A stretch of 64,000 nt of DNA from Tepidanaerobacter syntrophicus (GTDB taxonomy: Bacteria; Bacillota; Thermosediminibacteria; Thermosediminibacterales; Tepidanaerobacteraceae), in the NCBI RefSeq assembly GCF_001485475.2, contig NZ_DF977003.1:248001-312000 (forward strand), written 5' to 3'. Under the pieces are notes generated by a model, which made no database searches, was not told the DNA's origin, and worked only from the letters and a program-made list of their open reading frames with translations. This document shows, one piece after another, positions 1 to 64,000 of this stretch (position 1 is the first letter of the stretch; every line of letters starts with the position of its first letter). Position numbers and translations under genes: made by a program.

Positions 1-2
1 AT

Positions 3-101
3 AAAGTAGAAAAAGTTGACTTAATAGTAGAGAAAATTGTAAGACCTGAGGAAATTCAGCAAGAAAAACCTGAAGAAGGAAAATTAGGAGAGCAAATATA
101 A
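3..101 (+). CDS. C-terminal end of an unidentified protein (partial)
   Basis: An open frame enters from the left edge and runs 32 codons to a TAA. The residues are Lys/Glu-rich and end in GEQI. The stretch is too short to name, and the low-complexity charged tail could be the end of many proteins. A stem-loop follows 16 bp later. It could also be a chance open frame. Confidence 0.4.
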   Translation, partial: KVEKVDLIVEKIVRPEEIQQEKPEEGKLGEQI

Positions 102-117
102 TAAGAATAAAGGAAGA

Positions 118-141
118 GATGGGAACCGAAAGGTTCCCATC
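118..141 (-). terminator. Rho-independent terminator of the PIG-L gene
   Basis: A perfect 10-bp stem (118-127 with 132-141) closes on a GAAA tetraloop. Read on the minus strand it is followed by a T-rich tract, so it best serves the PIG-L gene that ends at 198. The plus-strand side lacks a clear T run, but the stem could also stop transcripts from the left. Confidence 0.75.
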
Positions 142-197
142 TAAAATTTATCCTAAAGAGTTAAACAATTTTTCATATTTAGCTTGCGCAGCTGATT

Positions 198-1616
198 TTA
201 CTTTTCAAGCTTATAAATATTCCAAGACACTTTATCTGTTAAGTTATTTTTATATATTACATTTGCTCCCATAAATATATATCTTAAGCTCTCTTCTTGA
301 GGTATTTTTACCTTTACCCAGAGAGTGTTTTTATTTATTATAGGATGATCTGTAATCACAGATTCCACGATTGAATTCGAAGCCTTTCTTACTTGCCTGA
401 GCTTGCCATTAACTAAGGATAAATCAATCCTTTTTATACCTTTCTCGTAAAATAGCCTTAACTCAAAATTGTAAAGTACCTTATTTGAAATAGGTCCTAA
501 GGATTCTAAACCAAGATACAGATCGTTATTGTATATAAAGGCTGTAAATTTTACTATGTCTGCACTTTTGTGAATCCTTTGGTTTAACAGGCCTCCTCCA
601 TTCATAACAATGAGAGGATGAGATATGTTCATTGGTGACAAATTGGGTTTGGAAGTTTCCTTAGGCACGATTATGGGAGCCTTTACTGCAAAAAGCTCAT
701 TTTTTCTAACAAATGTCAGCAGAAATGGTGCCGTAACTTTCATTTGTGATTTGTATTGCCTAATTGCCATTTCTTTGTTAAATTCTTCATTTTTATCCAG
801 TGGTAAGCTTTGCCATGATGTATTACTGCTTTTAAGGTCTGAAGGAGGCAATAATGACTCATGCTTGTTTGAAACCATAAACCACGGAGAAGGCCAGTGA
901 GGATAGTGGACGAGAAACATGTGTTCCTTTACCTTTAGATTCAGTGCATTAATGGTATATCGCGTAAAATTGCTTACTCCCCAATGATCAGGATGCATAT
1001 CGTCTGCCATCGGATAGTATATATCTGTAGGCTTAAATGAAGCCATTATCTCTGCTAGGCAGTTTTCTAAATTTTGCCCTGTATATGCAATTTTAGGCTT
1101 GTATACATTACTATATGGAGAATATGCAACTTGCGTTCCACCACTGACTCGTGGCTTTCCATTGTCCCAATAATCGCTCCATAAAAATCTTATGCTCCCA
1201 TCGGCAAATCCAAGAAATATTAAGTCTTCTTTAGGAAGACCAAGTTTTGCCATTGCCGACATACTTTCTTTTTGACGCTCCAACCCCAATTCATAAAAGT
1301 CATGGGGCATAGGGTTTTCGTTATCAGTAAATGCAATTGCAGACATTTTTGAGCTTTCTCCATCAGTTACAATTACGACCTTAATAGGTCTTTTTAAGTT
1401 AACAGCTTTTTGAATAATGCCGGCCGTTCCAAGAGATTCATCATCGGGATGAGGTACTATAATAAGGATTCTTTGTCCAGGATCAGTATTTTGTACGATA
1501 TCAACTTTTGCGGAAGATACTAAGGGTACAGCTTCTGCTTTTGCGATTGGAAGTAATGTCATTACGAATATCAATGATAATATAACTGAATAATTTCTTG
1601 ATTTTTTGAATATCAT
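198..1616 (-). CDS. Secreted PIG-L (LmbE-like) family deacetylase
   Basis: 472 aa. Residues 1-29 form a signal peptide (KK, hydrophobic core, AKAEA). The PIG-L/LmbE zinc-hydrolase signature PHPDDE is at residues 55-60 and the second metal site HPDH at 208-211, so the zinc site looks complete. The family removes N-acetyl groups from GlcNAc-containing substrates. Roughly 230 residues follow the catalytic domain and look beta-rich; they are probably an accessory domain. Being exported, it likely acts on a cell-wall or extracellular glycan, but the substrate cannot be read from sequence. It is a single-gene unit, divergent from the next gene, with a terminator behind it. Confidence 0.85.
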   Translation of the reverse strand: MIFKKSRNYSVILSLIFVMTLLPIAKAEAVPLVSSAKVDIVQNTDPGQRILIIVPHPDDESLGTAGIIQKAVNLKRPIKVVIVTDGESSKMSAIAFTDNENPMPHDFYELGLERQKESMSAMAKLGLPKEDLIFLGFADGSIRFLWSDYWDNGKPRVSGGTQVAYSPYSNVYKPKIAYTGQNLENCLAEIMASFKPTDIYYPMADDMHPDHWGVSNFTRYTINALNLKVKEHMFLVHYPHWPSPWFMVSNKHESLLPPSDLKSSNTSWQSLPLDKNEEFNKEMAIRQYKSQMKVTAPFLLTFVRKNELFAVKAPIIVPKETSKPNLSPMNISHPLIVMNGGGLLNQRIHKSADIVKFTAFIYNNDLYLGLESLGPISNKVLYNFELRLFYEKGIKRIDLSLVNGKLRQVRKASNSIVESVITDHPIINKNTLWVKVKIPQEESLRYIFMGANVIYKNNLTDKVSWNIYKLEK

Positions 1617-1771
1617 CTCAATTGTGTCCCCTGACTATTTATAATTTTGTTGTATAAATTATTATAACAAATTTACAAACCTTGATACATCCATTTTCCC
1701 CTTGTTTTAGATGGAATAAAATGTTACACTAAGCATATGAAATATACGGATTTGAACGAGTAGGGATTACC

Positions 1772-2161
1772 TTGATTACAAAAGGCGACAAAATACTTAT
1801 TTGTGTTGTATTGCTCTTGTCATTTTTACTACTCGCAGCTTTCCAAATATTTGGTTTTGCAGCAGAGAAAACGTATGCTGTAATCGAGGTAAACGGGAAG
1901 CTATTTCAGAAAATCTTGCTTGGTGAAAATGGTTCTAACTTCAAACTGACTGTTCCTGCAGGAAATCATAAGAGTATAGTTGAAGTGGACAAAGATAAAG
2001 TACGTATTATATATTCAGACTGCCCTGACCAGGATTGTGTAAGGCAAGGGTGGATTAGCCGTCCTGGCCAAATTATTGTATGCCTTCCAAATAAGATAGT
2101 GATTAAAATAGTCAATGGCAATACCGGACATGACAATGATATAGATGGTGTAAGCTTTTGA
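1772..2161 (+). CDS. NusG domain II-containing membrane-anchored protein
   Basis: 129 aa from a TTG start. One membrane segment at about residues 8-30 is followed by a small extracytoplasmic beta domain of the NusG_II type. The family hallmark CPDQDCV holds Cys84 and Cys89, followed by the SRPGQIIVCLPNK stretch. Despite the name it is not a transcription factor. It lies just before a Gx-type membrane protein, and this pair recurs in Firmicutes. As I recall, related proteins (EetA/EetB) occur in flavin-based extracellular electron transfer loci; that link is an inference here because no flavin-transfer gene is nearby. Confidence 0.8.
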   Translation: MITKGDKILICVVLLLSFLLLAAFQIFGFAAEKTYAVIEVNGKLFQKILLGENGSNFKLTVPAGNHKSIVEVDKDKVRIIYSDCPDQDCVRQGWISRPGQIIVCLPNKIVIKIVNGNTGHDNDIDGVSF

Positions 2162-2200
2162 ACAAGTGACACAAATTTTATAAGAGGAATGAACCTGATA

Positions 2201-2704
2201 ATGAAAAAAAGTTACAAGATGGTTTTTCTATCACTGCTTGTAACCATAGGCATAGTACTGCACATTTTTGAAAATATGCTGCCATTACCGTTTCCGATAC
2301 CAGGTGCAAAGTTAGGCCTTGCAAATATTATATCGCTTTTGGCAATAGTGCTTTATGGTTATAAAGATGGTCTTGTTGTTTGCGTATTGCGATGCATTTT
2401 AGGTGCGGCTCTTTCCGGCTCATTTTCTAGTTTACTTTACAGCTTAAGCGGAGGGATTTTAAGCACTATAATTATGGCAGGAGCATACAAATATTTTAAA
2501 AATATATTCAGCCTGGTTGGAATAAGTATCCTAGGTGCTGTCACTCATAATTTTGTACAAATTACCGTAGCAGCGATTGTCCTTTCTACTTTTGGACTTT
2601 ACATTTATCTGCCGTATTTAATGATATTGGGCCTTATTATGGGCCTGTTTACAGGACTTGCAGCTGATTTTGTACGGCGCAGTCTTCCCGCATTTTTTTA
2701 TTAG
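2201..2704 (+). CDS. Gx transporter family protein (heptaprenyl diphosphate synthase component I-like)
   Basis: About 167 aa and almost entirely hydrophobic, with five or six predicted membrane segments. The FPIPGAKLGLANI segment near the start is typical of PF07456 proteins, which are often labelled heptaprenyl diphosphate synthase component I but resemble ECF-type S components. AGAGGA at 2183-2188 abuts the ATG at 2189, so the ATG at 2201 is the better start. It follows the NusG-II gene and probably shares its transcript. A true synthase role is doubtful: the catalytic polyprenyl synthase is encoded 44 kb away at 46454. Confidence 0.8.
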   Translation: MKKSYKMVFLSLLVTIGIVLHIFENMLPLPFPIPGAKLGLANIISLLAIVLYGYKDGLVVCVLRCILGAALSGSFSSLLYSLSGGILSTIIMAGAYKYFKNIFSLVGISILGAVTHNFVQITVAAIVLSTFGLYIYLPYLMILGLIMGLFTGLAADFVRRSLPAFFY

Positions 2705-2745
2705 AATATTTTATTATGATATAACGATGAAAGGGCAGGTAATAA

Positions 2746-2997
2746 ATGAAAAGAAATCGCTATAATCCCTCGATTCTAATCATTGTTTTACTAGTAGGGC
2801 TTCTTGCCGGTGGAGCTTTAGGCCAAGCATTAAACGATACCGTTCCTGTTCTAAACAAGGGGATTCATGTAGGCCTTTCGACCACCAACCTAAACTTAGG
2901 CGTTATAAGTATTGTTTTTGGTTTTGATATAGCGCTTAGTTTGGCAGCGGCAATAGGTCTTATTGTTGCAATTATTTTGTATCAACAGATGCAATAA
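2746..2997 (+). CDS. DUF4321 domain-containing small membrane protein
   Basis: 83 aa with two hydrophobic segments, at about residues 9-27 and 50-78, and Gly-rich turns (LVGLLAGGALGQAL). Length and pattern fit DUF4321, a short family I recall next to maf and the mre genes in Clostridia. RBS AAAGGGCAGG precedes the ATG. Function is unknown; the position at the head of a cell-shape cluster is the only clue. Confidence 0.75.
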   Translation: MKRNRYNPSILIIVLLVGLLAGGALGQALNDTVPVLNKGIHVGLSTTNLNLGVISIVFGFDIALSLAAAIGLIVAIILYQQMQ

Positions 2998-3009
2998 AGG
3001 AGTTTAAAG

Positions 3010-3588
3010 ATGTTAAAAAGTTTAATTCTAGCGTCTGCATCTCCCAGGAGGCAGGAGCTATTAAATCAAATAGGCTTAAAATTTATTACAGATCCAAGCG
3101 ATATAGATGAAGATATGCCGGCTACAGCTGATTTTGGAAATTTAGTAGCAGAGCTTGCTCTTAGGAAAGCCTTGGCTGTCAGTGGAAAATATGAAAACGG
3201 GATAATAATAGGTGCTGACACGATAGTAGTTTTAGATAATGAAATCTTCGGTAAACCTGCTGACAGAAGTTGTGCAAGAAAAATGCTGAGTCGCTTAAGT
3301 GGCTGCTGGCACAGTGTTTTTACTGGGGTTGCTTTAGTAGATGCAGCTACCAGTCATAGCATAAATCAATTTGAAGAAAGCCAAGTCAAATTTAAAAATC
3401 TTACTGAATCAGAAATTCAAAACTACATAGATTCCGGTGAACCTATGGATAAAGCAGGAGCTTATGGCATCCAGGGAAAAGGAGCACTTTTTGTGGAAAA
3501 AATTTGCGGCGATTATTACAATATAGTGGGCTTGCCGCTGTTTAGATTAAATAATATGCTCAAATCTTTTGGAATAAATTTACTATAA
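3010..3588 (+). CDS. maf: Maf family nucleotide pyrophosphatase
   Basis: 192 aa, usual Maf length. It opens with the substrate-binding loop SASPRRQELL (residues 7-16) and holds the GADTIVVLD motif and the GAYGIQGKGALFVEKI block with catalytic acidic residues. The family hydrolyses non-canonical or modified nucleoside triphosphates to monophosphates in the cytoplasm and has been tied to septum formation. The RBS AAAGGAG lies shortly before the ATG. The classic maf-radC-mreBCD order supports the call. Confidence 0.93.
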   Translation: MLKSLILASASPRRQELLNQIGLKFITDPSDIDEDMPATADFGNLVAELALRKALAVSGKYENGIIIGADTIVVLDNEIFGKPADRSCARKMLSRLSGCWHSVFTGVALVDAATSHSINQFEESQVKFKNLTESEIQNYIDSGEPMDKAGAYGIQGKGALFVEKICGDYYNIVGLPLFRLNNMLKSFGINLL

Positions 3589-3613
3589 TAGGTTATAATA
3601 GGAGGTCAAACCC

Positions 3614-4309
3614 TTGGGTAATGATGTCATGATAAAGAATTTGCCGCCTGAAGAACGCCCACGGGAACGTTTATTGAAGTATGGGGCTAAAGCGCTAAGT
3701 AATGCCGAGCTTTTAGCTGTTTTGATAAGAACAGGAACTCGCCATGAATCCGCACTGGATGTGGCACATAATATATTACAAGGCGATATGGGCAAAAGCG
3801 GGCTTGACTATGTTGTTGATGCTAGCGTAGAGGAACTTTCGAAAATAAGAGGAATAGGAAAAGCCAAAGCCATTCAAATAAAAGCAGCAGTTGAACTGGG
3901 CAGAAGAATATCTTCTCATAAACGCAAAGAAAAATTTACTATAATGACTGCTCTAGATGTAAAGTATTTACTTATGGAAGAGATGAGATTTCTTGAAAAA
4001 GAGCATTTTAGAGCGATATTACTAGATGTAAAAAATCACGTTATATCCGTAGAGGAAATCTCAGTTGGGACTTTAAATTCTTCAATTGTACATCCCAGGG
4101 AAGTTTTTAAACCTGCAATAAGAAGGAGCAGCGCTTCTATTCTTTTGGTGCACAATCACCCAAGCGGAGATCCAACACCTAGCAAAGAAGATATTGAAAT
4201 TACTAAAAGATTGGTAGACGCCGGAATGATTTTAGGCATAAATGTCCTAGATCACATAATAATCGGCAATGATTCTATTTTTAGTTTAAGGGAACGAAAT
4301 CTAATGTAA
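3614..4309 (+). CDS. radC: RadC family JAB-domain protein
   Basis: 231 aa. The N-terminal half carries a helix-hairpin-helix region (IRGIGKAKAIQIKA). The C-terminal JAB/MPN domain has the metal site in VHNHPSGDPTPSKED (His180, His182 and the downstream Asp). The RBS GGAGGT at 3601-3606 sets the TTG at 3614 as start, with 7-bp spacing; an internal ATG at 3629 lacks such a site. The family is called a DNA repair protein but its activity is not settled. Confidence 0.92.
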   Translation: MGNDVMIKNLPPEERPRERLLKYGAKALSNAELLAVLIRTGTRHESALDVAHNILQGDMGKSGLDYVVDASVEELSKIRGIGKAKAIQIKAAVELGRRISSHKRKEKFTIMTALDVKYLLMEEMRFLEKEHFRAILLDVKNHVISVEEISVGTLNSSIVHPREVFKPAIRRSSASILLVHNHPSGDPTPSKEDIEITKRLVDAGMILGINVLDHIIIGNDSIFSLRERNLM

Positions 4310-4354
4310 AAACTTGAAAGACTATGTTTGTGTAAGAAGGAAAGGGGAAAATGA

Positions 4355-5386
4355 ATGGGTTTTTTTAGCATATTTTCAAATGATCTTGGAATTGATTTAG
4401 GTTCGGCAAATACTTTAGTATATGTAAAAGATGCAGGCATTGTTATAAACGAACCTTCTGTAGTTGCAATCCAGCGTGACAGCGGAGCGGTTTTAGCCGT
4501 AGGAGAGGAAGCCAAACTAATGATTGGCCGCACGCCCGGTAATATAGCTGCTATAAGACCTATGAGAGATGGGGTTATAGCTGATTTTGACATAACAGAG
4601 AATATGTTAAGATACTTTATTTCAAAAGCACTTAAAAGCAGGCACTTCATTAAACCAAGAGTAGTGGTAGGCATACCTTCGGGAGTTACCGAAGTCGAAA
4701 AAAGAGCCGTAATCGATGCTACGCTTCAAGCAGGTGCTCGTGAGGCTTATTTGATAGAAGAACCTATGGCGGCTGCAATAGGTACAGGCCTTGAGGTATA
4801 TGAGCCGGCAGGAAATATGATTGTCGATATAGGAGGGGGCACGACCGAGGTTGCAGTCGTTTCACTTGGGGGCATTGTTACCAGCAGATCTATACGTATA
4901 GGCGGCAATGAAATGGATGAAGCTATTTCCTATTATGTCAAAAAAGAGTATAATCTTATGATAGGCGAGCGCACAGCAGAAGAAATTAAAATAGAAATTG
5001 GTTCTGCCGTATTAGATAAAGATATAGAGAATATGAGCGTGCGCGGACGCGACTTAGTAACTGGTCTGCCCAAAACGATTTCAATAACTGCAAAAGAAAT
5101 CAATGGTGCATTAGAAGAAACCGTAAATAGTATTATCGATGCAATTAAGACAACCCTTGAAAAAACTCCACCTGAACTTGCAGCTGATATAATGGACCGG
5201 GGGATAGTTATGACCGGCGGCGGTTCTCTGCTTACAGGCCTAGACAAAAAAGTAAATCAAGAAACCGGTATGCCTGTCCATATTGCCGATGAACCGATGA
5301 ATTGTGTAGTTATGGGAACGGGTAAAGTTTTAGAAGAATTGGATACACTGAAACGCGTATTGATTTCACCTAAAAAAGTAGGTTAA
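4355..5386 (+). CDS. mreB: Rod shape-determining actin homologue MreB
   Basis: 343 aa, standard length. The actin-fold ATP motifs are present: phosphate-1 GIDLGSANT (residues 12-20), phosphate-2 [12 protein letters not shown] and the adenosine motif TGGGSLLTG. MreB filaments under the membrane direct the elongasome (MreC, MreD, RodA, PBP2), all encoded just downstream. RBS AAAGGGGAAA precedes the ATG at 4355; the earlier ATG at 4351 hits a stop after five codons. Confidence 0.97.
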
Positions 5387-5391
5387 AGGTT

Positions 5392-6243
5392 GTGGTGTTC
5401 TTGCGACACTTGTCTAGTAATCGAAGGTGGCTTATATGGATTTTAGCGTTAATTATGTTAGTTACTATAATTAGCATAACACTGCAGAAGAATGATGTTT
5501 TTAGGGCTATAGAAAATCCTATATTGACTTTCCTTAGCCCTATCCAAAAAGCGCTTTCGACAGCCGGATTTAGTATAAAGGAAAAAATCGAATTCATACC
5601 GCAAATTTTCCAACTAAAAGAAGAAAATGAAGCTTTAAAGAAGCAGGTAGCAGAATTACAGCGCTATAAGCAAAATCTTCTAGAATATCAACGGGAAAAT
5701 GAAGACTTGCGAAAACTGCTGGGCCTGAAAGAGAAAAACCTTCAATTTGACCTTGAAACAGCTGAAGTAATAGGGAGAGACTCTGACGATTGGTTTAATA
5801 TCATACTAATCGACAAAGGAAAAAACCAAGGTATAGAAAAAGACATGGCGGTTATTACAAATGACGGACTGGTTGGCTGCATTATAAGCGCTACTGCAAA
5901 CACCTCTAAAGTTATGCTTATCACTGATGAGCGAAGTGCTGTAAGCGCTATGCTTCAGAGAACGCGGGATAATGGAATAGTAAGAGGAAGCATAAACGAA
6001 GTACAAAAAGGCTATTTGGAAATGGATTTTTTATCTAAGGATGCTAATATAGCAAAAGGCGATATAGTAATTTCTTCCGGCCTTGGGGGGATAATTCCAA
6101 AAGGTATTGTTGTAGGTGAGATTGTCGAAGCTCAAAAGGAATCACATCAGCTTACTCAGTACGCCATAATAAAACCTGCCGCAGATTTGCTAAAACTTGA
6201 ATGGGTTTTTGTTGTTAAAAGCGAAAAGGGGGCTGCCCAATGA
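5392..6243 (+). CDS. mreC: Rod shape-determining protein MreC
   Basis: 283 aa with one N-terminal membrane helix (about 14-30), a coiled coil at about 68-105 (KEENEALKKQVAELQ) and the extracytoplasmic beta-barrel region from about 120. MreC links MreB to the synthases RodA and PBP2. A GTG start at 5392, or the next GTG at 5395, lies 5-8 bp after mreB. The end overlaps mreD by 4 bp, which suggests translational coupling. Confidence 0.95.
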   Translation: MVFLRHLSSNRRWLIWILALIMLVTIISITLQKNDVFRAIENPILTFLSPIQKALSTAGFSIKEKIEFIPQIFQLKEENEALKKQVAELQRYKQNLLEYQRENEDLRKLLGLKEKNLQFDLETAEVIGRDSDDWFNIILIDKGKNQGIEKDMAVITNDGLVGCIISATANTSKVMLITDERSAVSAMLQRTRDNGIVRGSINEVQKGYLEMDFLSKDANIAKGDIVISSGLGGIIPKGIVVGEIVEAQKESHQLTQYAIIKPAADLLKLEWVFVVKSEKGAAQ

Positions 6244-6743
6244 GAACTTTAGTGTATGGTTTGCTAATTATTGTTCTTACTGTTATTCAGGCAACCTTTT
6301 CAAACTTATTCGGAGCTTATACAAGCGGCCTTAATCTGCCGCTAATTTTTGCTTTTTGTCTTTCGATGGTAAAAAATGAAAGATCGGGTTTTACAGCAGG
6401 CTTTATAAGTGGATTTTTACAAGATGCGCTTTTTGGAACTTTTATAGGCATGAATACAATAGCAACTTCAGTGTCGGCTTACATTGTAGGTCTTAGTTCT
6501 AAAAACCTCTATAAAGGTAGAGCGGTTATAACTATGATGTTAGTCTTTATAGGCTCTGTCATTTTTAAGTTTATTTTTGTAGTTATTGCTCTTTTTACCG
6601 GCCAGTTGACAAGTTCTCCCCAATATATAATGTCGGCAGTTGTTTTGCCGCCTTTCGCGAATATGATCATATCTCCTTTAATTTACTTATTGACTTATAG
6701 AATAGAAGACTTTTTTGACTTCTACTTTAATCTAAAATACTAA
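6240..6743 (+). CDS. mreD: Rod shape-determining membrane protein MreD
   Basis: 167 aa, about five membrane segments, with the GFISGFLQDALFGTFIGMNT motif typical of MreD. Its ATG overlaps the mreC stop as ATGA. It completes mreBCD and is followed after 15 bp by the PBP2 gene. Confidence 0.93.
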   Translation: MRTLVYGLLIIVLTVIQATFSNLFGAYTSGLNLPLIFAFCLSMVKNERSGFTAGFISGFLQDALFGTFIGMNTIATSVSAYIVGLSSKNLYKGRAVITMMLVFIGSVIFKFIFVVIALFTGQLTSSPQYIMSAVVLPPFANMIISPLIYLLTYRIEDFFDFYFNLKY

Positions 6744-6758
6744 TCTTGAGGGATTTTT

Positions 6759-8834
6759 ATGGACGTAAAAAAACTCCAAAAACGTCTAAATATTATACTT
6801 GGCGCCGCTCTAGTAATTTTTTTAGTGCTTTTAATAAGCCTCTCTAATCTTCAAATAATAAAAGGCGATGAATATGAGAAACTTGCGGAAGAAAATAGAA
6901 TTAGAATTATTCCAATAACGGCACCGCGGGGAATTTTCAGAGACCGGTATGGCAGAGAATTAGTAAATAACCGGCCGAGCTTTACGGTTTCATATATGAG
7001 CATAAAAGCTGAGGAGTCTGAACAAGAAGAAGTTTTTAAGACTTTAAGAGAAATTCTGGATATTCCTCTTTATACTGATATATCAAATCAAGAATATACT
7101 GTTAGTAAAGATGGCGAAATATTTCTAAGTAAATTGCCGGTGGGAGACGCTGACGGCAATGGAAAAATTGATACCTCGGATATTACAGTGATAGATGGAG
7201 AAAATGGAGAAAAAATTCCAATAAATAAAGCAGATTTAAACACAGGAAAGCTCGTAATCGATAAACCTGCCGGAACCCGGCTTCTTGTGTCATACAAATA
7301 TGACACATTAAAGAACAAGGTTAGGGGTCAAGGCTATAAGCCTGCAAGACTCAAGACAGACGTAGATTTTCAGACTATCGCTGAAATAGAAGAACGCCGC
7401 CTTCCCGGAGTAGTTATAGAAGTAGAGCCTTTAAGGAACTATGTTTATGGAAATACAGCATCTCATGTTTTTGGCTATGTAGGAGAGATAAGCCAAGAAG
7501 AGTTAGAGGCAGACAAAGACGGTACTTACCGCCCTGGGGATGTAGTAGGTAAAATGGGCTTGGAAAAAGTGCTTGAACCCTATTTAAAAGGCACAGATGG
7601 CGGCCAACAAGTAGAAGTCAATGCATCCGGAAAACCGATAAAAGTTCTTGGTGAAAAGGCTCCTGCACCCGGTGACTCCGTAAATTTAACTCTTGATATT
7701 AAATTGCAGCAGGTTGCTGAAACTGCCCTAAAAGAGCAGTTGATAAAGCTCCAGACAGACAAATATAAACCATATCCAAATGCCAAAAGAGGGGCGGTAG
7801 TAGCACTTAATGTAAAAACAGGTGAAGTCTTAGCTATGGCCAGTGTTCCGGATTTTGATCCAAATATGTTTGCAACAGGAATAAGCCAAAAGGAATGGGA
7901 AGAAATATCAAAGAATCCACTTAACCCAATGCTGAACCTTGCCATTAGCGGCACATTCCCACCGGGTTCCGTTTTTAAAATGGTTACTGCTACGGCTGCC
8001 TTGGAAGAAAAGGTAACTACCGAAAAAGAATATATTAGAGATACAGGTGTTTACTGGACTATTTTGCCGAAGAAGTGCTGGAAGGCAGGGGGCCATGGTC
8101 TCGTAAATATGGAAAAAGCTATTGCCCAATCCTGTAATGTATACTTTTATGAAATGGGCCGCAGAGTGGGAATAGATAACCTTGAAAAATATGCAAAAAT
8201 GTATGGCCTAGGCAGTCTTACGGGAATAGAACTTCCAAATGAAAAAGCAGGAACTGTCGCAAGCCGTGAATACAAGAAAAAAACCTTTAGCAATCCTCAA
8301 GATCAAATATGGTACCCTGCCGAGACGCTAGATGCCGCTATCGGCCAGGGATATCAAAGCTTTACACCTATTCAAATTGCAACCTATATTTCGGCTGTTG
8401 CAAATGAAGGCTTTTGGATGAAACCTCATTTAATTAAATCCATAGTTGATTCAAACGGCGACACAGTTCTAGAGAAGAACCCAGAGATCGGCGGTAAAGT
8501 TGATGATGTTTCGAAGAAGACTTTTGAAATAATCAAAAAAGGCATGCGCGCAGCTGCACTGCCTGGAGGAACAGCTTCAAGCGTTTTTGCAAAATTTCCT
8601 ATTTCAGTGGCTGCAAAGACCGGTACTGCTGAATGGGATGTAAGAAAAGACCCTCATGGTTGGTTTGTAGCGTTTGCTCCTTATGAAGACCCTGAAATCG
8701 CCGTGGCTGTATTTATTGAACAAGCAGGCTCAGGAGGAACTACCGGTGGACCTGTGGCAAAAGCAATATTTGAGGAATACTTTCATCTTAACGATAAGAC
8801 TGATACAGCGGAAGACTATCTTGTTCAACCGTAA
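6759..8834 (+). CDS. mrdA: Penicillin-binding protein 2 (elongation transpeptidase) with an EF-hand-like insertion
   Basis: 691 aa class B PBP. Membrane helix at about 11-31, dimerisation or pedestal region to about 300, then the transpeptidase domain with SVFK (Ser404/Lys407), SCN (458-460) and KTGT (620-623). It cross-links peptidoglycan in the elongasome with RodA (12513) and MreBCD (upstream). Unusual: residues 130-141 (DADGNGKIDTSD) match a dockerin-type EF-hand calcium loop and lie in an extra stretch of about 70 residues (about 112-185) in the extracytoplasmic pedestal region. Such a loop is not part of standard PBP2. RBS is weak (TTGAGGGATTTTT). Confidence 0.93.
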   Translation: MDVKKLQKRLNIILGAALVIFLVLLISLSNLQIIKGDEYEKLAEENRIRIIPITAPRGIFRDRYGRELVNNRPSFTVSYMSIKAEESEQEEVFKTLREILDIPLYTDISNQEYTVSKDGEIFLSKLPVGDADGNGKIDTSDITVIDGENGEKIPINKADLNTGKLVIDKPAGTRLLVSYKYDTLKNKVRGQGYKPARLKTDVDFQTIAEIEERRLPGVVIEVEPLRNYVYGNTASHVFGYVGEISQEELEADKDGTYRPGDVVGKMGLEKVLEPYLKGTDGGQQVEVNASGKPIKVLGEKAPAPGDSVNLTLDIKLQQVAETALKEQLIKLQTDKYKPYPNAKRGAVVALNVKTGEVLAMASVPDFDPNMFATGISQKEWEEISKNPLNPMLNLAISGTFPPGSVFKMVTATAALEEKVTTEKEYIRDTGVYWTILPKKCWKAGGHGLVNMEKAIAQSCNVYFYEMGRRVGIDNLEKYAKMYGLGSLTGIELPNEKAGTVASREYKKKTFSNPQDQIWYPAETLDAAIGQGYQSFTPIQIATYISAVANEGFWMKPHLIKSIVDSNGDTVLEKNPEIGGKVDDVSKKTFEIIKKGMRAAALPGGTASSVFAKFPISVAAKTGTAEWDVRKDPHGWFVAFAPYEDPEIAVAVFIEQAGSGGTTGGPVAKAIFEEYFHLNDKTDTAEDYLVQP

Positions 8835-8933
8835 CTGGAATCCCAAGATTCTGTTTATTTGCAATCAAAAGAAGGATTTGTTACATTTTTGAAGAATAAA
8901 GTAATTAAAGCGCTGCTATTTGGAGGGATTTGC

Positions 8934-9533
8934 GTGAAAAACGATCCTGTTGTTATTAAGGGAACAAAAGAAGGCATCAGTATAATACTTGATGACAGTT
9001 TGGAATTTGATGATTTACAAAAAGCGCTTTACGAAAAACTCAAAAACAGCCGCAATTTTTTTTCTGGAGGAAATGTGCGAATACAAGCAAAAAATCGGAA
9101 TTTATCAAATGAGGAGTATGAAAAATTGCAAAAATTGTTTACAGATTTTGGAATGAATTTACAAGAAGCCAGCTCTCCTAAGACCATGATATTTCCAAAA
9201 CCGAATAAAAGCAGGGTTCTTCTGCTAAAAAAGACCATACGCTCAGGGCAAAAAATTGCTTATAACGGGAGTGTGGTTATTTTAGGGGATGCAAACCCCG
9301 GCAGCGAAATTATTGCAGCAGGCGATATTCTAGTTATGGGCACTCTTCGCGGTATGGCTCATGCCGGCGCTGATGGAGATAGCAGCGCTGTTGTAACGGC
9401 TTTTCGACTAAAACCGACTCAACTGAGAATAGCAGGTGTTATCGCAAGACCTCCGGAAGAACGGGAAGACGGACCTTTGTTTCCTGAAATAGCACGCTTG
9501 AAGAATAATGTTATAGTGATAGAACCGCTGTGA
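8934..9533 (+). CDS. minC: Septum site-determining protein MinC
   Basis: 199 aa. The N-terminal domain precedes a C-terminal beta-helix domain (GSVVILGDANPGSEIIAAGDILVMGTLRG in part), which inhibits FtsZ assembly and binds MinD. The GTG at 8934 is chosen because GGAGGG at 8922-8927 sits 6 bp before it; the longer frame from 8859 has no ribosome site and adds 25 atypical residues. It heads minCDE. Confidence 0.93.
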   Translation: MKNDPVVIKGTKEGISIILDDSLEFDDLQKALYEKLKNSRNFFSGGNVRIQAKNRNLSNEEYEKLQKLFTDFGMNLQEASSPKTMIFPKPNKSRVLLLKKTIRSGQKIAYNGSVVILGDANPGSEIIAAGDILVMGTLRGMAHAGADGDSSAVVTAFRLKPTQLRIAGVIARPPEEREDGPLFPEIARLKNNVIVIEPL

Positions 9534-9558
9534 TTTTAAATAAATGGGAGGGGCATTA

Positions 9559-10371
9559 ATGGGAGAAGTAATAGTTATTACATCTGGAAAAGGCGGTGTA
9601 GGGAAAACCACAACAACCGCAAATTTAGGAACCGGCTTTGCACTGTACAAACAAAAACGAGTTGTGATGTTGGATGCCGATATAGGCTTGAGAAATCTCG
9701 ATGTAGTCATGGGTTTGGAAAATCGCATAGTATACGATCTTGTTGATGCAGCAAATGGAATATGCCGCACAAAACAAGCATTAATAAAAGATAAACGCTT
9801 TGAAAACCTTTATCTTCTTCCCGCAGCGCAGACAAAAGACAAAACAGCAGTAAGCCCTGATCAAATGAAGAAAATATGTGAAGAGCTGAAAGAAGATTTT
9901 GATTATGTATTAATTGATTGTCCTGCCGGAATTGAACAAGGTTTTAAAAATGCAATTGCAGGCGCAGACAGAGCAATAATTGTTACAACTCCTGAGGTTT
10001 CTGCCGTAAGAGATGCCGACAGAATAGTAGGTTTGCTGGAAGCAGCAGGCTTTGAAGAGCCAAAACTTATAATAAATCGCTTAAGACCTGATATGATAAA
10101 ACGCGGCGATATGATGGACGTGGACGACATGATAGATGTTCTAGCCATCGATTTACTTGGAGTTGTGCCTGAAGATGAAAAGATAGTAATTTCCACTAAT
10201 AAAGGCGAACCTGCAGTGGCCGATGAGACATCTAAGGCAGGGCAGGCCTATAGAAATATAGTTCGACGCCTTGAAGGCGAAGATGTGCCGCTAATTACTG
10301 AAGAAAAAACCGAAGCAGGATTTTTAGAAAAACTAAGGCAATTTTTTGGCTTAAAGGCTCACACAAAATAA
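9559..10371 (+). CDS. minD: Septum site-determining ATPase MinD
   Basis: 270 aa. Deviant Walker A GKGGVGKTT at residues 10-18 and the C-terminal amphipathic helix (FLEKLRQFFGLK) that binds membrane. MinD recruits MinC and is released by MinE. The ATG at 9559 has GGGAGGGG 7 bp upstream; the ATG at 9544 precedes that site and would add five residues, so it is unlikely. Confidence 0.96.
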   Translation: MGEVIVITSGKGGVGKTTTTANLGTGFALYKQKRVVMLDADIGLRNLDVVMGLENRIVYDLVDAANGICRTKQALIKDKRFENLYLLPAAQTKDKTAVSPDQMKKICEELKEDFDYVLIDCPAGIEQGFKNAIAGADRAIIVTTPEVSAVRDADRIVGLLEAAGFEEPKLIINRLRPDMIKRGDMMDVDDMIDVLAIDLLGVVPEDEKIVISTNKGEPAVADETSKAGQAYRNIVRRLEGEDVPLITEEKTEAGFLEKLRQFFGLKAHTK

Positions 10372-10388
10372 GAGAGGGTGAGTTTTTG

Positions 10389-10670
10389 ATGGATTTTTTC
10401 AAATTTTTCAAGAAAACCAGTAGTTCAAGTAAAGATATTGCGAAAGAGCGATTGCAATTGATATTAGTCCATGATCGCGCTAATGCCTCCCCAGAATTTC
10501 TTGAAATGATAAAAGGGCAACTCGTAGATATGATCTCAAACTATATGGAAATTGACAAAGAAGGCATAGAAATTAAACTTACAAGCATGGAAAGTGAAGA
10601 TAATGTGGAAGTTCCGGCTCTGGTTGCAAATATTCCCATAAAAAAAGTGAAACACTCATCCAAGTTCTAA
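10389..10670 (+). CDS. minE: Cell division topological specificity factor MinE
   Basis: 93 aa. Starts with a membrane-binding DFFKFFKK segment, then the anti-MinCD helix or strand (ERLQLILVHDRA) and the C-terminal topological domain. A GAGGGTGAG site precedes the ATG at 10389; a TTG immediately before it is an alternative. MinE gives pole-to-pole oscillation, so this organism has the oscillating Min system and not only DivIVA-type positioning. Confidence 0.94.
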   Translation: MDFFKFFKKTSSSSKDIAKERLQLILVHDRANASPEFLEMIKGQLVDMISNYMEIDKEGIEIKLTSMESEDNVEVPALVANIPIKKVKHSSKF

Positions 10671-10684
10671 AGGAGGAAGTTTTT

Positions 10685-12448
10685 TTGAACGAGGAAAGAC
10701 AGGAAGTTTTTGCCTTAGACATCGGCACAAGAACCATAGTTGGATTAGTTATGGAATGCCAAGGTAAAACATATAGTATTCTTGCAAATAAGGTTATTGA
10801 ACATGAGAGCCGTGCGATGTATGACGGCAGAATCCATGACGTGGAAGCTGTATCAAGAAGCGTAAATATAGTAAAGAGCCAGCTGGAAAAAACTCTAAAC
10901 AGAAAATTAGAAAAAGCCGCGGTGGCAGCAGCCGGAAGAGCGCTATACACAGTAGAAGCAGCTGCTGAAAGAAAAATTTCGCCTTTTATAGAGATAACAG
11001 ATAGAGATATTCGCAGCTTAGAGACTGAGGCTTTGTCCAAAGCCATTAAGCTTATAGGAGAAAAAGCAGGCAATTTGGGAAGCTTAGATAATTGCTATTG
11101 CGTTGGATTTAGTCCGATAAAATGGTATTTGGAAGATGAACCGCTGGACAGTTTATTAGGACAAAAGGGAAAAAGTATGTCAGTTAAAATTGTAGCTACT
11201 TTTCTTCCTCGTGCTGTTGTTGAAAGTATTCTTACTGTTTTGAGCAAATGTAAGTTAGGGTTGGAAAGTTTGACTTTAGAGCCTATTGCGGCAGGCGACG
11301 TGGTTATACTGCCGGGAATGAGAAAATTGAATGTGGCTCTTGTTGATATTGGAGCGGGAACTTCGGATATTGCTATATCAAGAGATGGAAGTATATTTGC
11401 CTATGGAATGGTTCCGATGGCGGGAGACGAAATTACCGAAAGAATTTGTGAGGAGTTTTTGCTCAGTTTCGAAGAAGGGGAAAGAGTAAAGCGCGAATTA
11501 TCAAAGCATGGAAAAGTAAAATTTCAAGATATCTTAGGTAGCAAAAAAGAGATCGATTGTGATAAAATAATTGAGGCTGTTAGGCCTACAATAAACGAAA
11601 TTTCATCAAATATTGCACGCAAAATTTTTGAACTTAATGGTAGAGCTCCTGCTGCAGTCCTACTTGTAGGAGGCGGAAGCCTTATGCCCGGATTGTGCGA
11701 AGCAATTGCAGCAAATTTAGAAATTCCAAAAGAAAGAGTCGGTATTAAGGGTCGTGAAAGCCTGACAAATATTTCAGGAGGAGAGGATTTAACAGGACCT
11801 TTTTCAATAACGCCCATAGGTATTGCAGTAAACTCAATTAAGGGAGCGCACTTAGCCTCTTATAAGGTTTATGTGGATGACCAACCTGTAAATATCCTTG
11901 CACAAAATAACCCTACAGTTCTAAATGCGCTATTGTATGCAGGAAAATCATCGGCGGAAATTTTTGGGCGGCCTGGCATGGCAAAAACTTTTAAACTAAA
12001 TGGCAAATTAAAAATAATAAAGGGGAAAATGGCAGAACCGGCATCTGTTACTATAAACGGGAAATCAGTAAATTTAAACGAGCCTGTCTATGATGGCGCC
12101 GTAATAAATTTCATGCCGGCAAAAGACGGGATTAGTACAAATGCAAAAATTAGAGAATATATTTCAGAAGAAGATAAACTGAGATTGAAAATAAATGGAA
12201 GAGATTTTACGATAGATCCGATCATAAAAAACGGTGACACTATAATGAAACCGGAAGATGATATCCCTGATGAAGCGTCGATAACGGTTGAAAAAAGAAA
12301 ACTAATTTTAAGCGACATTTTTAACCTTATATCCTTTAAACCTGAAGGCATTTCAGGGCGGCTAATTATTAAAATCAACGGTATTGATGCAGGATTTGCA
12401 GACCCAATACAAGATCAAGATGAGATTGAAATTTACTGGGAACCATAG
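10685..12448 (+). CDS. Large FtsA-like actin-fold protein with C-terminal beta-repeat extension
   Basis: 587 aa, clearly longer than typical FtsA (about 410-430). Residues 1-390 carry the actin fold: phosphate-1 ALDIGTRTIVG, SHS2-like insert, phosphate-2 LVDIGAGTSDIA and adenosine motif LVGGGSLMPG. From about residue 393 it has three or four related units with the pattern V-x-(I/V)-N-G ... G-(D/A)-x-I (near 393, 455, 501 and 562), which look like small ubiquitin-like or SLBB-like beta folds. No FtsA-type amphipathic tail ends the protein. Its place between minE and rodA suggests a cell-shape or division role; it may differ from the true FtsA. TTG start with AAAGGAGG upstream. Confidence 0.8.
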   Translation: MNEERQEVFALDIGTRTIVGLVMECQGKTYSILANKVIEHESRAMYDGRIHDVEAVSRSVNIVKSQLEKTLNRKLEKAAVAAAGRALYTVEAAAERKISPFIEITDRDIRSLETEALSKAIKLIGEKAGNLGSLDNCYCVGFSPIKWYLEDEPLDSLLGQKGKSMSVKIVATFLPRAVVESILTVLSKCKLGLESLTLEPIAAGDVVILPGMRKLNVALVDIGAGTSDIAISRDGSIFAYGMVPMAGDEITERICEEFLLSFEEGERVKRELSKHGKVKFQDILGSKKEIDCDKIIEAVRPTINEISSNIARKIFELNGRAPAAVLLVGGGSLMPGLCEAIAANLEIPKERVGIKGRESLTNISGGEDLTGPFSITPIGIAVNSIKGAHLASYKVYVDDQPVNILAQNNPTVLNALLYAGKSSAEIFGRPGMAKTFKLNGKLKIIKGKMAEPASVTINGKSVNLNEPVYDGAVINFMPAKDGISTNAKIREYISEEDKLRLKINGRDFTIDPIIKNGDTIMKPEDDIPDEASITVEKRKLILSDIFNLISFKPEGISGRLIIKINGIDAGFADPIQDQDEIEIYWEP

Positions 12449-12512
12449 CAAATCTTGCTGAGAAGTTTACTAATTAACTCAATAGCGGAGGGGTTTGGAG
12501 GATAGTAAATTC

Positions 12513-13607
12513 ATGGATAAGAAATTATTAAAAAATGTAGAATATCCTATTTTGATTGCTATAATATTACTTACAATATTAAGCGTAACAATGATAAGCA
12601 GCGCAACAAATGCTACAACCAGCGGAAATTTCTATACTACCAGAATGCAGATAATCTGGTTTTGCGTCGGTGCTATTTTGATGCTGGCCGTCATTTCAAT
12701 AGATTATCATTCCTTTTCGGGTTGGTATAAAATAATTTATTCAGCAAACATTTTTTCATTACTTTTGGTTCTTCTAGCAGGAGAAAAAGGGGGAGGCGCG
12801 CAGCGCTGGCTTGATATAGGTCCTTTTACGCTGCAGCCTTCTGAGTTTGCAAAACTAGCCGTGGTTATTACTCTGGCCAGTCACTTAGAAAAAAAGAAAT
12901 CATTAAACACACCAAAGGACTTAGTTTCCGTGATTTTGCATATTGCGCCTATCATGCTGCTTATAGCGAAACAGCCAGATTTGGGCACATCCTTGGTTCT
13001 TGCAGCTATAAGCTTTGGCATGACCTTTGCTGCAGGCTTGAGCTACAAACTTCTAGGCGAGGTTATTTGCTGTGGATTATTGGGCCTGCCGATATTTTGG
13101 CATTTCTTAAAAGAATATCAGAAAGATCGTATCCTTATTTTTTTTAACCCTTATCTAGATCCGTTGGGGCGTGGTTATCATGTTATTCAGTCAAAAATCG
13201 CAATAGGGTCAGGCAAGATATTTGGCAAGGGTCTTTACAAAGGCACTCAAAATCAGCTTAACTTTCTTCCTGTAAAGCATACAGATTTTATCTTTGCAGT
13301 TTTAGGAGAAGAGCTTGGCTTTATAGGTGGAGTGACCTTGCTTCTACTTTATTTTGTCCTTATCTACTATTCTCTAAGGGTAGCATTTAAGGCAAGAGAC
13401 CTTTTGGGAACATATATGGTTGTAGGAATAGTTTCAATGTGGCTATTTCAAATTTTGGTAAATATGGGCATGAACATGGGTATAATGCCAGTAACCGGCA
13501 TACCTCTGCCCTTTATGAGCTATGGCGGAAGCTCATTTTTAATGAATATGATGGCAGCAGGAGTAGTTATTAATGTAGGAATGCGACGGCAGAAAATTTT
13601 ATTTTAA
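12513..13607 (+). CDS. rodA: Peptidoglycan glycosyltransferase RodA (SEDS family)
   Basis: About 364 aa with around ten membrane segments. SEDS landmarks are present, including QPDLGTSLVL and PLPFMSYGGSS near the C-terminus. It polymerises glycan strands with PBP2 (6759). The start is set at ATG 12513 because TTTGGAGGA lies 11 bp upstream; a TTG at 12495 would add six residues but its ribosome site is too close. Confidence 0.94.
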   Translation: MDKKLLKNVEYPILIAIILLTILSVTMISSATNATTSGNFYTTRMQIIWFCVGAILMLAVISIDYHSFSGWYKIIYSANIFSLLLVLLAGEKGGGAQRWLDIGPFTLQPSEFAKLAVVITLASHLEKKKSLNTPKDLVSVILHIAPIMLLIAKQPDLGTSLVLAAISFGMTFAAGLSYKLLGEVICCGLLGLPIFWHFLKEYQKDRILIFFNPYLDPLGRGYHVIQSKIAIGSGKIFGKGLYKGTQNQLNFLPVKHTDFIFAVLGEELGFIGGVTLLLLYFVLIYYSLRVAFKARDLLGTYMVVGIVSMWLFQILVNMGMNMGIMPVTGIPLPFMSYGGSSFLMNMMAAGVVINVGMRRQKILF

Positions 13608-13611
13608 ATTT

Positions 13612-13640
13612 AAAGATAGTTTGCGTAAAACTATCTTTAT
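13612..13640 (+). terminator. Stem-loop between rodA and the radical SAM gene
   Basis: An 11-bp perfect inverted repeat (13612-13622 and 13628-13638) with a GCGTA loop and a short AT tail (ATTAAAC). It may act as a weak or partial terminator ending the shape and division unit. The T tract is short, so it could instead stabilise the mRNA end. Confidence 0.5.
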
Positions 13641-13660
13641 TAAACTTGGGAGGAAAAAAT

Positions 13661-15517
13661 TTGACTTTAGATAGACTATTGGAAAAGATTTTGCCTAAAG
13701 TTTCAAAACCTGCAAGATATACCGGAAATGAATACAATAGCATATTAAAACGTAAAGAGGATATAGATGTCCACGTTGCGCTGGCATTTCCTGATATATA
13801 TGAAGTTGGTATGTCTCATTTAGGCATTAAGATTTTATATCACTTGTTAAACGAAGACTCGACTATTTATGCAGAAAGAGTTTTTGCGCCATGGGTTGAT
13901 TTTGAAAAATTGATGCGAGAATATGATATACCGCTCTTTAGCCTTGAAACTAAAACTCCTATTAAAGATTTTGATTTTCTTGGCTTTACTCTTCAATACG
14001 AAATGAGTTATACAAACATAATAAACATGTTAGAACTTGCAAGAATCCCTATATTCTCAAGCGAGCGGTGCGATAAAGATCCTCTAGTAATTGCAGGCGG
14101 GCCCTGTGCATATAATCCGGAGCCTCTAGGCGATATTATAGACTTTTTTGTAATAGGCGAAGCTGAAGAAGCTATAGTGGAAATTATGGATTTGTACAAG
14201 ATATTTAAAGCAAACGGCAGGCCAAGAAGAGACTTTTTAACAGAAGTAGCTAAAATCAAAGGTTTATACGTTCCTTCGTTGTATAACGTGACATACAATG
14301 AAAACGGGACGCTTCGAAGCATTTTGCCAAAATCTAATGAGTTTCCGGCCAAAATAGAAAAGCGGCTTATCGCAAACCTCAATGAAGCCTACTATCCGAC
14401 GGATTTTATAGTTCCATATATTAATATTGTCCATGATAGAGCTCCTCTTGAAATTTTTCGCGGGTGTTCCCATGGATGCCGCTTTTGCCAGGCTGGCATG
14501 ATTTATAGACCTGTAAGAGAAAAATCTGCCGATATTTTAGAAAAAATGGCCAAAGATATTATAGCCTCCACCGGCTATGGAGAACTTTCCCTTACATCCC
14601 TTAGCACCAGTGATTATTCGCAGCTTAAACAGCTGACTGAATCTTTAACCGAAAAATTTCGTGAAAGTAAAGTGGGATTGTCACTGCCATCTCTTAGAAT
14701 TGATGCATTCTCTTTAGAACTTGCTAAAAAAGTGCAGGAAATTAGGAAATCAGGCCTTACTTTTGCGCCTGAAGCCGGCACTCAAAGACTTCGAGACATT
14801 ATAAATAAGGGCGTTACGGAAGATGATCTTCTAAAATCGGCTCATGACGCTTTTTTATCAGGGTGGAATACAGTTAAACTATACTTTATGATAGGACTTC
14901 CAGGGGAGACTTTAGAAGATATAAAAGGAATAGCGGAGCTTGCCAACAAAGTTGTTGATGTCTATAGAAAAATACACGGAAATACAAAAGGACTCAGAGT
15001 AAATGTAAGCACATCAACTTTTGTACCAAAACCTTTTACGCCCTTTCAGTGGCATCCTCAAATAACGCTTGAAGAAATTGACGAGCGGCAAAGATTATTA
15101 AAGAGTTTGTTTAGAAAGAACAAAAATATATCCTACAATTGGCATGAAGGGAAACTAAGTTTTTTAGAAGCTGTTTTTTCAAGAGGTGATCGAAAACTAG
15201 GCAAGGTTCTAAAAGCCGCTCACGACAATGGGTGCAAGTTTGACGGTTGGAATGACATATTTTCTTTTGAAAAATGGGTTTCAGCATTTAATGAATCAGG
15301 CATAGATCCTAACTTTTATGCATATCGTTACAGAGAGAAAGATGAGATATTTCCGTGGGATATAATAGATATAGGCATTAATAAAAGATTTTTGCAAAAA
15401 GAACTTGAGAAATCAGAAAAAGGCGAAACGACTCCTGATTGTAGAATTCGTTGTAGTGGCTGCGGCGTAAACAGGCTTGAGGCAGGTGATTACTGTGAAA
15501 ATAAGATTGAAATTTGA
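13661..15517 (+). CDS. TIGR03960-type B12-binding radical SAM protein
   Basis: 618 aa. An N-terminal cobalamin-binding-like region is followed by the radical SAM motif CSHGCRFC (about residues 268-275) and a C-terminal CRIRCSGCG cysteine cluster. This family is regularly fused to or followed by the DUF2344 protein, as here, and sits upstream of rng and rplU in many Clostridia; its reaction is not established. TTG 13661 is the start (GGGAGG 7 bp upstream); the upstream TTG at 13646 overlaps that site. Confidence 0.88.
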   Translation: MTLDRLLEKILPKVSKPARYTGNEYNSILKRKEDIDVHVALAFPDIYEVGMSHLGIKILYHLLNEDSTIYAERVFAPWVDFEKLMREYDIPLFSLETKTPIKDFDFLGFTLQYEMSYTNIINMLELARIPIFSSERCDKDPLVIAGGPCAYNPEPLGDIIDFFVIGEAEEAIVEIMDLYKIFKANGRPRRDFLTEVAKIKGLYVPSLYNVTYNENGTLRSILPKSNEFPAKIEKRLIANLNEAYYPTDFIVPYINIVHDRAPLEIFRGCSHGCRFCQAGMIYRPVREKSADILEKMAKDIIASTGYGELSLTSLSTSDYSQLKQLTESLTEKFRESKVGLSLPSLRIDAFSLELAKKVQEIRKSGLTFAPEAGTQRLRDIINKGVTEDDLLKSAHDAFLSGWNTVKLYFMIGLPGETLEDIKGIAELANKVVDVYRKIHGNTKGLRVNVSTSTFVPKPFTPFQWHPQITLEEIDERQRLLKSLFRKNKNISYNWHEGKLSFLEAVFSRGDRKLGKVLKAAHDNGCKFDGWNDIFSFEKWVSAFNESGIDPNFYAYRYREKDEIFPWDIIDIGINKRFLQKELEKSEKGETTPDCRIRCSGCGVNRLEAGDYCENKIEI

Positions 15518-16169
15518 AAAGGGCCGTTCGGTAATGTTTATTTCTCATTTGGATGTAATAAGGGTTTTTGAGAGGGCCTTTAGGCGTGCTAATCTTCCCA
15601 TATCATACACCAAAGGCTTTAATCCAAGGCCCAAAATGACCTTTACTCCAGCTCTGCCAGTGGGCACTACCAGCTGCAGCGAATATATGGACTGTGAATT
15701 TGACGAGGAGATTTTACCAAGAGATGTTATGATTCGCCTAAATAATGTTTTACCCATCGGAATAAAAATCCTCGAGGCTGAAGTTGCCGATAACAAGCTG
15801 CCGCTTTCTTCTCTAAATGCTGCATCTTATGTAGTAAGCATCGAGGACGGAAGTAATAATGAAGCTAAATTAAGAAACGCAATTAAAGAAGTTGAAAACA
15901 GTAAAGAAATATTTATTGAAAAACAGTCAAAATCCGGTGCAAAGCAAGTGAACATCATTCCCTTGATATATAGCATTGAAGTTCTTGAAAGCAACAGTGA
16001 AGGAATAAAAATTCTTATGAAGCTCTCGATTGGCCAAGAGGGCAGCATTTCCCCTTCAGTAATAATATCTGTGCTAGAAAGGATTGCAGGCTTCGAATTT
16101 GAAATAAATTATATCTTTCGCAGAGAAATTTATTATTTTGATGGAAATAAAAAAATCTTTCCTATTTGA
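15495..16169 (+). CDS. TIGR03936 / DUF2344 radical SAM-associated protein
   Basis: About 224 aa. The start region (KIRLKFEKG, SHLDVIRVFERAFRRA) and the GFNPRPKMTFTPALP block are hallmarks of this partner family of TIGR03960 proteins. GTG 15495 is chosen for its spacing from AGGCAGG; the frame is open upstream to 15477. It overlaps the radical SAM gene by 23 bp, which implies coupled expression. The role is unknown; a tRNA or rRNA modification function is only a guess from context. Confidence 0.87.
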   Translation: MKIRLKFEKGRSVMFISHLDVIRVFERAFRRANLPISYTKGFNPRPKMTFTPALPVGTTSCSEYMDCEFDEEILPRDVMIRLNNVLPIGIKILEAEVADNKLPLSSLNAASYVVSIEDGSNNEAKLRNAIKEVENSKEIFIEKQSKSGAKQVNIIPLIYSIEVLESNSEGIKILMKLSIGQEGSISPSVIISVLERIAGFEFEINYIFRREIYYFDGNKKIFPI

Positions 16170-16207
16170 AAAGCTTGCCTAAGATAAGGTCAAGGAGATG
16201 AAAATTT

Positions 16208-17458
16208 ATGTCTAAGGAGATCTTGGCGGATGTTGCCTGCAATCGAACCCGAGTTGGACTTTTAGAGGATGGACATCTTGTAGAGTATTATATAGAAACC
16301 GGTGACATAGAGAAAAGCCGTGGGAATATCTATAAGGGAAGAGTTGCAAATGTACTTCCGGGTATGCAAGCAGCCTTTGTTGATATTGGTTTTGATAAAA
16401 ATGCATTTTTATATGTTTCGGATGTCAATTTTCACGAAGATGAATTTGATAGTTTTAAAAAAAGCCCGATAGAGGCAATGCTTAAAAAAGGGCAAGAAAT
16501 CCTTGTACAAGTTACAAAAGAAGCTGTAGGGACAAAAGGAGCGCGAGTTTCTACTAATATTAGCTTACCTGGCAGATATACGGTTTTGTTGCCTGGAATA
16601 AACTGCGTAGGCGTATCTAGAAAAATAGAGGATGAAAATGAGCGTCGGCGTCTAAGAGCTGCAGTAGAAGAGGTAAAGCCACATGAAATGGGAATAATTG
16701 CAAGAACCGCGGCAGAAAATAAAAACGAAGAAGAAATAAGAGCAGATGTAAAATATCTGGAAGTAATATGGAGCGAAATAGAAAAAAAGCAAAGAAATAT
16801 AGAAGCTCCCGCACTTATCTATAAAGATATGGATTTGCTTAGCCGAGTTGTCAGGGATATGTTTACCTTTGAAATAGACAAGTTCTATATTAATACACAA
16901 AAGGGATATGAAAAAGTTTGCAAGCTGTCATCTGCGATATCTTCAGAGCTAAAGGAGCGCATAATCTTTTACAAAGATTCTAGAGACATTTTTGAATGCT
17001 TCAATGCAACCAAAGAGATTGAAAAAGCTCTAGAAAGAAGAATCTGGTTAAAGTCTGGCGGATATATTATTATAGATTATACTGAAGCATTAGCTGCCAT
17101 TGATGTAAATACCGGAAAATTCGTAGGCCATACGAGTTTAGAGGACACTATATTTCAAACTAATTTAGAAGCAGCTAAGGAAATCGTGAAGCAATTAAGA
17201 TTGAGAGATATAGGCGGAATAATAATTATAGATTTTATTGACATGCAAGGCACCGATCATAAGGCAGCTGTTATAGATACCTTAAAAAATGAACTAAAAA
17301 AGGATAGAACAAAAACACAAGTTTTCGGAATTACAAATCTTGGGTTAGTTGAGATGACCAGAAAAAAAGTATGCAGGAGTTTGTACGAAGTTATGGAAGA
17401 AACTTGCCCTAAATGTCATGGTAAAGGTAGAATACAATTAAATTTCGTTGACAGATAA
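16208..17458 (+). CDS. rng: Ribonuclease E/G family endoribonuclease, short form
   Basis: 416 aa. The N-terminal S1 domain (GNIYKGRVANVLPGMQAAFVDIGF) is followed by the catalytic DNase I-like region with Asp299 (AIDVNTGKFVG) and Asp342 (IIIDFIDM), which match E. coli D303 and D346 in spacing. The zinc-link CPKCHGKGR is at 400-408. The protein ends 13 residues after Cys403, so the small C-terminal domain of E. coli RNase G (489 aa) is absent. RNase E/G enzymes process rRNA and decay mRNA from 5'-monophosphate ends. Placement before rplU is common. Confidence 0.9.
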   Translation: MSKEILADVACNRTRVGLLEDGHLVEYYIETGDIEKSRGNIYKGRVANVLPGMQAAFVDIGFDKNAFLYVSDVNFHEDEFDSFKKSPIEAMLKKGQEILVQVTKEAVGTKGARVSTNISLPGRYTVLLPGINCVGVSRKIEDENERRRLRAAVEEVKPHEMGIIARTAAENKNEEEIRADVKYLEVIWSEIEKKQRNIEAPALIYKDMDLLSRVVRDMFTFEIDKFYINTQKGYEKVCKLSSAISSELKERIIFYKDSRDIFECFNATKEIEKALERRIWLKSGGYIIIDYTEALAAIDVNTGKFVGHTSLEDTIFQTNLEAAKEIVKQLRLRDIGGIIIIDFIDMQGTDHKAAVIDTLKNELKKDRTKTQVFGITNLGLVEMTRKKVCRSLYEVMEETCPKCHGKGRIQLNFVDR

Positions 17459-17480
17459 GGTTTTCGTATGCTAAAATAGC

Positions 17481-17550
17481 CTAGGTGGTTGATATTCTTC
17501 CACCGCACGGGACGGGTTTTTAAAAAATTTACCTAGATTCCGGCGAGAAT
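17481..17550 (+). promoter_or_regulatory. Candidate ribosomal protein L21 leader
   Basis: The 109-bp gap before rplU holds a hairpin GGTGG (17484-17488) / CCACC (17500-17504) inside a longer pairing CTAGGT (17481-17486) / ACCTAG (17531-17536), followed by TTCCGGCGAGAATAAGGAGG. Position and layout fit the L21 leader of low-GC Gram-positives, thought to give feedback control by L21. I did not compare it with the covariance model. Confidence 0.6.
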
Positions 17551-17567
17551 AAGGAGGAGATGAATTT

Positions 17568-17879
17568 ATGTACGCAATTATTGAAACAGGCGGTAAACAG
17601 TATCAAGTTTCGGAAGGCGATGAAATTAGAGTAGAAAAACTTCCGGTAGAAGAAGGCGGGATTGTTGAAATAGACAAAGTATTAGCTGTTTCAGACGATG
17701 AAGGCCTGAAAGTCGGCAAACCCTGGATTGAAAACGCAAAGGTTACAGCTAAGGTTTTGCGCCATGGAAAGGGCGAAAAAATTATAGTGCTAAAGTACAA
17801 AGCTAAAAAGAACTACCGAAAAAGACAAGGTCACCGCCAGCCGTTTACTGAAATTTTAATCGAAAAAATAGAAAAATAA
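17568..17879 (+). CDS. rplU: 50S ribosomal protein L21
   Basis: 103 aa, the family's normal length. Begins [18 protein letters not shown] and ends in the typical [16 protein letters not shown] segment that contacts 23S rRNA. RBS AAGGAGGAG. First gene of rplU-prp-rpmA and preceded by a structured leader. Confidence 0.97.
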
Positions 17880-17886
17880 CGCAGAA

Positions 17887-18222
17887 ATGATAAAGGTAAA
17901 AGTGCATGTCGATCCTTTTGGCGGCTATAGATTAATAGAAATATCCGGCCATGCGGGATACGATGAATATGGCAAAGATATAGTGTGCGCAGCGGTCTCG
18001 GCACTTGCGCAGACTATGGCCTTAGGCTTGGAAAAAGTGGTTGGTATCAAGGCAAAAATCAAAAAGAAAGATGGTTATTTTTTGCTGAAGATACCTAAAG
18101 ACTTGTCGGCTGAAAAAGCTGATAAGGTGAACATTATTATGGAAACATTTATTTTAGGCATAGAAGATATTTCAAAGTCATATCCTTCAAATATACAGGT
18201 AGATGTTATAGAGGAGGTGTAA
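17887..18222 (+). CDS. prp: Ribosomal-processing cysteine protease Prp
   Basis: 111 aa between the L21 and L27 genes. The catalytic pair is His22 (SGHAGY) and Cys34 (DIVCAAVSAL). Prp removes the N-terminal extension of L27 in bacteria that make the long form. The downstream L27 has that extension (NLQLF before AHKKGG), so enzyme and substrate are both present and adjacent. Confidence 0.93.
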   Translation: MIKVKVHVDPFGGYRLIEISGHAGYDEYGKDIVCAAVSALAQTMALGLEKVVGIKAKIKKKDGYFLLKIPKDLSAEKADKVNIIMETFILGIEDISKSYPSNIQVDVIEEV

Positions 18223-18225
18223 TTC

Positions 18226-18498
18226 ATGAATTTACAGCTTTTTGCTCACAAAAAAGGCGGTAGCAGTTCCAAAAACGGACGTGACAGCCAGTCAAAACGT
18301 TTGGGCGTTAAAAGATTCGACGGACAATTTGTAAATGCCGGAAGCATATTAGTTCGCCAGAGAGGCACTAGGATTTATCCCGGACAAAATGTAGGTATCG
18401 GAACCGATCATACGCTTTTTGCAAAAACTAGCGGTGTTGTTAAGTTTGAAAATAAAGGGAAAGATAAGAAGCTTGTTAGCGTATACTCAGCGAACTAA
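18226..18498 (+). CDS. rpmA: 50S ribosomal protein L27 (Prp-processed form)
   Basis: 90 aa. The N-terminus [12 protein letters not shown] carries the Firmicutes cleavage extension; Prp is expected to cut after Phe6, leaving AHKKGG to reach the peptidyl transferase centre. The rest ([22 protein letters not shown]) is canonical. RBS GAGGAGGTG; 3 bp after prp. A terminator follows. Confidence 0.97.
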
Positions 18499-18524
18499 GT
18501 TTTTTGATAATAGCAGCTGTTTCT

Positions 18525-18558
18525 AAGGTAACTAATGGAAAAAGTTACCTTTGTTTTT
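18525..18558 (+). terminator. Terminator of rplU-prp-rpmA
   Basis: 8-bp stem AAGGTAAC (18525-18532) / GTTACCTT (18544-18551), 11-nt loop, then TGTTTTTTATT. A standard Rho-independent terminator 26 bp after the L27 stop. Confidence 0.85.
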
Positions 18559-18616
18559 TATTACAAATTTTTAATATTCAATTATAACTAAAACTATGAT
18601 ATAGGTGTTGATTTAA

Positions 18617-19891
18617 ATGTTCATAGATACCGCAAAAATTTACGTAAAGGCAGGCGACGGCGGCAACGGCGTTGTAGCCTTTAGAAGAGAAAAATATGTT
18701 CCTCGCGGCGGACCTAGCGGCGGCGATGGCGGGCGCGGCGGTGACGTGATTTTAAAAGTCGATGCAAATATGTCCACATTAATGGATTTTAAATACAAGA
18801 TTCATTACAAAGCCGAAAGAGGAGAACATGGTCAAGGTTCTAACAAATTCGGCCGCGATGCTGAGGATCTTGTTATATATGTGCCGCCGGGCACCATCGT
18901 AAAAGATGCTGAAACAGGTGAAGTAATTGCAGATTTGGTGGAAAATGGAGAAAGCTTTGTTATAGCTAAAGGAGGCCGTGGCGGACGAGGGAATGCAAAG
19001 TTTGCATCTTCCGTTCATAGAGCTCCTGATTTTGCGGAAAAAGGCGAACCGGGAGAGGAACGTTGGATTATACTGGAATTAAAACTCATAGCAGACGTGG
19101 GCTTAATAGGATTTCCTAATGCAGGAAAATCTACATTGCTTTCGCGAATGACCGCTGCAAGGCCTAAAATTGCTAATTATCCCTTTACGACCCTTGCTCC
19201 AAATCTTGGAGTAGCAAGCTTTGGCCAAAGTTCAGAGGGCAGTTTTGTGATAGCCGATATACCGGGTCTTATAGAAGGAGCTCATGAAGGGCAAGGCTTA
19301 GGTTATGAGTTTTTAAAGCATGTTGAAAGAACCCGACTACTTGTTCATGTTATCGATATGTCCGGATTTGAAAGAGATCCGTTGGAAGGATTTTATGCAA
19401 TTAACCAAGAGCTTGCAAGCTATAGCGAAGAACTTGCTAAAAAACCCCAAATTGTTGCTGCGAATAAAATGGATTTAGAAGAATCCAGGATTAATTACGA
19501 AAAAGTGAAGCCTTTATTAGAAAAAGAAGGATATAATGTAATACCTGTATCAGGAGCAACGGGACAAGGAATAAGAGAGCTTGTTCAGGTTATCGCTAAG
19601 ACCCTTTCAAGCATAGAGAAACCGGAAGCAGTTAAAGAAGTAGAATCTATAAAATATACACTAGAAGATGAAAAGCCTTTTTCTATTGAAAAGGGCGGCC
19701 ATGTATTTTATATTCGCGGAAAAGCCGTTGAAAGACTTGTAGCAATGACTGATCTTGAAAACGAATCTGCCGTTAAGCGCCTGCAGAGAGCCTTTAAAAA
19801 AATGGGAATTGATGATGCACTAAAAGCAGAAGGAATTCAGCCAGGAGACACAGTAAAGATAGGCAATTCAGAGTTTTATTATGTAGAATAA
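18617..19891 (+). CDS. obgE: Obg GTPase (ObgE/CgtA)
   Basis: 424 aa. A Gly-rich Obg fold (1-158, GGDGGRGGDV), then a GTPase domain with G1 GFPNAGKST (165-173), G3 DIPGLIEGAHEG and G4 NKMD, and a C-terminal OCT domain (about 345-424) as in other Gram-positives. Acts in 50S assembly and stress signalling. Follows rpmA as in most bacteria, separated here by a terminator. Confidence 0.96.
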   Translation: MFIDTAKIYVKAGDGGNGVVAFRREKYVPRGGPSGGDGGRGGDVILKVDANMSTLMDFKYKIHYKAERGEHGQGSNKFGRDAEDLVIYVPPGTIVKDAETGEVIADLVENGESFVIAKGGRGGRGNAKFASSVHRAPDFAEKGEPGEERWIILELKLIADVGLIGFPNAGKSTLLSRMTAARPKIANYPFTTLAPNLGVASFGQSSEGSFVIADIPGLIEGAHEGQGLGYEFLKHVERTRLLVHVIDMSGFERDPLEGFYAINQELASYSEELAKKPQIVAANKMDLEESRINYEKVKPLLEKEGYNVIPVSGATGQGIRELVQVIAKTLSSIEKPEAVKEVESIKYTLEDEKPFSIEKGGHVFYIRGKAVERLVAMTDLENESAVKRLQRAFKKMGIDDALKAEGIQPGDTVKIGNSEFYYVE

Positions 19892-19954
19892 AGGCGACAG
19901 CCATATAATCAGATATACCTTTGAATTTTAGAAACTCAAAAAGGAGGATTTGCT

Positions 19955-20569
19955 TTGCCAAAGAACCAAAAGATTGGCATAATGGGAGGAACTTTTGATC
20001 CCATTCACTATGGCCATCTTGTAACCGCTGAAACTGCAAGAACCAATTTCAAATTAGATAAAGTTATATTTACACCTGCCGGTCGGCCGCCGCATAAAAA
20101 AGATTATGCAGTTACGCCTCCTGAAGATAGGTATCTCATGACAATGCTTGCTGTAAATAATAATCCATTTTTTGAAATTTCAAGGATAGAGATTGACAGA
20201 CCCGGTCCGACTTACACCGTGGATACGTTAGAGCAGTTCTATAATGAACTCGGCTCTGACGTAAAACTTTTTTTTATAAGCGGAGCAGATGCGGTTTTCG
20301 ATATACTCACATGGAAAGATGTTGATAAAGTTTTAAGTTATTGTACTTTCATAGCTGCAACCCGGCCGGGATATCCTATAGACCAATTGCACCAAAAGCT
20401 TATTCAAATAAAAGAAATGTACGGTTATGAGGTAGTTCCGATGAAAGTTACAAGCCTTGATATCTCCTCTACTGAAATCAGGCGAAGGATGAAGGAAGGC
20501 TTATCCATTAAATATTTACTGCCTGATAGCGTAGAAACATATATAAAGAAAAGTGGCCTTTACCAATGA
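19955..20569 (+). CDS. nadD: Nicotinate-nucleotide adenylyltransferase
   Basis: 204 aa from a TTG start with AAAGGAGG about 7 bp upstream. Nucleotidyltransferase motif GGTFDPIHYGH (residues 11-21) and the C-terminal DISSTEIRRR motif. It makes deamido-NAD from nicotinate mononucleotide and ATP. It overlaps yqeK by 4 bp. Confidence 0.95.
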   Translation: MPKNQKIGIMGGTFDPIHYGHLVTAETARTNFKLDKVIFTPAGRPPHKKDYAVTPPEDRYLMTMLAVNNNPFFEISRIEIDRPGPTYTVDTLEQFYNELGSDVKLFFISGADAVFDILTWKDVDKVLSYCTFIAATRPGYPIDQLHQKLIQIKEMYGYEVVPMKVTSLDISSTEIRRRMKEGLSIKYLLPDSVETYIKKSGLYQ

Positions 20570-21153
20570 TTATAAGTCTTGATGAGATGATAAAAAAGTT
20601 AAAGGTAAACTTGGGCGAAAAAAGATTTTTACACTCAATAGGTGTTATGGAAACCGCTGAAAAATTAGCGCTTCGTTATGGAGCAAATGTCAATAAAGCA
20701 AAAATTGCCGGTCTGCTTCACGATTGTGCACGAGGCATGAGCGAAGAGCTTCAGTTGAAACTAGCTCAGGATTTTGGTATACTTTTAGATGATATCGAAA
20801 TTAGAGAAAAAGTTTTGATACACGGACCATTAGGCGCTGAGCTAGCAAAAAGAGACTATGGTATATATGATGAGCAAATTTTACATGCCATAAAGATCCA
20901 TACTACCGGCGACGAAAATATGGACATTCTAGATAAAGTAATATTTATTGCGGATTTCATTGAACCGAGTCGATGTTTTCCTGATGTTGAAAAATTAAGA
21001 CGAGTGGCTTTTCAAGATCTTGACGATACCATGGTAAAAGCCTTCGACTCTACAATCAGGTACGTTTTAACTAAAAGGAGCTTGCTGCATCCAAAGACAA
21101 TTTCCGGTAGGAATTTTATTCTTATCAAAAGGGAGAGCGAATTTAAACAATGA
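20566..21153 (+). CDS. yqeK: YqeK family HD-domain Ap4A hydrolase
   Basis: 195 aa. HD-type metal residues are visible in FLHSIGVMETAEKLA (His22), LLHDCARG and IKIHTTGD. YqeK proteins hydrolyse diadenosine tetraphosphate symmetrically. Start overlaps the nadD stop (ATGA), and the end overlaps the LCP gene by 4 bp, so nadD-yqeK-LCP-rsfS looks like one unit, as in Bacillus-type clusters. Confidence 0.92.
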   Translation: MIISLDEMIKKLKVNLGEKRFLHSIGVMETAEKLALRYGANVNKAKIAGLLHDCARGMSEELQLKLAQDFGILLDDIEIREKVLIHGPLGAELAKRDYGIYDEQILHAIKIHTTGDENMDILDKVIFIADFIEPSRCFPDVEKLRRVAFQDLDDTMVKAFDSTIRYVLTKRSLLHPKTISGRNFILIKRESEFKQ

Positions 21154-22331
21154 AAAGGCCTTTAAAAATAGCCGTAGCTATATTACTATTTATAGTTTTT
21201 TCCCTTGGCAGCGGATTTTACTACACGGTAAGAACGATGAATATGGCGGCTGAGCAGAATGAAGATTCTGTCATATCAAATACCGATGAATTTGTTAAGG
21301 GTGGACGCCGAAATATCTTGTTGCTGGGCATGGATGCAGGAACTATAGGGGCAAAAGAAGAAAATAACCGACATCGCTCAGATACGATTATTGTCGTAAG
21401 CTTGGATACCCAAAATAAAACCGTCAAAGTACTTTCCATTCCAAGAGATACAAGAGTAAAGCTTGGGAAATACGGCATTCAGAAGATAAACGCCGCAACA
21501 GCTTTAGGAGGAGCGGATTTAGCAGTTAAAACTGTAAAAGATTTTCTAGGTGTTCCGATTCACAATTATGTTGTTGTAAAGCTCTCCAGTTTTAAAAATA
21601 TTGTGGATGCCTTAGGCGGTGTAGAAGTTGATGTTAAAGAACGTATGAAATACAGCGATCCTGCAGGGGGACTGTATATTGACTTATATCCGGGACTACA
21701 GACTCTTGACGGCGATAAAGCTGAACAGTTCATAAGATACAGAGGATATGCAGATGCTGATCTTGGACGAATAAAAGCACAGCAGCAATTCATGGAAGCA
21801 CTTATAGATAAAATTTTAAAACCTTCAACGCTTTTAAAACTACCTAAAATAATTGATATTGTCCAAGAAAATGTAGAAACAGATATTCAGCCTATGGAAA
21901 TGATGAGTCTTGCTAATTTTGCAAGGCAGATGAAGCGTGAAAACATTAAAATGTATACCGTGCCGGGTGAAGGAAAAAATATTTCAGGTATCAGTTATTT
22001 CATACCTTTTCAAAATGAACTTGACAAAGTAATAGATGAAGTTTTTTATGATGATGGCAGCGTCAAAGTAGCAGTCCTAAACGGCAGCGGTACAAGCGGC
22101 GTTGCATCGAAAATTGCCAGCAGACTCGAATCTCAAGGTTTTAAAGTTGTCAGTATAGGTAATGCAGACAGCTTCGATTATGGTACTACTACCATAGTAT
22201 ATCCTCAAGATAAAAAAGATGAGGCCGAAAAAGTTGCAAAAGTTCTTCCGAAGGCCTTACTCGAAGAAAAAAGCGATTCAAATATTTCTCTTCCTACGGT
22301 AATTGTGGGAAAAGATATGATAGATGAATAA
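21150..22331 (+). CDS. LytR-CpsA-Psr (LCP) family wall polymer transferase with LytR_C domain
   Basis: 393 aa. N-terminal membrane helix (5-25), LCP domain (about 60-225) with LLLGMDAG, the SDTIIVVSLD motif, SIPRDTRV and the RYRGYADADLGRIKAQQQF helix, then a LytR_C domain (about 305-393, VAVLNGSGTSGVASKIASRL). LCP enzymes move undecaprenyl-linked glycopolymers to peptidoglycan at the outer face of the membrane. Coupled to yqeK. Confidence 0.92.
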   Translation: MKRPLKIAVAILLFIVFSLGSGFYYTVRTMNMAAEQNEDSVISNTDEFVKGGRRNILLLGMDAGTIGAKEENNRHRSDTIIVVSLDTQNKTVKVLSIPRDTRVKLGKYGIQKINAATALGGADLAVKTVKDFLGVPIHNYVVVKLSSFKNIVDALGGVEVDVKERMKYSDPAGGLYIDLYPGLQTLDGDKAEQFIRYRGYADADLGRIKAQQQFMEALIDKILKPSTLLKLPKIIDIVQENVETDIQPMEMMSLANFARQMKRENIKMYTVPGEGKNISGISYFIPFQNELDKVIDEVFYDDGSVKVAVLNGSGTSGVASKIASRLESQGFKVVSIGNADSFDYGTTTIVYPQDKKDEAEKVAKVLPKALLEEKSDSNISLPTVIVGKDMIDE

Positions 22332-22371
22332 ATTTTTAATATAAATATAATTCTGTTATGGAGGGAACTGA

Positions 22372-22773
22372 ATGACAAAAAACCCTAAAACTTGCGCTCT
22401 TAAAGCGGCTAGTATTTTAAGGGATAAAAAAGGCGAAGATATTCTGATAATGGACATAAGTTCTGTTGCAGTATTTTCAGATTATTTTGTAGTAGCTACA
22501 GGCACATCTCCGGTGCATGTCAGAGCTTTAGCGGATGAAGTGGAGAAAAAGCTTGGAGAAGCGGGCTACACAGTAAGAGGAAAAGAGGGCTATCAAGAAG
22601 GCGCTTGGGTGCTGATGGACTATTATGACGTAATTGTGCATATTTTCACTCGTCAAGAACGAGAATATTATACGCTAGAACGCCTATGGGCCGATGCAAA
22701 AATTATCGATTTGCCGCCGGATGAGATTGACACTCCAAAAGAGTTGAAATATAATATAGAAAATTTAATATAA
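22372..22773 (+). CDS. rsfS: Ribosome silencing factor RsfS
   Basis: 133 aa, DUF143 fold, with the motifs FSDYFVVATGTSPVHVRALAD and GAWVLMDYYDVIVHIFTRQEREYY spread over residues 39-105. RsfS binds L14 and blocks subunit joining. RBS GGAGGG. Usual neighbour of nadD-yqeK. The leuS T-box begins right after. Confidence 0.95.
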   Translation: MTKNPKTCALKAASILRDKKGEDILIMDISSVAVFSDYFVVATGTSPVHVRALADEVEKKLGEAGYTVRGKEGYQEGAWVLMDYYDVIVHIFTRQEREYYTLERLWADAKIIDLPPDEIDTPKELKYNIENLI

Positions 22774-22794
22774 GCATTTATATTAATACAAAGG

Positions 22795-22982
22795 AATAGT
22801 ATGAGACTGGTGCTTTTACAGAGATTCGGCGCAAGGTGCGAGCCGAAAAGCACAGTCTTTGAACTCACCTTTAGAAGACTTAGCCGACAGGCGTTAAAAT
22901 GTTTGAGACGGGTCGTTTGACCAATTAGGGTGGTACCGCGAGAAGTTTCTCGTCCCTAAAGGGGATAAGAAACTTTTTTTAA
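22795..22982 (+). promoter_or_regulatory. T-box leader (Leu) controlling leuS
   Basis: The T-box core AGGGTGGTACCGCG lies at 22927-22940. The antiterminator arm TTAGGG...CCCTAA and the competing terminator (AAGTTTCT 22943-22950 with AGAAACTT 22968-22975, then seven T) are both present. Upstream, GAACTC at 22861-22866 fits a specifier loop with CTC (Leu codon), in accord with leuS downstream. Uncharged tRNA-Leu should favour read-through. Confidence 0.9.
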
Positions 22983-23037
22983 TTCATAAGATATATATTT
23001 AAAACCTATAACTGTGCATATGGAGGGTGACGTTTGA

Positions 23038-25488
23038 TTGAAATACGATTTTAAGTCTATTGAGAATAAATGGCAACAGGAGTGGGAAAAAAATAAACTC
23101 TACAAAGCTGTGAAAGACGAAAGCAAACCTGAATATTACTGTCTTGAAATGTTTCCTTATCCTTCGGGCAATTTACATATGGGCCATGTGCGCAATTATT
23201 GCATCGGAGACGTGGTTGCAAGATTTAAAAAGATGAACGGTTTTAATGTGTTGCATCCGATGGGCTGGGATGCCTTTGGCCTTCCTGCCGAAAACGCTGC
23301 TATAAAACATGGAATTCATCCGGCAGAGTGGACGTGGAACAATATTGCAAATATGAGAAGTCAATTAAAGCAATTGGGATTGAGCTATGATTGGGATAGA
23401 GAGATTGCTACATGCCATCCGAAATACTATAAATGGACGCAATGGTTCTTTTTGCTTCTCTATAAAAGAGGCCTTGCCTACCGCAAAAAAGCTTCTGTAA
23501 ACTGGTGCCCTTCATGCGGCACAGTTCTTGCAAACGAGCAGGTAGTAGACGGGGCATGTGAACGCTGCAAAACCGAAGTTGAAAAGAAAGAGCTTGAACA
23601 GTGGTTTTTCAAGATAACCGACTATGCAGATGAACTTTTAGATGATTTAGAGAAACTTCCCGGTTGGCCGGAAAAGGTAAAGACTATGCAAAAAAACTGG
23701 ATTGGCCGCAGCGAAGGTGTTGAATTTTCATTTGTCGCAGAAAAAAATGGTGAAAAAATTCCTGTATTTACGACACGCCCTGATACAGTATATGGAGTAT
23801 CATATATAGTTCTTGCACCTGAACATCCGCTAGTAGAATCTCTTTCTAAAGGAACAGAATATGAAGCTCAAGTTAGAGAATTTCGAAAAAAAATGGAGAA
23901 ATACAACGAAATAGCAAGAACTTCCGCCGAAACCGAAAAAGAAGGAATGTTTATAGGCGCATATGCCATAAATCCCATGAACGGCGAAAAGATTCCGATT
24001 TGGACGGCAAACTATGTGCTGCTGAGTTATGGCACAGGAGCGGTTATGGGAGTTCCAGCCCATGACCAGCGGGATTTCGAGTTTGCAAGAAAATATAATC
24101 TGCCGATAAAAGTGGTTATTTCTCCGAAAGATGCAACTCTAGTTCCTAAAGAAATGTCAGAGGCTTTTGTGGATGAGGGGATTTTGGTAAACTCTAATGG
24201 ATTTAATGGCATGATAAGCAGTGAAGCTATTAAAGCCATTGGAAAATACATGGAAGAAAAAGGTATAGGTAAATTTAAAGTAAACTATAAGTTGAGAGAT
24301 TGGCTTATTTCAAGACAAAGATATTGGGGTGCGCCTATCCCCATGGTTTATTGTGACAAATGCGGCATTGTACCTGTGCCTGAAGAAGACCTGCCCGTTT
24401 TGCTGCCGGAAAATGTAAAGTTTAATTTTAAAGGCACGTCTCCTTTAAAAGAATCAGAGGAATTCATAAATACCACATGCCCAAAATGTCATGGACCTGC
24501 AAAACGCGAAACGGATACAATGGATACTTTTGTATGCTCTTCTTGGTATTTTCTTCGATATACTGATGCAAGAAATGAAGCAATGCCCTTTGAGCGAAGT
24601 AAGGTCGACTATTGGATGCCGGTCGATCAATACATTGGCGGTGTGGAGCATGCCATCCTACATCTTATGTATTCCAGATTTTTCCTAAAAGTCATAAGGG
24701 ATGCAGGCCTTGTATCTGCATCTGAGCCATTTTCAAATTTACTTACACAAGGAATGGTACTAAAAGACGGTGCTAAGATGTCAAAATCCCTTGGCAATAT
24801 CGTAAGCCCTGAGGAAATAGTTAAAAAGTACGGAGCTGACACAGCAAGACTGTTTATACTTTTTGCAGCACCTCCCGAAAGAGACTTAGAGTGGAGCGAT
24901 CAAGGTGTTGAAGGATGTTCAAGATTTCTTCAAAGGGTCTTTAGATTAGTAGATGAATTATCTAGAAAATTGAGCAGTGCTAAGACCGAAGGAGAATGCG
25001 ACGCATATATCCGTCGCATCACCCATAAGACTATAAAAAAAGTTACAGAAGATATTGGTGAAAGATTTAATTTTAATACCGCAATAAGTGCAATCATGGA
25101 AATGGTAAATGAGCTCAGTGATTACAAGGACAGAGACATTTCTAAAAAAGTTTTAAGCGAATCACTGGATACCTTGCTTTTGCTTCTTGCCCCATTTGCC
25201 CCCCATCTTGCAGAAGAGTTATGGCATAAGTTGGGCCATACGCGAAGCGTATATCTTGAAAAGTGGCCATCTTATGATGCTGCAGCGATTTTAGAGGATG
25301 AAATTGAAATAGTTGTTCAAGTAAATGGAAAAGTAAGAGATAAAATTGTAATTCCTGTCAATACGCCGGAAGAAGAGGTCAAAGAAGCTGCACTAAAGCA
25401 AGAGCGAATTGCCCCATACATTAAAGATAAAAAAATTGTAAAGGTTATCTCGGTGCCCGGCAAACTAGTAAACATAGTAGTTAAATAG
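23038..25488 (+). CDS. leuS: Leucyl-tRNA synthetase
   Basis: 816 aa class I enzyme. HIGH motif as HMGH (in [14 protein letters not shown]), CP1 editing domain ([19 protein letters not shown]), zinc-type cysteine pairs (CPSCGTVL ... CERCKTE), KMSKS motif ([11 protein letters not shown]) and the bacterial C-terminal domain ([11 protein letters not shown]). The TTG start at 23038 is set by GGAGGGTGA at 23022-23030. Expression is governed by the T-box ahead of it. Confidence 0.97.
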
Positions 25489-25520
25489 GTATAAAATCTC
25501 TACAATTTTTGAAGAAACAA

Positions 25521-25549
25521 AACCAGCGCTTTTATGTGCTGGTTTTTAA
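25521..25549 (+). terminator. Terminator of leuS
   Basis: AACCAGC (25521-25527) pairs with GCTGGTT (25538-25544), followed by a T run, 33 bp after the leuS stop. The remaining 200 bp to the next gene is AT-rich and presumably holds the promoter of the smsCB unit, but I could not pick it with confidence. Confidence 0.85.
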
Positions 25550-25748
25550 ATATAAGTAACAAATATTAATTATTATTATCAATTGTAATTATGAATATCA
25601 ATCAGGGCTTGATTTATAAGGATTTTATATATTTTTATAACCAAGAGTTGCTATTGTATGAAGAGAGAAAGTGAGGTAAAATATAAAAGGCAAAGGACGA
25701 AAACAGTAGCCCTTTATTCAATAAATATGAAAGAAAAGAGGTAATATT

Positions 25749-26486
25749 ATGTTGAGACTTGAATCAGTTTACCTTCGCCTGAAAAATGGCAGTGAGGAAG
25801 TTCCGATATTAGAAAATATAAACTTAGATTTAGAAGATAATAAATTTTATGCTCTAACAGGACCAAACGGCGGCGGAAAGACGTCGCTTGCCAAGGTTAT
25901 TATGGGCATTTATAAAAATGATGAGGGGAGAATATACCTAGATGGCAAGGACATAACAGATTTTAGTATAACTGAACGGGCAAAAGCCGGAATAAGCTAT
26001 GCGTTTCAAAATCCACCTAGGTTTAAGGGATTAAAAATTAAAGACCTTTTAAAGATTTCTGCTGATGAAAATTCATTAAGAGCAATTTTAAGGTCTGTTG
26101 GATTATGTCCACAAGACTATCTTGACAGAGAATGCGATTCCGGTCTTTCCGGCGGAGAAATGAAGCGAATTGAGCTTGCCAGCGTACTTGCAAGACCATC
26201 TAGACTTGTAATTTACGATGAACCGGAAGCAGGGGTTGACCTTTGGAGCTTTGAGAATCTGCTTCAGCTAATTAGAAATTATCACAAAAGGGGAAATGTG
26301 ACAAGCGTTGTTATAACTCATCACGAAAGAGTCTTATCACTGGCCGACGAAATAATCCTGCTAGTTGATGGCAAAATAGCTGATAGAGGATCTAGAGACA
26401 AAATACTGCCTTTAATCCAGGAAGATGCAAGATGCTGCTGGAAGGCAAATTGCGGAGGTAATAATGATGAAGTTGAATGCTATTGA
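25749..26486 (+). CDS. smsC: SufC-like ABC ATPase of a minimal SUF-like Fe-S system
   Basis: 245 aa. Walker A GPNGGGKTS, Q-loop, signature LSGGEMKR, Walker B LVIYDEPEAGVD and switch His (ITHH), plus a C-terminal CCWKANCGG cysteine cluster. It overlaps a SufB/D-like gene, and no sufS, sufU or sufD accompanies them. This matches the two-gene SMS (SUF-like minimal system) described for anaerobes and archaea, proposed as an ancient Fe-S assembly machine. An unrelated ABC role is less likely given the partner. Confidence 0.82.
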   Translation: MLRLESVYLRLKNGSEEVPILENINLDLEDNKFYALTGPNGGGKTSLAKVIMGIYKNDEGRIYLDGKDITDFSITERAKAGISYAFQNPPRFKGLKIKDLLKISADENSLRAILRSVGLCPQDYLDRECDSGLSGGEMKRIELASVLARPSRLVIYDEPEAGVDLWSFENLLQLIRNYHKRGNVTSVVITHHERVLSLADEIILLVDGKIADRGSRDKILPLIQEDARCCWKANCGGNNDEVECY

Positions 26487-27384
26487 AAATGAACTTTTAA
26501 AAAATATTGCAGATTTGCATAACATACCATCAGGAGCTGTGAACATAAGAAAGAATGGAGAAGGGATAATACGCCATTCGTCTGCAAATATTGAAGTAAG
26601 GCCAAAAACAGATAAACCCGGAATTGATGTTATAATAGCACCCGGCACCAAAAATGAAGCTGTACACATCCCGGTTCTTATAACTTTGTCCGGCCTAGTG
26701 GATGTAGTATATAATACTATTATCGTAGGTGAAGGAGCAGATGTAACAGTAATAGCCGGTTGTGGAATTCATAATCCCGGATCTAAGAAATCCCAGCATG
26801 ACGGCATCCACGAAATCATCATTAAAAAAGGCGCTAAAATGCGGTATATAGAAAAACACTATGGAGAAGGATCGGGAGAGAGAATCCTAAATCCCCAAAC
26901 CATAGTTACAATGGAGGAAAATTCTATAGCTGAAATGGAACTCGTCCAGATTAAAGGTGTTAGCAGTACTATAAGAGATACAAAGGCGCAGCTTGCCGAA
27001 GGAGCAAGCCTGATAATTACAGAGAGATTGCTTACTCACCAGGATCAACAAGCAGTATCCAATATGACAATAGAACTAAATGGCAAGAACTCCAATACTA
27101 AAGTGGTATCGCGTTCTGTTGCAAGAGACAACTCAAGCCAGATTTTTCACCCAATAGTTATTGCAAGGGCTGACAGCAAAGGCCATGTAGAGTGTGATTC
27201 AATAATAATGGATCATGGTAAAATAAGCTCAACCCCTGCAATTACAGCGGAACATCCTGATGCTCAATTGACCCATGAAGCTGCTATAGGCAAAATTGCC
27301 GAAGAGCAACTTTTGAAATTAATGACCCTGGGCCTTTCCGAGGAAGAGGCTGAAGATATAATACTGAGGGGGTTCTTAGAATGA
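26464..27384 (+). CDS. smsB: SufB/SufD-like scaffold of a minimal SUF-like system
   Basis: About 306 aa, shorter than SufB (about 470) or SufD (about 420). It has the right-handed beta-helix pattern of the family and the typical ends (EHPDAQLTHEAAIGKI, LMTLGLSEEEAEDIILRGFL). GGAGGT at 26454-26459 points to ATG 26464 or the next ATG at 26467; the frame is open upstream but lacks a ribosome site. It overlaps smsC by 23 bp and cobQ by 4 bp. Confidence 0.83.
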   Translation: MMKLNAIENELLKNIADLHNIPSGAVNIRKNGEGIIRHSSANIEVRPKTDKPGIDVIIAPGTKNEAVHIPVLITLSGLVDVVYNTIIVGEGADVTVIAGCGIHNPGSKKSQHDGIHEIIIKKGAKMRYIEKHYGEGSGERILNPQTIVTMEENSIAEMELVQIKGVSSTIRDTKAQLAEGASLIITERLLTHQDQQAVSNMTIELNGKNSNTKVVSRSVARDNSSQIFHPIVIARADSKGHVECDSIIMDHGKISSTPAITAEHPDAQLTHEAAIGKIAEEQLLKLMTLGLSEEEAEDIILRGFLE

Positions 27385-28928
27385 CAGCAAAATGCATAAT
27401 GATTCAAGGAACCGGTTCCTCTGTTGGCAAAAGCCGACTAGTTACAGGATTCTGCAGGGTTTTTGCGCAAGATGGTTTTAAAGTTGCGCCTTTTAAAGCT
27501 CAGAATATGGCACTGAATTCTTATATAACTAAAGATGGATTAGAGATGGGAAGGGCCCAAGCTGTCCAGGCCGAAGCCTGCAAAATTGAACCTCAGGCTA
27601 TTATGAATCCTGTGCTGTTAAAACCCCGTTCAGATAAAAACAGTCAAGTTGTAGTTAAAGGCAAACCAATAGGCAGCCTATCAGCAATGGACTACCAAGA
27701 CTATAAATCAAAGCTTAAAAAAATAGTTAAAGAAAGCTATGATGAATTGGCAAACTCCCATGACATAGTTGTAATAGAAGGCGCAGGCAGCCCTGCGGAA
27801 ATTAATCTTCGGGAAGATGATATTGCAAATATGGGTGTAGCCGAATTGGTGGATGCTCCGGTGGTTATTGCAGGAGACATTGACAAAGGCGGAGTATTTG
27901 CATCTCTTGCAGGAACTATGCTTTTGCTTACCGATGAAGAAAGAGCAAGGGTAAAAGGCGTTATTATCAACAAGTTTAGGGGAGATTTGAGACTTTTGGA
28001 GCCTGGCCTAAAAATGCTAGAAGATATAATAAAAAGGCCAATGCTCGGCGTCGTCCCATATGCCGATATTTATATAGATGAAGAGGATTCACCACAGGCT
28101 GAAAAGGAACGGCTCTTACAAAAGTATATTAAGACTGACAGTGACGCCTCAAGACACCCCATAATCGTAAAAATTTTAACATTGCCTCGTATCACGAATT
28201 TCAATGATTTTGCACCACTTGCTGAATATCCGGGAATCAACCTTTCATATGTGTCTCAAGGGCCTATAGGGGATGCTGACATGGTGCTGATTCCGGCCTC
28301 TGAAAATCCCAAAGAAAGTATAGAATTTATCCGAAAAAGAGAATGGGATGAGGAAATATCAGAACTTGCCCGAAAAGGAGCTGTGATTTTTGCCCAAGGA
28401 AGCAGTTTGCCGCTTTTAGGAAGAAAATTTGAACTGCCTTTTGACTTTGAAACAAATGAAAGTATAGAAGGGCTAAACCTTATTGATGCCGATATTGCAA
28501 TGAACCCTCAGCAAAATATCAGAGTCTCGGGACATATATCAGACAATCTTACAAGTCCTGCAGATGTTTTAAATGGCGAAAAAATTAATGGCTATATGAT
28601 TTATTCAGGAAATATAAGGGGAGAAGCTGTCAAAAAAAGCTTTATAAAGCTTGATGAAGCTTATAGTACGGTTGATGGATTAGACGGTTTTATATCTTCT
28701 ACAGGCAGAGTCATAGGTACTTTTGTTCATGGCCTGTTTGATAATCCGGAGTTTACGAAAAAATTTGTGAGCTTTTTGCAAATATGTAAGTATGGAAGAA
28801 CCTTTGATTTTGGAGACTTTGAATCATTAAATTTTAAAGAGTTCAGAGAAAAAGAGTTTGACCGTTGGGCTGATGTCTTAAGAAATAGTGTAGATATAAA
28901 AAAGATATATGAAATTATGGGTATGTAA
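27381..28928 (+). CDS. Cobyric acid synthase-like protein (CobQ/CbiP family) with a degenerate glutaminase site
   Basis: 515 aa. The N-terminal ATP-binding half is intact: QGTGSSVGKS P-loop, KAQNMALNSYIT, GRAQAVQAEACK, GDIDKGGVFASL. The C-terminal class I glutaminase half is altered: where CobQ has the GICGGYQMLG nucleophile elbow, this protein reads AQGSSLPLLG with Gly340 at the cysteine position, and the later GYEIHMG motif is GYMIYSG. The last His (GTFVHGLFDN, His450) is kept. It may use free ammonia or do another amidation. No other cobalamin gene is in the window; it is coupled to smsB by a 4-bp overlap. Confidence 0.8.
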   Translation: MTAKCIMIQGTGSSVGKSRLVTGFCRVFAQDGFKVAPFKAQNMALNSYITKDGLEMGRAQAVQAEACKIEPQAIMNPVLLKPRSDKNSQVVVKGKPIGSLSAMDYQDYKSKLKKIVKESYDELANSHDIVVIEGAGSPAEINLREDDIANMGVAELVDAPVVIAGDIDKGGVFASLAGTMLLLTDEERARVKGVIINKFRGDLRLLEPGLKMLEDIIKRPMLGVVPYADIYIDEEDSPQAEKERLLQKYIKTDSDASRHPIIVKILTLPRITNFNDFAPLAEYPGINLSYVSQGPIGDADMVLIPASENPKESIEFIRKREWDEEISELARKGAVIFAQGSSLPLLGRKFELPFDFETNESIEGLNLIDADIAMNPQQNIRVSGHISDNLTSPADVLNGEKINGYMIYSGNIRGEAVKKSFIKLDEAYSTVDGLDGFISSTGRVIGTFVHGLFDNPEFTKKFVSFLQICKYGRTFDFGDFESLNFKEFREKEFDRWADVLRNSVDIKKIYEIMGM

Positions 28929-28951
28929 AAGTAAAATTAGGAGCTGAGGAA

Positions 28952-29578
28952 GTGCCTGATTTTGATAAAAGAGAAAAGATACTTCTAGGAATTTTGCTAA
29001 TAATGGCGATTTTTACGGTATGTATCACATATTATGCATTTTTTAAACCATCAAGCGAAATAGTACTCGATCTTCAAGAGGAGCAAGATAAAGCTCCCCT
29101 TGAAGACGATGAAACCTTTGTAGAAGAGAAAGAAAAAATAATTGTTCATGTAGCGGGCGCGGTCAAAAGCCCCGGTGTTTATACCCTTGAAGAAGGAGAT
29201 AGGGTAAAAGATGCCCTAGATGTTGCAGGCGGAGTTATACCTGAGGCAGACCTTGAATCCTTAAACCTTGCCATGAAGGTTCACGATGAAGATAAATTAT
29301 ATGTTCCCAAAACAGGAGAAATTACAGATACATCAGATTCTTCAACAGGTCAATCAATTGCAGGAATAAGCTCGAAAGATGACGGAAAAATCAATATCAA
29401 TACCGCAAGCGAAGCAGAGCTTACCCAATTACCCGGCATAGGTCCTGTAACTGCTCAAAAAATTATAGACTACAGAGAAAACAACGGTAAATTTAGCAGT
29501 GTAGAAGATATAAAAAATGTTTCAGGCATAGGCGATAAAAAATTTGAGCAGATAAAAGACAAAATAAAAACACGGTAA
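28952..29578 (+). CDS. comEA: ComEA-like DNA-binding helix-hairpin-helix protein
   Basis: 208 aa. N-terminal membrane helix (about 11-29), an acidic linker, an SLBB domain (about 63-112, HVAGAVKSPGVYTL) and a C-terminal HhH pair (INTASEAELTQLPGIGPVTAQKIIDYRE). ComEA binds incoming DNA on the outer face in natural transformation. comEC and comEB are not adjacent here, so competence is not demonstrated. GTG start with GAGCTGAGG upstream. Confidence 0.9.
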   Translation: MPDFDKREKILLGILLIMAIFTVCITYYAFFKPSSEIVLDLQEEQDKAPLEDDETFVEEKEKIIVHVAGAVKSPGVYTLEEGDRVKDALDVAGGVIPEADLESLNLAMKVHDEDKLYVPKTGEITDTSDSSTGQSIAGISSKDDGKININTASEAELTQLPGIGPVTAQKIIDYRENNGKFSSVEDIKNVSGIGDKKFEQIKDKIKTR

Positions 29579-29596
29579 AATTTTAGCCATAATACA

Positions 29597-29625
29597 TTGA
29601 CAAGCAAAAAAATAACGTGTATTAT
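29597..29625 (+). promoter_or_regulatory. Promoter of the GntR/amino-sugar locus
   Basis: TTGACA (29597-29602), 17-bp spacer, TATTAT (29620-29625): a near-consensus sigma-A promoter. The candidate operator begins 7 bp after the -10 box, in a position where a repressor would block initiation. Confidence 0.75.
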
Positions 29626-29631
29626 AAAGAT

Positions 29632-29664
29632 AACTGGTACGGACCACATGACAATATTAAGGTG
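29632..29664 (+). promoter_or_regulatory. Candidate GntR operator, copy 1
   Basis: The block AACTGGTA, six variable bases, then ACATGACAA and AAGGTG occurs here and again at 30410-30444 before the isomerase gene. This copy contains the inverted repeat TGGT-ACGG-ACCA, a form seen for HutC/AgaR-type regulators. Autoregulation of the GntR gene is inferred. Confidence 0.55.
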
Positions 29665-29669
29665 ATGCG

Positions 29670-30398
29670 ATGAAGAAGATTGAAAAGGAAAGTAGAATAC
29701 CATTATATTACCAATTAATGGACATTATTATAGAAATGATTGAGGCGGGAAATCTAAAGGCAGATGATAAATTGCCTTCGGAAAGAGAGTTATGTGAAAA
29801 GTACGATATCAGCAGATCTACTGTCAGACAAGCTATTCAGGAACTTGAGCGAGAAGGATATATCTATAGAATACATGGAAAAGGCACTTTTGTCTCACCT
29901 GAAAAATTCAAACAAGATCTTTTAAAGTTTTACAGTTTCACTGAAGAAATGAAGAAGCTTGGGAAAGTGCCAACATCTAAAGTTCTAGATTTTAAAATAG
30001 CAAAATGCAACGAAAAGCTGGCACAGAAGATGAGACTGAATGTACATGATGAAATATACGTATTTACCCGCTTAAGGCTTGCGGACGGCGAACCGATGAT
30101 GTTAGAGACAAGCCATGTGCCATGCGGCAGATTTCCTGGTTTAACAAAGGAAAAACTAGAGAGACGTCCGATGTATGACATTTTTTCAGAAGAATACAAC
30201 ACAACTTTTACATTTGCCGAAGAAATTTTTCAACCTGTTATAACCAGAGAAAATGAAGCAAAATTGTTGAACTATTACGAAGGACTGCCCAGCATGATGA
30301 TTGAACGATTTACTTACGAAAAAGACACTGTAATAGAATATACTAAAAGTGTGGCAAGGGGTGATAGATTTAAATATAGAGTTGCTTTAAAAAGATAA
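29670..30398 (+). CDS. GntR family regulator with UTRA sensor domain (HutC/AgaR-like)
   Basis: 242 aa. N-terminal winged helix (PLYYQLMDIIIEMI, KLPSERELCEKYDISRSTVRQA, GKGTFVS; residues 8-78) and a C-terminal UTRA ligand domain (about 95-240). Members are mostly repressors released by phosphorylated sugars. It precedes an AgaS-like isomerase and a mannose-family PTS, so an amino-sugar phosphate effector is likely. Two copies of a candidate operator flank it. Confidence 0.9.
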   Translation: MKKIEKESRIPLYYQLMDIIIEMIEAGNLKADDKLPSERELCEKYDISRSTVRQAIQELEREGYIYRIHGKGTFVSPEKFKQDLLKFYSFTEEMKKLGKVPTSKVLDFKIAKCNEKLAQKMRLNVHDEIYVFTRLRLADGEPMMLETSHVPCGRFPGLTKEKLERRPMYDIFSEEYNTTFTFAEEIFQPVITRENEAKLLNYYEGLPSMMIERFTYEKDTVIEYTKSVARGDRFKYRVALKR

Positions 30399-30409
30399 TT
30401 TTTTATCAA

Positions 30410-30444
30410 AACTGGTAATGATGACATGACAACATTATAAGGTG
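30410..30444 (+). promoter_or_regulatory. Candidate GntR operator, copy 2
   Basis: Repeats the AACTGGTA...ACATGACAA...AAGGTG block of 29632-29664, 11 bp after the regulator's stop and overlapping the ribosome site of the isomerase gene. No good -35/-10 pair lies between, so it may act as a roadblock or an internal operator on the transcript from 29597. Confidence 0.5.
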
Positions 30445-30452
30445 GGAGAAAA

Positions 30453-31631
30453 ATGTTCGGAATAAGAGAAGAAGTATGGAAAAATATCAATGGATTTAAT
30501 ACAGCTACTGAAATATATCAGCAGCCTGAACTATGGCTTGAAACTCTGCAAATCATTCAAAACAACATAGAAAAGATCAAAGGATTTTTTGCTGGATTTC
30601 AGGAAAACAAAAACACAAGAGTTATATTTGCAGGTGCAGGCACATCCGCTTATATAGGAGAGATTTTAGTTCCATATTTGCAGCGAAAATATAATTACAG
30701 GTTTGAAGCTATTCCGACTACGCATATTGTGACTAATCCGGAAAATTATCTAGAAAAAGATACAACCACGATAATAATTTCTTTCGGTAGGTCCGGAAAC
30801 AGTCCCGAGAGTATGGCGACCTTTAACTTAGCAGAACAATTAATAAACGATGTGCATCATATATTTATAACTTGCAACCCTGATGGCGAAATGGCCAAAA
30901 CAGCAAAGGATAAGAAAAATATCCTATTGCTTCTAATGCCTGAAAAGTCAAATGATAAAGGTTTTGCGATGACCAGCAGCTTGACATGCATGATACTGGC
31001 GGCTTTACTGATATTTGATATACAAAATTTAGAAAACTATTCTAAACAATTAGCAGAAATTGCAAATATCGGAAAAAATATTTTAGATAATAATCACCAG
31101 AAATTAAGCGAGATCTTAAATTCTACCCCAAAAAGAGTAATATATCTTGGGTCAGGAAGTTTCTATGGACTTTCAAAAGAAAGCGCATTAAAACTTTTGG
31201 AATTAACACGAGGTAAAATCATAGGCTACAGTGAAAGCGTCTTAGGATTCAGACACGGCCCAAAATCTATAGTAAATGATGAAACTTTAGTTTTTATATT
31301 TTTATCCCAAGATGCATATTCAAGAAAATATGACATAGATCTTTTAAAAGAAATCTACAATGACCCTGGTGATCATACCGTAATAGCTATATCAGCAAAT
31401 TTTGAAAATGACTTAAAGGAAATATGTAATGACTTACTTTATCTACCGGAAAAAGCAGCTGAAATAGATAATCCCATATTAATTTCAATGCTTTACATCC
31501 TTTATGCCCAGGTGTTTGCGCTTCTAGCCTCTGTAAAATCGGGAATAGAACCGGATAACCCTAATCCCGGCGGCATAGTAAACAGAGTAGTAAAGGGAGT
31601 AAATATATATCCTTATGGCAAGATAAATTGA
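30453..31631 (+). CDS. agaS: SIS-domain sugar-phosphate isomerase/deaminase (AgaS-like)
   Basis: 392 aa with two SIS domains: FAGAGTSAYIGEILVPYL and the IISFGRSGNSPESMAT loop in the first, YLGSGSFYGLSKESALKLLELT in the second, and ESVLGFRHGPKS shared with AgaS. AgaS-type enzymes deaminate and isomerise galactosamine-6-phosphate to tagatose-6-phosphate. Followed directly by PTS genes in the IIB-IIC-IID-IIA order of aga loci. No kinase, aldolase or deacetylase is in the cluster, so those steps must be encoded elsewhere; a glucosamine-type substrate is possible. Confidence 0.82.
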   Translation: MFGIREEVWKNINGFNTATEIYQQPELWLETLQIIQNNIEKIKGFFAGFQENKNTRVIFAGAGTSAYIGEILVPYLQRKYNYRFEAIPTTHIVTNPENYLEKDTTTIIISFGRSGNSPESMATFNLAEQLINDVHHIFITCNPDGEMAKTAKDKKNILLLLMPEKSNDKGFAMTSSLTCMILAALLIFDIQNLENYSKQLAEIANIGKNILDNNHQKLSEILNSTPKRVIYLGSGSFYGLSKESALKLLELTRGKIIGYSESVLGFRHGPKSIVNDETLVFIFLSQDAYSRKYDIDLLKEIYNDPGDHTVIAISANFENDLKEICNDLLYLPEKAAEIDNPILISMLYILYAQVFALLASVKSGIEPDNPNPGGIVNRVVKGVNIYPYGKIN

Positions 31632-31666
31632 TTAACACCCGATAACTTAAAAGGAGGTAATTATAT

Positions 31667-32146
31667 ATGAATATTGTTCTTACAAGAATTGACAATAGAT
31701 TGATTCATGGTCAAGTAGCTGTTACCTGGTGTCATCATACAAATGCAAATTTGATAGTGGTAGTGAATGATAAAGTTGCTAAAGATGAAATTAGGAAAAA
31801 CATTATGAACATGGCGGTGCCGCCAGGTGTTGGGGTAAGATACTTTACAGTAGATGAAGCAGTTCTTAAATTGCCAAAAGCTTCTCCAAAACAATTTATT
31901 ATGCTAGTTGTCGAAACTCCCCAAGACGTATTGAGATTGGTTGAAGCTGGAATACCGATCAAAACTGTAAATGTTGGTAACATGCATTATTCGGAAGGGA
32001 AGGTTCAAATAAGTTCTACTGTATCAGTAAGCCAAGATGATATAGATACATTTAAAAAGTTAACATCAAAGGGGGTGAAGTGTATAATACAACGTGTCCC
32101 AACAGAGAAGGGAGTTGATATAGAAGAACTAATTAACAATTTATAA
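31667..32146 (+). CDS. PTS mannose/fructose/sorbose-family IIB component
   Basis: 159 aa. The phosphorylation site His14 lies in RIDNRLIHGQVAVTW, the family signature. Carries phosphate from IIA to the sugar during uptake through IIC/IID. RBS AAAGGAGG. Order and neighbours fit AgaV of N-acetylgalactosamine or galactosamine systems. Confidence 0.93.
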   Translation: MNIVLTRIDNRLIHGQVAVTWCHHTNANLIVVVNDKVAKDEIRKNIMNMAVPPGVGVRYFTVDEAVLKLPKASPKQFIMLVVETPQDVLRLVEAGIPIKTVNVGNMHYSEGKVQISSTVSVSQDDIDTFKKLTSKGVKCIIQRVPTEKGVDIEELINNL

Positions 32147-32192
32147 GCTAGTATAATGATTGCAAATTTAATGAGATTAGGGAGGGCTAGAA

Positions 32193-32960
32193 ATGTTTCA
32201 AGCGCTGATGTTGGCGTTAATTTCTGGATTGGCTGGCCTAGACATTTTAGTGGTACATATTCATTGGCATCGACCACTTGTTACAGGCCTTCTAGTTGGT
32301 CTTGTTCTTGGTGATGTAAAAGCTGGATTAATTGCAGGAGCTACTCTTGAATTGGCTTGGATGGGACTTGTTCCATTGGCTGGTGCACAACCCCCAGATC
32401 CGATAGTAGGTGGTATATTAGGTACGGCTTTTGCCATTATAACAAAACAACCGCCTCAAACTGCCGTAGCATTTGCTATTCCATTTGCTATTGCAGCGCA
32501 AAGTATTAAGACATTATTATACACTGCTTTTAGCTATTTTGCTCATTTAGCAGATAAATATGCAGAAGATGGCAATTATAAAATGATTGAGAGAATAAAT
32601 ATAGGTGCATTAGTTTTTCACTTTTTGCTTTATGCAATAATAGTATTTTTACCTATCTACTTTGGCATGGATGTAGCGAAAAATATAGTAAGCTTAATAC
32701 CAGAAAAACTAATGAACGGACTGGCTATTGCAGGCGGAATAATGCCAGCAGTAGGCCTGGCAACTTTATTAAAAATAATGTTAAAATCTGAATTTGTGCC
32801 ATTCCTGATATTAGGTTTTATATGTTCAGTATATTTACAATTGCCGGTTTTAGCTGTTGCACTTATAGGCGTAGCGATTGCTATTTGGGAGTTTTATATT
32901 GATAGAAATAGAACGCAAAATGCTGGTGTTGGCGGAGGTGAAAACGATGAAGGAATCTAA
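32193..32960 (+). CDS. PTS mannose-family IIC component
   Basis: 255 aa, several membrane segments, with the ALISGLAGLDILVVHIHWHRPL and GATLELAWMGLVPLAGAQPPD blocks typical of EII-Sor/Man IIC. Forms the sugar channel with IID. RBS GGGAGGG. The end overlaps the IID gene by 14 bp. Confidence 0.92.
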   Translation: MFQALMLALISGLAGLDILVVHIHWHRPLVTGLLVGLVLGDVKAGLIAGATLELAWMGLVPLAGAQPPDPIVGGILGTAFAIITKQPPQTAVAFAIPFAIAAQSIKTLLYTAFSYFAHLADKYAEDGNYKMIERINIGALVFHFLLYAIIVFLPIYFGMDVAKNIVSLIPEKLMNGLAIAGGIMPAVGLATLLKIMLKSEFVPFLILGFICSVYLQLPVLAVALIGVAIAIWEFYIDRNRTQNAGVGGGENDEGI

Positions 32961-33759
32961 TGCAATGCCTGATAAGAAAATAACTCGTAAAGATCTCATA
33001 TCAGTATTTTGGAGATGCAACTTTCTCCAAGCATCTTTCAACTATGAAAGATTCCAAAATATAGGTTGGGCATATACAATGATACCTATTTTGAAAAAGA
33101 TATATACCACTAAAGAAAGCATGGCCAGTGCATTAAAATCATACTTAGAATTTTTTAATACACATCCTGTGCTGATTACTCCTATTGCGGGTATAATAGC
33201 CGCAATGGAGGAGAGAGGCGAAGATCCTGAATCAATCAGAGGTGTAAAAGTAGCATTGATGGGACCGCTAGGGGGAATAGGTGATGCTATAGTTTGGCTT
33301 ACTTTCTTGCCAATATTCGCGGGCATCGGAGTATCTTTGTCAATGCAAGGAAATATAGCTGGACCAATTATCTTTCTGATTCTATTTAATATCGTCAACT
33401 TCGGACTTAAGTACTGGGGAATATTTTTCGGATATAATTCTGGTTTATCGTTATTAAAAAGTTTAAGCGTAAGCGTACAATCTATATCAAAAGCAGCGTC
33501 GACAATTGGTATATTGGTAATTGGTTCTTTGATACCTTCTTATGTCAGACTATCGATACCTTATACAATTACAGCGGGACAAGCTAAGGTCAACCTGCAG
33601 ACAGATTTTTTGGATAAAATTATGCCCGGCATATTGCCGCTTGGCGTAACACTTTTGATACTTTACCTAATGCGCAAGAAAAATTTCAACACAACTACAG
33701 CAATAATCTTTATTATAGTTATTGGAATATTGGGCAGCTATACCGGTCTCCTAGGGTAA
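32947..33759 (+). CDS. PTS mannose-family IID component
   Basis: About 270 aa. Begins KKITRKDLISVFWRCNFLQASFNYER, the usual IID start, and holds the conserved GPLGGIGDAIVW motif and C-terminal membrane segments. ATG 32947 is set by GGAGGTGA inside the IIC gene; the longer open frame from 32878 lies wholly in IIC. Confidence 0.92.
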   Translation: MKESNAMPDKKITRKDLISVFWRCNFLQASFNYERFQNIGWAYTMIPILKKIYTTKESMASALKSYLEFFNTHPVLITPIAGIIAAMEERGEDPESIRGVKVALMGPLGGIGDAIVWLTFLPIFAGIGVSLSMQGNIAGPIIFLILFNIVNFGLKYWGIFFGYNSGLSLLKSLSVSVQSISKAASTIGILVIGSLIPSYVRLSIPYTITAGQAKVNLQTDFLDKIMPGILPLGVTLLILYLMRKKNFNTTTAIIFIIVIGILGSYTGLLG

Positions 33760-33775
33760 AAAGGTAGTGATGTAG

Positions 33776-34219
33776 ATGCACATTGGATATATTATAATTG
33801 GACATGGGGAATATTCTGTCGGCATGTTTGACGCCATTAATTTAATATTAGGTGCTCAAAATAATATCAAAGCATTAACTTTTGAAATTAACGAATCACC
33901 TGATGAGTTATACTCAAAAATTATACAGAGCATCGATGAACTAAATTGTGATTACTATATAATATTTACAGACATATTAGGTGGTACACCCTATAATACA
34001 GCTGCACTTATAGCCGAAAAGGATCCAAGGATAGAAGTTATAACTGGAGCAAATTTACCGATGCTTTTAGAGGCGATACTTAGAAGGGACACTACCACTG
34101 ATTTGAATCTACTCAAAAAAATTATAATTGAAAATGCTATAAATGGAATTAAAATTAACTCTGAACTAATTAAGAAAAGTTATTGCGAAACAAATAATGT
34201 TGATAATGAAGGAATTTAG
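33776..34219 (+). CDS. PTS mannose-family IIA component
   Basis: 147 aa. EIIA-Man fold with the phosphorylated His10 in IIIGHGEYSVGM and the TDILGGTPYNTAA motif. Receives phosphate from HPr. Last gene of the locus, ending at a strong stem-loop. Confidence 0.93.
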   Translation: MHIGYIIIGHGEYSVGMFDAINLILGAQNNIKALTFEINESPDELYSKIIQSIDELNCDYYIIFTDILGGTPYNTAALIAEKDPRIEVITGANLPMLLEAILRRDTTTDLNLLKKIIIENAINGIKINSELIKKSYCETNNVDNEGI

Positions 34220-34244
34220 CTTTAATTATTGATCAAACAAATTT

Positions 34245-34290
34245 ATAAATGATAAAAGGCGGTAAAAATTTACCGCCTTTTATCATTTAT
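34245..34290. terminator. Bidirectional terminator between the PTS locus and the cysteine protein gene
   Basis: A 22-bp perfect inverted repeat (34245-34266 and 34269-34290) centred on AAAATTT, with GGCGG/CCGCC core and A/T-rich flanks giving T runs on both strands. It lies between convergent genes. Confidence 0.9.
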
Positions 34291-34310
34291 AGAAATTAAA
34301 TTGATATTTA

Positions 34311-34535
34311 TTAACCTTGACTATTCTCACTTATGATTTGCTTTGCACGATCGACCATGTTAGGATATAAATCTATTGGAACATATGAAGGACCTAAAGT
34401 GCTTGCTACCATAAATCTTGCACACTTGGTTTTATCAGTTTCACAGTAATTTCTACGGTAGATAGCTCCCAAGCCGCTATCAATAGGCATTTTTTGCTGA
34501 TAGAATGGGCAGTTGTTAATTTTTTCACATTTCAT
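34311..34535 (-). CDS. Small cysteine-rich protein of unknown function
   Basis: 74 aa from the ATG at 34535, which has GGGGGAAG upstream; the frame is open to 34568. Four cysteines sit in C-x5-CPFYQ and YC-x6-CARF contexts, followed by MVASTLGPSYVPIDLYPNMVDRA in part. I recall similar CPFY...YC...CARYM modules as stand-alone proteins and as tails of signalling proteins in anaerobes; they could hold a metal or Fe-S centre. The function is not known to me. Confidence 0.7.
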   Translation of the reverse strand: MKCEKINNCPFYQQKMPIDSGLGAIYRRNYCETDKTKCARFMVASTLGPSYVPIDLYPNMVDRAKQIISENSQG

Positions 34536-34725
34536 GGTAATCTTCCCCCTAAATTTGTAAAATATCATCTAAAATAATAACTATTACTAATAATAAATAT
34601 AAACCTAGAGGATTGCACTGTCAATAGCAAAAAAGCCGTTTATTGAATTTTCCTCATATGATATAATTATAATCGATATTTATCCCGCTTATTTCTACAA
34701 ATCCTTATAGAAATGAGGCGCAATT

Positions 34726-35958
34726 GTGAATAGAAAAATTGTAAATCATTCTTCAAAAACGGCAATTCGAGTTATAATAATATTCGGTATTATAAGTCTG
34801 TTAGGAGATATGGTATATGAAAGTGCTAGAAGTGCAAATAGTCAATATTTTGAGCTAATTGGTATTAATGCAGCTCAAGTAGGCCTGGTTTTTGGCATAG
34901 GTGAATTTTTAGGATATTTTCTACGCTTAATAGCAGGTATTTTGTCAGACAAAACCGGAAAACACTGGCTTTTTATTTTTATAGGGTATGGAATGCTCAT
35001 CGCAGTGCCTTTAATGGGCCTTACTACAAACTGGAACTTTCTCGTTGTGCTTATTTTAGTAGAACGAATAGGAAAATCTTTGCGCAACCCGGCGAAAGAT
35101 ACAATATTATCTGCAGTTGCGGAAAATCAGGTAGGGACAGGATTTGCCTTTGGTCTTCAGGAAGCCTTGGATCAACTGGGAGCATTTGCCGGCCCCTTAA
35201 TTTTTACCTTAGCATTTTACCTTTCAAAAAACAGTGAGATTGCTGAATATCAGTTAGGTTACAAAGTTTTGATGATTCCTTTTGTTGCCCTAATGCTTTT
35301 TGTAACTTTTGCATACCTTCAAACCGAAAGAGAAAAACTAATTCCGGTTATAAAACAAAGACAATTTCAAAGTGAAAGTCTCAGGCCTACATTTTGGATT
35401 TATACTGCTTTTACCTTCTTTTGCACTTTAGGATTTCTTAATTTCAGTATTATTGGCTACCATTTAAAGGCAAATAGATTACTATCAGATGGGAATATTA
35501 CGTTACTATATTCAGTTGCTATGATTGTAGATGCCATAACTGCTATTATTATAGGAAGAGCTTATGATCAAATGAAAAGAAGAATAGGAACAAAAACCGG
35601 CGGATTAGCAGTGCTTGGCGCTATTCCGGCTATCACCCTCTTAATTCCGTTTTTGGCACTTGGCAAATCTACTACGATGATTATTTTAGGCATGATAATT
35701 TTTGGAATTATAATAGGGGTTCATGAAACGATTATGCGCTCGGCTATAGCTGACATAACACCCTTTAACAAACGCGGCACAAGCTACGGAATATTTAATG
35801 CCTGCTATGGTCTAGCTCTTTTAGGCGGTTCCGCCTTTACAGGCTACCTTTATAATCTGAATCAACTCGGAGCTATAAAAATTTTTACTTGTGCAGTAGA
35901 GCTAATTGCACTTTTTCTCTACATGAAAATGAATCAAATGGTAAAAAACGACTACTGA
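34726..35958 (+). CDS. Major facilitator superfamily transporter
   Basis: 410 aa, about 12 membrane segments. The MFS loop 2-3 motif appears as GILSDKTGKHW and a second acidic-basic loop near AYDQMKRRIG. Substrate unknown; drug-exporter-like by appearance. GTG start at 34726. The gene converges on the beta-lactamase-like gene with a 7-bp overlap. Confidence 0.88.
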   Translation: MNRKIVNHSSKTAIRVIIIFGIISLLGDMVYESARSANSQYFELIGINAAQVGLVFGIGEFLGYFLRLIAGILSDKTGKHWLFIFIGYGMLIAVPLMGLTTNWNFLVVLILVERIGKSLRNPAKDTILSAVAENQVGTGFAFGLQEALDQLGAFAGPLIFTLAFYLSKNSEIAEYQLGYKVLMIPFVALMLFVTFAYLQTEREKLIPVIKQRQFQSESLRPTFWIYTAFTFFCTLGFLNFSIIGYHLKANRLLSDGNITLLYSVAMIVDAITAIIIGRAYDQMKRRIGTKTGGLAVLGAIPAITLLIPFLALGKSTTMIILGMIIFGIIIGVHETIMRSAIADITPFNKRGTSYGIFNACYGLALLGGSAFTGYLYNLNQLGAIKIFTCAVELIALFLYMKMNQMVKNDY

Positions 35959-36731
35959 TTGAGAAAATAATTATAAACTGCAGCCCCTAATGCGTTATGG
36001 ACTTTTAATCCGTCAGCATTATTCTTGAGATTACTCATCATAACAACAATTATTACTTTAGTATCATTTATAAAAAATATGCCTGCATCATGTTCGATCC
36101 CGAAAAGTCCGCCTGTTTTATGAGCAAATTGAATATCCTCCGGCAAGTATAGGCTTAGTCTGTCGTTAAACTGCTGGCAAAGAAGCATATCGATCATTTC
36201 ATTTCGCGATTGAGCAGAAATATCATGGCCTTTTAGCAGTTTTACAAAAAAGTCGTATATGTCTTTAGCTGAAGTAAGATTATCTTTACCGCAAGAACGG
36301 GCCTTCATATCCATCATTTTTCTTTGAAGGCAAGTATTAGGCATTCCGAGTTTTTTAATTTCCTGATTTATAGATTCCATACCAAGATAATCAATAAGAA
36401 TATTGGTAGCGGTATTATCGCTTAAAGTTATCATTAAAGTTGCATAATCATGAAGGGAAAGGTTAAGGCCGGAGTTCATATACTGAAGCACCCCTGCCCC
36501 TGTGGTCTTATTTTCATCTTTTAGAGGAATGATTTTTTTCTTAAGGTCAATGTCTCGCCTTTCAGATTCGGCATACAGTTTCCATAAAATCCAAAGTTTT
36601 ATAATGCTTGCAGAAGACATTATCTTGTCTTCGTTTATAAAAATTTTTTCATCAGACCAGGTACTATCAATTACTACGCTACATACCCCATCGACATCTT
36701 TAATCAAATCTTGAACCGTTTCAATAAGCAA
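35952..36731 (-). CDS. Class A beta-lactamase-like serine hydrolase
   Basis: 259 aa. Has SxxK (SIIK, Ser42/Lys45), SDN (104-106) and KTGG (HKTGGLFG) in order, so the serine-hydrolase triad is complete. No signal peptide precedes the domain (TTG start, AGAAGGAGG upstream), and the class A ExxLN motif is replaced by a KDNLTSAKD-type segment, so classical lactamase activity is doubtful. It may be a cytoplasmic or non-classically placed peptidase or esterase. Confidence 0.8.
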   Translation of the reverse strand: MLIETVQDLIKDVDGVCSVVIDSTWSDEKIFINEDKIMSSASIIKLWILWKLYAESERRDIDLKKKIIPLKDENKTTGAGVLQYMNSGLNLSLHDYATLMITLSDNTATNILIDYLGMESINQEIKKLGMPNTCLQRKMMDMKARSCGKDNLTSAKDIYDFFVKLLKGHDISAQSRNEMIDMLLCQQFNDRLSLYLPEDIQFAHKTGGLFGIEHDAGIFFINDTKVIIVVMMSNLKNNADGLKVHNALGAAVYNYFLNQ

Positions 36732-36825
36732 AGCGGCAGCCTCCTTCTAAGGTAACATTACTTAATATATCATACCAGATATAATTTAAAATTAACACAA
36801 AGGCCTGAAGAAGATTTAATCAATC

Positions 36826-36853
36826 TTGAAGCCGGCAAAAGATATGGTATAAT
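36826..36853 (+). promoter_or_regulatory. Promoter of uppP
   Basis: TTGAAG (36826-36831), 16-bp spacer, TATAAT (36848-36853), 35 bp before the uppP ATG. Good match to a sigma-A promoter. Confidence 0.7.
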
Positions 36854-36888
36854 AAAAAAGATAAGGTAACACTACAAGGAGGGGCATC

Positions 36889-37695
36889 ATGAGTTTACTT
36901 CTTAAAGCTGCACTGATGGGTGTAGTTGAGGGTCTTACAGAGTTTCTTCCAATATCTTCTACAGGCCATATGATTATTGTAGGAGACTTCATAAACTTTA
37001 AAGGCGATAGCTTTTATACAATGTTTGAAATTGTTATTCAGTTGGGAGCTATCCTGGCAGTAATTTTTTATTACAGATATAAAATAATTGATTCATTAAG
37101 GCATCTTAGACCAGGCGATAGAGGTTTTAAATTATGGCTTAAAATTTTCGTCGCTTTCTTACCGGCGGCGATTATAGGCTTATTAATTAATGATATTGTA
37201 GAAAAATATCTATTTTCATCATTTACTGTTGCAATAGCATTAATAGTAGGCGGGTTTTTAATGATAGTGGCTGAAGGTATTTTTGGCCGCGGCGGTTTAA
37301 ACGACATGGATAAAGTAGATTTGAAGCAGGCTTTTATAATTGGCATAGGTCAATGCTTATCATTAATTCCCGGCATGTCAAGATCTGCATCAACTATTAT
37401 GGGCGGCATGGCAGCAGGTCTGTCGGTGAAAGCCGCAGCAGAGTTTTCATTCTTTCTTGCTATTCCGACCATGATAGCCGCTACCGCTTTTTCGCTTGCC
37501 AAGGGCTTTTCAACTACTACTTTACAGCAATTTCAGGCACTGGGCGTAGGTTTTGTAGTGTCATTTATAGTTGCACTTTTTGCCGTAGATGCCTTTCTTA
37601 CATATCTAAAACAACATTCCTTAAAACCTTTTGCGTATTATCGAATTATCTTGGGAATTGTTATGATTTTATTGATTACAACAGGTGTTATCTAG
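36889..37695 (+). CDS. uppP: Undecaprenyl-diphosphatase UppP (BacA)
   Basis: 268 aa, about eight membrane segments. Both catalytic motifs are visible: EGLTEFLPISSTGHM (15-29) and PGMSRSASTIMGG. Recycles the lipid carrier for wall synthesis and confers bacitracin tolerance. RBS AAGGAGGGG. Confidence 0.95.
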   Translation: MSLLLKAALMGVVEGLTEFLPISSTGHMIIVGDFINFKGDSFYTMFEIVIQLGAILAVIFYYRYKIIDSLRHLRPGDRGFKLWLKIFVAFLPAAIIGLLINDIVEKYLFSSFTVAIALIVGGFLMIVAEGIFGRGGLNDMDKVDLKQAFIIGIGQCLSLIPGMSRSASTIMGGMAAGLSVKAAAEFSFFLAIPTMIAATAFSLAKGFSTTTLQQFQALGVGFVVSFIVALFAVDAFLTYLKQHSLKPFAYYRIILGIVMILLITTGVI

Positions 37696-37739
37696 TATTG
37701 ACAAAGCCTTGCTGCATAAGTAGAATAAAATAAGCAACT

Positions 37740-37960
37740 GCTTTGAAAGGGAGGAGTAAAAGCTAGGTTAAAAGAGAGAAAGGTCTAGGCTGAAAGCCTT
37801 TCGAAATTAGCTTTGAATGTCGCCCTGGAGCATCCCTGACGAACAAAGAAGTAGTCATGGACGGTTTACTGCGTTAAAAGTTTAAAGTTGCCGGTATTGG
37901 AAATAAGGTGGTACCGCGAAAGCAGGTCTTTCGTCCTTTGAAGGATGAAGGACTTTTTTG
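37740..37960 (+). promoter_or_regulatory. T-box leader (Val) controlling valS
   Basis: T-box core AAGGTGGTACCGCG at 37905-37918. Terminator arms 37924-37938 and 37941-37955 pair along 15 positions and are followed by a T run ending at 37959. An AGAGA-type purine motif (AAGAGAGAAAGG) is upstream. GAATGTC at 37815-37821 offers GTC (Val) as specifier codon, consistent with valS, though I did not fold Stem I. This accounts for the 319-bp gap between uppP and valS. Confidence 0.88.
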
Positions 37961-38014
37961 ATGCTGCCGAGCGTCATAAAAAATAATTTATAGCAAATAA
38001 TAGGAGTGTGTAAG

Positions 38015-40666
38015 ATGCAAAAAGAATTACCTTCTGTCTATGATCCAAATGAAGTAGAAGATAAATGGTATAAATTTTGGGAAAGAGAAAATTTTTTTCA
38101 TGCCGAAATAGATCCGAACAAAGAACCTTTTACAATTGTTATTCCTCCGCCAAATGTAACTGGACAGCTCCATATGGGGCATGCATTAAATAATACACTG
38201 CAGGATATATTGATTAGAACTAAAAGAATGCAAGGTTATTCTGCGCTTTGGCTTCCGGGAACAGACCACGCCGGCATAGCTACTGAAGCAAAAGTTAAAG
38301 AACAATTGGCAGAGGAAGGCTTGTCTAAATATGATTTAGGAAGAGAAAAATTCTTAGAAAGAGTTTGGGCATGGAAAGAAAAGTATGGAGACAGAATTAT
38401 AACTCAGCTAAAAAAACTAGGTTCATCCTGCGACTGGTCAAGGCTCAGATTTACTATGGATGAGGGGCTTAGTAAGGCGGTCAGAGAGGTATTTGTCCGG
38501 CTTTATGAAAAGGGGTTAATATATCGGGGCGACTATATTGTAAACTGGTGTCCCACTTGTAAAACCACGCTTTCTGATATAGAAGTAGAGCACGAAGACC
38601 GAATAGATAAGCTGTATTATGTTAAATATCCGTTTAAGGATGGTTCAGGTTATATAACTGTGGCTACAACAAGACCCGAAACAATCTTAGGAGATACAGC
38701 AGTAGCCGTAAATCCCAATGATACGCACTACAAAGATGTAGTTGGAAAAACTTTAATACTACCAATTGTAAAAAGAGAAATACCTATAATTGCCGATTCT
38801 TATGTTGATATGGAGTTTGGCACAGGAGCAGTAAAAGTAACACCCGGTCATGATCCGAACGACTTTGATATGGGTGTGCGCCATAGTTTACCGATAATCA
38901 TCGTTATTGACGAAAACGGATGCATGAATGAAAAAGCAGGCAAATTTCAAGGAATGGACAGATTTGCTTGCAGAAAAGCACTTATTGACGAATTGGAGAA
39001 GGAAGGACTTTTTGAAAAAGCAGAAGATATAAGCCACAGTGTAGGACACTGCTATCGCTGTCATACTATTGTGGAGCCGGTAGTTTCTAAACAGTGGTTT
39101 GTAAAAATGGAACCGTTGGCAAAACCGGCAATTGATGTGGTAACTGAAGGTGAAGTAAAGTTTATCCCTGAAAGATTTGCAAAAATATACATGAATTGGT
39201 TGGAGAATATAAGGGACTGGTGCATATCCAGGCAGCTATGGTGGGGACACAGGATTCCCGCATGGTACTGCCGCGACTGCGGTGAGACGATAGTATCAAG
39301 AGAAGATATTAAGACATGCCCCAAGTGCGGCAGCAGCAGTGTGGAGCAAGACCCGGACGTGTTAGATACATGGTTTAGTTCAGCTCTATGGCCGTTTTCT
39401 ACTCTGGGGTGGCCAGAAGATACGCCTGATTTAGATTACTTTTATCCCACCTCTGTTTTAGTTACCGCATATGATATCATATTTTTCTGGGTAGCAAGAA
39501 TGATCTTTATGGCTATGGAGTTTATGAAGGAACCTCCTTTTGAATATGTTGTCATAACAGGTTTAATCCGCGATGCGCAAGGCAGAAAAATGAGCAAGTC
39601 ATTAGGCAATGGCATCGATCCCTTAGAAGTAATTGATAAATACGGAGCAGATACCTTGCGATTTACACTGTGCACAGGAAATGCCCCCGGCAATGATATG
39701 AGATTTTCATGGGAAAAAGTAGAGTCAAGCCGCAATTTTGCGAATAAGATTTGGAATGCATCGCGATTTGTTATAATGAATCTGGAAGATTTTACACCGG
39801 GAGAGCTTAATTTAGATAAATTAGCCTTAAAAGACCGCTGGATACTAAAGAGAATAAATGATATAACGCGCGATGTTACAGATTCACTTGAAAAATTCGA
39901 GATAGGCCTTGCGGCTCAAAAAATTTATGACTTTTTCTGGAGTGAATTTTGCGATTGGTATATTGAAATGGCAAAAATTGATTTATACGGTAAAAATGAA
40001 GAGAATAGAAGAACAACACAGCGGGTTTTAGTTGAGGTAATTGAACGAGCCTTAAAATTATTGCATCCCTTTATGCCCTTTATAACTGAAGAAATTTGGC
40101 AGCATATACCTCATGAAGGAGTAAGCATAATGGTATCCTCCTGGCCCGAATATAAAGCGGATTGGGATTTTGAAGATGCTAACGAAATGGAATTAGTAAT
40201 GGATGCCGTAAGAGGTATTAGAAATATACGCGCAGAAATGAATGTTCCTCCTGCAAAACAAGCATCTGCATTAGTCAGAATAACAAATCCCATGACAGAG
40301 CAAATACTAAGCAGTAATTTAGATATTATTTACAGTCTGGCAAAGGTATCAGAAATGGAATTTGGTAAGGAAGATCTTCAAGTCCCTCACAAAGCTGTGT
40401 CTTGTGTGATAAAAGGTGCAGAAATTTTTATTCCAATGGAAGGGCTTGTAGATTTAGATACAGAAATTGCAAGGCTCGAAAAAGAAAAATTAAATTTAGA
40501 GAAAGAAATCGAGAGGACAAGCAAAAAGTTAAGTAATCCGGGCTTTATTGAAAAAGCTCCAAAGGATATAGTTGAAAAAGAAAAGCAAAAACAAAAAGAT
40601 TATCAGGAAATGCTAGAGAAGGTGGTAGCAAGACTTGAAATGATGAAAGACATGCTGGCGGAATAG
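38015..40666 (+). CDS. valS: Valyl-tRNA synthetase
   Basis: 883 aa class I enzyme. HMGH in [16 protein letters not shown], editing domain ([17 protein letters not shown]), zinc-type CRDCG/CPKCGSS cluster, KMSKS ([11 protein letters not shown]) and the C-terminal coiled coil ([20 protein letters not shown]). ATG 38015 is preferred, with GGAG 9 bp upstream; the frame extends to a GTG at 38006. Controlled by the T-box. Confidence 0.97.
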
Positions 40667-40704
40667 GTACTGCTGAATTTTGCCAAAATAGAAGGGGAGA
40701 ATAT

Positions 40705-42141
40705 ATGCTGAATTACAATCAGGCATTAGATTTTATCCACGGTTTAAATGCTTTTGGAACAAAATTAGGTCTTGAGAATATCACAAAGCTCTTAGAGATT
40801 TTAGGGAATCCACATAAAGATATGAAAATAATTCATGTTGCCGGCACTAATGGAAAAGGATCTACATGCGCTATGATAGATTCTATCCTAAGGTCCGATG
40901 GCTACAAAGTTGGACTTTACACTTCTCCATATTTGGAAGTTTTTAACGAGAGAATACAAGTTAATGGAAAAAACATATCTGATGACGATCTTGCAAGACT
41001 TACAGACAAGGTGCAAAAAGCAGTTTTTTATATGAGAGAAAATAACATAGGTTCTCCTACTGAATTCGAGGTCGTTACTGCAATAGGCTTTTTATATTTT
41101 TATGAACAGGCCGTAGATTTTCTTGTACTGGAAGTGGGGATGGGCGGCAGGCTGGATGCTACAAATGTTGTAACTCCTTTGGTCAGCGTCATAACTCCTA
41201 TCAGTTTTGATCATCAAGAGTATCTAGGTAATACACTTTCTGCTATTGCAAAAGAAAAATGCGGTATTATAAAGCCCGGAGTTCCTGTAGTTACAAGCCC
41301 TCAAGAACCTGAAGCACTGCAGGTAATAGAAGAGACATGTAAAAACTTAAATTGCAGGTTGCTTAAGGTAATTGGTGAAGAAAGTATCAGCAAAGATTTC
41401 GACTTACATGATACTGCAACTTACAAATTAGTAAGCGATAATGATGATGGCCTGATTTTTGATTTAAAGACCCCTGCGGAAGAGTTTAAAAATCTTGAAA
41501 TTCATTTAATAGGGAGACACCAGTTAAGCAATGCTGCAACTGCCGTTACTGCAGTTGATGTTCTGAATGTGTATGGAATTGATATAAAGCGCGAAGCTAT
41601 ATATGCAGGACTTAAGAATGCAAGGTGGCCGGGAAGGCTGGAAAGAATCTCACAAAAACCGCTGATTTTAATTGACGGGGCCCATAATATAGCAGGAATA
41701 AAAACTTTAAAAGATGCTTTAATAAGATATTATAAAGATAAGAAAAAGATTCTAGTCTTAGGTATTTTAAAAGATAAAGACTATAAAGAAATGCTAAAGG
41801 AAATAGTTCCGATTGCGGATATGGTAATAACTACAGCACCGCTTAGCCCTAGAGCTCTCAACGCTTCAGAACTGGCTTGCACTATTTGCGAAATGCTTGA
41901 TGAAAAGACAATAGAAATAAATGATAATGACCGCCAATATATATTACCGGGTAAAGTACCTGCGGAAATTCCTATATATTCCAGAGAAAAGATCGAAGAT
42001 GCTCTAAACCTTGCCTTATCACTTATAAATTCTAAAGAAGATATGATTGTTTTTGCAGGTTCACTTTATATGATAGGCTATGTAAGAACTTTAATAAAAG
42101 ACAGATTGGCTTCAGATACAATGACTTCAAAAATAATATAA
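40705..42141 (+). CDS. folC: Folylpolyglutamate / dihydrofolate synthase FolC
   Basis: 478 aa, slightly long for the family (about 430). Mur-ligase-like ATP site GTNGKGSTCAM, FNERIQVNG, the EVGMGGRLDATNVV motif and the C-terminal DGAHN motif. Adds glutamates to folates. RBS AGGGGAG. The valS-folC order is common in Firmicutes. Confidence 0.93.
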   Translation: MLNYNQALDFIHGLNAFGTKLGLENITKLLEILGNPHKDMKIIHVAGTNGKGSTCAMIDSILRSDGYKVGLYTSPYLEVFNERIQVNGKNISDDDLARLTDKVQKAVFYMRENNIGSPTEFEVVTAIGFLYFYEQAVDFLVLEVGMGGRLDATNVVTPLVSVITPISFDHQEYLGNTLSAIAKEKCGIIKPGVPVVTSPQEPEALQVIEETCKNLNCRLLKVIGEESISKDFDLHDTATYKLVSDNDDGLIFDLKTPAEEFKNLEIHLIGRHQLSNAATAVTAVDVLNVYGIDIKREAIYAGLKNARWPGRLERISQKPLILIDGAHNIAGIKTLKDALIRYYKDKKKILVLGILKDKDYKEMLKEIVPIADMVITTAPLSPRALNASELACTICEMLDEKTIEINDNDRQYILPGKVPAEIPIYSREKIEDALNLALSLINSKEDMIVFAGSLYMIGYVRTLIKDRLASDTMTSKII

Positions 42142-42158
42142 CTATCGCTTAAAAGTTA

Positions 42159-42238
42159 AGAGCAGCTACTGATTGGACTGTCTAATTTCCTGTCTACTGA
42201 ACAGAGAAAAGAATCCAAATTTAGCTGCTCTTTTTTTA
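42159..42238 (+). terminator. Terminator of folC with a long, structured apical region
   Basis: AGAGCAGCTA (42159-42168) pairs exactly with TAGCTGCTCT (42222-42231), followed by seven or more T. The 53-nt apical region is unusually large for a terminator and holds further short complementarities (CTGT/ACAG). The 110 bp beyond it, to the convergent permease gene, shows nothing I can name. Confidence 0.75.
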
Positions 42239-42347
42239 TTACTATTTCGTTTTTAATGCAACTTTTTTCAAGGGCAGCGCCCTAATCCGAAGTAAAGTTT
42301 TGTTATTCTTGTTACAGCAGAATCACAACTAAAGGGTTACAAAAGTT

Positions 42348-43715
42348 TTATTGCCGCCTTAAAGCTTCAATAGGAGGAACAGATGATGCCGAAATCGCAG
42401 GATAGATTCCAAACAAGAGTCCGGAAGTCAGTGCCACAGTTACCGCAATTTTTATTGCCTCAAAGCTGATTGCAGTTTCAAAACCGTAACGGCTAAAAAC
42501 ATTTAGCCCCCAAATACCGCCTGCAGTGCCTGCTATAGCGCCAATTCCACTTACGTAAAGTGCCTCTAACAAGAACTGAATCAACAAGTCTATTTGCTTT
42601 GCACCTAAAGCACGACGCACGCCTATTTCTTGAGTACGTTCTGTGACCGCCACAAGCATAATGTTCATTATTCCAAGTCCGCCAACCAGTAGTGATACTG
42701 CCGCTATACCGCCGAGCAATAAAGTCATAACACGATTAGCCTGATCTGCTTCTTGGACTAACTGGTTAAGATTTGTGATTGTGATTAAATCTTCACTACC
42801 GGCTATTAATGGAATTTGTGTTGATTCTTCCCCGCTATTGCCTTCCGGAATGGCTTCTTCAGTTGGTGAAGACATACTACCGGCTTCGCCGTTCAAACCT
42901 TCTTCTGTGCCGCTTTCGTTTTCGCTCGGAGACAAGGTTGTTGGCGCACTTTGATCCAGCCCCAGTTTTCTTTTAAATATTCGCCCTAGCTGGACTACGG
43001 CAAGATCTGCTTTTGCAGGGCTTTCAGCCTTGCCCCAGATTTCTGCAACGGTTTTTTTATCCGCAATTTTTAGTGCAGTAGTATAAGGTATCACTAGTTT
43101 GTCATCAATGCCATCGGCCTTTCCGATGCCTTTTGGGGCGAGTACTCCAATGATACGAAAAGTTGTCCCGTTTAAAGTTATTACTTGCCCCACCGGATTA
43201 CGACCACCCATCAAGCCCGCACCCATGTTATAGCCTAGCACCACTACTGGAGACCTCTGGGCTACATGAAGCTCTGTAAAAAAGTGCCCCGAAACTAAAT
43301 CATTATCTCTTATCTTCGGAAAATCACTATTTACACCTAATATATCCACTGTTCCTCTTGCGCGCCTCCAACGCATTACAGCTTTTGTAGGAACAACAGG
43401 TGTTGCCATGTCCATGCCATCCACTCTTTCTACCAAATCCTTTACATCATCAGGATCAAATTCAACAGATGGATCGTTTGCCTTTATGTCGATGACATTT
43501 GAGCCTAAACTTTCAAATTGTGCCACAACAGCCTGCCTTGCGCCTTCTCCTATCCCCATGAGGCTTACCACAGAAGCCACACCAATTGCAACGCCAAGAA
43601 CGGTAAGAGCCGAGCGCATCGGATGCACTAAGATACCATGGGCTGCCATTTTTGCAGCAAACCAAAAGCGGGTCAAAGCAGAGAGCAATCGAGATGTTTT
43701 TTGCATATTATTCAC
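42348..43715 (-). CDS. MacB-like ABC transporter permease
   Basis: 455 aa. One N-terminal membrane helix (about 30-52), a large extracytoplasmic MacB_PCD domain and three C-terminal helices with the MLVAVTERTQEIGVRRALGA motif. It lacks the fused ATPase of E. coli MacB; that is the separate gene at 45479. An insert rich in Ser, Glu, Gly and Pro (about residues 255-305) breaks the extracytoplasmic domain. It overlaps the adaptor gene by 4 bp. Confidence 0.9.
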   Translation of the reverse strand: MNNMQKTSRLLSALTRFWFAAKMAAHGILVHPMRSALTVLGVAIGVASVVSLMGIGEGARQAVVAQFESLGSNVIDIKANDPSVEFDPDDVKDLVERVDGMDMATPVVPTKAVMRWRRARGTVDILGVNSDFPKIRDNDLVSGHFFTELHVAQRSPVVVLGYNMGAGLMGGRNPVGQVITLNGTTFRIIGVLAPKGIGKADGIDDKLVIPYTTALKIADKKTVAEIWGKAESPAKADLAVVQLGRIFKRKLGLDQSAPTTLSPSENESGTEEGLNGEAGSMSSPTEEAIPEGNSGEESTQIPLIAGSEDLITITNLNQLVQEADQANRVMTLLLGGIAAVSLLVGGLGIMNIMLVAVTERTQEIGVRRALGAKQIDLLIQFLLEALYVSGIGAIAGTAGGIWGLNVFSRYGFETAISFEAIKIAVTVALTSGLLFGIYPAISASSVPPIEALRRQ

Positions 43716-45445
43716 TCCCCGCTGGTTGCCGGCACTTTTTTACTATCTGTACCGTTTTTATCCTTTGTGCCGCTATTGTCACCATTTTTTTCTTCATCAT
43801 TAGAAGGAATGATAGAATCCTTATTACCTATATGCTGACTTGGCAACAAATCTGCACTGCTTCCGGTTATCACAAGTTGGCCTTCCTCTAAACCGCTTTT
43901 TACTTCAGCTACTTTGTCATTCATTAAACCAAGCTTTACCGGTATTGCTTTTGTTGTTCCATCCGGATTCAAAACTTCCACCTTCTGAATGCCATCTTCT
44001 TCAAATACTGCTTCTAGCGGAACAAGAAGGACATTTTTTGCACTTCCGGAGTCTATATAGCCTCTGGCTTGCATACCGGGCCTTAAATTTGGACCGCCTT
44101 TTACTGCAATATCTACAGCAAATTTAGTAATCCCTTTAGAATCTTGACCCATTGTATCAACGTGTATAACTTCACCTTCAAAAGTTTCATTAGGGAGGGC
44201 ATCGACTGTGACTTTAACCGGGGAACCTTGTTTTATCATTAATACATCGATATCGTCAACTTCTGCCCATAAGTCCATGTCACTTGTATTAAATACATAT
44301 CCCATCCAATCTCCGGAATTGACTTGAGCTCCTATCTGGGTTTCCCAGCTTGCTATAATACCATCCATCGGAGCTCTGACCTCGGTTTGACCCATTTGAG
44401 AGTAAAGCTGAGAAAGTTCAAATTCTTTTTCACGCACCTTATCTAACTGCTCCTGGATAGATTTTTGAACATCAGAGCCTGCAAGAGATACAATAGGATC
44501 GCCTTTTTTAACAGCCTGCATTTCTTTGACATAGACTTGGGTTGCTATTGCTTCAACCGTTGATAAAACCCTTTCTTCTTTAACAAAACCTGCAACAGTA
44601 GTAGGATTTGCAAACCATGATACTCTGGTAGCATTATTTTCGTCTAAAGGAATTCCTACGTAGACTGCAAGTCCTGGTTTTACCAAACCCGGATTTTTAC
44701 CTTCTACAGTTATAATATATACAAAACCCTTAGCAGGATTTTCTTCGTCGCCATCGGGAATTGGGTTAGGATTTATATCTGTTACATTTCCGTAATATAT
44801 ACCGTCAAAAGCAGAAAATCTCAAAGCAAGCTTTTGACCGAGCTTTACTCTGCTAAATTCGTCGGCGTAAAGTTTTGCATCTATTTTAAAGTGAGAATCA
44901 TCCACTATTCTTGCCACGATATTACCTTGCTTTACTTCTTGACTTTCAGCTACTGAAAGGCCGGATACTCTTCCATCGATTGGTGCTCTCAAGATTACAC
45001 CCTGGGAAGGATTTATTTCGGATAAATTTTCCGGAGGAAGACCGGTCAAATCAGATAAAAACTTTTTTGCGCTTTCCAGTTCGTCCTGAGCATTTTTGAT
45101 TTTACTTTGAAGTTCGGGAGCTGCAAGCCTTGCAATGACTTGACCCATTTTAACCTCAGTGCCTTCTTCGGCTAAAATTTCAACTAGAGTATATTGAATA
45201 TTACTTGATGATACGTCATAATAATTGCGCATGCCCGGAGCCTGTATACTTCCACTCCTTGAAGGATTCAAAGGGCCTGTTACATTTACACCGACGCTTA
45301 TATCACCTTTTGTTACAGGTTTAGTAGAATAAATCGGTCCCTGGGACTCTTCTTTCGGCGGAGGTAAAAGCTCTTTATAGGCGTAAAATCCCCCTCCCAT
45401 TACAATAACTACAATCAATGCAATCGTTAAAATGCGCTGCGCCAT
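43712..45445 (-). CDS. HlyD/MacA-like efflux adaptor with duplicated lipoyl/beta-barrel unit
   Basis: 577 aa, against about 370-420 for MacA-type adaptors. After a membrane anchor (1-22) there are two adaptor units. Unit 1: VTKGDISVGVNVTG, GTEVKMGQVIARL, LRAPIDGRVSGL. Unit 2: ERVLSTVEAIATQVYV, AVKKGDPIVSLAG, VRAPMDGIIASW and a barrel that runs to the membrane-proximal domain. A disordered Asp/Lys/Asn-rich tail ends the protein. It should link the permease to the wall or to substrate outside the membrane. Confidence 0.88.
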   Translation of the reverse strand: MAQRILTIALIVVIVMGGGFYAYKELLPPPKEESQGPIYSTKPVTKGDISVGVNVTGPLNPSRSGSIQAPGMRNYYDVSSSNIQYTLVEILAEEGTEVKMGQVIARLAAPELQSKIKNAQDELESAKKFLSDLTGLPPENLSEINPSQGVILRAPIDGRVSGLSVAESQEVKQGNIVARIVDDSHFKIDAKLYADEFSRVKLGQKLALRFSAFDGIYYGNVTDINPNPIPDGDEENPAKGFVYIITVEGKNPGLVKPGLAVYVGIPLDENNATRVSWFANPTTVAGFVKEERVLSTVEAIATQVYVKEMQAVKKGDPIVSLAGSDVQKSIQEQLDKVREKEFELSQLYSQMGQTEVRAPMDGIIASWETQIGAQVNSGDWMGYVFNTSDMDLWAEVDDIDVLMIKQGSPVKVTVDALPNETFEGEVIHVDTMGQDSKGITKFAVDIAVKGGPNLRPGMQARGYIDSGSAKNVLLVPLEAVFEEDGIQKVEVLNPDGTTKAIPVKLGLMNDKVAEVKSGLEEGQLVITGSSADLLPSQHIGNKDSIIPSNDEEKNGDNSGTKDKNGTDSKKVPATSGE

Positions 45446-45478
45446 ATTAATATAACCCCCAAATATATTATTAAATTT

Positions 45479-46177
45479 TTATATAGTTACATTTGCAACA
45501 TTTTCTATATGTTCAATCTTGCCGTCTTTTAAGTGAAATATTGTATGACCGTATTCAGCCACACTTTTTTCATGCGTAACTTGAATAACAGTAATTCCCC
45601 TTTTTGTATTTAAATCTTGAAAAATTGCCATTATGCTTTCACTATTTTTGGAATCAAGCGCGCCGGTAGGTTCATCAGCTAAAAGCAATTTAGGATCACC
45701 GGCGATGGCTCTAGCGATTGCTACACGCTGCTGTTCACCTCCTGAAAGCTGAGAAGGCCTATGATAAATACGTTCTTTAAGACCGACTGCTTCCAAGGCT
45801 GCGGTTGCCCGCTTGCGCCTTGCGCTTCCGCTCAATCCCCTATAAATAAGGGGCAGCTCTACGTTTTCAATTGAATTTAAATCAGGCAGCAGATGAAAGC
45901 TTTGAAATACAAAACCTAGCAACTGGTTGCGTATATCTGCCAGCATGTTGTCGCTCATTTTTTCGACATGCCTGCCGGCAATTTCGTATGTTCCTGAAGT
46001 GGGTCGGTCTAAGCACCCTAAGATATTAAGCAATGTAGATTTACCAGAGCCTGAAGGTCCCATGATAGAGACAAATTCACCTTCTTCAATGCTCAAATTA
46101 ATGTCTTCAAGGGCGTTTATAAAGACCTGGCCGTTTTTATAACGGCGACAAATATTTTTTAGTTCAATAAGTGGCAA
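45479..46177 (-). CDS. MacB/LolD-type ABC transporter ATPase
   Basis: 232 aa. Walker [10 protein letters not shown], signature LSGGEQQR, Walker [13 protein letters not shown] and the switch His (VTHEK). First gene of the ATPase-adaptor-permease operon. TTG start with AAAGGAAGG upstream. A MacAB-like export system for a peptide, lipid or drug; the substrate is unknown. Confidence 0.92.
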
Positions 46178-46198
46178 AGCGGTACCTTCCTTTCTTAC

Positions 46199-46253
46199 TT
46201 TGCAAGTGCAAAATATTTAACTATCAGTATATAGACGATCAAAGTTATGTAAA
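46199..46253 (-). promoter_or_regulatory. Promoter and dyad of the MacAB-like operon
   Basis: On the minus strand TTTACA (46253-46248), a 16-bp spacer and TATACT (46231-46226) form a good promoter. Downstream of the start lies a perfect palindrome TTTGCA-AG-TGCAAA (46199-46212), just ahead of the ribosome site, a plausible repressor operator. The rest of the 276-bp divergent gap to the polyprenyl synthase gene is AT-rich, with no further feature I can support. Confidence 0.5.
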
Positions 46254-46453
46254 AGTTTCATACTTTGACAAGAATAAAATTTAGCCAAACAATTCTTTTT
46301 ATCATATTCAGTTTATCATACAGTAAATTCTTTACAACATACAAAATATGTTTAAGCGAAAAATACCTATTAAATTTACTATATAGACATTTATTGATAA
46401 AATATCTATACTAAAGACAGTATAAAGTGACATAATATTGTGTGGTGAAATGA

Positions 46454-47425
46454 TTGTTTAAAGAGCTGTTAAATGATATCGAAGAAGAGCTTATGGTTTT
46501 AGAAGAAGATCTGCTCAAAACCATAAACACAAAAAGAATGCTCATAAGAAAACCTTTAGAAAACATGATAAATGCGGGTGGAAAAAGATTAAGGCCGGGT
46601 CTTGTCCTAACAGCTGCAAGATTTGGCAATTATGACTTCGAAAAAGCTAGACCATTAGCTCTTGCCGTAGAACTACTGCATATGGCATCCATGATTCATG
46701 ATGATATAGTTGATGATTCTCCCACAAGAAGAGGTATTCCCAGTATCCAGTCTGCCATTGGTAAAGATGCGGCTGTATACGCCGGCGACTATGTTTTTTG
46801 TAAGGTTTTTGAAATCCTGGCAAATGAACCTGCTTATGTGATGAAAGAGACTTCGAAAGCTATGAGTCAAGTCTGTGAAGGTGAAATAAAGCAAAAAGAA
46901 GATTTTTTCAATGTAGATTTGACGCTGAAGGACTATCTTTACCGAATTGAAAAAAAGACTGCAGTTTTGTTTGCTTTATCGGCAAAACTAGGAGCTTTCA
47001 GCTCGCAGGCTCCTTGCAAAACAGCAAAACAGTTGTATACTTATGGCATAAACGCAGGTATGGCTTTTCAAATGGCAGATGATCTTTCTGATTTTATCGC
47101 TGACTCTGAAAAATTAGGTAAGCCGAAGGGCTCAGACCTAAAATCCGGCGTTATAACACTGCCTGTGATATATGCTTTGAAGAAAAATGGGGAGAACCAA
47201 TATTTAAGGAGCATTCTTGAAACTAGAAACATAGGAGAGGGAGAATTTTCTGAAATAGTAAGAATAATAGAGATAGCAGGAGGATTCGCATACACTAGAA
47301 ATATGATAAATAGGTATGTTAAGAAGGCACAGGAAGCGCTTATGGCACTTCCGGACGTTCCGGCAAGAGAAATCCTAAATGCTTCAGCAAAAATTATAAT
47401 TGAGAATGTGAATAAAACAATCTAA
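46454..47425 (+). CDS. Long-chain polyprenyl diphosphate synthase (HepT/IspB type)
   Basis: 323 aa. First Asp-rich motif in IHDDIVDDSPTRRG (about residues 81-94) and second in MADDLSDF; GGKRLRPGL near the start. Makes the all-trans prenyl tail of menaquinone or a related lipid. TTG start at 46454; an ATG 5 bp upstream ends after three codons. Chain length cannot be read by eye. Confidence 0.9.
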   Translation: MFKELLNDIEEELMVLEEDLLKTINTKRMLIRKPLENMINAGGKRLRPGLVLTAARFGNYDFEKARPLALAVELLHMASMIHDDIVDDSPTRRGIPSIQSAIGKDAAVYAGDYVFCKVFEILANEPAYVMKETSKAMSQVCEGEIKQKEDFFNVDLTLKDYLYRIEKKTAVLFALSAKLGAFSSQAPCKTAKQLYTYGINAGMAFQMADDLSDFIADSEKLGKPKGSDLKSGVITLPVIYALKKNGENQYLRSILETRNIGEGEFSEIVRIIEIAGGFAYTRNMINRYVKKAQEALMALPDVPAREILNASAKIIIENVNKTI

Positions 47426-47524
47426 TACCTTCTTTCTTTTTTTAAAAATAAATTATATACTTATGTTATGAGAAATTAATAGTAACTACTAATACTTGAT
47501 ATTATATATTTTAGGAGGTTCCAT

Positions 47525-48598
47525 ATGAAATTACCAGAGCTTAAAATAGGCAATCTTGTTGCTAAAGTTCCCATTGTGCAAGGGGGAATGGGAGTTGGCA
47601 TATCACTTTCTTCTCTTGCTGGGAATGTAGCATTAAACGGAGGAATCGGTGTTATTTCCGCGGTTGAACCCGGGTTTAATGAGCCGGACCATTTTAGAAA
47701 TAAAAAAGAAGCAAATTTGAGAGCATTAAGGTCATATATACAAAAGGCAAAAGAAATATCCAAGGGTGGAATAATAGGCGTAAATATCATGGTAGTTTTG
47801 AACACTTTTGAGGAAATCGTGGTGGAAGCAGTAAAACAAAAAGTCGATATTATATTTTCAGGAGCAGGATTGCCACTGCGTTTGCCGCAATTTACAAAAG
47901 GGTCTGATACAAAAATTGTTCCTATTGTCTCTTCTGGACGGGCAGCTTCTGTAATTTGCAAGAGCTGGCATAAACATTATGACGTAGCACCTGATGCAAT
48001 TGTAGTGGAGGGTCCTAAAGCAGGAGGTCATCTTGGATTTTCGGAAGATGAAATCGATAAACCCGAGTTTCAACTTGAAAACATTTTAAAGGATGTATTA
48101 GAGGTAATCGAACCATACGAATTAATTTATAGGCGAAAAATACCGGTAATTGCCGCAGGCGGAGTCTATACCGGCAAGGACATTGTAGATCTAATAAAAA
48201 TGGGAGCTTCCGGCGTTCAAATGGGGACACGTTTCGTTGCAACATTTGAATGTGATGCTTCAGATAGATTTAAACAAGCATACCTAGATGCCAAATACGA
48301 GGATATTCAATTAATACACAGTCCTGTTGGGTTAATAGGCAGAGCGATACGAAATCAATTTTTAATTGATGTAGAAGCGGGCAAGAAAAAACCAATAAAA
48401 TGTATGATTAATTGCTTGAAGCCATGCAATCCGTCTAAAGCCCCATATTGTATAGCAGACGCCCTAATTAACGCCCAGAGGGGAAACTTTGATAAGGGAT
48501 TTGCCTTTGCGGGGGCAAATGTCTATAGAATCAGCGAAATAGTTCCGGTAAAAAAACTTATGGAAGAGCTTGTATCTGAAGCCGAATTATATTTTTAA
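47525..48598 (+). CDS. Nitronate monooxygenase / FabK-like FMN enzyme
   Basis: 357 aa TIM-barrel flavoprotein. PIVQGGMGVGIS at the start, GAGLPLRLPQF, EGPKAGGHLGF with the conserved His, and the FMN-phosphate loop (IAAGGVYTGKDIVDLIKMGASGVQMGT in part). Members are nitronate monooxygenases or enoyl-ACP reductase II; the C-terminal CMINCLKPCNPSKAPYC cysteine cluster is typical of the clostridial NMO-type subgroup and argues against plain FabK. No fab genes are nearby. RBS TAGGAGG. Confidence 0.82.
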   Translation: MKLPELKIGNLVAKVPIVQGGMGVGISLSSLAGNVALNGGIGVISAVEPGFNEPDHFRNKKEANLRALRSYIQKAKEISKGGIIGVNIMVVLNTFEEIVVEAVKQKVDIIFSGAGLPLRLPQFTKGSDTKIVPIVSSGRAASVICKSWHKHYDVAPDAIVVEGPKAGGHLGFSEDEIDKPEFQLENILKDVLEVIEPYELIYRRKIPVIAAGGVYTGKDIVDLIKMGASGVQMGTRFVATFECDASDRFKQAYLDAKYEDIQLIHSPVGLIGRAIRNQFLIDVEAGKKKPIKCMINCLKPCNPSKAPYCIADALINAQRGNFDKGFAFAGANVYRISEIVPVKKLMEELVSEAELYF

Positions 48599-48664
48599 CA
48601 TTTTTTACTTTTTTATGTTAAAATATAGACAACTAAAATTTATCCGGAAGAAGGTATTAAGAAT

Positions 48665-50086
48665 ATGAAAAAGCACTGCCGGCTGTTGAAAGATACACTT
48701 ACCATTGTTTTGATAACATTTCTCTCCGTAAACCTCTTACTATGCAGTAGCGCAAAGGCAGCCGAAGAAAAAGTCCCGGATGAGATATATTTTTTAATGC
48801 AGATGGAAAATTTTTTAAAGACAAACTACGTGGAAGATGTAAGCGACTTAGACCTTTTAAGAGGAGCTATAAAAGGGATGATTGAATCGCTAGACGACCC
48901 ATATTCTGAATATTTTACTCCAGAGGAATTTGAAGAGTTTAATGAAGAAGTAAGCGGGAATTTTGGAGGAATAGGAGTTATAATCACTTTAAAGGACAAA
49001 TATATAACTGTTGTTTCGGTAATAGAAGGAAGCCCGGCTGAAAAAGCGGGTATAAAGCCGGGAGATAAGTTAATTGAAATCGATGGTAGTAATGTAACTG
49101 ATTTACCTCTTTCAAGTATCTTAGATCGTATAAAAGGCGATAAGGGCACCATGGTAAACATTGGAGTCATAAGAGGCGAAGACAGACAAGTACTAAGGTT
49201 TGAAGTAGAGCGAGATATAATCAAAACAAATCCAATTACTGCCAAAATTTTAGGTCAGGGTATAGGGTATATAAAAATCAGCGAATTTAACGAGAACACC
49301 GTTGAAAACCTGGATAAGGCCCTTAATAGTTTCAAAAAAGGTGGGGTATTAGGTATAGTGTTAGATCTTCGCAATAATCCTGGAGGATATCTGGATCAAG
49401 CTGTGGAAGTGGCATCACGGTTTGTGCATAAGGGCCCCATAGTTAATATTGTTTCAAAAGACGGTACTATCCAATCATACAATTCTAACTCACAAGTATC
49501 TCCTTACCAGTTAGCGGTGCTTGTCAATGGCGGTTCAGCCAGCGCATCAGAAATATTGGCCGGAGCTATCAAGGATAGGGAAGCCGGGGTTTTGGTTGGA
49601 GAAAGAACATTTGGCAAAGGAATGGTTCAAAGAACACTGAGCCTTGGAACACTAGGTGGGATAAAACTTACTATAGCTCATTACACTACTCCAAATGGAA
49701 CAAACATAAATAAAACAGGAATAACTCCAGATATAGTTGTTGAAACAGACAAGACAAACCCGTTAAAAGACTTTGTGCCGTTAAATACTCAAAAAACCTT
49801 GAAATATGGAAATATCGGCCTTGATGTGTTGGCAGTTCAACAAAGACTGCAGTTTTTGAACTTGCTAGGCACTGCTCCTGACGGCGTATTTGGCCCTAGG
49901 ACACAGCAAGCAGTAAAGGCACTTCAGAAACAAGCTGGTATTTCTGCTACAGGCGTTGTTGACTCAAAATTTTATTCAGCTCTGAACGATGCTATATACA
50001 AAAAAATTGTTTCGCAAGAAGATATTCAGTTAAGAAAAGCAATTGATGTCCTAAAAGAAATGATTAAAAAGAGCAGAGCAGCTTAA
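48665..50086 (+). CDS. ctpA: S41 family C-terminal processing protease with peptidoglycan-binding domain
   Basis: 473 aa. N-terminal signal or anchor (about 8-33), PDZ domain (about 95-180, VIEGSPAEKAGIKPGDKLIEIDG), protease core with catalytic Ser in NGGSASASEILAG and Lys in GERTFGKG, then a PGB_1 domain (about 380-445, GLDVLAVQQRLQFLNL). Exported Ser/Lys protease probably held at the wall. A single gene by spacing. Confidence 0.93.
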   Translation: MKKHCRLLKDTLTIVLITFLSVNLLLCSSAKAAEEKVPDEIYFLMQMENFLKTNYVEDVSDLDLLRGAIKGMIESLDDPYSEYFTPEEFEEFNEEVSGNFGGIGVIITLKDKYITVVSVIEGSPAEKAGIKPGDKLIEIDGSNVTDLPLSSILDRIKGDKGTMVNIGVIRGEDRQVLRFEVERDIIKTNPITAKILGQGIGYIKISEFNENTVENLDKALNSFKKGGVLGIVLDLRNNPGGYLDQAVEVASRFVHKGPIVNIVSKDGTIQSYNSNSQVSPYQLAVLVNGGSASASEILAGAIKDREAGVLVGERTFGKGMVQRTLSLGTLGGIKLTIAHYTTPNGTNINKTGITPDIVVETDKTNPLKDFVPLNTQKTLKYGNIGLDVLAVQQRLQFLNLLGTAPDGVFGPRTQQAVKALQKQAGISATGVVDSKFYSALNDAIYKKIVSQEDIQLRKAIDVLKEMIKKSRAA

Positions 50087-50119
50087 ATATAATTACTACA
50101 GATGAAAAGGAAACTTTTA

Positions 50120-50809
50120 ATGGAAAAAAGCATGAAGTTACATGAAAAAGAGCAAGAACGTATAAATGAAATAATATCAGAATTAAGCAAGCTGTATCCA
50201 AATGCAACTACGGCGCTAAATCACAACAATCCCTTTCAATTGCTTATAGCAACGATTTTATCTGCCCAGTGTACTGATGAGCGAGTAAATAAAGTAACAG
50301 AAAAACTGTTTAAAAAATATAAGGGACCGGAAGATTTTGCGAAGGCAGACAGGGCTGAATTAGAAAATGATATAAGAGAATGCGGCTTGTTTAAAAACAA
50401 GAGCAAAAATATAATAGAAACCTCAAAAATACTTTTGGAAAAGTACAATAAACGAGTCCCTGACACTTTCGACGAGTTAATAAAACTTCCCGGCGTAGGA
50501 AGAAAAACTGCTAATGTGATTTTAGCCAACGCTTTTGGTAAACCTGCATTTGCAGTTGATACTCACGTATATAGGCTTGCTCACCGCCTAGGGTTTTCGG
50601 ATGAAAAAGACATAGTAAAGGTTGAAGAAGATTTAAAAAGAAAAATACCTGAAGATTTGTGGATAAAAGCGCATCACTGGTTGATTTATCATGGCCGCAA
50701 TGTTTGTCGTGCAAGGAAACCTTTATGCGATAATTGTTCACTTTCTAGTCTGTGTCCGAAGTCTTATGAAACAATAGAAGCTGATAAATGCTGTGAGCAA
50801 AACAGCTGA
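50120..50809 (+). CDS. nth: Endonuclease III
   Basis: About 229 aa. HhH motif with catalytic Lys (LPGVGRKTANVIL), catalytic Asp (FAVDTHVYRLAHRLG) and the 4Fe-4S ligands C-x6-C-x2-C-x5-C near the end. Base-excision repair glycosylase and AP lyase. ATG 50120 has AAAGGAAA at fair spacing; ATGs at 50102 and 50132 are alternatives. The 3' end overlaps the convergent DUF1405 gene by 72 bp. Confidence 0.93.
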   Translation: MEKSMKLHEKEQERINEIISELSKLYPNATTALNHNNPFQLLIATILSAQCTDERVNKVTEKLFKKYKGPEDFAKADRAELENDIRECGLFKNKSKNIIETSKILLEKYNKRVPDTFDELIKLPGVGRKTANVILANAFGKPAFAVDTHVYRLAHRLGFSDEKDIVKVEEDLKRKIPEDLWIKAHHWLIYHGRNVCRARKPLCDNCSLSSLCPKSYETIEADKCCEQNS

Positions 50810-51310
50810 TACAAGAGCTACTGTTTGCTGGTTTTCTGCAAAGAGCCAGGGATAGATTCCCAAAGTGTAATCTATGATATCACTTGATATCATGAGAATT
50901 ACAACAAGAAAAAAGTGTATCTTACTAAAGCTGCACTTGCTTATAAGCAAAAATCCTTCAATAGCCATACCCAGATGGGATAATGTAAGGTGAAAATTAG
51001 TAAATGAATAACCTTCACCTGTCAACAAAAAATGAGTGTTTATTACTGCAGCCCAGAGCCCATATTTTATGACCCAGCAAGATGCAAGAAGGGATACAAA
51101 GGGGCTGGGCTTCTTTATAATAATAAGCAATAAAGCAAGAGAAAAGAGCGAAGAAGCCGTAGGACTATCAGGTACAAAAATTCTAAGATATTCTGGAAAA
51201 GTCGATAATAACTGTGCTTTGTACCAATAAAAACCATAAATAGAACCAAAAAAGTTTATAAAAAACAATACTAAAAGAAACTTAGATTTTTTATCTTGCA
51301 AATTAGGCAA
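50738..51310 (-). CDS. DUF1405 family membrane protein (YpjA-like)
   Basis: 190 aa with about six membrane segments. FINFFGSIYGFYWY at the N-terminus and the FVPDSPTASSLF motif are typical of DUF1405. Function unknown. RBS on the minus strand is GGAGGG. It ends inside nth on the other strand, an unusual 72-bp tail-to-tail overlap. Confidence 0.85.
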   Translation of the reverse strand: MPNLQDKKSKFLLVLFFINFFGSIYGFYWYKAQLLSTFPEYLRIFVPDSPTASSLFSLALLLIIIKKPSPFVSLLASCWVIKYGLWAAVINTHFLLTGEGYSFTNFHLTLSHLGMAIEGFLLISKCSFSKIHFFLVVILMISSDIIDYTLGIYPWLFAENQQTVALVSAVLLTAFISFYCFIRLRTQTRK

Positions 51311-51412
51311 CCATATCCCTCCGTATCTTAAATATAATTATAACTATTATATTACACAAAATAAGAGAAATTTGCACCTGCAAGAATGAATTAAAACCAA
51401 AAACTTACAGCC

Positions 51413-51441
51413 TTGTTTTTTGTAAAAAGTTGTGCTATAAT
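51413..51441 (+). promoter_or_regulatory. Promoter of the ACT-hom-thrC-thrB operon
   Basis: TTGTTT (51413-51418), 17-bp spacer, TATAAT (51436-51441), 55 bp before the first start codon. No T-box or other leader is visible. Confidence 0.7.
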
Positions 51442-51495
51442 GTCTCTCATATATGAATACATGTTTTTACATTGTGAACATCGGGAGGCAGAAAC

Positions 51496-51939
51496 TTGGT
51501 CCAAAAAGGCGGCTATTATATCATTAAAGAAGAAATAATGCCGGAAATCTTAAAAAAAACTGTAAAAGCAAAAGAACTTTTAAGAAGCGGCAAAGCTAAG
51601 ACTGTCAATCAAGCAACTGAAATGGTGGGCATGAGCAGAAGTGCTTTTTACAAGTATAAAGACTATATTTTTCCTTTTTATGAAGCCAGCATGGGCAAGA
51701 TAGTGACAATTTCTTTACTTTTAGAGCATATACCCGGCATACTCTCGTCAATATTAGATGAAATAGCTAAGGCACATGGCAACATACTTACAATAAATCA
51801 AAATATACCCATTCAGAACATGGCAAGCGTCACTATTTCCTTTGAAACCGGCAACATGAACCAAAATATCGAAGAATTACTGGAAATGATTCAGAATAAA
51901 CAAGGCGTCCAAAAAGTCGACATAATTGCTCAAGGATAG
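51496..51939 (+). CDS. ACT domain protein (PheB/UPF0735 type)
   Basis: 147 aa. An N-terminal helical region (KAKELLRSGKAKTVNQATEMVGMSRSAFYKYKD) resembles a helix-turn-helix, and residues about 70-147 form an ACT domain. The family sits with hom-thrB in Firmicutes and may sense an amino acid, but a defined activity is lacking. TTG start, CGGGAGG upstream. Confidence 0.85.
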   Translation: MVQKGGYYIIKEEIMPEILKKTVKAKELLRSGKAKTVNQATEMVGMSRSAFYKYKDYIFPFYEASMGKIVTISLLLEHIPGILSSILDEIAKAHGNILTINQNIPIQNMASVTISFETGNMNQNIEELLEMIQNKQGVQKVDIIAQG

Positions 51940-51968
51940 ATTAAGGAAAATAGAAGGGAGACAGAGGA

Positions 51969-53240
51969 GTGGCTCAAATCGGAATTTTAGGTCTTGGTAC
52001 AGTAGGCACCGGGACGGTAGAACTTATAGAAAAAAATAATGACATAATTGAAAAAAGAATAAAGGAACGCATAGATATAAAAAAAATTCTTGTAAGACAG
52101 TCTAATAAAGAAAGACCAATAGCGCTCAAGGATAAAATTACCTATAGCTTTGACGATATATTAGATGATGAAGATATTTCAGTAATAGTTGAAGTTATGG
52201 GTGGCGAAGAGCCTGCCCTTACTTATATAAGAAAGGCATTAAACAAGGGAAAACATGTGGTTACCGCAAATAAAGAAGTTATTTCAAAACATGGAAATGA
52301 ATTACTGAAAATTGCAGCCGAAAAAAATGTAAATTTGCTGTTTGAAGCTAGTGTGGGCGGAGGTATACCTATAATAATGCCTTTAAAACAGTGCCTTGCG
52401 GCAAATGATATTTTTAAGGTTATGGGTATATTGAACGGCACCACAAATTATATTCTTACTCAAATGACAGAACAAAACAAAGACTTTGACGAAGCTTTAA
52501 AAGAGGCGCAAGCAGCCGGATACGCTGAAAGCGATCCTACAAATGATATAAAAGGCTTTGATGCCGCAAGAAAGCTTGCAATACTTTCATCTATAGCATT
52601 TAACACCAGGGTGATTCCGGAACAGGTTTATACCGAAGGAATCGATACCGTGACTCATTCGGATGTAATATATGCAGATGAATTAGGAGCTGTTATAAAA
52701 CTTGTTGCAATTGGCAAGAAGAACGAGGGCAGTGTTGAAGTTGCAGTAACTCCCGTGCTCTTGAAAAAAGATCATCCCTTAGCTAGTGTTTCAGGGACAT
52801 TTAATGCGATCATGGTAGAGGGAGATGCTGTAGGTCCGGTGATGTTTTACGGATTAGGAGCAGGAAAAATGCCAACTGCAAGTGCTGTTGTAAGTGATAT
52901 TATGGAAGCTGTGCGCAATAAAAATGGAAATAAAATATACTGCACCTGTTATGACAGCCTAAAAGTTTTAACGCCCGGTGAAACGGTTAGCGGATTTTAC
53001 TTAAGGCTTAAAGCGGTAGATAAGCCTGGTGTGCTCTCGAAAATAGCAGGGGCATTTGGAGAAAATCAAATCAGCTTGTCGAAAGTATTTCAAAAAAATA
53101 CCATAAATGGAACTGCAGAAATTGTTGTAGTTACATATAGCGTGCCGTTTAAGAATTTCCAAAAGGCTTTAGCTGAAATCAACAAATATGAGCAAATAGT
53201 AGAAATAGCAACAGCCATCAGGGTAGAGGGGGAGCTTTAG
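51969..53240 (+). CDS. hom: Homoserine dehydrogenase
   Basis: 423 aa. NAD(P)-binding GLGTVGTGTVELI at the start, the ANKEVIS motif, GGGIPII and the GFDAARKLAILS catalytic block, then a C-terminal ACT domain (about 345-423) that usually binds threonine. Reduces aspartate semialdehyde to homoserine. GTG start; abuts thrC. Confidence 0.95.
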   Translation: MAQIGILGLGTVGTGTVELIEKNNDIIEKRIKERIDIKKILVRQSNKERPIALKDKITYSFDDILDDEDISVIVEVMGGEEPALTYIRKALNKGKHVVTANKEVISKHGNELLKIAAEKNVNLLFEASVGGGIPIIMPLKQCLAANDIFKVMGILNGTTNYILTQMTEQNKDFDEALKEAQAAGYAESDPTNDIKGFDAARKLAILSSIAFNTRVIPEQVYTEGIDTVTHSDVIYADELGAVIKLVAIGKKNEGSVEVAVTPVLLKKDHPLASVSGTFNAIMVEGDAVGPVMFYGLGAGKMPTASAVVSDIMEAVRNKNGNKIYCTCYDSLKVLTPGETVSGFYLRLKAVDKPGVLSKIAGAFGENQISLSKVFQKNTINGTAEIVVVTYSVPFKNFQKALAEINKYEQIVEIATAIRVEGEL

Positions 53241-54302
53241 GTGATACAGAAAATAGGCGTTATCAATAATTACTTTTCATACTTACCGATCAGCGATAAA
53301 AAAAATATAATTACGCTCAACGAAGGAAATACGCCACTTCTCCGAGCAAAAAATCTAGAGGAGCACTTAGACACAAGAGCAAATATTTATTTAAAATATG
53401 AAGGCCTAAATCCTACAGGTTCTTTTAAAGATAGGGGAATGACAGTTGCAGTTTCAAAAGCGGTTGAAGATGGAGCTACTGCTGTAATTTGCGCATCTAC
53501 AGGCAATACATCTGCTTCGGCTGCGGCATATGCTGCAAAAGCGCGCCTAAAATGCGTAGTGCTTATTCCTAACGGTGCAATAGCTATGGGAAAACTGGCT
53601 CAGGCTATTGCATATGGAGCAAAAGTTATTGCTATAAACGGCAACTTTGATGATGCATTGAATATGGTCAGAGAAATTTCTTCCAAAAAACCTATAACAG
53701 TTGTAAATTCTATTAATCCTTATCGTATTGAAGGCCAAAAAACCGCCGCCTTTGAAATATGTGACGAACTTGGCAGTGCCCCGGATTACCTTGCTATACC
53801 TGTTGGAAATGCAGGAAACATAACAGCTTACTGGAAAGGATTTAAGGAGTATTATCATCTAAAAAAGACTGAAAAACTGCCGAAGATGATGGGTTTTCAG
53901 GCAGCAGGCGCAGCGCCAATTGTCGAGAACAGAATAATCGAAAAGCCAGAAACAATTGCTACTGCTATAAGAATAGGAAATCCTGCAAGCTGGAAATATG
54001 CAGTAGAAGCTGCTAATGAATCCGGCGGCAAGATACGGAAAGTAACTGATGAAGAAATACTTGAAGCATATAAACTTTTAGCAAGTAAAGAGGGTGTATT
54101 TGTAGAGCCGGCTTCAGCAGCCTCCTTTGCGGGCATAATAAAAATGATTAAAGAGAATGAACTAAAAGATGGTGATACAGTAGTTGCCGTGCTTACAGGG
54201 CATGGATTGAAGGATCCGGATACTGCAATCAAAAACGGAACCAGCCCAACTGTGATTGAGCCCCGGCTCGATATACTCGAAAATGAAATTTATGGGGAGT
54301 GA
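53241..54302 (+). CDS. thrC: Threonine synthase
   Basis: 353 aa, short PLP fold-type II form. PLP lysine in [10 protein letters not shown], phosphate or substrate loop [16 protein letters not shown], and [11 protein letters not shown] near the end. Converts phosphohomoserine to threonine. GTG start immediately after the hom stop, with GGGGGAG in the hom 3' end. Confidence 0.95.
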
Positions 54303-54307
54303 GAAAT

Positions 54308-55198
54308 GTGATAAAAATACAAGTACCTGCTACAACGGCAAACTTTGGTCCCGGCTTTGATTGCCTAGGAGCATCTCTAGGATTGTATAACTATATAGAA
54401 ATGGGATTTTCAGATGAGCCGATTGTAGAGGTAAGGGGAGAAGGAAAGGAAGAGATTCCTACTGATGAAACTAACTTGGTTTATCAAGCGGGCCTGAAAG
54501 TGCTTGAATTGGCAGGTGTAGATAAACATCTAAAGATAGTTCTTGAAAATAACATTCCTATAGCTAGAGGGCTTGGGAGCAGCGCAGCATGTATAGTAGG
54601 TGGTTTGAAAGCTGCTAACCGCCTTGTGGGAGATGCTTTTGATAATATCGAGCTAATACGAATTGCAACACAGATGGAAGGACATCCTGACAATGTGGTT
54701 CCCGCAACTTTTGGTGGTTTTTGCTTATCCATGATACATGAAAATAGAATAATTTATAAAACTTTTCCGATGCCATTTTGGCTCCAATTTGTGGTTTGCA
54801 TACCGGAGTTTGAGCTAAAGACCGAAGATGCAAGAAAAATATTACCTAAAGAAATTAAATTTCAAGATGCCGTGTTTAACATCGGTCGTGTTGCGATGTT
54901 AGTGGCTGCTATGGCAAGGGGCGACTTTACTGATATGGATATTTTTTGTCAGGACAGGCTCCATCAGCCATATAGAAGCCGCCTGATTCCAGGTATGGAT
55001 GAAATACTTGCCACAGTAAGATCAAAAGGCGCATATGCAGGCTTTTTAAGTGGCTCAGGCCCTTCAGTTGTATGCCTGAGTTTAAGAGAAAGATCTGATG
55101 CCTTAGGCGAACACATGGTAGAAATATTTTCTAAAAATGGTATTAAGTCTTCCTACAAAGTGCTGTCTCCGGATTCTACAGGCGCAAGATTTTTGTAA
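54308..55198 (+). CDS. thrB: Homoserine kinase
   Basis: About 296 aa GHMP kinase. PATTANFGPGFDCLG at the N-terminus and the ATP loop PIARGLGSSAACIVGG; C-terminal GSGPSVVCL. GTG 54308 is chosen because GGGGAG is about 8 bp upstream and the result fits the family's usual start; GTG 54299 would overlap thrC by 4 bp. Completes the threonine branch hom-thrC-thrB. Confidence 0.94.
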   Translation: MIKIQVPATTANFGPGFDCLGASLGLYNYIEMGFSDEPIVEVRGEGKEEIPTDETNLVYQAGLKVLELAGVDKHLKIVLENNIPIARGLGSSAACIVGGLKAANRLVGDAFDNIELIRIATQMEGHPDNVVPATFGGFCLSMIHENRIIYKTFPMPFWLQFVVCIPEFELKTEDARKILPKEIKFQDAVFNIGRVAMLVAAMARGDFTDMDIFCQDRLHQPYRSRLIPGMDEILATVRSKGAYAGFLSGSGPSVVCLSLRERSDALGEHMVEIFSKNGIKSSYKVLSPDSTGARFL

Positions 55199-55219
55199 AA
55201 ATCAAATTCGCTAAAGGGC

Positions 55220-55248
55220 TTGAAATTGTCTCTCCTTTGTTTTATAAT
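55220..55248 (+). promoter_or_regulatory. Promoter of tRNA-Pro
   Basis: TTGAAA (55220-55225), 17-bp spacer, TATAAT (55243-55248), 19 bp before the tRNA. Strong consensus. Confidence 0.75.
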
Positions 55249-55267
55249 AGTAAATGCGTGATGATAT

Positions 55268-55344
55268 CTGGGTGTGGCGCAGTTTGGTAGCGCGCTAGAA
55301 TGGGGTTCTAGAGGCCGGGGGTTCAAGTCCCCCCACTCAGACCA
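55268..55344 (+). tRNA. tRNA-Pro (anticodon GGG), intact; integration site of the adjacent element
   Basis: Full cloverleaf: the seven acceptor pairs CTGGGTG/CACTCAG close (one G-T), D-arm with GGTAGCGCG, anticodon stem CTAGA/TCTAG with loop ATGGGGT (anticodon GGG), T-arm GGGGGTTCAAGTCCCCC, and an encoded CCA end. Its 3' part is copied at 60616-60664, so it is the insertion site of a mobile element; the integrated left end restores the gene. Confidence 0.96.
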
Positions 55345-55346
55345 TT
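55298..55346 (+). repeat. attL: 49-bp direct repeat in the tRNA-Pro 3' end
   Basis: Starts at GAATGGGG in the anticodon arm and runs two bases past CCA. Identical over 49 bp to 60616-60664. This length and position within a tRNA are usual for tyrosine integrase core sites. Confidence 0.93.
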
Positions 55347-55471
55347 TTAAAGAATATCTAAGGTTACAGCAGTTATCCACAGGCTAAAAAGTAAAATGGC
55401 CAGTGCAAGTATCATTTTTAAGTGCCATGACTGCTTTACCTTGTAAAAATATAGGACAGCTTTAATGTAAA

Positions 55472-55487
55472 TTTAGTGTAAGCCGTT
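55472..55487 (+). repeat. Candidate left arm-type integrase site
   Basis: TTTAGTGTAAGCCGTT matches the reverse complement of 60552-60567 at 15 of 16 bases. A related TTTAATGTAA lies just left of it at 55461-55470. Paired inverted sites about 50-125 bp inside both att repeats fit integrase arm binding. Confidence 0.55.
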
Positions 55488-55514
55488 TACCGGAAAGGAG
55501 GTAAGCGGTTTTTT
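55483..55514 (+). promoter_or_regulatory. Terminator-like hairpin containing the integrase ribosome site
   Basis: CCGTTTACC (55483-55491) pairs with GGTAAGCGG (55500-55508), one G-U, followed by six T. The ribosome site GGAAAGGAGG fills the loop and the start of the 3' arm. The TTG start of the integrase overlaps the T run. It could terminate read-through from the tRNA side or gate integrase translation. Confidence 0.6.
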
Positions 55515-56433
55515 GCTGTTTAAATTCGCAATTAAGGACTTTTTAGATGACCGGAAACTTAAAAACCTTTCACCTGCAACGATAAAAAGCTATGAAGTAA
55601 CATTAGAGCATTTCCACAGATACTTGACGCAAAATGAAAAGATTAACGTTGAAGATGTAACCCAAGCAGATATAAAAAGCTATTTAATTTCATGCAGGGA
55701 AGAAGGGGGAAACAGGCCAACGAGCTTAAATCACAAAATAGGAAACCTTAAAGTATTTTTTAACTATATGGCCGACATTGAAACAATAGAAAAAAACCCT
55801 ATGAAGAAGGTTCAGAAGGTAAAAACGGACGTCAAAATCGAGGCTTTTACCGACTATCATATTAAGCAGATGCTAAACTACTACCGGAGAATAAAACAGC
55901 GGAATATGACCCTTTACGCTTATAGGGATTATACAATCATAGTCACACTCTTAGGCACAGGGATAAGGCGAGGGGAGCTATGTAATTTAACATGGCATGA
56001 TGTAGACCTAGCAAACAGCAAAATGACAATATACGGCAAGGCCAGAAGACAGCGAACAATACCATTGACCGACAAGCTAAAACAAGAGCTTATAGAATGG
56101 CGGTTATTTAACGAAAAACACTTTTACAGCTTTACACCAGAGCGAAACGTGTTCACTGACGGTACAGGGAAAAGACTTACTGAAAATGCCGTAGGGAATA
56201 TATTTAAACGATTAGCCAAGATAATGAACTTTAGAGATGTCAGAGTATCGGCTCATACCTTCAGGCATACATTTGCAAAGAACTGGATTTTAAGCGGTGG
56301 GGATGTTTTTTCACTACAACGGATATTAGGACACTCTACTTTAGACATGACAAATAAATATGTGTCACTGTTTGGAAGTGCTATCAAAGAGCAAAACGAA
56401 AAGCATAATCCATTAAATAATTTAGACATATAA
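55513..56433 (+). CDS. int: Tyrosine recombinase / integrase
   Basis: 306 aa. N-terminal SAM-like core-binding domain (about 1-95, LSPATIKSYEVTLEHFHRYL) and C-terminal catalytic domain with Arg in GTGIRRGELCNLTW, HxxR in HTFRHTF, the second His in LGHSTLD and the nucleophile Tyr in MTNKYVSL. All catalytic residues are present. TTG start at 55513. It is the gene nearest the tRNA, as expected for the enzyme that integrates the element there. Confidence 0.93.
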   Translation: MLFKFAIKDFLDDRKLKNLSPATIKSYEVTLEHFHRYLTQNEKINVEDVTQADIKSYLISCREEGGNRPTSLNHKIGNLKVFFNYMADIETIEKNPMKKVQKVKTDVKIEAFTDYHIKQMLNYYRRIKQRNMTLYAYRDYTIIVTLLGTGIRRGELCNLTWHDVDLANSKMTIYGKARRQRTIPLTDKLKQELIEWRLFNEKHFYSFTPERNVFTDGTGKRLTENAVGNIFKRLAKIMNFRDVRVSAHTFRHTFAKNWILSGGDVFSLQRILGHSTLDMTNKYVSLFGSAIKEQNEKHNPLNNLDI

Positions 56434-56445
56434 GGAGGCCGAAAC

Positions 56446-56628
56446 ATGGAAGATTTAAACATGAACGACATTCAATTTATCTTGAGGGCGGTTTTAGTAT
56501 ATACCTCAAGTGTTATTAATGATTTAAGGCCAGATAACGAAGACCTTTGGCTTAAAGGTGAATTAAAGCAGGCCAAGGGAACATTAAATAAACTTAATAA
56601 CATGCAGATAAACAGACTGGATATATAG
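56446..56628 (+). CDS. Small element-encoded protein, unknown (60 aa)
   Basis: 60 aa, predicted mostly helical, starting MEDLNMNDIQFILRAVLVY. A strong AAGGAGG precedes the ATG and it lies 12 bp after the integrase, so it is likely translated from the same mRNA. The size would allow an excisionase-like role, but no wHTH pattern is clear. Not recognised. Confidence 0.65.
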   Translation: MEDLNMNDIQFILRAVLVYTSSVINDLRPDNEDLWLKGELKQAKGTLNKLNNMQINRLDI

Positions 56629-56641
56629 GGAGGCTGGAAGA

Positions 56642-56798
56642 ATGGATAATTTGAACGCAAGGGAACTAAAAACCTTTATCCGCAGTTTTCGCAGGCCTTA
56701 AAAAAGGGGGGCAGGCGAGGAAAAACAAGTATCCGGCCTTAATGGCTGCCCTAAAAAAGGGGAAAGAAGTTATTGATAGAGAAGTAGAGAGTGCCTAA
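56642..56798 (+). pseudogene. Small ORF apparently broken by frameshifts
   Basis: GGGAGG is followed by an ATG at 56642 and 19 codons (MDNLNARELKTFIRSF) to a stop at 56701. A different frame then stays open from the A6G6 run (56700-56711) to a TAA at 56798, with coding-like sequence (KYPALMAALKKGKEVIDREV). Joining the segments gives a plausible 50-residue protein, so this looks like a gene with one or two indels, or a slippage product at the homopolymer. Could also be chance. Confidence 0.4.
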
Positions 56799-56848
56799 AC
56801 CAACTAGAACAGATAAAAAATTATCCTTGCAGAAGGGAGGTTTTAAGA

Positions 56849-56998
56849 GTGCCAAAAGAATATGACGAGCTATGGCAAGAATTACAAGAGAGAGCCAAAT
56901 ATCCGATTGAAAGACTAATTAGGCAAGGCGTAGAACTTGCAACATTAAAAGCAATCTTCGAGGACTTAGCTAATAAAATGTTAAAAATAAATGCTTAA
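56849..56998 (+). CDS. Small element-encoded protein, unknown (49 aa)
   Basis: 49 aa from GTG 56849 with GGGAGG 8 bp upstream. It begins MPKEYDELWQELQERAKYP and looks helical and charged, like many small plasmid or phage proteins. Not recognised. The ribosome site and clean open frame support it. Confidence 0.6.
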   Translation: MPKEYDELWQELQERAKYPIERLIRQGVELATLKAIFEDLANKMLKINA

Positions 56999-57026
56999 AA
57001 AATACCTTCTAATACAGTTGTATCAA

Positions 57027-57055
57027 TGGACATAGCCTATTAAACATAGTATAAT
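57027..57055 (+). promoter_or_regulatory. Promoter of the HTH gene, with overlapping repeats
   Basis: TGGACA (57027-57032), 17-bp spacer, TATAAT (57050-57055). ACATAG occurs at 57030-57035 and 57044-57049 within it, a possible site for autorepression by the HTH protein. Confidence 0.65.
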
Positions 57056-57096
57056 AGATATAAGGAAACATAAGTTTGCAAAGGAGGCTTGAGAGC

Positions 57097-57342
57097 ATGA
57101 CCAGACTTAAGGCGGCAATACTAGAGCAGGGATTGACACAAAGAGAATTAGCACAGATGATAAATCAATCACCTTCAAGTATTTCACAAGTTATAAACGG
57201 CTTTATGAGGCCGTGGCCGAAACTTCGACGGGAAATAGCCGAGGCTTTACATATACCAGAGAATGAACTATTTGACGAGGAAGGAAAGCTAATCGAAAGC
57301 GACGCGGAATATATCAAGATACCATTAAAGAAATATGCGTAG
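57097..57342 (+). CDS. XRE-type HTH transcriptional regulator
   Basis: 81 aa. A five-helix Cro/CI-type domain (MTRLKAAILEQGLTQRELAQ, SPSSISQVINGFMRPWPKL) fills residues 1-60. ATG 57097 is fixed by AAAGGAGG at 57080-57087. It has its own promoter and a terminator behind it, and probably controls itself and the downstream Rep unit. Element copy control or lysogeny-like repression is inferred. Confidence 0.87.
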   Translation: MTRLKAAILEQGLTQRELAQMINQSPSSISQVINGFMRPWPKLRREIAEALHIPENELFDEEGKLIESDAEYIKIPLKKYA

Positions 57343-57354
57343 AACGGTAGGGTA

Positions 57355-57387
57355 GGGGATAGTCTTATTATGGCTATTCCCCTTTTT
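57355..57387 (+). terminator. Terminator of the HTH gene
   Basis: GGGGATAG (57355-57362) pairs with CTATTCCCC (57374-57382), one bulged base, followed by five T. Separates the regulator from the DUF5659-Rep unit. Confidence 0.8.
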
Positions 57388-57423
57388 GTAATGTAATGTA
57401 GCAGATCAAGAAGGATAAAAACG

Positions 57424-57453
57424 TTAGAATAATTAATATAAAGCCAGTATAAT
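57424..57453 (+). promoter_or_regulatory. Candidate promoter of the DUF5659-Rep unit
   Basis: TATAAT at 57448-57453 with a weak TTAGAA 18 bp upstream, 26 bp before the GTG at 57479. The poor -35 box leaves room for regulation. Confidence 0.5.
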
Positions 57454-57478
57454 ACTCATATTCAGGGAGGTTTAAAAG

Positions 57479-57700
57479 GTGAGAGAATACCGGACAAAGT
57501 CAATTAACATTGCAACGGTATTATTAACACAAGGGGTAAAACTTAAGCGAGTGGAAGGAGACAGGGAGAAGTATTTCGTTTTTGAAGATACCGAGGACAG
57601 GCCTAAGATTATCCAGGACTTTATAAACAAGGAACTCAAGGTAAATATAAACGACTTCTTAAACAATCAGAAAAACCTAAAAAACCTTATTTTTTCATAA
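57479..57700 (+). CDS. DUF5659-like small protein
   Basis: 73 aa from GTG 57479 with AGGGAGG upstream. The pattern (hydrophobic LAT-like start INIATVLLTQGVKLKRVEG, an FVFED strand, short helix, then a C-terminal NLKNLIF) resembles DUF5659 proteins of phages and plasmids. Unknown function; 33 bp before the Rep-like gene. Confidence 0.68.
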   Translation: MREYRTKSINIATVLLTQGVKLKRVEGDREKYFVFEDTEDRPKIIQDFINKELKVNINDFLNNQKNLKNLIFS

Positions 57701-57733
57701 TTAATATTCATATTCAAAAGGAGAGTGGGAAAG

Positions 57734-58846
57734 GTGGTAAATTCATTTCCTTTACCAAGTGCATTGATAGAGGATAGCGAGGATTTTAAGCGGTGTTCAC
57801 CAACGGAAAAGCTATATATGTTTTATATTCTAAGTGAGTTAAACCTTCATCAGTGGCAAGAACGGAAAGAGAATTACTTTAAAGATGATATGTCAATAGC
57901 CGTTACATTAAACGTAAAAGAAGATACTATAAGGAGAGCTAGAAGGAAATTTCAAAAGCTAGGATATATTGACGTTAGGCCCGGTTTTAGAAATCCGGCA
58001 ACAGGCCAAGCGGTGGCGACAACGTATTTAGGCAGTAAATGGCTTGACCTAGTGGAAAAGATAAAAGAGGCTAATAAAGAAGGCCCAGAGGACGAAGGGG
58101 ATAAAGACCCAGAGAGCGGAAACAATGAGAAAGGCCGATTTAGTTTAATTCATAGATATACTTTTTACTCTATGCTTGACAAGATGAGGAAAGGCAGATT
58201 TGACAGCTATGACATAGTAACACTTGTGTATATTTATTATTTACGAGATAAATTCAAAGACAAGAAAGAAGAAGTTTACAAAGACGAAAAATACGATTTT
58301 TATATAACAAAAAAGGAATTTAGCGACTTGACGAATATGAGAGCATCAAAATTAGAAGAATGTATTATTAACCTTTATGAAAAGATTACATTTAAAGACG
58401 GTAGTCATTACTTTGAGTATGAAGACCTTTACCACAGATGGGAGTTTAATAATATTATATGGCTTGCAGACCCAAGCGACGATGATAATAACCGTAGTAA
58501 TTACGAGGCCATGAAGGAAAGACTAAAGGCACAGATAGATAAGGCTAAAGAAGATAAGCAAAACGAGCCGGGATTAAAGTTTATTAGTGCCTATAGGTGG
58601 ATGTATAGGCAACACATGGATAAAGATATTGAGCGATATTATGGAGATGTAAAACAGGCAACAGAGCTTTTAGAAATGTTTACAGCAGAGCAGATGCAGG
58701 AAATGGCCCGATGGTATATTACAGCAGACAGACACGAATTGCCGGCATCATGTCAAGCGAAAAAGACCAGAACTATAAGGGACTTCTTAAATAACGTTGA
58801 AGTTATTTTCAGAGAGTTAAAGGATTTAGCTAAATCTATTAAGTAG
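57734..58846 (+). CDS. Candidate replication initiator of the element
   Basis: About 370 aa. The N-terminal 90 residues look like a replication-initiator winged helix (SPTEKLYMFYILSEL, AVTLNVKEDTIRRARRKFQKLG, YIDVRPG). An acidic linker (about 115-135) and a second helical region follow. The C-terminal stretch (ISAYRWMYRQHM ... LLEMFTAEQMQEMARWYI) recalls DnaD-like or helicase-loader tails. GTG 57734 has AAGGAGAG 8 bp upstream. Five iterons begin inside its last codons, typical of Rep-ori layout. I cannot assign a named Rep family. Confidence 0.65.
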   Translation: MVNSFPLPSALIEDSEDFKRCSPTEKLYMFYILSELNLHQWQERKENYFKDDMSIAVTLNVKEDTIRRARRKFQKLGYIDVRPGFRNPATGQAVATTYLGSKWLDLVEKIKEANKEGPEDEGDKDPESGNNEKGRFSLIHRYTFYSMLDKMRKGRFDSYDIVTLVYIYYLRDKFKDKKEEVYKDEKYDFYITKKEFSDLTNMRASKLEECIINLYEKITFKDGSHYFEYEDLYHRWEFNNIIWLADPSDDDNNRSNYEAMKERLKAQIDKAKEDKQNEPGLKFISAYRWMYRQHMDKDIERYYGDVKQATELLEMFTAEQMQEMARWYITADRHELPASCQAKKTRTIRDFLNNVEVIFRELKDLAKSIK

Positions 58847-58943
58847 TACAAAAGTAAGAGATAGACAGTTTTATTAAGTGGGATATATTAAGTAGTACGT
58901 ATTAAGTGGACTAAAAATGATACTTATTAAGTAGTACAAAAGT
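58838..58943 (+). repeat. Five iterons: candidate replication origin
   Basis: ATTAAGT(A/G)G recurs at 58838, 58873, 58887, 58901 and 58926. Three copies read ATTAAGTAGTAC, and the outer two extend to the same 18 bp (ATTAAGTAGTACAAAAGT). The middle three are spaced exactly 14 bp. The first spans the Rep stop codon. An inverted GTACTACT and an AT-rich stretch follow to about 59010. Pattern typical of a Rep-bound origin. Confidence 0.75.
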
Positions 58944-59019
58944 GAATTCAATCTATCATTTCCGTACTACTCATATAAAAGTACTTAAATAATCATTATA
59001 ATAGTATTAATAGACACTC

Positions 59020-59052
59020 TCATCATCTGACGATGATGACCAGCCTTTTTTA
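59020..59052 (+). terminator. Hairpin with T tract after the iterons
   Basis: TCATCATC (59020-59027) pairs with GATGATGA (59032-59039) around TGAC; CCAGCC and six T follow. Probably the terminator of the Rep transcript, or an origin hairpin. Confidence 0.6.
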
Positions 59053-59233
59053 TTTATTTTATTTATAGCGAAAGCGAGAAGGATTTAATTGTTACTAGTG
59101 ATACTATATGCCTTTAGCAACAAAAAAGAACAACATCCGCTTATAGACAGTCTGGCGACACCTGCTATAACCAATACGTCCATAAAGGCTATTTCTGGAC
59201 GAGTTGATATGAAAGGTATATAAAAACATAGGC

Positions 59234-59270
59234 AGACGATTAAAAAGGCTAAAAAGGCATAATTTGGAGG
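59234..59270 (+). repeat. 37-bp direct repeat, copy 1
   Basis: Runs from AGACGATT through two AAAAAGGC units to AATTTGGAGG. Identical to 59371-59407, 137 bp away. Flanks are also similar upstream (CGAG ... ATATAAAA), so the repeated unit is wider but diverged. Confidence 0.85.
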
Positions 59271-59370
59271 TTTAACTATAAAGGAATGTATAGAGTGAAT
59301 GATATAACTGTAACGCTCAAAAAGGCCGTTTTTAGCCGAGATTACATAAAAAGCATATAAAACTATACAA

Positions 59371-59407
59371 AGACGATTAAAAAGGCTAAAAAGGCATAAT
59401 TTGGAGG
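59371..59407 (+). repeat. 37-bp direct repeat, copy 2
   Basis: Second identical copy. Partial relatives occur at about 59950-59976 (AAAGATAATCAAAAAGCC) and 60273-60291 (TTAAAAAAGGCC, TAATTTG). In both full copies stop codons interrupt any peptide frame just upstream. Confidence 0.85.
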
Positions 59408-59637
59408 CGTAAATATATCAAAGGATAGTTAAACGAGGTAACCTAACAAAACCTTACATTTACACCTTAACAATACTTAACATTATCGATTTATTCGATA
59501 CCCTAAAAAAGACGGCGGGAGCCACTTTAATTAAATCCGATACTTGATAACCTTTAGGGGTTGAAAGGTTTATTTTCAGAATATGTAGGTGTCGGCGGCA
59601 CGCCATTGGCGTCTTGTTTATCGTTAGATAAACAAGT

Positions 59638-59742
59638 ATTATTAGTACTGTTATTATTAATACTGTTACTATTAGTTTCCGGATTTTCCGTATCCGGTGT
59701 TTCCGTATCCGGTAATACCGTATCCGGTATTTTAGGAAACGG
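59638..59742. repeat. Tandem 15-bp repeats
   Basis: Seven 15-bp units: two ATTATTA(G/A)TACTGTT, one transition unit, three ending CCGTATCCGG (or TTCCGTATCCGG), and a degenerate last unit. On the minus strand one frame reads PDTVLPDTETPDTENPET, a proline-aspartate-threonine repeat typical of a surface or linker region, but with a stop upstream and no start. Confidence 0.8.
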
Positions 59743-60492
59743 TAAAAGTCTATATATATTCCTGCCAAACGTGCCATTTTTACCTTTTTCGGGGTTGAAA
59801 GGTAGTTACTACTGTCAATAACTAAGATACATTAGGGTTAATGTTATCAATAACAAGGTTAATGCAATCATTTATAACCTAAGAAAACCTAAGATTATAT
59901 GCAACATTCGACGTAAGGAAAGGTAAGGTTTTATGTGTTACTAAAATATACAAAGATAATCAAAAAGCCTAAAAAGGGGCAGTCGACGAATTTCGTCGCT
60001 CGTTTTAATTCCTTTGGAAGGGACAAGATACCCCCCAGTCGCTCATTTACTTTTTTATGTTCGCAAACCGAGTGTCCTACCTTCAAACAACACACAGGCT
60101 TTGCGCGTAACCCCCTACCTCGAAAGCGTTACAGAAGAATGTCTTTTTAAAGGGATTAAACCGGACGTAATGAGAATTAGGCCTTATAAGCATTAAGATG
60201 CAAGATTTTAACCGGTAATCGCAGAAAAGACATTAGCAGGATTACAACACTAACACTATCAAAAGAAGGTTAAAAAAGGCCTTAATTTGTCTACGTGTGG
60301 CGGACTTTTTGAGGTTTTACGATAAATAATTATTTGTTAACCGTTATTTTATGCTTTAATAGAAAGTAAAGAACCTCCAAAGCCTTATATATCAAAGGGT
60401 AGGAGGTTTTAGTTATTTATAGATAAAATACAACGTCCGATAATATATGTTATGTAAACTACCATTACTTTATCAAAATACACAATTAGGTA

Positions 60493-60519
60493 TTGACATT
60501 TATATTATTATTATATACA
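60493..60519 (+). promoter_or_regulatory. Weak candidate promoter pointing at attR
   Basis: A consensus TTGACA (60493-60498) is followed at 15 bp by TATACA (60514-60519). In the integrated state it faces the antiporter gene tail-on; in an excised circle it would face the integrase across the joined att site. The -10 box and spacing are poor. Confidence 0.35.
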
Positions 60520-60551
60520 CTTTAACCAGAAAAGTAAATATTAAAAAATAT

Positions 60552-60567
60552 AACGGTTTACACTAAA
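60552..60567 (-). repeat. Candidate right arm-type integrase site
   Basis: AACGGTTTACACTAAA, inverse of the left site 55472-55487 with one mismatch, 48 bp inside attR. Confidence 0.55.
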
Positions 60568-60615
60568 AAAATGGTTTAGCAATGGATTATATCTGAATAC
60601 ATATCATTCAAGAGC

Positions 60616-60664
60616 GAATGGGGTTCTAGAGGCCGGGGGTTCAAGTCCCCCCACTCAGACCATT
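60616..60664 (+). repeat. attR: 49-bp direct repeat (tRNA-Pro 3' fragment)
   Basis: Copy of 55298-55346 holding the anticodon loop through CCA. It lacks the 5' half of a tRNA, so it is not a gene. Marks the right end of the element. Confidence 0.93.
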
Positions 60665-60720
60665 ACTTAGAATAATCATAGTTACAAGGAAAATATAAGC
60701 AATTGCTAAGAAGTATTATA

Positions 60721-60771
60721 AAAAGACCACCTGTTTTAATTGCGTTAAAATGATTAGACAGGTGGTCTTTT
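60721..60771 (-). terminator. Terminator of the NhaC-like gene
   Basis: AAAAGACCACCTGT (60721-60734) pairs perfectly with 60758-60771, with an inner TTTTAA/TTAAAA stem. It lies 5 bp after the antiporter stop on the minus strand and should also block plus-strand transcripts leaving the element. Confidence 0.85.
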
Positions 60772-60776
60772 GCGTC

Positions 60777-62117
60777 CTAAGATATTTCATCTAGCTTTGG
60801 AGATTTTTTCTCAAGTAGCGCTTCGACAATTAGTCCCCATAAGGGCAATAAGTATAAATAACAGGCGGCAAGTACACAAGATGTGGGAGCTGATATTGTA
60901 GCAAGGGGCACCGCACTTGCAATTGACCATGGAATTAACGGTGAAATTACTACAGCGGTATTTTCCAGATAAATTGCCAATTTGTTTTTGTCAGATTCGA
61001 GCATATCACATAGTTGGTGTGTAAGCATGATAGTAAGCGTTTGATTGCATGATATGATACCCACAATAATTGATATTAAAAGCACCAGACTGTATGAAGA
61101 ACTTTTTTTGCCAAAAGAAGCTATATGGTCTTTTAAATTATCAAGCAAACCCGTTTCCCTGAATATGCCGGCGTAAGATGAAGAAATACATACTATTGCA
61201 GTAACCTTCAACATAGATATAATTCCGCCGCCATTAATCATTGAAGCGATTTGCGGATTTATAGACTTGTAACCCAAAATCATTGTTTTTAAAATGCTGT
61301 TTATATCTAATCCTTGATAATGCAAACAAACTGCTATAGCAGAAACAATACTTGCTATCATGGACAATTTTACATTTATCTTCAGTAGCGATAAAAGTAA
61401 AATTATAAATGCAGGAAGCAGGACTGCAAAATCGAGTTGAAAGCTTGATGAAAAAAGACTTTGTATATCAAGAGTGTGCTGATAGCTATTTGATGCACCA
61501 ATTCCTGTTAAGGCATATATAATACATGTTATGACAAAAGGCACAACTGCAGTAATTGTCATATTTCTTATATTTTTAAATATGTCAGTAAAAGTTAATT
61601 CAGCAATCAATAATGCACTAGTTGAAAGAGGTGAACACCTATCACCGAAATAGGCGCCGGATAAGATAGCACCTCCGGCTAAGATGGGATTTATACCTAT
61701 TGCAACGGATATCATCATACAAGTTACGCCCATGGTAGCAGCTGTCCCTAGCGCCGTTCCTGTTAAAAAAGATACAAGACAGTTTAAAAGAAATGCTGTT
61801 AAAACGAACATTGAGGGTTTAATAAACTCTATAGCGTAACACACAATAGCAGGAATGGTGCCTGCAGCTCTCCATACAGCAGTCAGCATACCGATCAGAA
61901 GAAATGTAAGAAGAATATTTTTTACAGCGTAAATGCCAATATATGACATCTTAACAATTTGAAAAACTGTATATTTTTTTATAAACGCATATACGCAAAA
62001 AATAAAATATCCAGCAAGCAAAGCGTATAAAATTGAAATTCTTGCTATAACTGAGATGGCAAGCACAGCTGAAACTAACAATATCGTTATTATTTCCATA
62101 TTAACCTCACCAAACAT
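60777..62117 (-). CDS. NhaC-family Na+/H+ antiporter-type transporter
   Basis: 446 aa, about 10-12 membrane segments. SGAYFGDRCSPLSTSALLIAEL (residues about 150-173) is the NhaC signature, with TGTALGTAATMGVTC before it and a C-terminal VISPLIPWSIASAVP motif. Relatives exchange Na+ for H+ or carry malate/lactate or amines, so the substrate is open. Single gene, chromosome side of the element. Confidence 0.88.
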   Translation of the reverse strand: MFGEVNMEIITILLVSAVLAISVIARISILYALLAGYFIFCVYAFIKKYTVFQIVKMSYIGIYAVKNILLTFLLIGMLTAVWRAAGTIPAIVCYAIEFIKPSMFVLTAFLLNCLVSFLTGTALGTAATMGVTCMMISVAIGINPILAGGAILSGAYFGDRCSPLSTSALLIAELTFTDIFKNIRNMTITAVVPFVITCIIYALTGIGASNSYQHTLDIQSLFSSSFQLDFAVLLPAFIILLLSLLKINVKLSMIASIVSAIAVCLHYQGLDINSILKTMILGYKSINPQIASMINGGGIISMLKVTAIVCISSSYAGIFRETGLLDNLKDHIASFGKKSSSYSLVLLISIIVGIISCNQTLTIMLTHQLCDMLESDKNKLAIYLENTAVVISPLIPWSIASAVPLATISAPTSCVLAACYLYLLPLWGLIVEALLEKKSPKLDEIS

Positions 62118-62348
62118 AATTTAAAAAAATTAAGGTATGAATTTGCTTTACAATAAAATAATTCTGCTTGCAACTCTAAATTCCTGCTTATCCAAAAAAT
62201 GAATTCATTATAATGATCTGCATTCAGGTTTAATGATAAAGTCCCGCTTTTTTAAAATAGCTCATCTAAAAACTTTAAAATAGATGCAGGATTTTTTAGT
62301 ACATTGTAGAATATTTTAAAGTAGTCCTGCAACTGAGGAGGTTTTTAA

Positions 62349-63275
62349 ATGCCGGTATATATCTTAAAACGTATTTTAGCGGGTATGCTTACTATGTTCA
62401 TACTTGTGACAATAACATTTTTCTTGATGCATGCTATTCCAGGGGGACCTTTCAGTCCGGCAGAAGAACGAAATGTCCCTGAAAGTGTATTAAAAAAAGT
62501 TGAAGAACGATACGGCCTCAACGATCCAGTTTATATTCAGTATTTTAACTACTTAAAAAATCTAGCACATGGAGATTTGGGTTTTTCATTTAAGCAACCT
62601 GACAGAACAGTCAACGAAATTATCCGCATTGGTTTTCCGGTATCAGCAAAAGTTGGTGCTATAGCTGCTGTGGTATCTGTGGTAATAGGCGTCCCTCTTG
62701 GTATAATATCAGCGGTAAAAAGGGGCAAATGGATGGACTGGGCTTCTATGGCATTTGCAACTATCGGTATATCGGTTCCCGGTTTTGTTATAGCTGTGCT
62801 TTCAATGTACTTATTTGCTGTAAAGTTAAAGATTTTGCCCACATATGGACTTACGAGTTGGAGACACTATATACTTCCTGTAGGAGGTCTTGCCCTGGGA
62901 CCAATTGCCTATATAGCAAGACTGATGAGGTCTAGTATGCTGGAAATCATGCGTCAAGACTATATTCGTACAGCTAGGGCAAAAGGCGTAAGCGAATTTT
63001 GGGTTATAGCAAAACATGCAATGAAAAATGCCATAACACCCGTAGTGACATACTTAGGTCCTTTAGTGGCATCTCTTTTAACAGGCAGTTTTGTAGTTGA
63101 AAAGCTTTTTTCAATTCCAGGCATGGGCCGCTATTATGTAACTGGAATAAGCGATAGGGATTATTCAGTAACTCTTGGAATGACATTATTTTTTGGATTA
63201 TTTGTTGTAATTGCCAATATTATCGTTGATATCTTATATGCGCTTATTGACCCGCGAGTCAAAATGGATGAGTAG
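62349..63275 (+). CDS. Oligopeptide/dipeptide ABC transporter permease (OppB/DppB)
   Basis: 308 aa, six membrane segments. FFLMHAIPGGPF near the N-terminus and the EAA-type loop (YIRTARAKGVSEFWVIAKHAMKNAI in part) are typical. RBS GAGGAGG. The 231-bp gap before it includes a GCAGGA (62286-62291) / TCCTGC (62325-62330) inverted repeat near the start, which might form a leader stem. Peptide or nickel specificity cannot be told without the binding protein. Confidence 0.93.
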   Translation: MPVYILKRILAGMLTMFILVTITFFLMHAIPGGPFSPAEERNVPESVLKKVEERYGLNDPVYIQYFNYLKNLAHGDLGFSFKQPDRTVNEIIRIGFPVSAKVGAIAAVVSVVIGVPLGIISAVKRGKWMDWASMAFATIGISVPGFVIAVLSMYLFAVKLKILPTYGLTSWRHYILPVGGLALGPIAYIARLMRSSMLEIMRQDYIRTARAKGVSEFWVIAKHAMKNAITPVVTYLGPLVASLLTGSFVVEKLFSIPGMGRYYVTGISDRDYSVTLGMTLFFGLFVVIANIIVDILYALIDPRVKMDE

Positions 63276-63284
63276 GTGAAAAAA

Positions 63285-64000
63285 ATGGAAACACCGTTAT
63301 ATGATGAAATTCCACCAGAACTTTTTGAAAAAGCTTTGGATACGGAAAAACAGTCCGATGTAATATCTAGGCCTAGTATGTCATACTGGCAAAATGCCTG
63401 GGCAAGATTTAAGAAAGACCCACTTGCTATGATCGGCCTTGTAGTTATAATTATTATTACGCTTTTTGCTATTTTCGGACCTATAGTTTCGCCATACACT
63501 TATGACGGTCAAAATATAGCTATTCAAAACCAGCCTCCTTCAAGAGAACATTGGTTTGGTACTGATAAATTTGGAAGAGACATTTTTGTGCGCGTTCTTT
63601 ATGGGGCAAGAATTAGTCTCAGTATAGGAGTAATGGCTGCCGCAATAAATCTTGTAATAGGAGTTATATATGGCGGTATAGCCGGATATTTTGGCGGTAG
63701 AGTAGATATGGTGATGATGAGGATAGTAGATGTTCTGTATGGACTTCCATCATTGCTTTATATAATTTTAATTATGATGTTTTTAGGTAACACAGTTAAA
63801 AGTATTCTTATAGCACTCAGCCTTACTTATTGGATAGGCACTGCAAGAATCGTAAGGTCTCAGGTTTTATCTTTAAAGCATGAAGAATACACTCTTGCAG
63901 CAAGAGCGCTAGGCGTTTCAAATTTAGGTATAATATTTAGACATTTAGTTCCTAATAGTATGGGTCCAATTATAGTAACAGTTACATTTTTAATCCCTCA
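63285..64000 (+). CDS. Oligopeptide/dipeptide ABC transporter permease (OppC/DppC), partial
   Basis: Open from ATG 63285 to the window edge (239 codons seen). N-terminal cytoplasmic tail, a membrane helix at about 52-72, HWFGTDKFGRDIFVRVLYGAR and the EAA loop start (EYTLAARALGVSNLGI), all OppC hallmarks. GTGAAAAAA just before the ATG is a modest ribosome site; the gene is 9 bp after oppB. The C-terminus and any further transporter genes lie beyond the window. Confidence 0.92.
   Translation, partial: METPLYDEIPPELFEKALDTEKQSDVISRPSMSYWQNAWARFKKDPLAMIGLVVIIIITLFAIFGPIVSPYTYDGQNIAIQNQPPSREHWFGTDKFGRDIFVRVLYGARISLSIGVMAAAINLVIGVIYGGIAGYFGGRVDMVMMRIVDVLYGLPSLLYIILIMMFLGNTVKSILIALSLTYWIGTARIVRSQVLSLKHEEYTLAARALGVSNLGIIFRHLVPNSMGPIIVTVTFLIP

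Follow-up and report, generated by a model that had tools for sequence, protein, structure and literature searches.

A small tRNA-Pro insert as a probable minimal integrating replicon, likely descended from little-studied small proviruses

Results

The stretch of DNA analysed here (the window; 64 kb, G000:C9:248001-312000) contains a single tRNA gene, tRNA-Pro(GGG), at 55268-55344 on the plus strand (ARAGORN; Rfam tRNA, 61.5 bits). A perfect 49-bp repeat occurs at 55298-55346 and again at 60616-60664, both copies on the plus strand and spaced 5318 bp apart, and the similarity around them extends to 71 nt at 87% identity. Since ARAGORN calls only one tRNA, the left copy represents the 3' part of the intact target gene, which forms the att core, and the right copy is a tRNA 3' fragment. 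A tmRNA match of Rfam at 60616-60662 was rejected, as it corresponds to this fragment. The perfect repeat and the intact tRNA at one end, both named in a preliminary description of the locus, are thereby confirmed.

A genome of the same genus (G001) retains the thrC-thrB-tRNA-Pro order, and the hairpin 83 bp past its tRNA-Pro is the one that lies to the right of the element in the window (60721-60771). Because the feature next to the tRNA in G001 is this terminator hairpin, the site must be empty there. The perfect att repeats and the empty site support the earlier proposal of integration at tRNA-Pro, and the region is not stable backbone shared with this relative. A further genome, G002, has no integrase at its tRNA-Pro site, and about 60 bp past its tRNA resemble the left end of the element; this likeness could be a scar or else native DNA common to both genomes. 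Between the tRNA and the integrase gene of the window lies a terminator-like hairpin (55480-55513, plus strand), and G002 has a similar hairpin after its empty tRNA-Pro. A 16-bp sequence repeated in inverted orientation close to either end (55472-55487 and 60552-60567) was considered as a pair of integrase arm sites and set aside, because its left copy belongs to the window hairpin. No second copy of the element was found in its own genome. The element is thus real, with exact boundaries: it occupies 5.3 kb within tRNA-Pro(GGG) and, like an integrating plasmid, shows site-specific integration between att repeats.

The first gene of the element encodes a 306-aa tyrosine integrase of the XerC-like family (55513-56433, plus strand; Pfam PF00589, Phage_integrase, E=4e-29). 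Its residues R152, K176, H248, R251, H274 and Y283 show no variation across relatives, in agreement with the full catalytic set described earlier. Two short plus-strand frames without a known family follow, one of 60 aa directly 3' of the integrase gene (56446-56628) and one of 49 aa (56849-56998). A broken frame sits between them on the plus strand, at about 56720-56796, and represents the remnant of a small-terminase-like gene (phrog_309, E=2e-6, residues 176-201 of 319), with 25 aa aligning to Firmicute phage terminases at 60–68% identity. Further along the plus strand, Pfam searches recovered the HTH and DUF5659 genes of the preliminary description, namely a Cro/C1-type regulator of 81 aa (57097-57342; HTH_3, E=8e-10) and a DUF5659 protein of 73 aa (57479-57700; PF18903, E=4e-26). 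PADLOC matches of the HTH protein were dismissed as generic HTH matches. These are followed by a 373-aa frame, termed Rep below (57725-58846, plus strand). The integrase, HTH_3, DUF5659 and Rep frames are all intact.

About 1.7 kb of the element is without clear genes. A 118-nt repeat is present in two direct copies with 77% identity at 59163-59417 (strand not assigned). A weak integrase-like piece at about 59292-59402 (E 0.001, unfiltered family-profile run) was judged too weak to retain. On the minus strand, 59805-59557 resembles a phage DnaD/HTH_36-type replication gene in the part for its wing and repetitive linker, with matches at the DNA level to the DnaD genes of phages of Listeria and Geobacillus and a protein alignment of 31% over 75 aa. 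We regard this stretch with moderate confidence as debris of such a gene, and hold the claim at that level because the linker is of low complexity and because Pfam, PHROGs and tblastn against phages all returned nothing. Together, the terminase and DnaD-type remnants and the length without clear genes indicate decay.

The preliminary description had reported no transfer or capsid genes. Family profiles run in six frames detected no capsid, scaffold, terminase or portal gene (best E 0.04), and neither a partition nor a toxin-antitoxin nor a transfer gene was recognised in the element. That part of the statement therefore stands, although the small-terminase and DnaD-type remnants show that phage traces are present. 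The profile search likewise found no prophage remainder in the element that would make it part of a truncated prophage. DNA secondary structure is strong in the gene-poor stretch 58947-60430 (z -4.0 at 59480-59780), which would fit an integrative mobilisable element that a conjugative helper transfers by way of an unrecognised oriT. However, the structured part overlaps the DnaD-type remnant in its repetitive linker, the ORFs include neither a relaxase nor a mobilisation protein, and the region has six short plasmid matches, every one of them to a record typed as non-mobilizable. Transfer of this kind, which would have to rely on an oriT alone, is accordingly highly improbable.

Directly at the end of rep lie five iterons with the core TATTAAGT[A/G]G, which form a candidate origin (58834-58943, plus strand). 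The motif ATTAAGT[A/G]G occurs five times in the 64 kb, with all copies confined to 58838-58934, from the rep stop codon onward, which bears out the earlier report of iterons. Rep itself matches no Pfam family above the cut-off. Its sequence found no relative in 72,556 plasmids and only one insignificant phage match (E=0.6, an Enterobacter phage replication initiation protein). Viral contigs yielded no relative by single sequence or by a 3-row alignment; genome contigs yielded none by single-sequence search, and the sole match of a second scan was the already known Thermanaeromonas MAG contig. Clear homologues were found in two of 398 genomes of the phylum (G322 and G183), with a marginal one in G100, while a class-wide set and two further sets of relatives added none beyond those known. 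Judged by sequence, Rep is thus a rare orphan with two distant relatives. The homologue in G322 belongs to a prophage-like region that also has genes for a tape measure and a small terminase, and it carries a 14-bp iteron array at its 3' end, as in the element. In G183 the gene is split by a transposase, with one half at either end of an 11,048-bp contig. Since the gene thereby runs over both contig ends, this contig is apparently circular.

An AlphaFold model of Rep was built from a four-row alignment and reached a mean pLDDT of 59.7; a single-sequence prediction (pLDDT 38.6) was useless. The best structural matches of the model are the initiators RepE54 (F), pi (R6K) and RctB, over residues 4-246 and about 180 residues with Z up to 8.7, where a Z near 8 can reflect a common arrangement. 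Foldseek gave no match at E<=0.001 and returned weak winged-helix matches alone, and a sequence profile of Rep found nothing in the PDB. Taken together, the remote homologues and the low-confidence fold give moderate confidence that the 373-aa protein is an iteron-binding initiator, in support of the Rep-like gene named previously.

Close to the right end, at 60433-60460 on the plus strand, the element carries a dif-type XerCD site, ACGTCCGATAA-TATATG-TTATGTAAACT, which first surfaced as a 38-bp match within its own genome. The chromosomal dif of the host, ACGTCCGATAA-TATATC-TTATGTAAACT, lies at G000:C9:432954-432981, where the sign of the GC skew flips. Both Xer arms are identical between the two sites and the 6-bp centre differs by a single base. 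Across 121 genomes the dif pattern was present in 75, mostly as one site each, and a second site matching the full pattern with no mismatch was found in only three (G000, G013 and G040). All three of these second sites lie within an element with a homologous integrase and have a centre unlike that of the host, the paired centres being TATATG/TATATC, TCTATC/TATATA and TGAATA/TGAACA, respectively. Among 15 elements of this family, seven have a dif-like site with no more than one arm mismatch and 12 with at most three, whereas 20 shuffled sets gave none at up to two mismatches and two in all at three. Divergent dif centres on different replicons within one cell have been described (PMC2533119), and altered dif sites are also known from phages that use dif for integration (PMC5357621). 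For an element with an integrase and a tRNA site of its own, dimer resolution would be the likelier role of its dif.

Phylogenetically, the integrase falls within a clade of proviruses (support 99/98), near the base of the clade. Related integrases, about 50–60% identical to it (41% for the second copy in G114), lie near tRNA genes in G013, G022, G040, G076, G087 and G114, and those of G013 and G040 adjoin tRNA-Pro. Further relatives are encoded on 21 IMG/VR contigs, mostly of 12–19 kb. Most members of the family that we examined encode a scaffold, an SU10-type capsid, a DHH-like protein, small and large terminases and a portal in similar order, and in most of them no tail or lysis genes were recognised. 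Exceptions are the G022 element, which has tail, amidase and holin-like genes, and two G114 elements, which have other cargo and no capsid genes. The strong dif-like sites of the capsid-coding members adjoin the portal gene. A DUF5659 gene stands directly ahead of the replication gene in the window and in three family loci (L047, L048 and L049). Rep has no detectable relation to the replication genes of the capsid-coding proviruses. The dif site, the provirus-family integrase clade and the phage-gene debris had all been missed in the preliminary description.

Discussion

The element has the integrase clade, the DUF5659 gene before a replication gene and the dif-like site of the small-provirus family, but not its scaffold, SU10-type capsid, TerL and portal genes. 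Based on the shared integrase, tRNA choice, DUF5659-replication gene order and dif, together with the phage-gene debris within it, the element looks like a reduced, capsid-less relative of small capsid-coding proviruses. It, or its parts, probably derived from them. The element had been proposed as a candidate for a little-described class; these ties show that it does not stand isolated. We favour, with a probability of roughly 0.58, a minimal integrating element of plasmid type with phage ancestry, a replicon probably derived from this little-studied family.

From its genes and sites, we infer that such an element would work like an integrating iteron plasmid, with excision, circle formation, replication and Xer action. 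The integrase would recombine the two 49-bp att copies and free a 5.3-kb circle. Rep, a putative tandem winged-helix initiator, would bind the iterons and start theta replication, and the HTH protein may act as a repressor. Dimers of the circle could be resolved at the element's own dif by the host XerC/XerD, with the altered 6-bp centre preventing recombination between this site and the chromosomal dif. Finally, the integrase would return the circle into tRNA-Pro. Circular replication, as suggested previously, is likely in view of the initiator-like Rep, the iterons and dif.

The same features could belong to a dead remnant, left by a provirus of this family after the loss of its capsid and packaging block and now trapped in the chromosome. 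The terminase and DnaD-type debris, the large gene-poor right part and the retained family integrase, DUF5659 and dif all fit such a history. However, the 49-bp att is perfect, the int, HTH, DUF5659 and rep frames are intact, and a close relative has an empty site. Nothing of a capsid, portal or large terminase shows up with family profiles, and Rep is not detectably related to the replication genes of those proviruses. We consequently consider a dead remnant quite unlikely.

Alternatively, the element could be a minimal phage satellite that kept only integrase, regulator and replication genes and relies on a helper phage to induce its excision and to package it. It shares the minimal design of the PICMIs (PMC10803314), contains a small-terminase remnant and has an integrase of a clade common to capsid-coding elements. 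A tailed-phage prophage is also resident in the same genome, the only one detected (C5, about 103-130 kb; portal, HK97-type capsid, tape measure and terminases). Against this, searches of the element recovered no intact gene for packaging, capsid redirection, AlpA or a primase; of the features of helper packaging (terS, pac or cos), it shows a terS remnant. A search for a packaging site shared with the C5 prophage recovered no common 16-mer, and thus gave no indication that the two have a pac or cos site in common. Moreover, iterons and dif suit plasmid upkeep better than helper-driven concatemers. A satellite lifestyle is thus unlikely, and the previous suggestion that the element is moved by an unknown helper found no evidence.

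Returning to the plasmid-like replicon, we can extend the reading to the whole family, although this extension is doubtful. The elements might constitute an unnamed Firmicutes group that integrates into tRNA genes, alternates between chromosome and plasmid and carries a private dif with an altered centre; its larger members may be capsid-forming satellites and the 5.3-kb element their capsid-less parasite or derivative. The larger members code for capsids without detectable tail or lysis genes.

The element may rank among the smaller integrating replicons with their own integrase and initiator, and it ties such replicons to small proviruses. Its private dif, with arms identical to those of the host and a different centre, offers a simple and testable idea for how Xer could be used without chromosome rearrangement. 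The position of DUF5659 beside replication genes gives a first functional hint for this domain, which is not mentioned by any paper in the literature searched.

When comparing the element with known systems, the PICMI satellites of Vibrionaceae are similar in general architecture. PICMI is 6.1 kb long, with an integrase, a regulator, a primase, small ORFs and a large non-coding stretch (PMC10803314). The element shares the size class, the combination of integrase, regulator and replication gene, the small ORFs and the long non-coding stretch. However, it has neither AlpA nor a DUF3987/DUF5906 primase and is not beside fis; instead, it has a generic HTH_3 regulator, an iteron Rep without a primase match, and dif.

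Iteron plasmids with RepE/pi-type initiators and Xer sites resemble the element in its probable initiator fold, its iterons and its XerCD dimer-resolution site. Unlike them, the element is chromosomal through its own integrase, and its Rep is absent by sequence from the plasmids searched. The integrative mobile elements exploiting Xer (IMEX), such as CTX-phi, VGJ-phi and TLC-phi (PMC5357621), likewise have dif-like sites with altered centres. Whereas IMEX integrate at the chromosomal dif through the host Xer, the element encodes an integrase of its own and resides in tRNA-Pro, 124 kb away from the dif of its chromosome.

The capsid-coding proviruses (G013/L047, G076/L049, G040/L052 and IMG/VR L098-L118) are 12–19 kb long with scaffold, capsid, terminase and portal genes, which the element lacks, and their replication genes differ from its Rep. 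They nevertheless share this type of integrase (47–60% identity in most), beside a tRNA where the flank is present. As in the element, DUF5659 lies ahead of the replication gene in L047 and L049, and several of these proviruses carry a dif-like site, in their case near the portal gene.

Other loci in the window and compared genomes

The gene-poor right part of the 5.3-kb window element contains two 118-nt direct repeats (59163-59417). A relative of its initiator-like Rep protein is encoded on an apparently circular contig of 11,048 bp (G183:C95), where it is interrupted by a transposase gene; the same contig also carries a serine recombinase gene and a pair of toxin-antitoxin-like genes. At the tRNA-Pro locus of G022, three consecutive att copies (C1:2226181, 2241800 and 2244159) suggest two elements in tandem, 15.6 and 2.4 kb long, and tail genes and IS elements lie inside this locus. 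The host itself carries a prophage on contig C5 (~103-130 kb), with an HK97-type capsid, portal, tape measure and small terminase.

Capsid-coding relatives

Integrative elements of 12-19 kb with scaffold, SU10-type capsid, terminases and portal were found in G013 (L047), G076 (L049), G040 (L052) and IMG/VR records; in this family (L047, L049, L052 and L132-L140), no tail or lysis genes were recognised. At a constant place beside their portal gene, these proviruses have dif-like sites in which the Xer arms are conserved and the centre varies (L136 12699, L137 5700, L139 13633, L140 12390, L047 19205 and L052 4916).

The DUF5659 family may be broader than its Pfam boundary, since short, weakly similar proteins precede the replication gene in L136 (7231-7458; E=0.01 to DUF5659 in Pfam) and L139 (7439-7621; without a Pfam match). 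Both match phrog_21297.

The 12-19-kb family could be capsid-forming satellites, or else a so far undescribed group of small proviruses.
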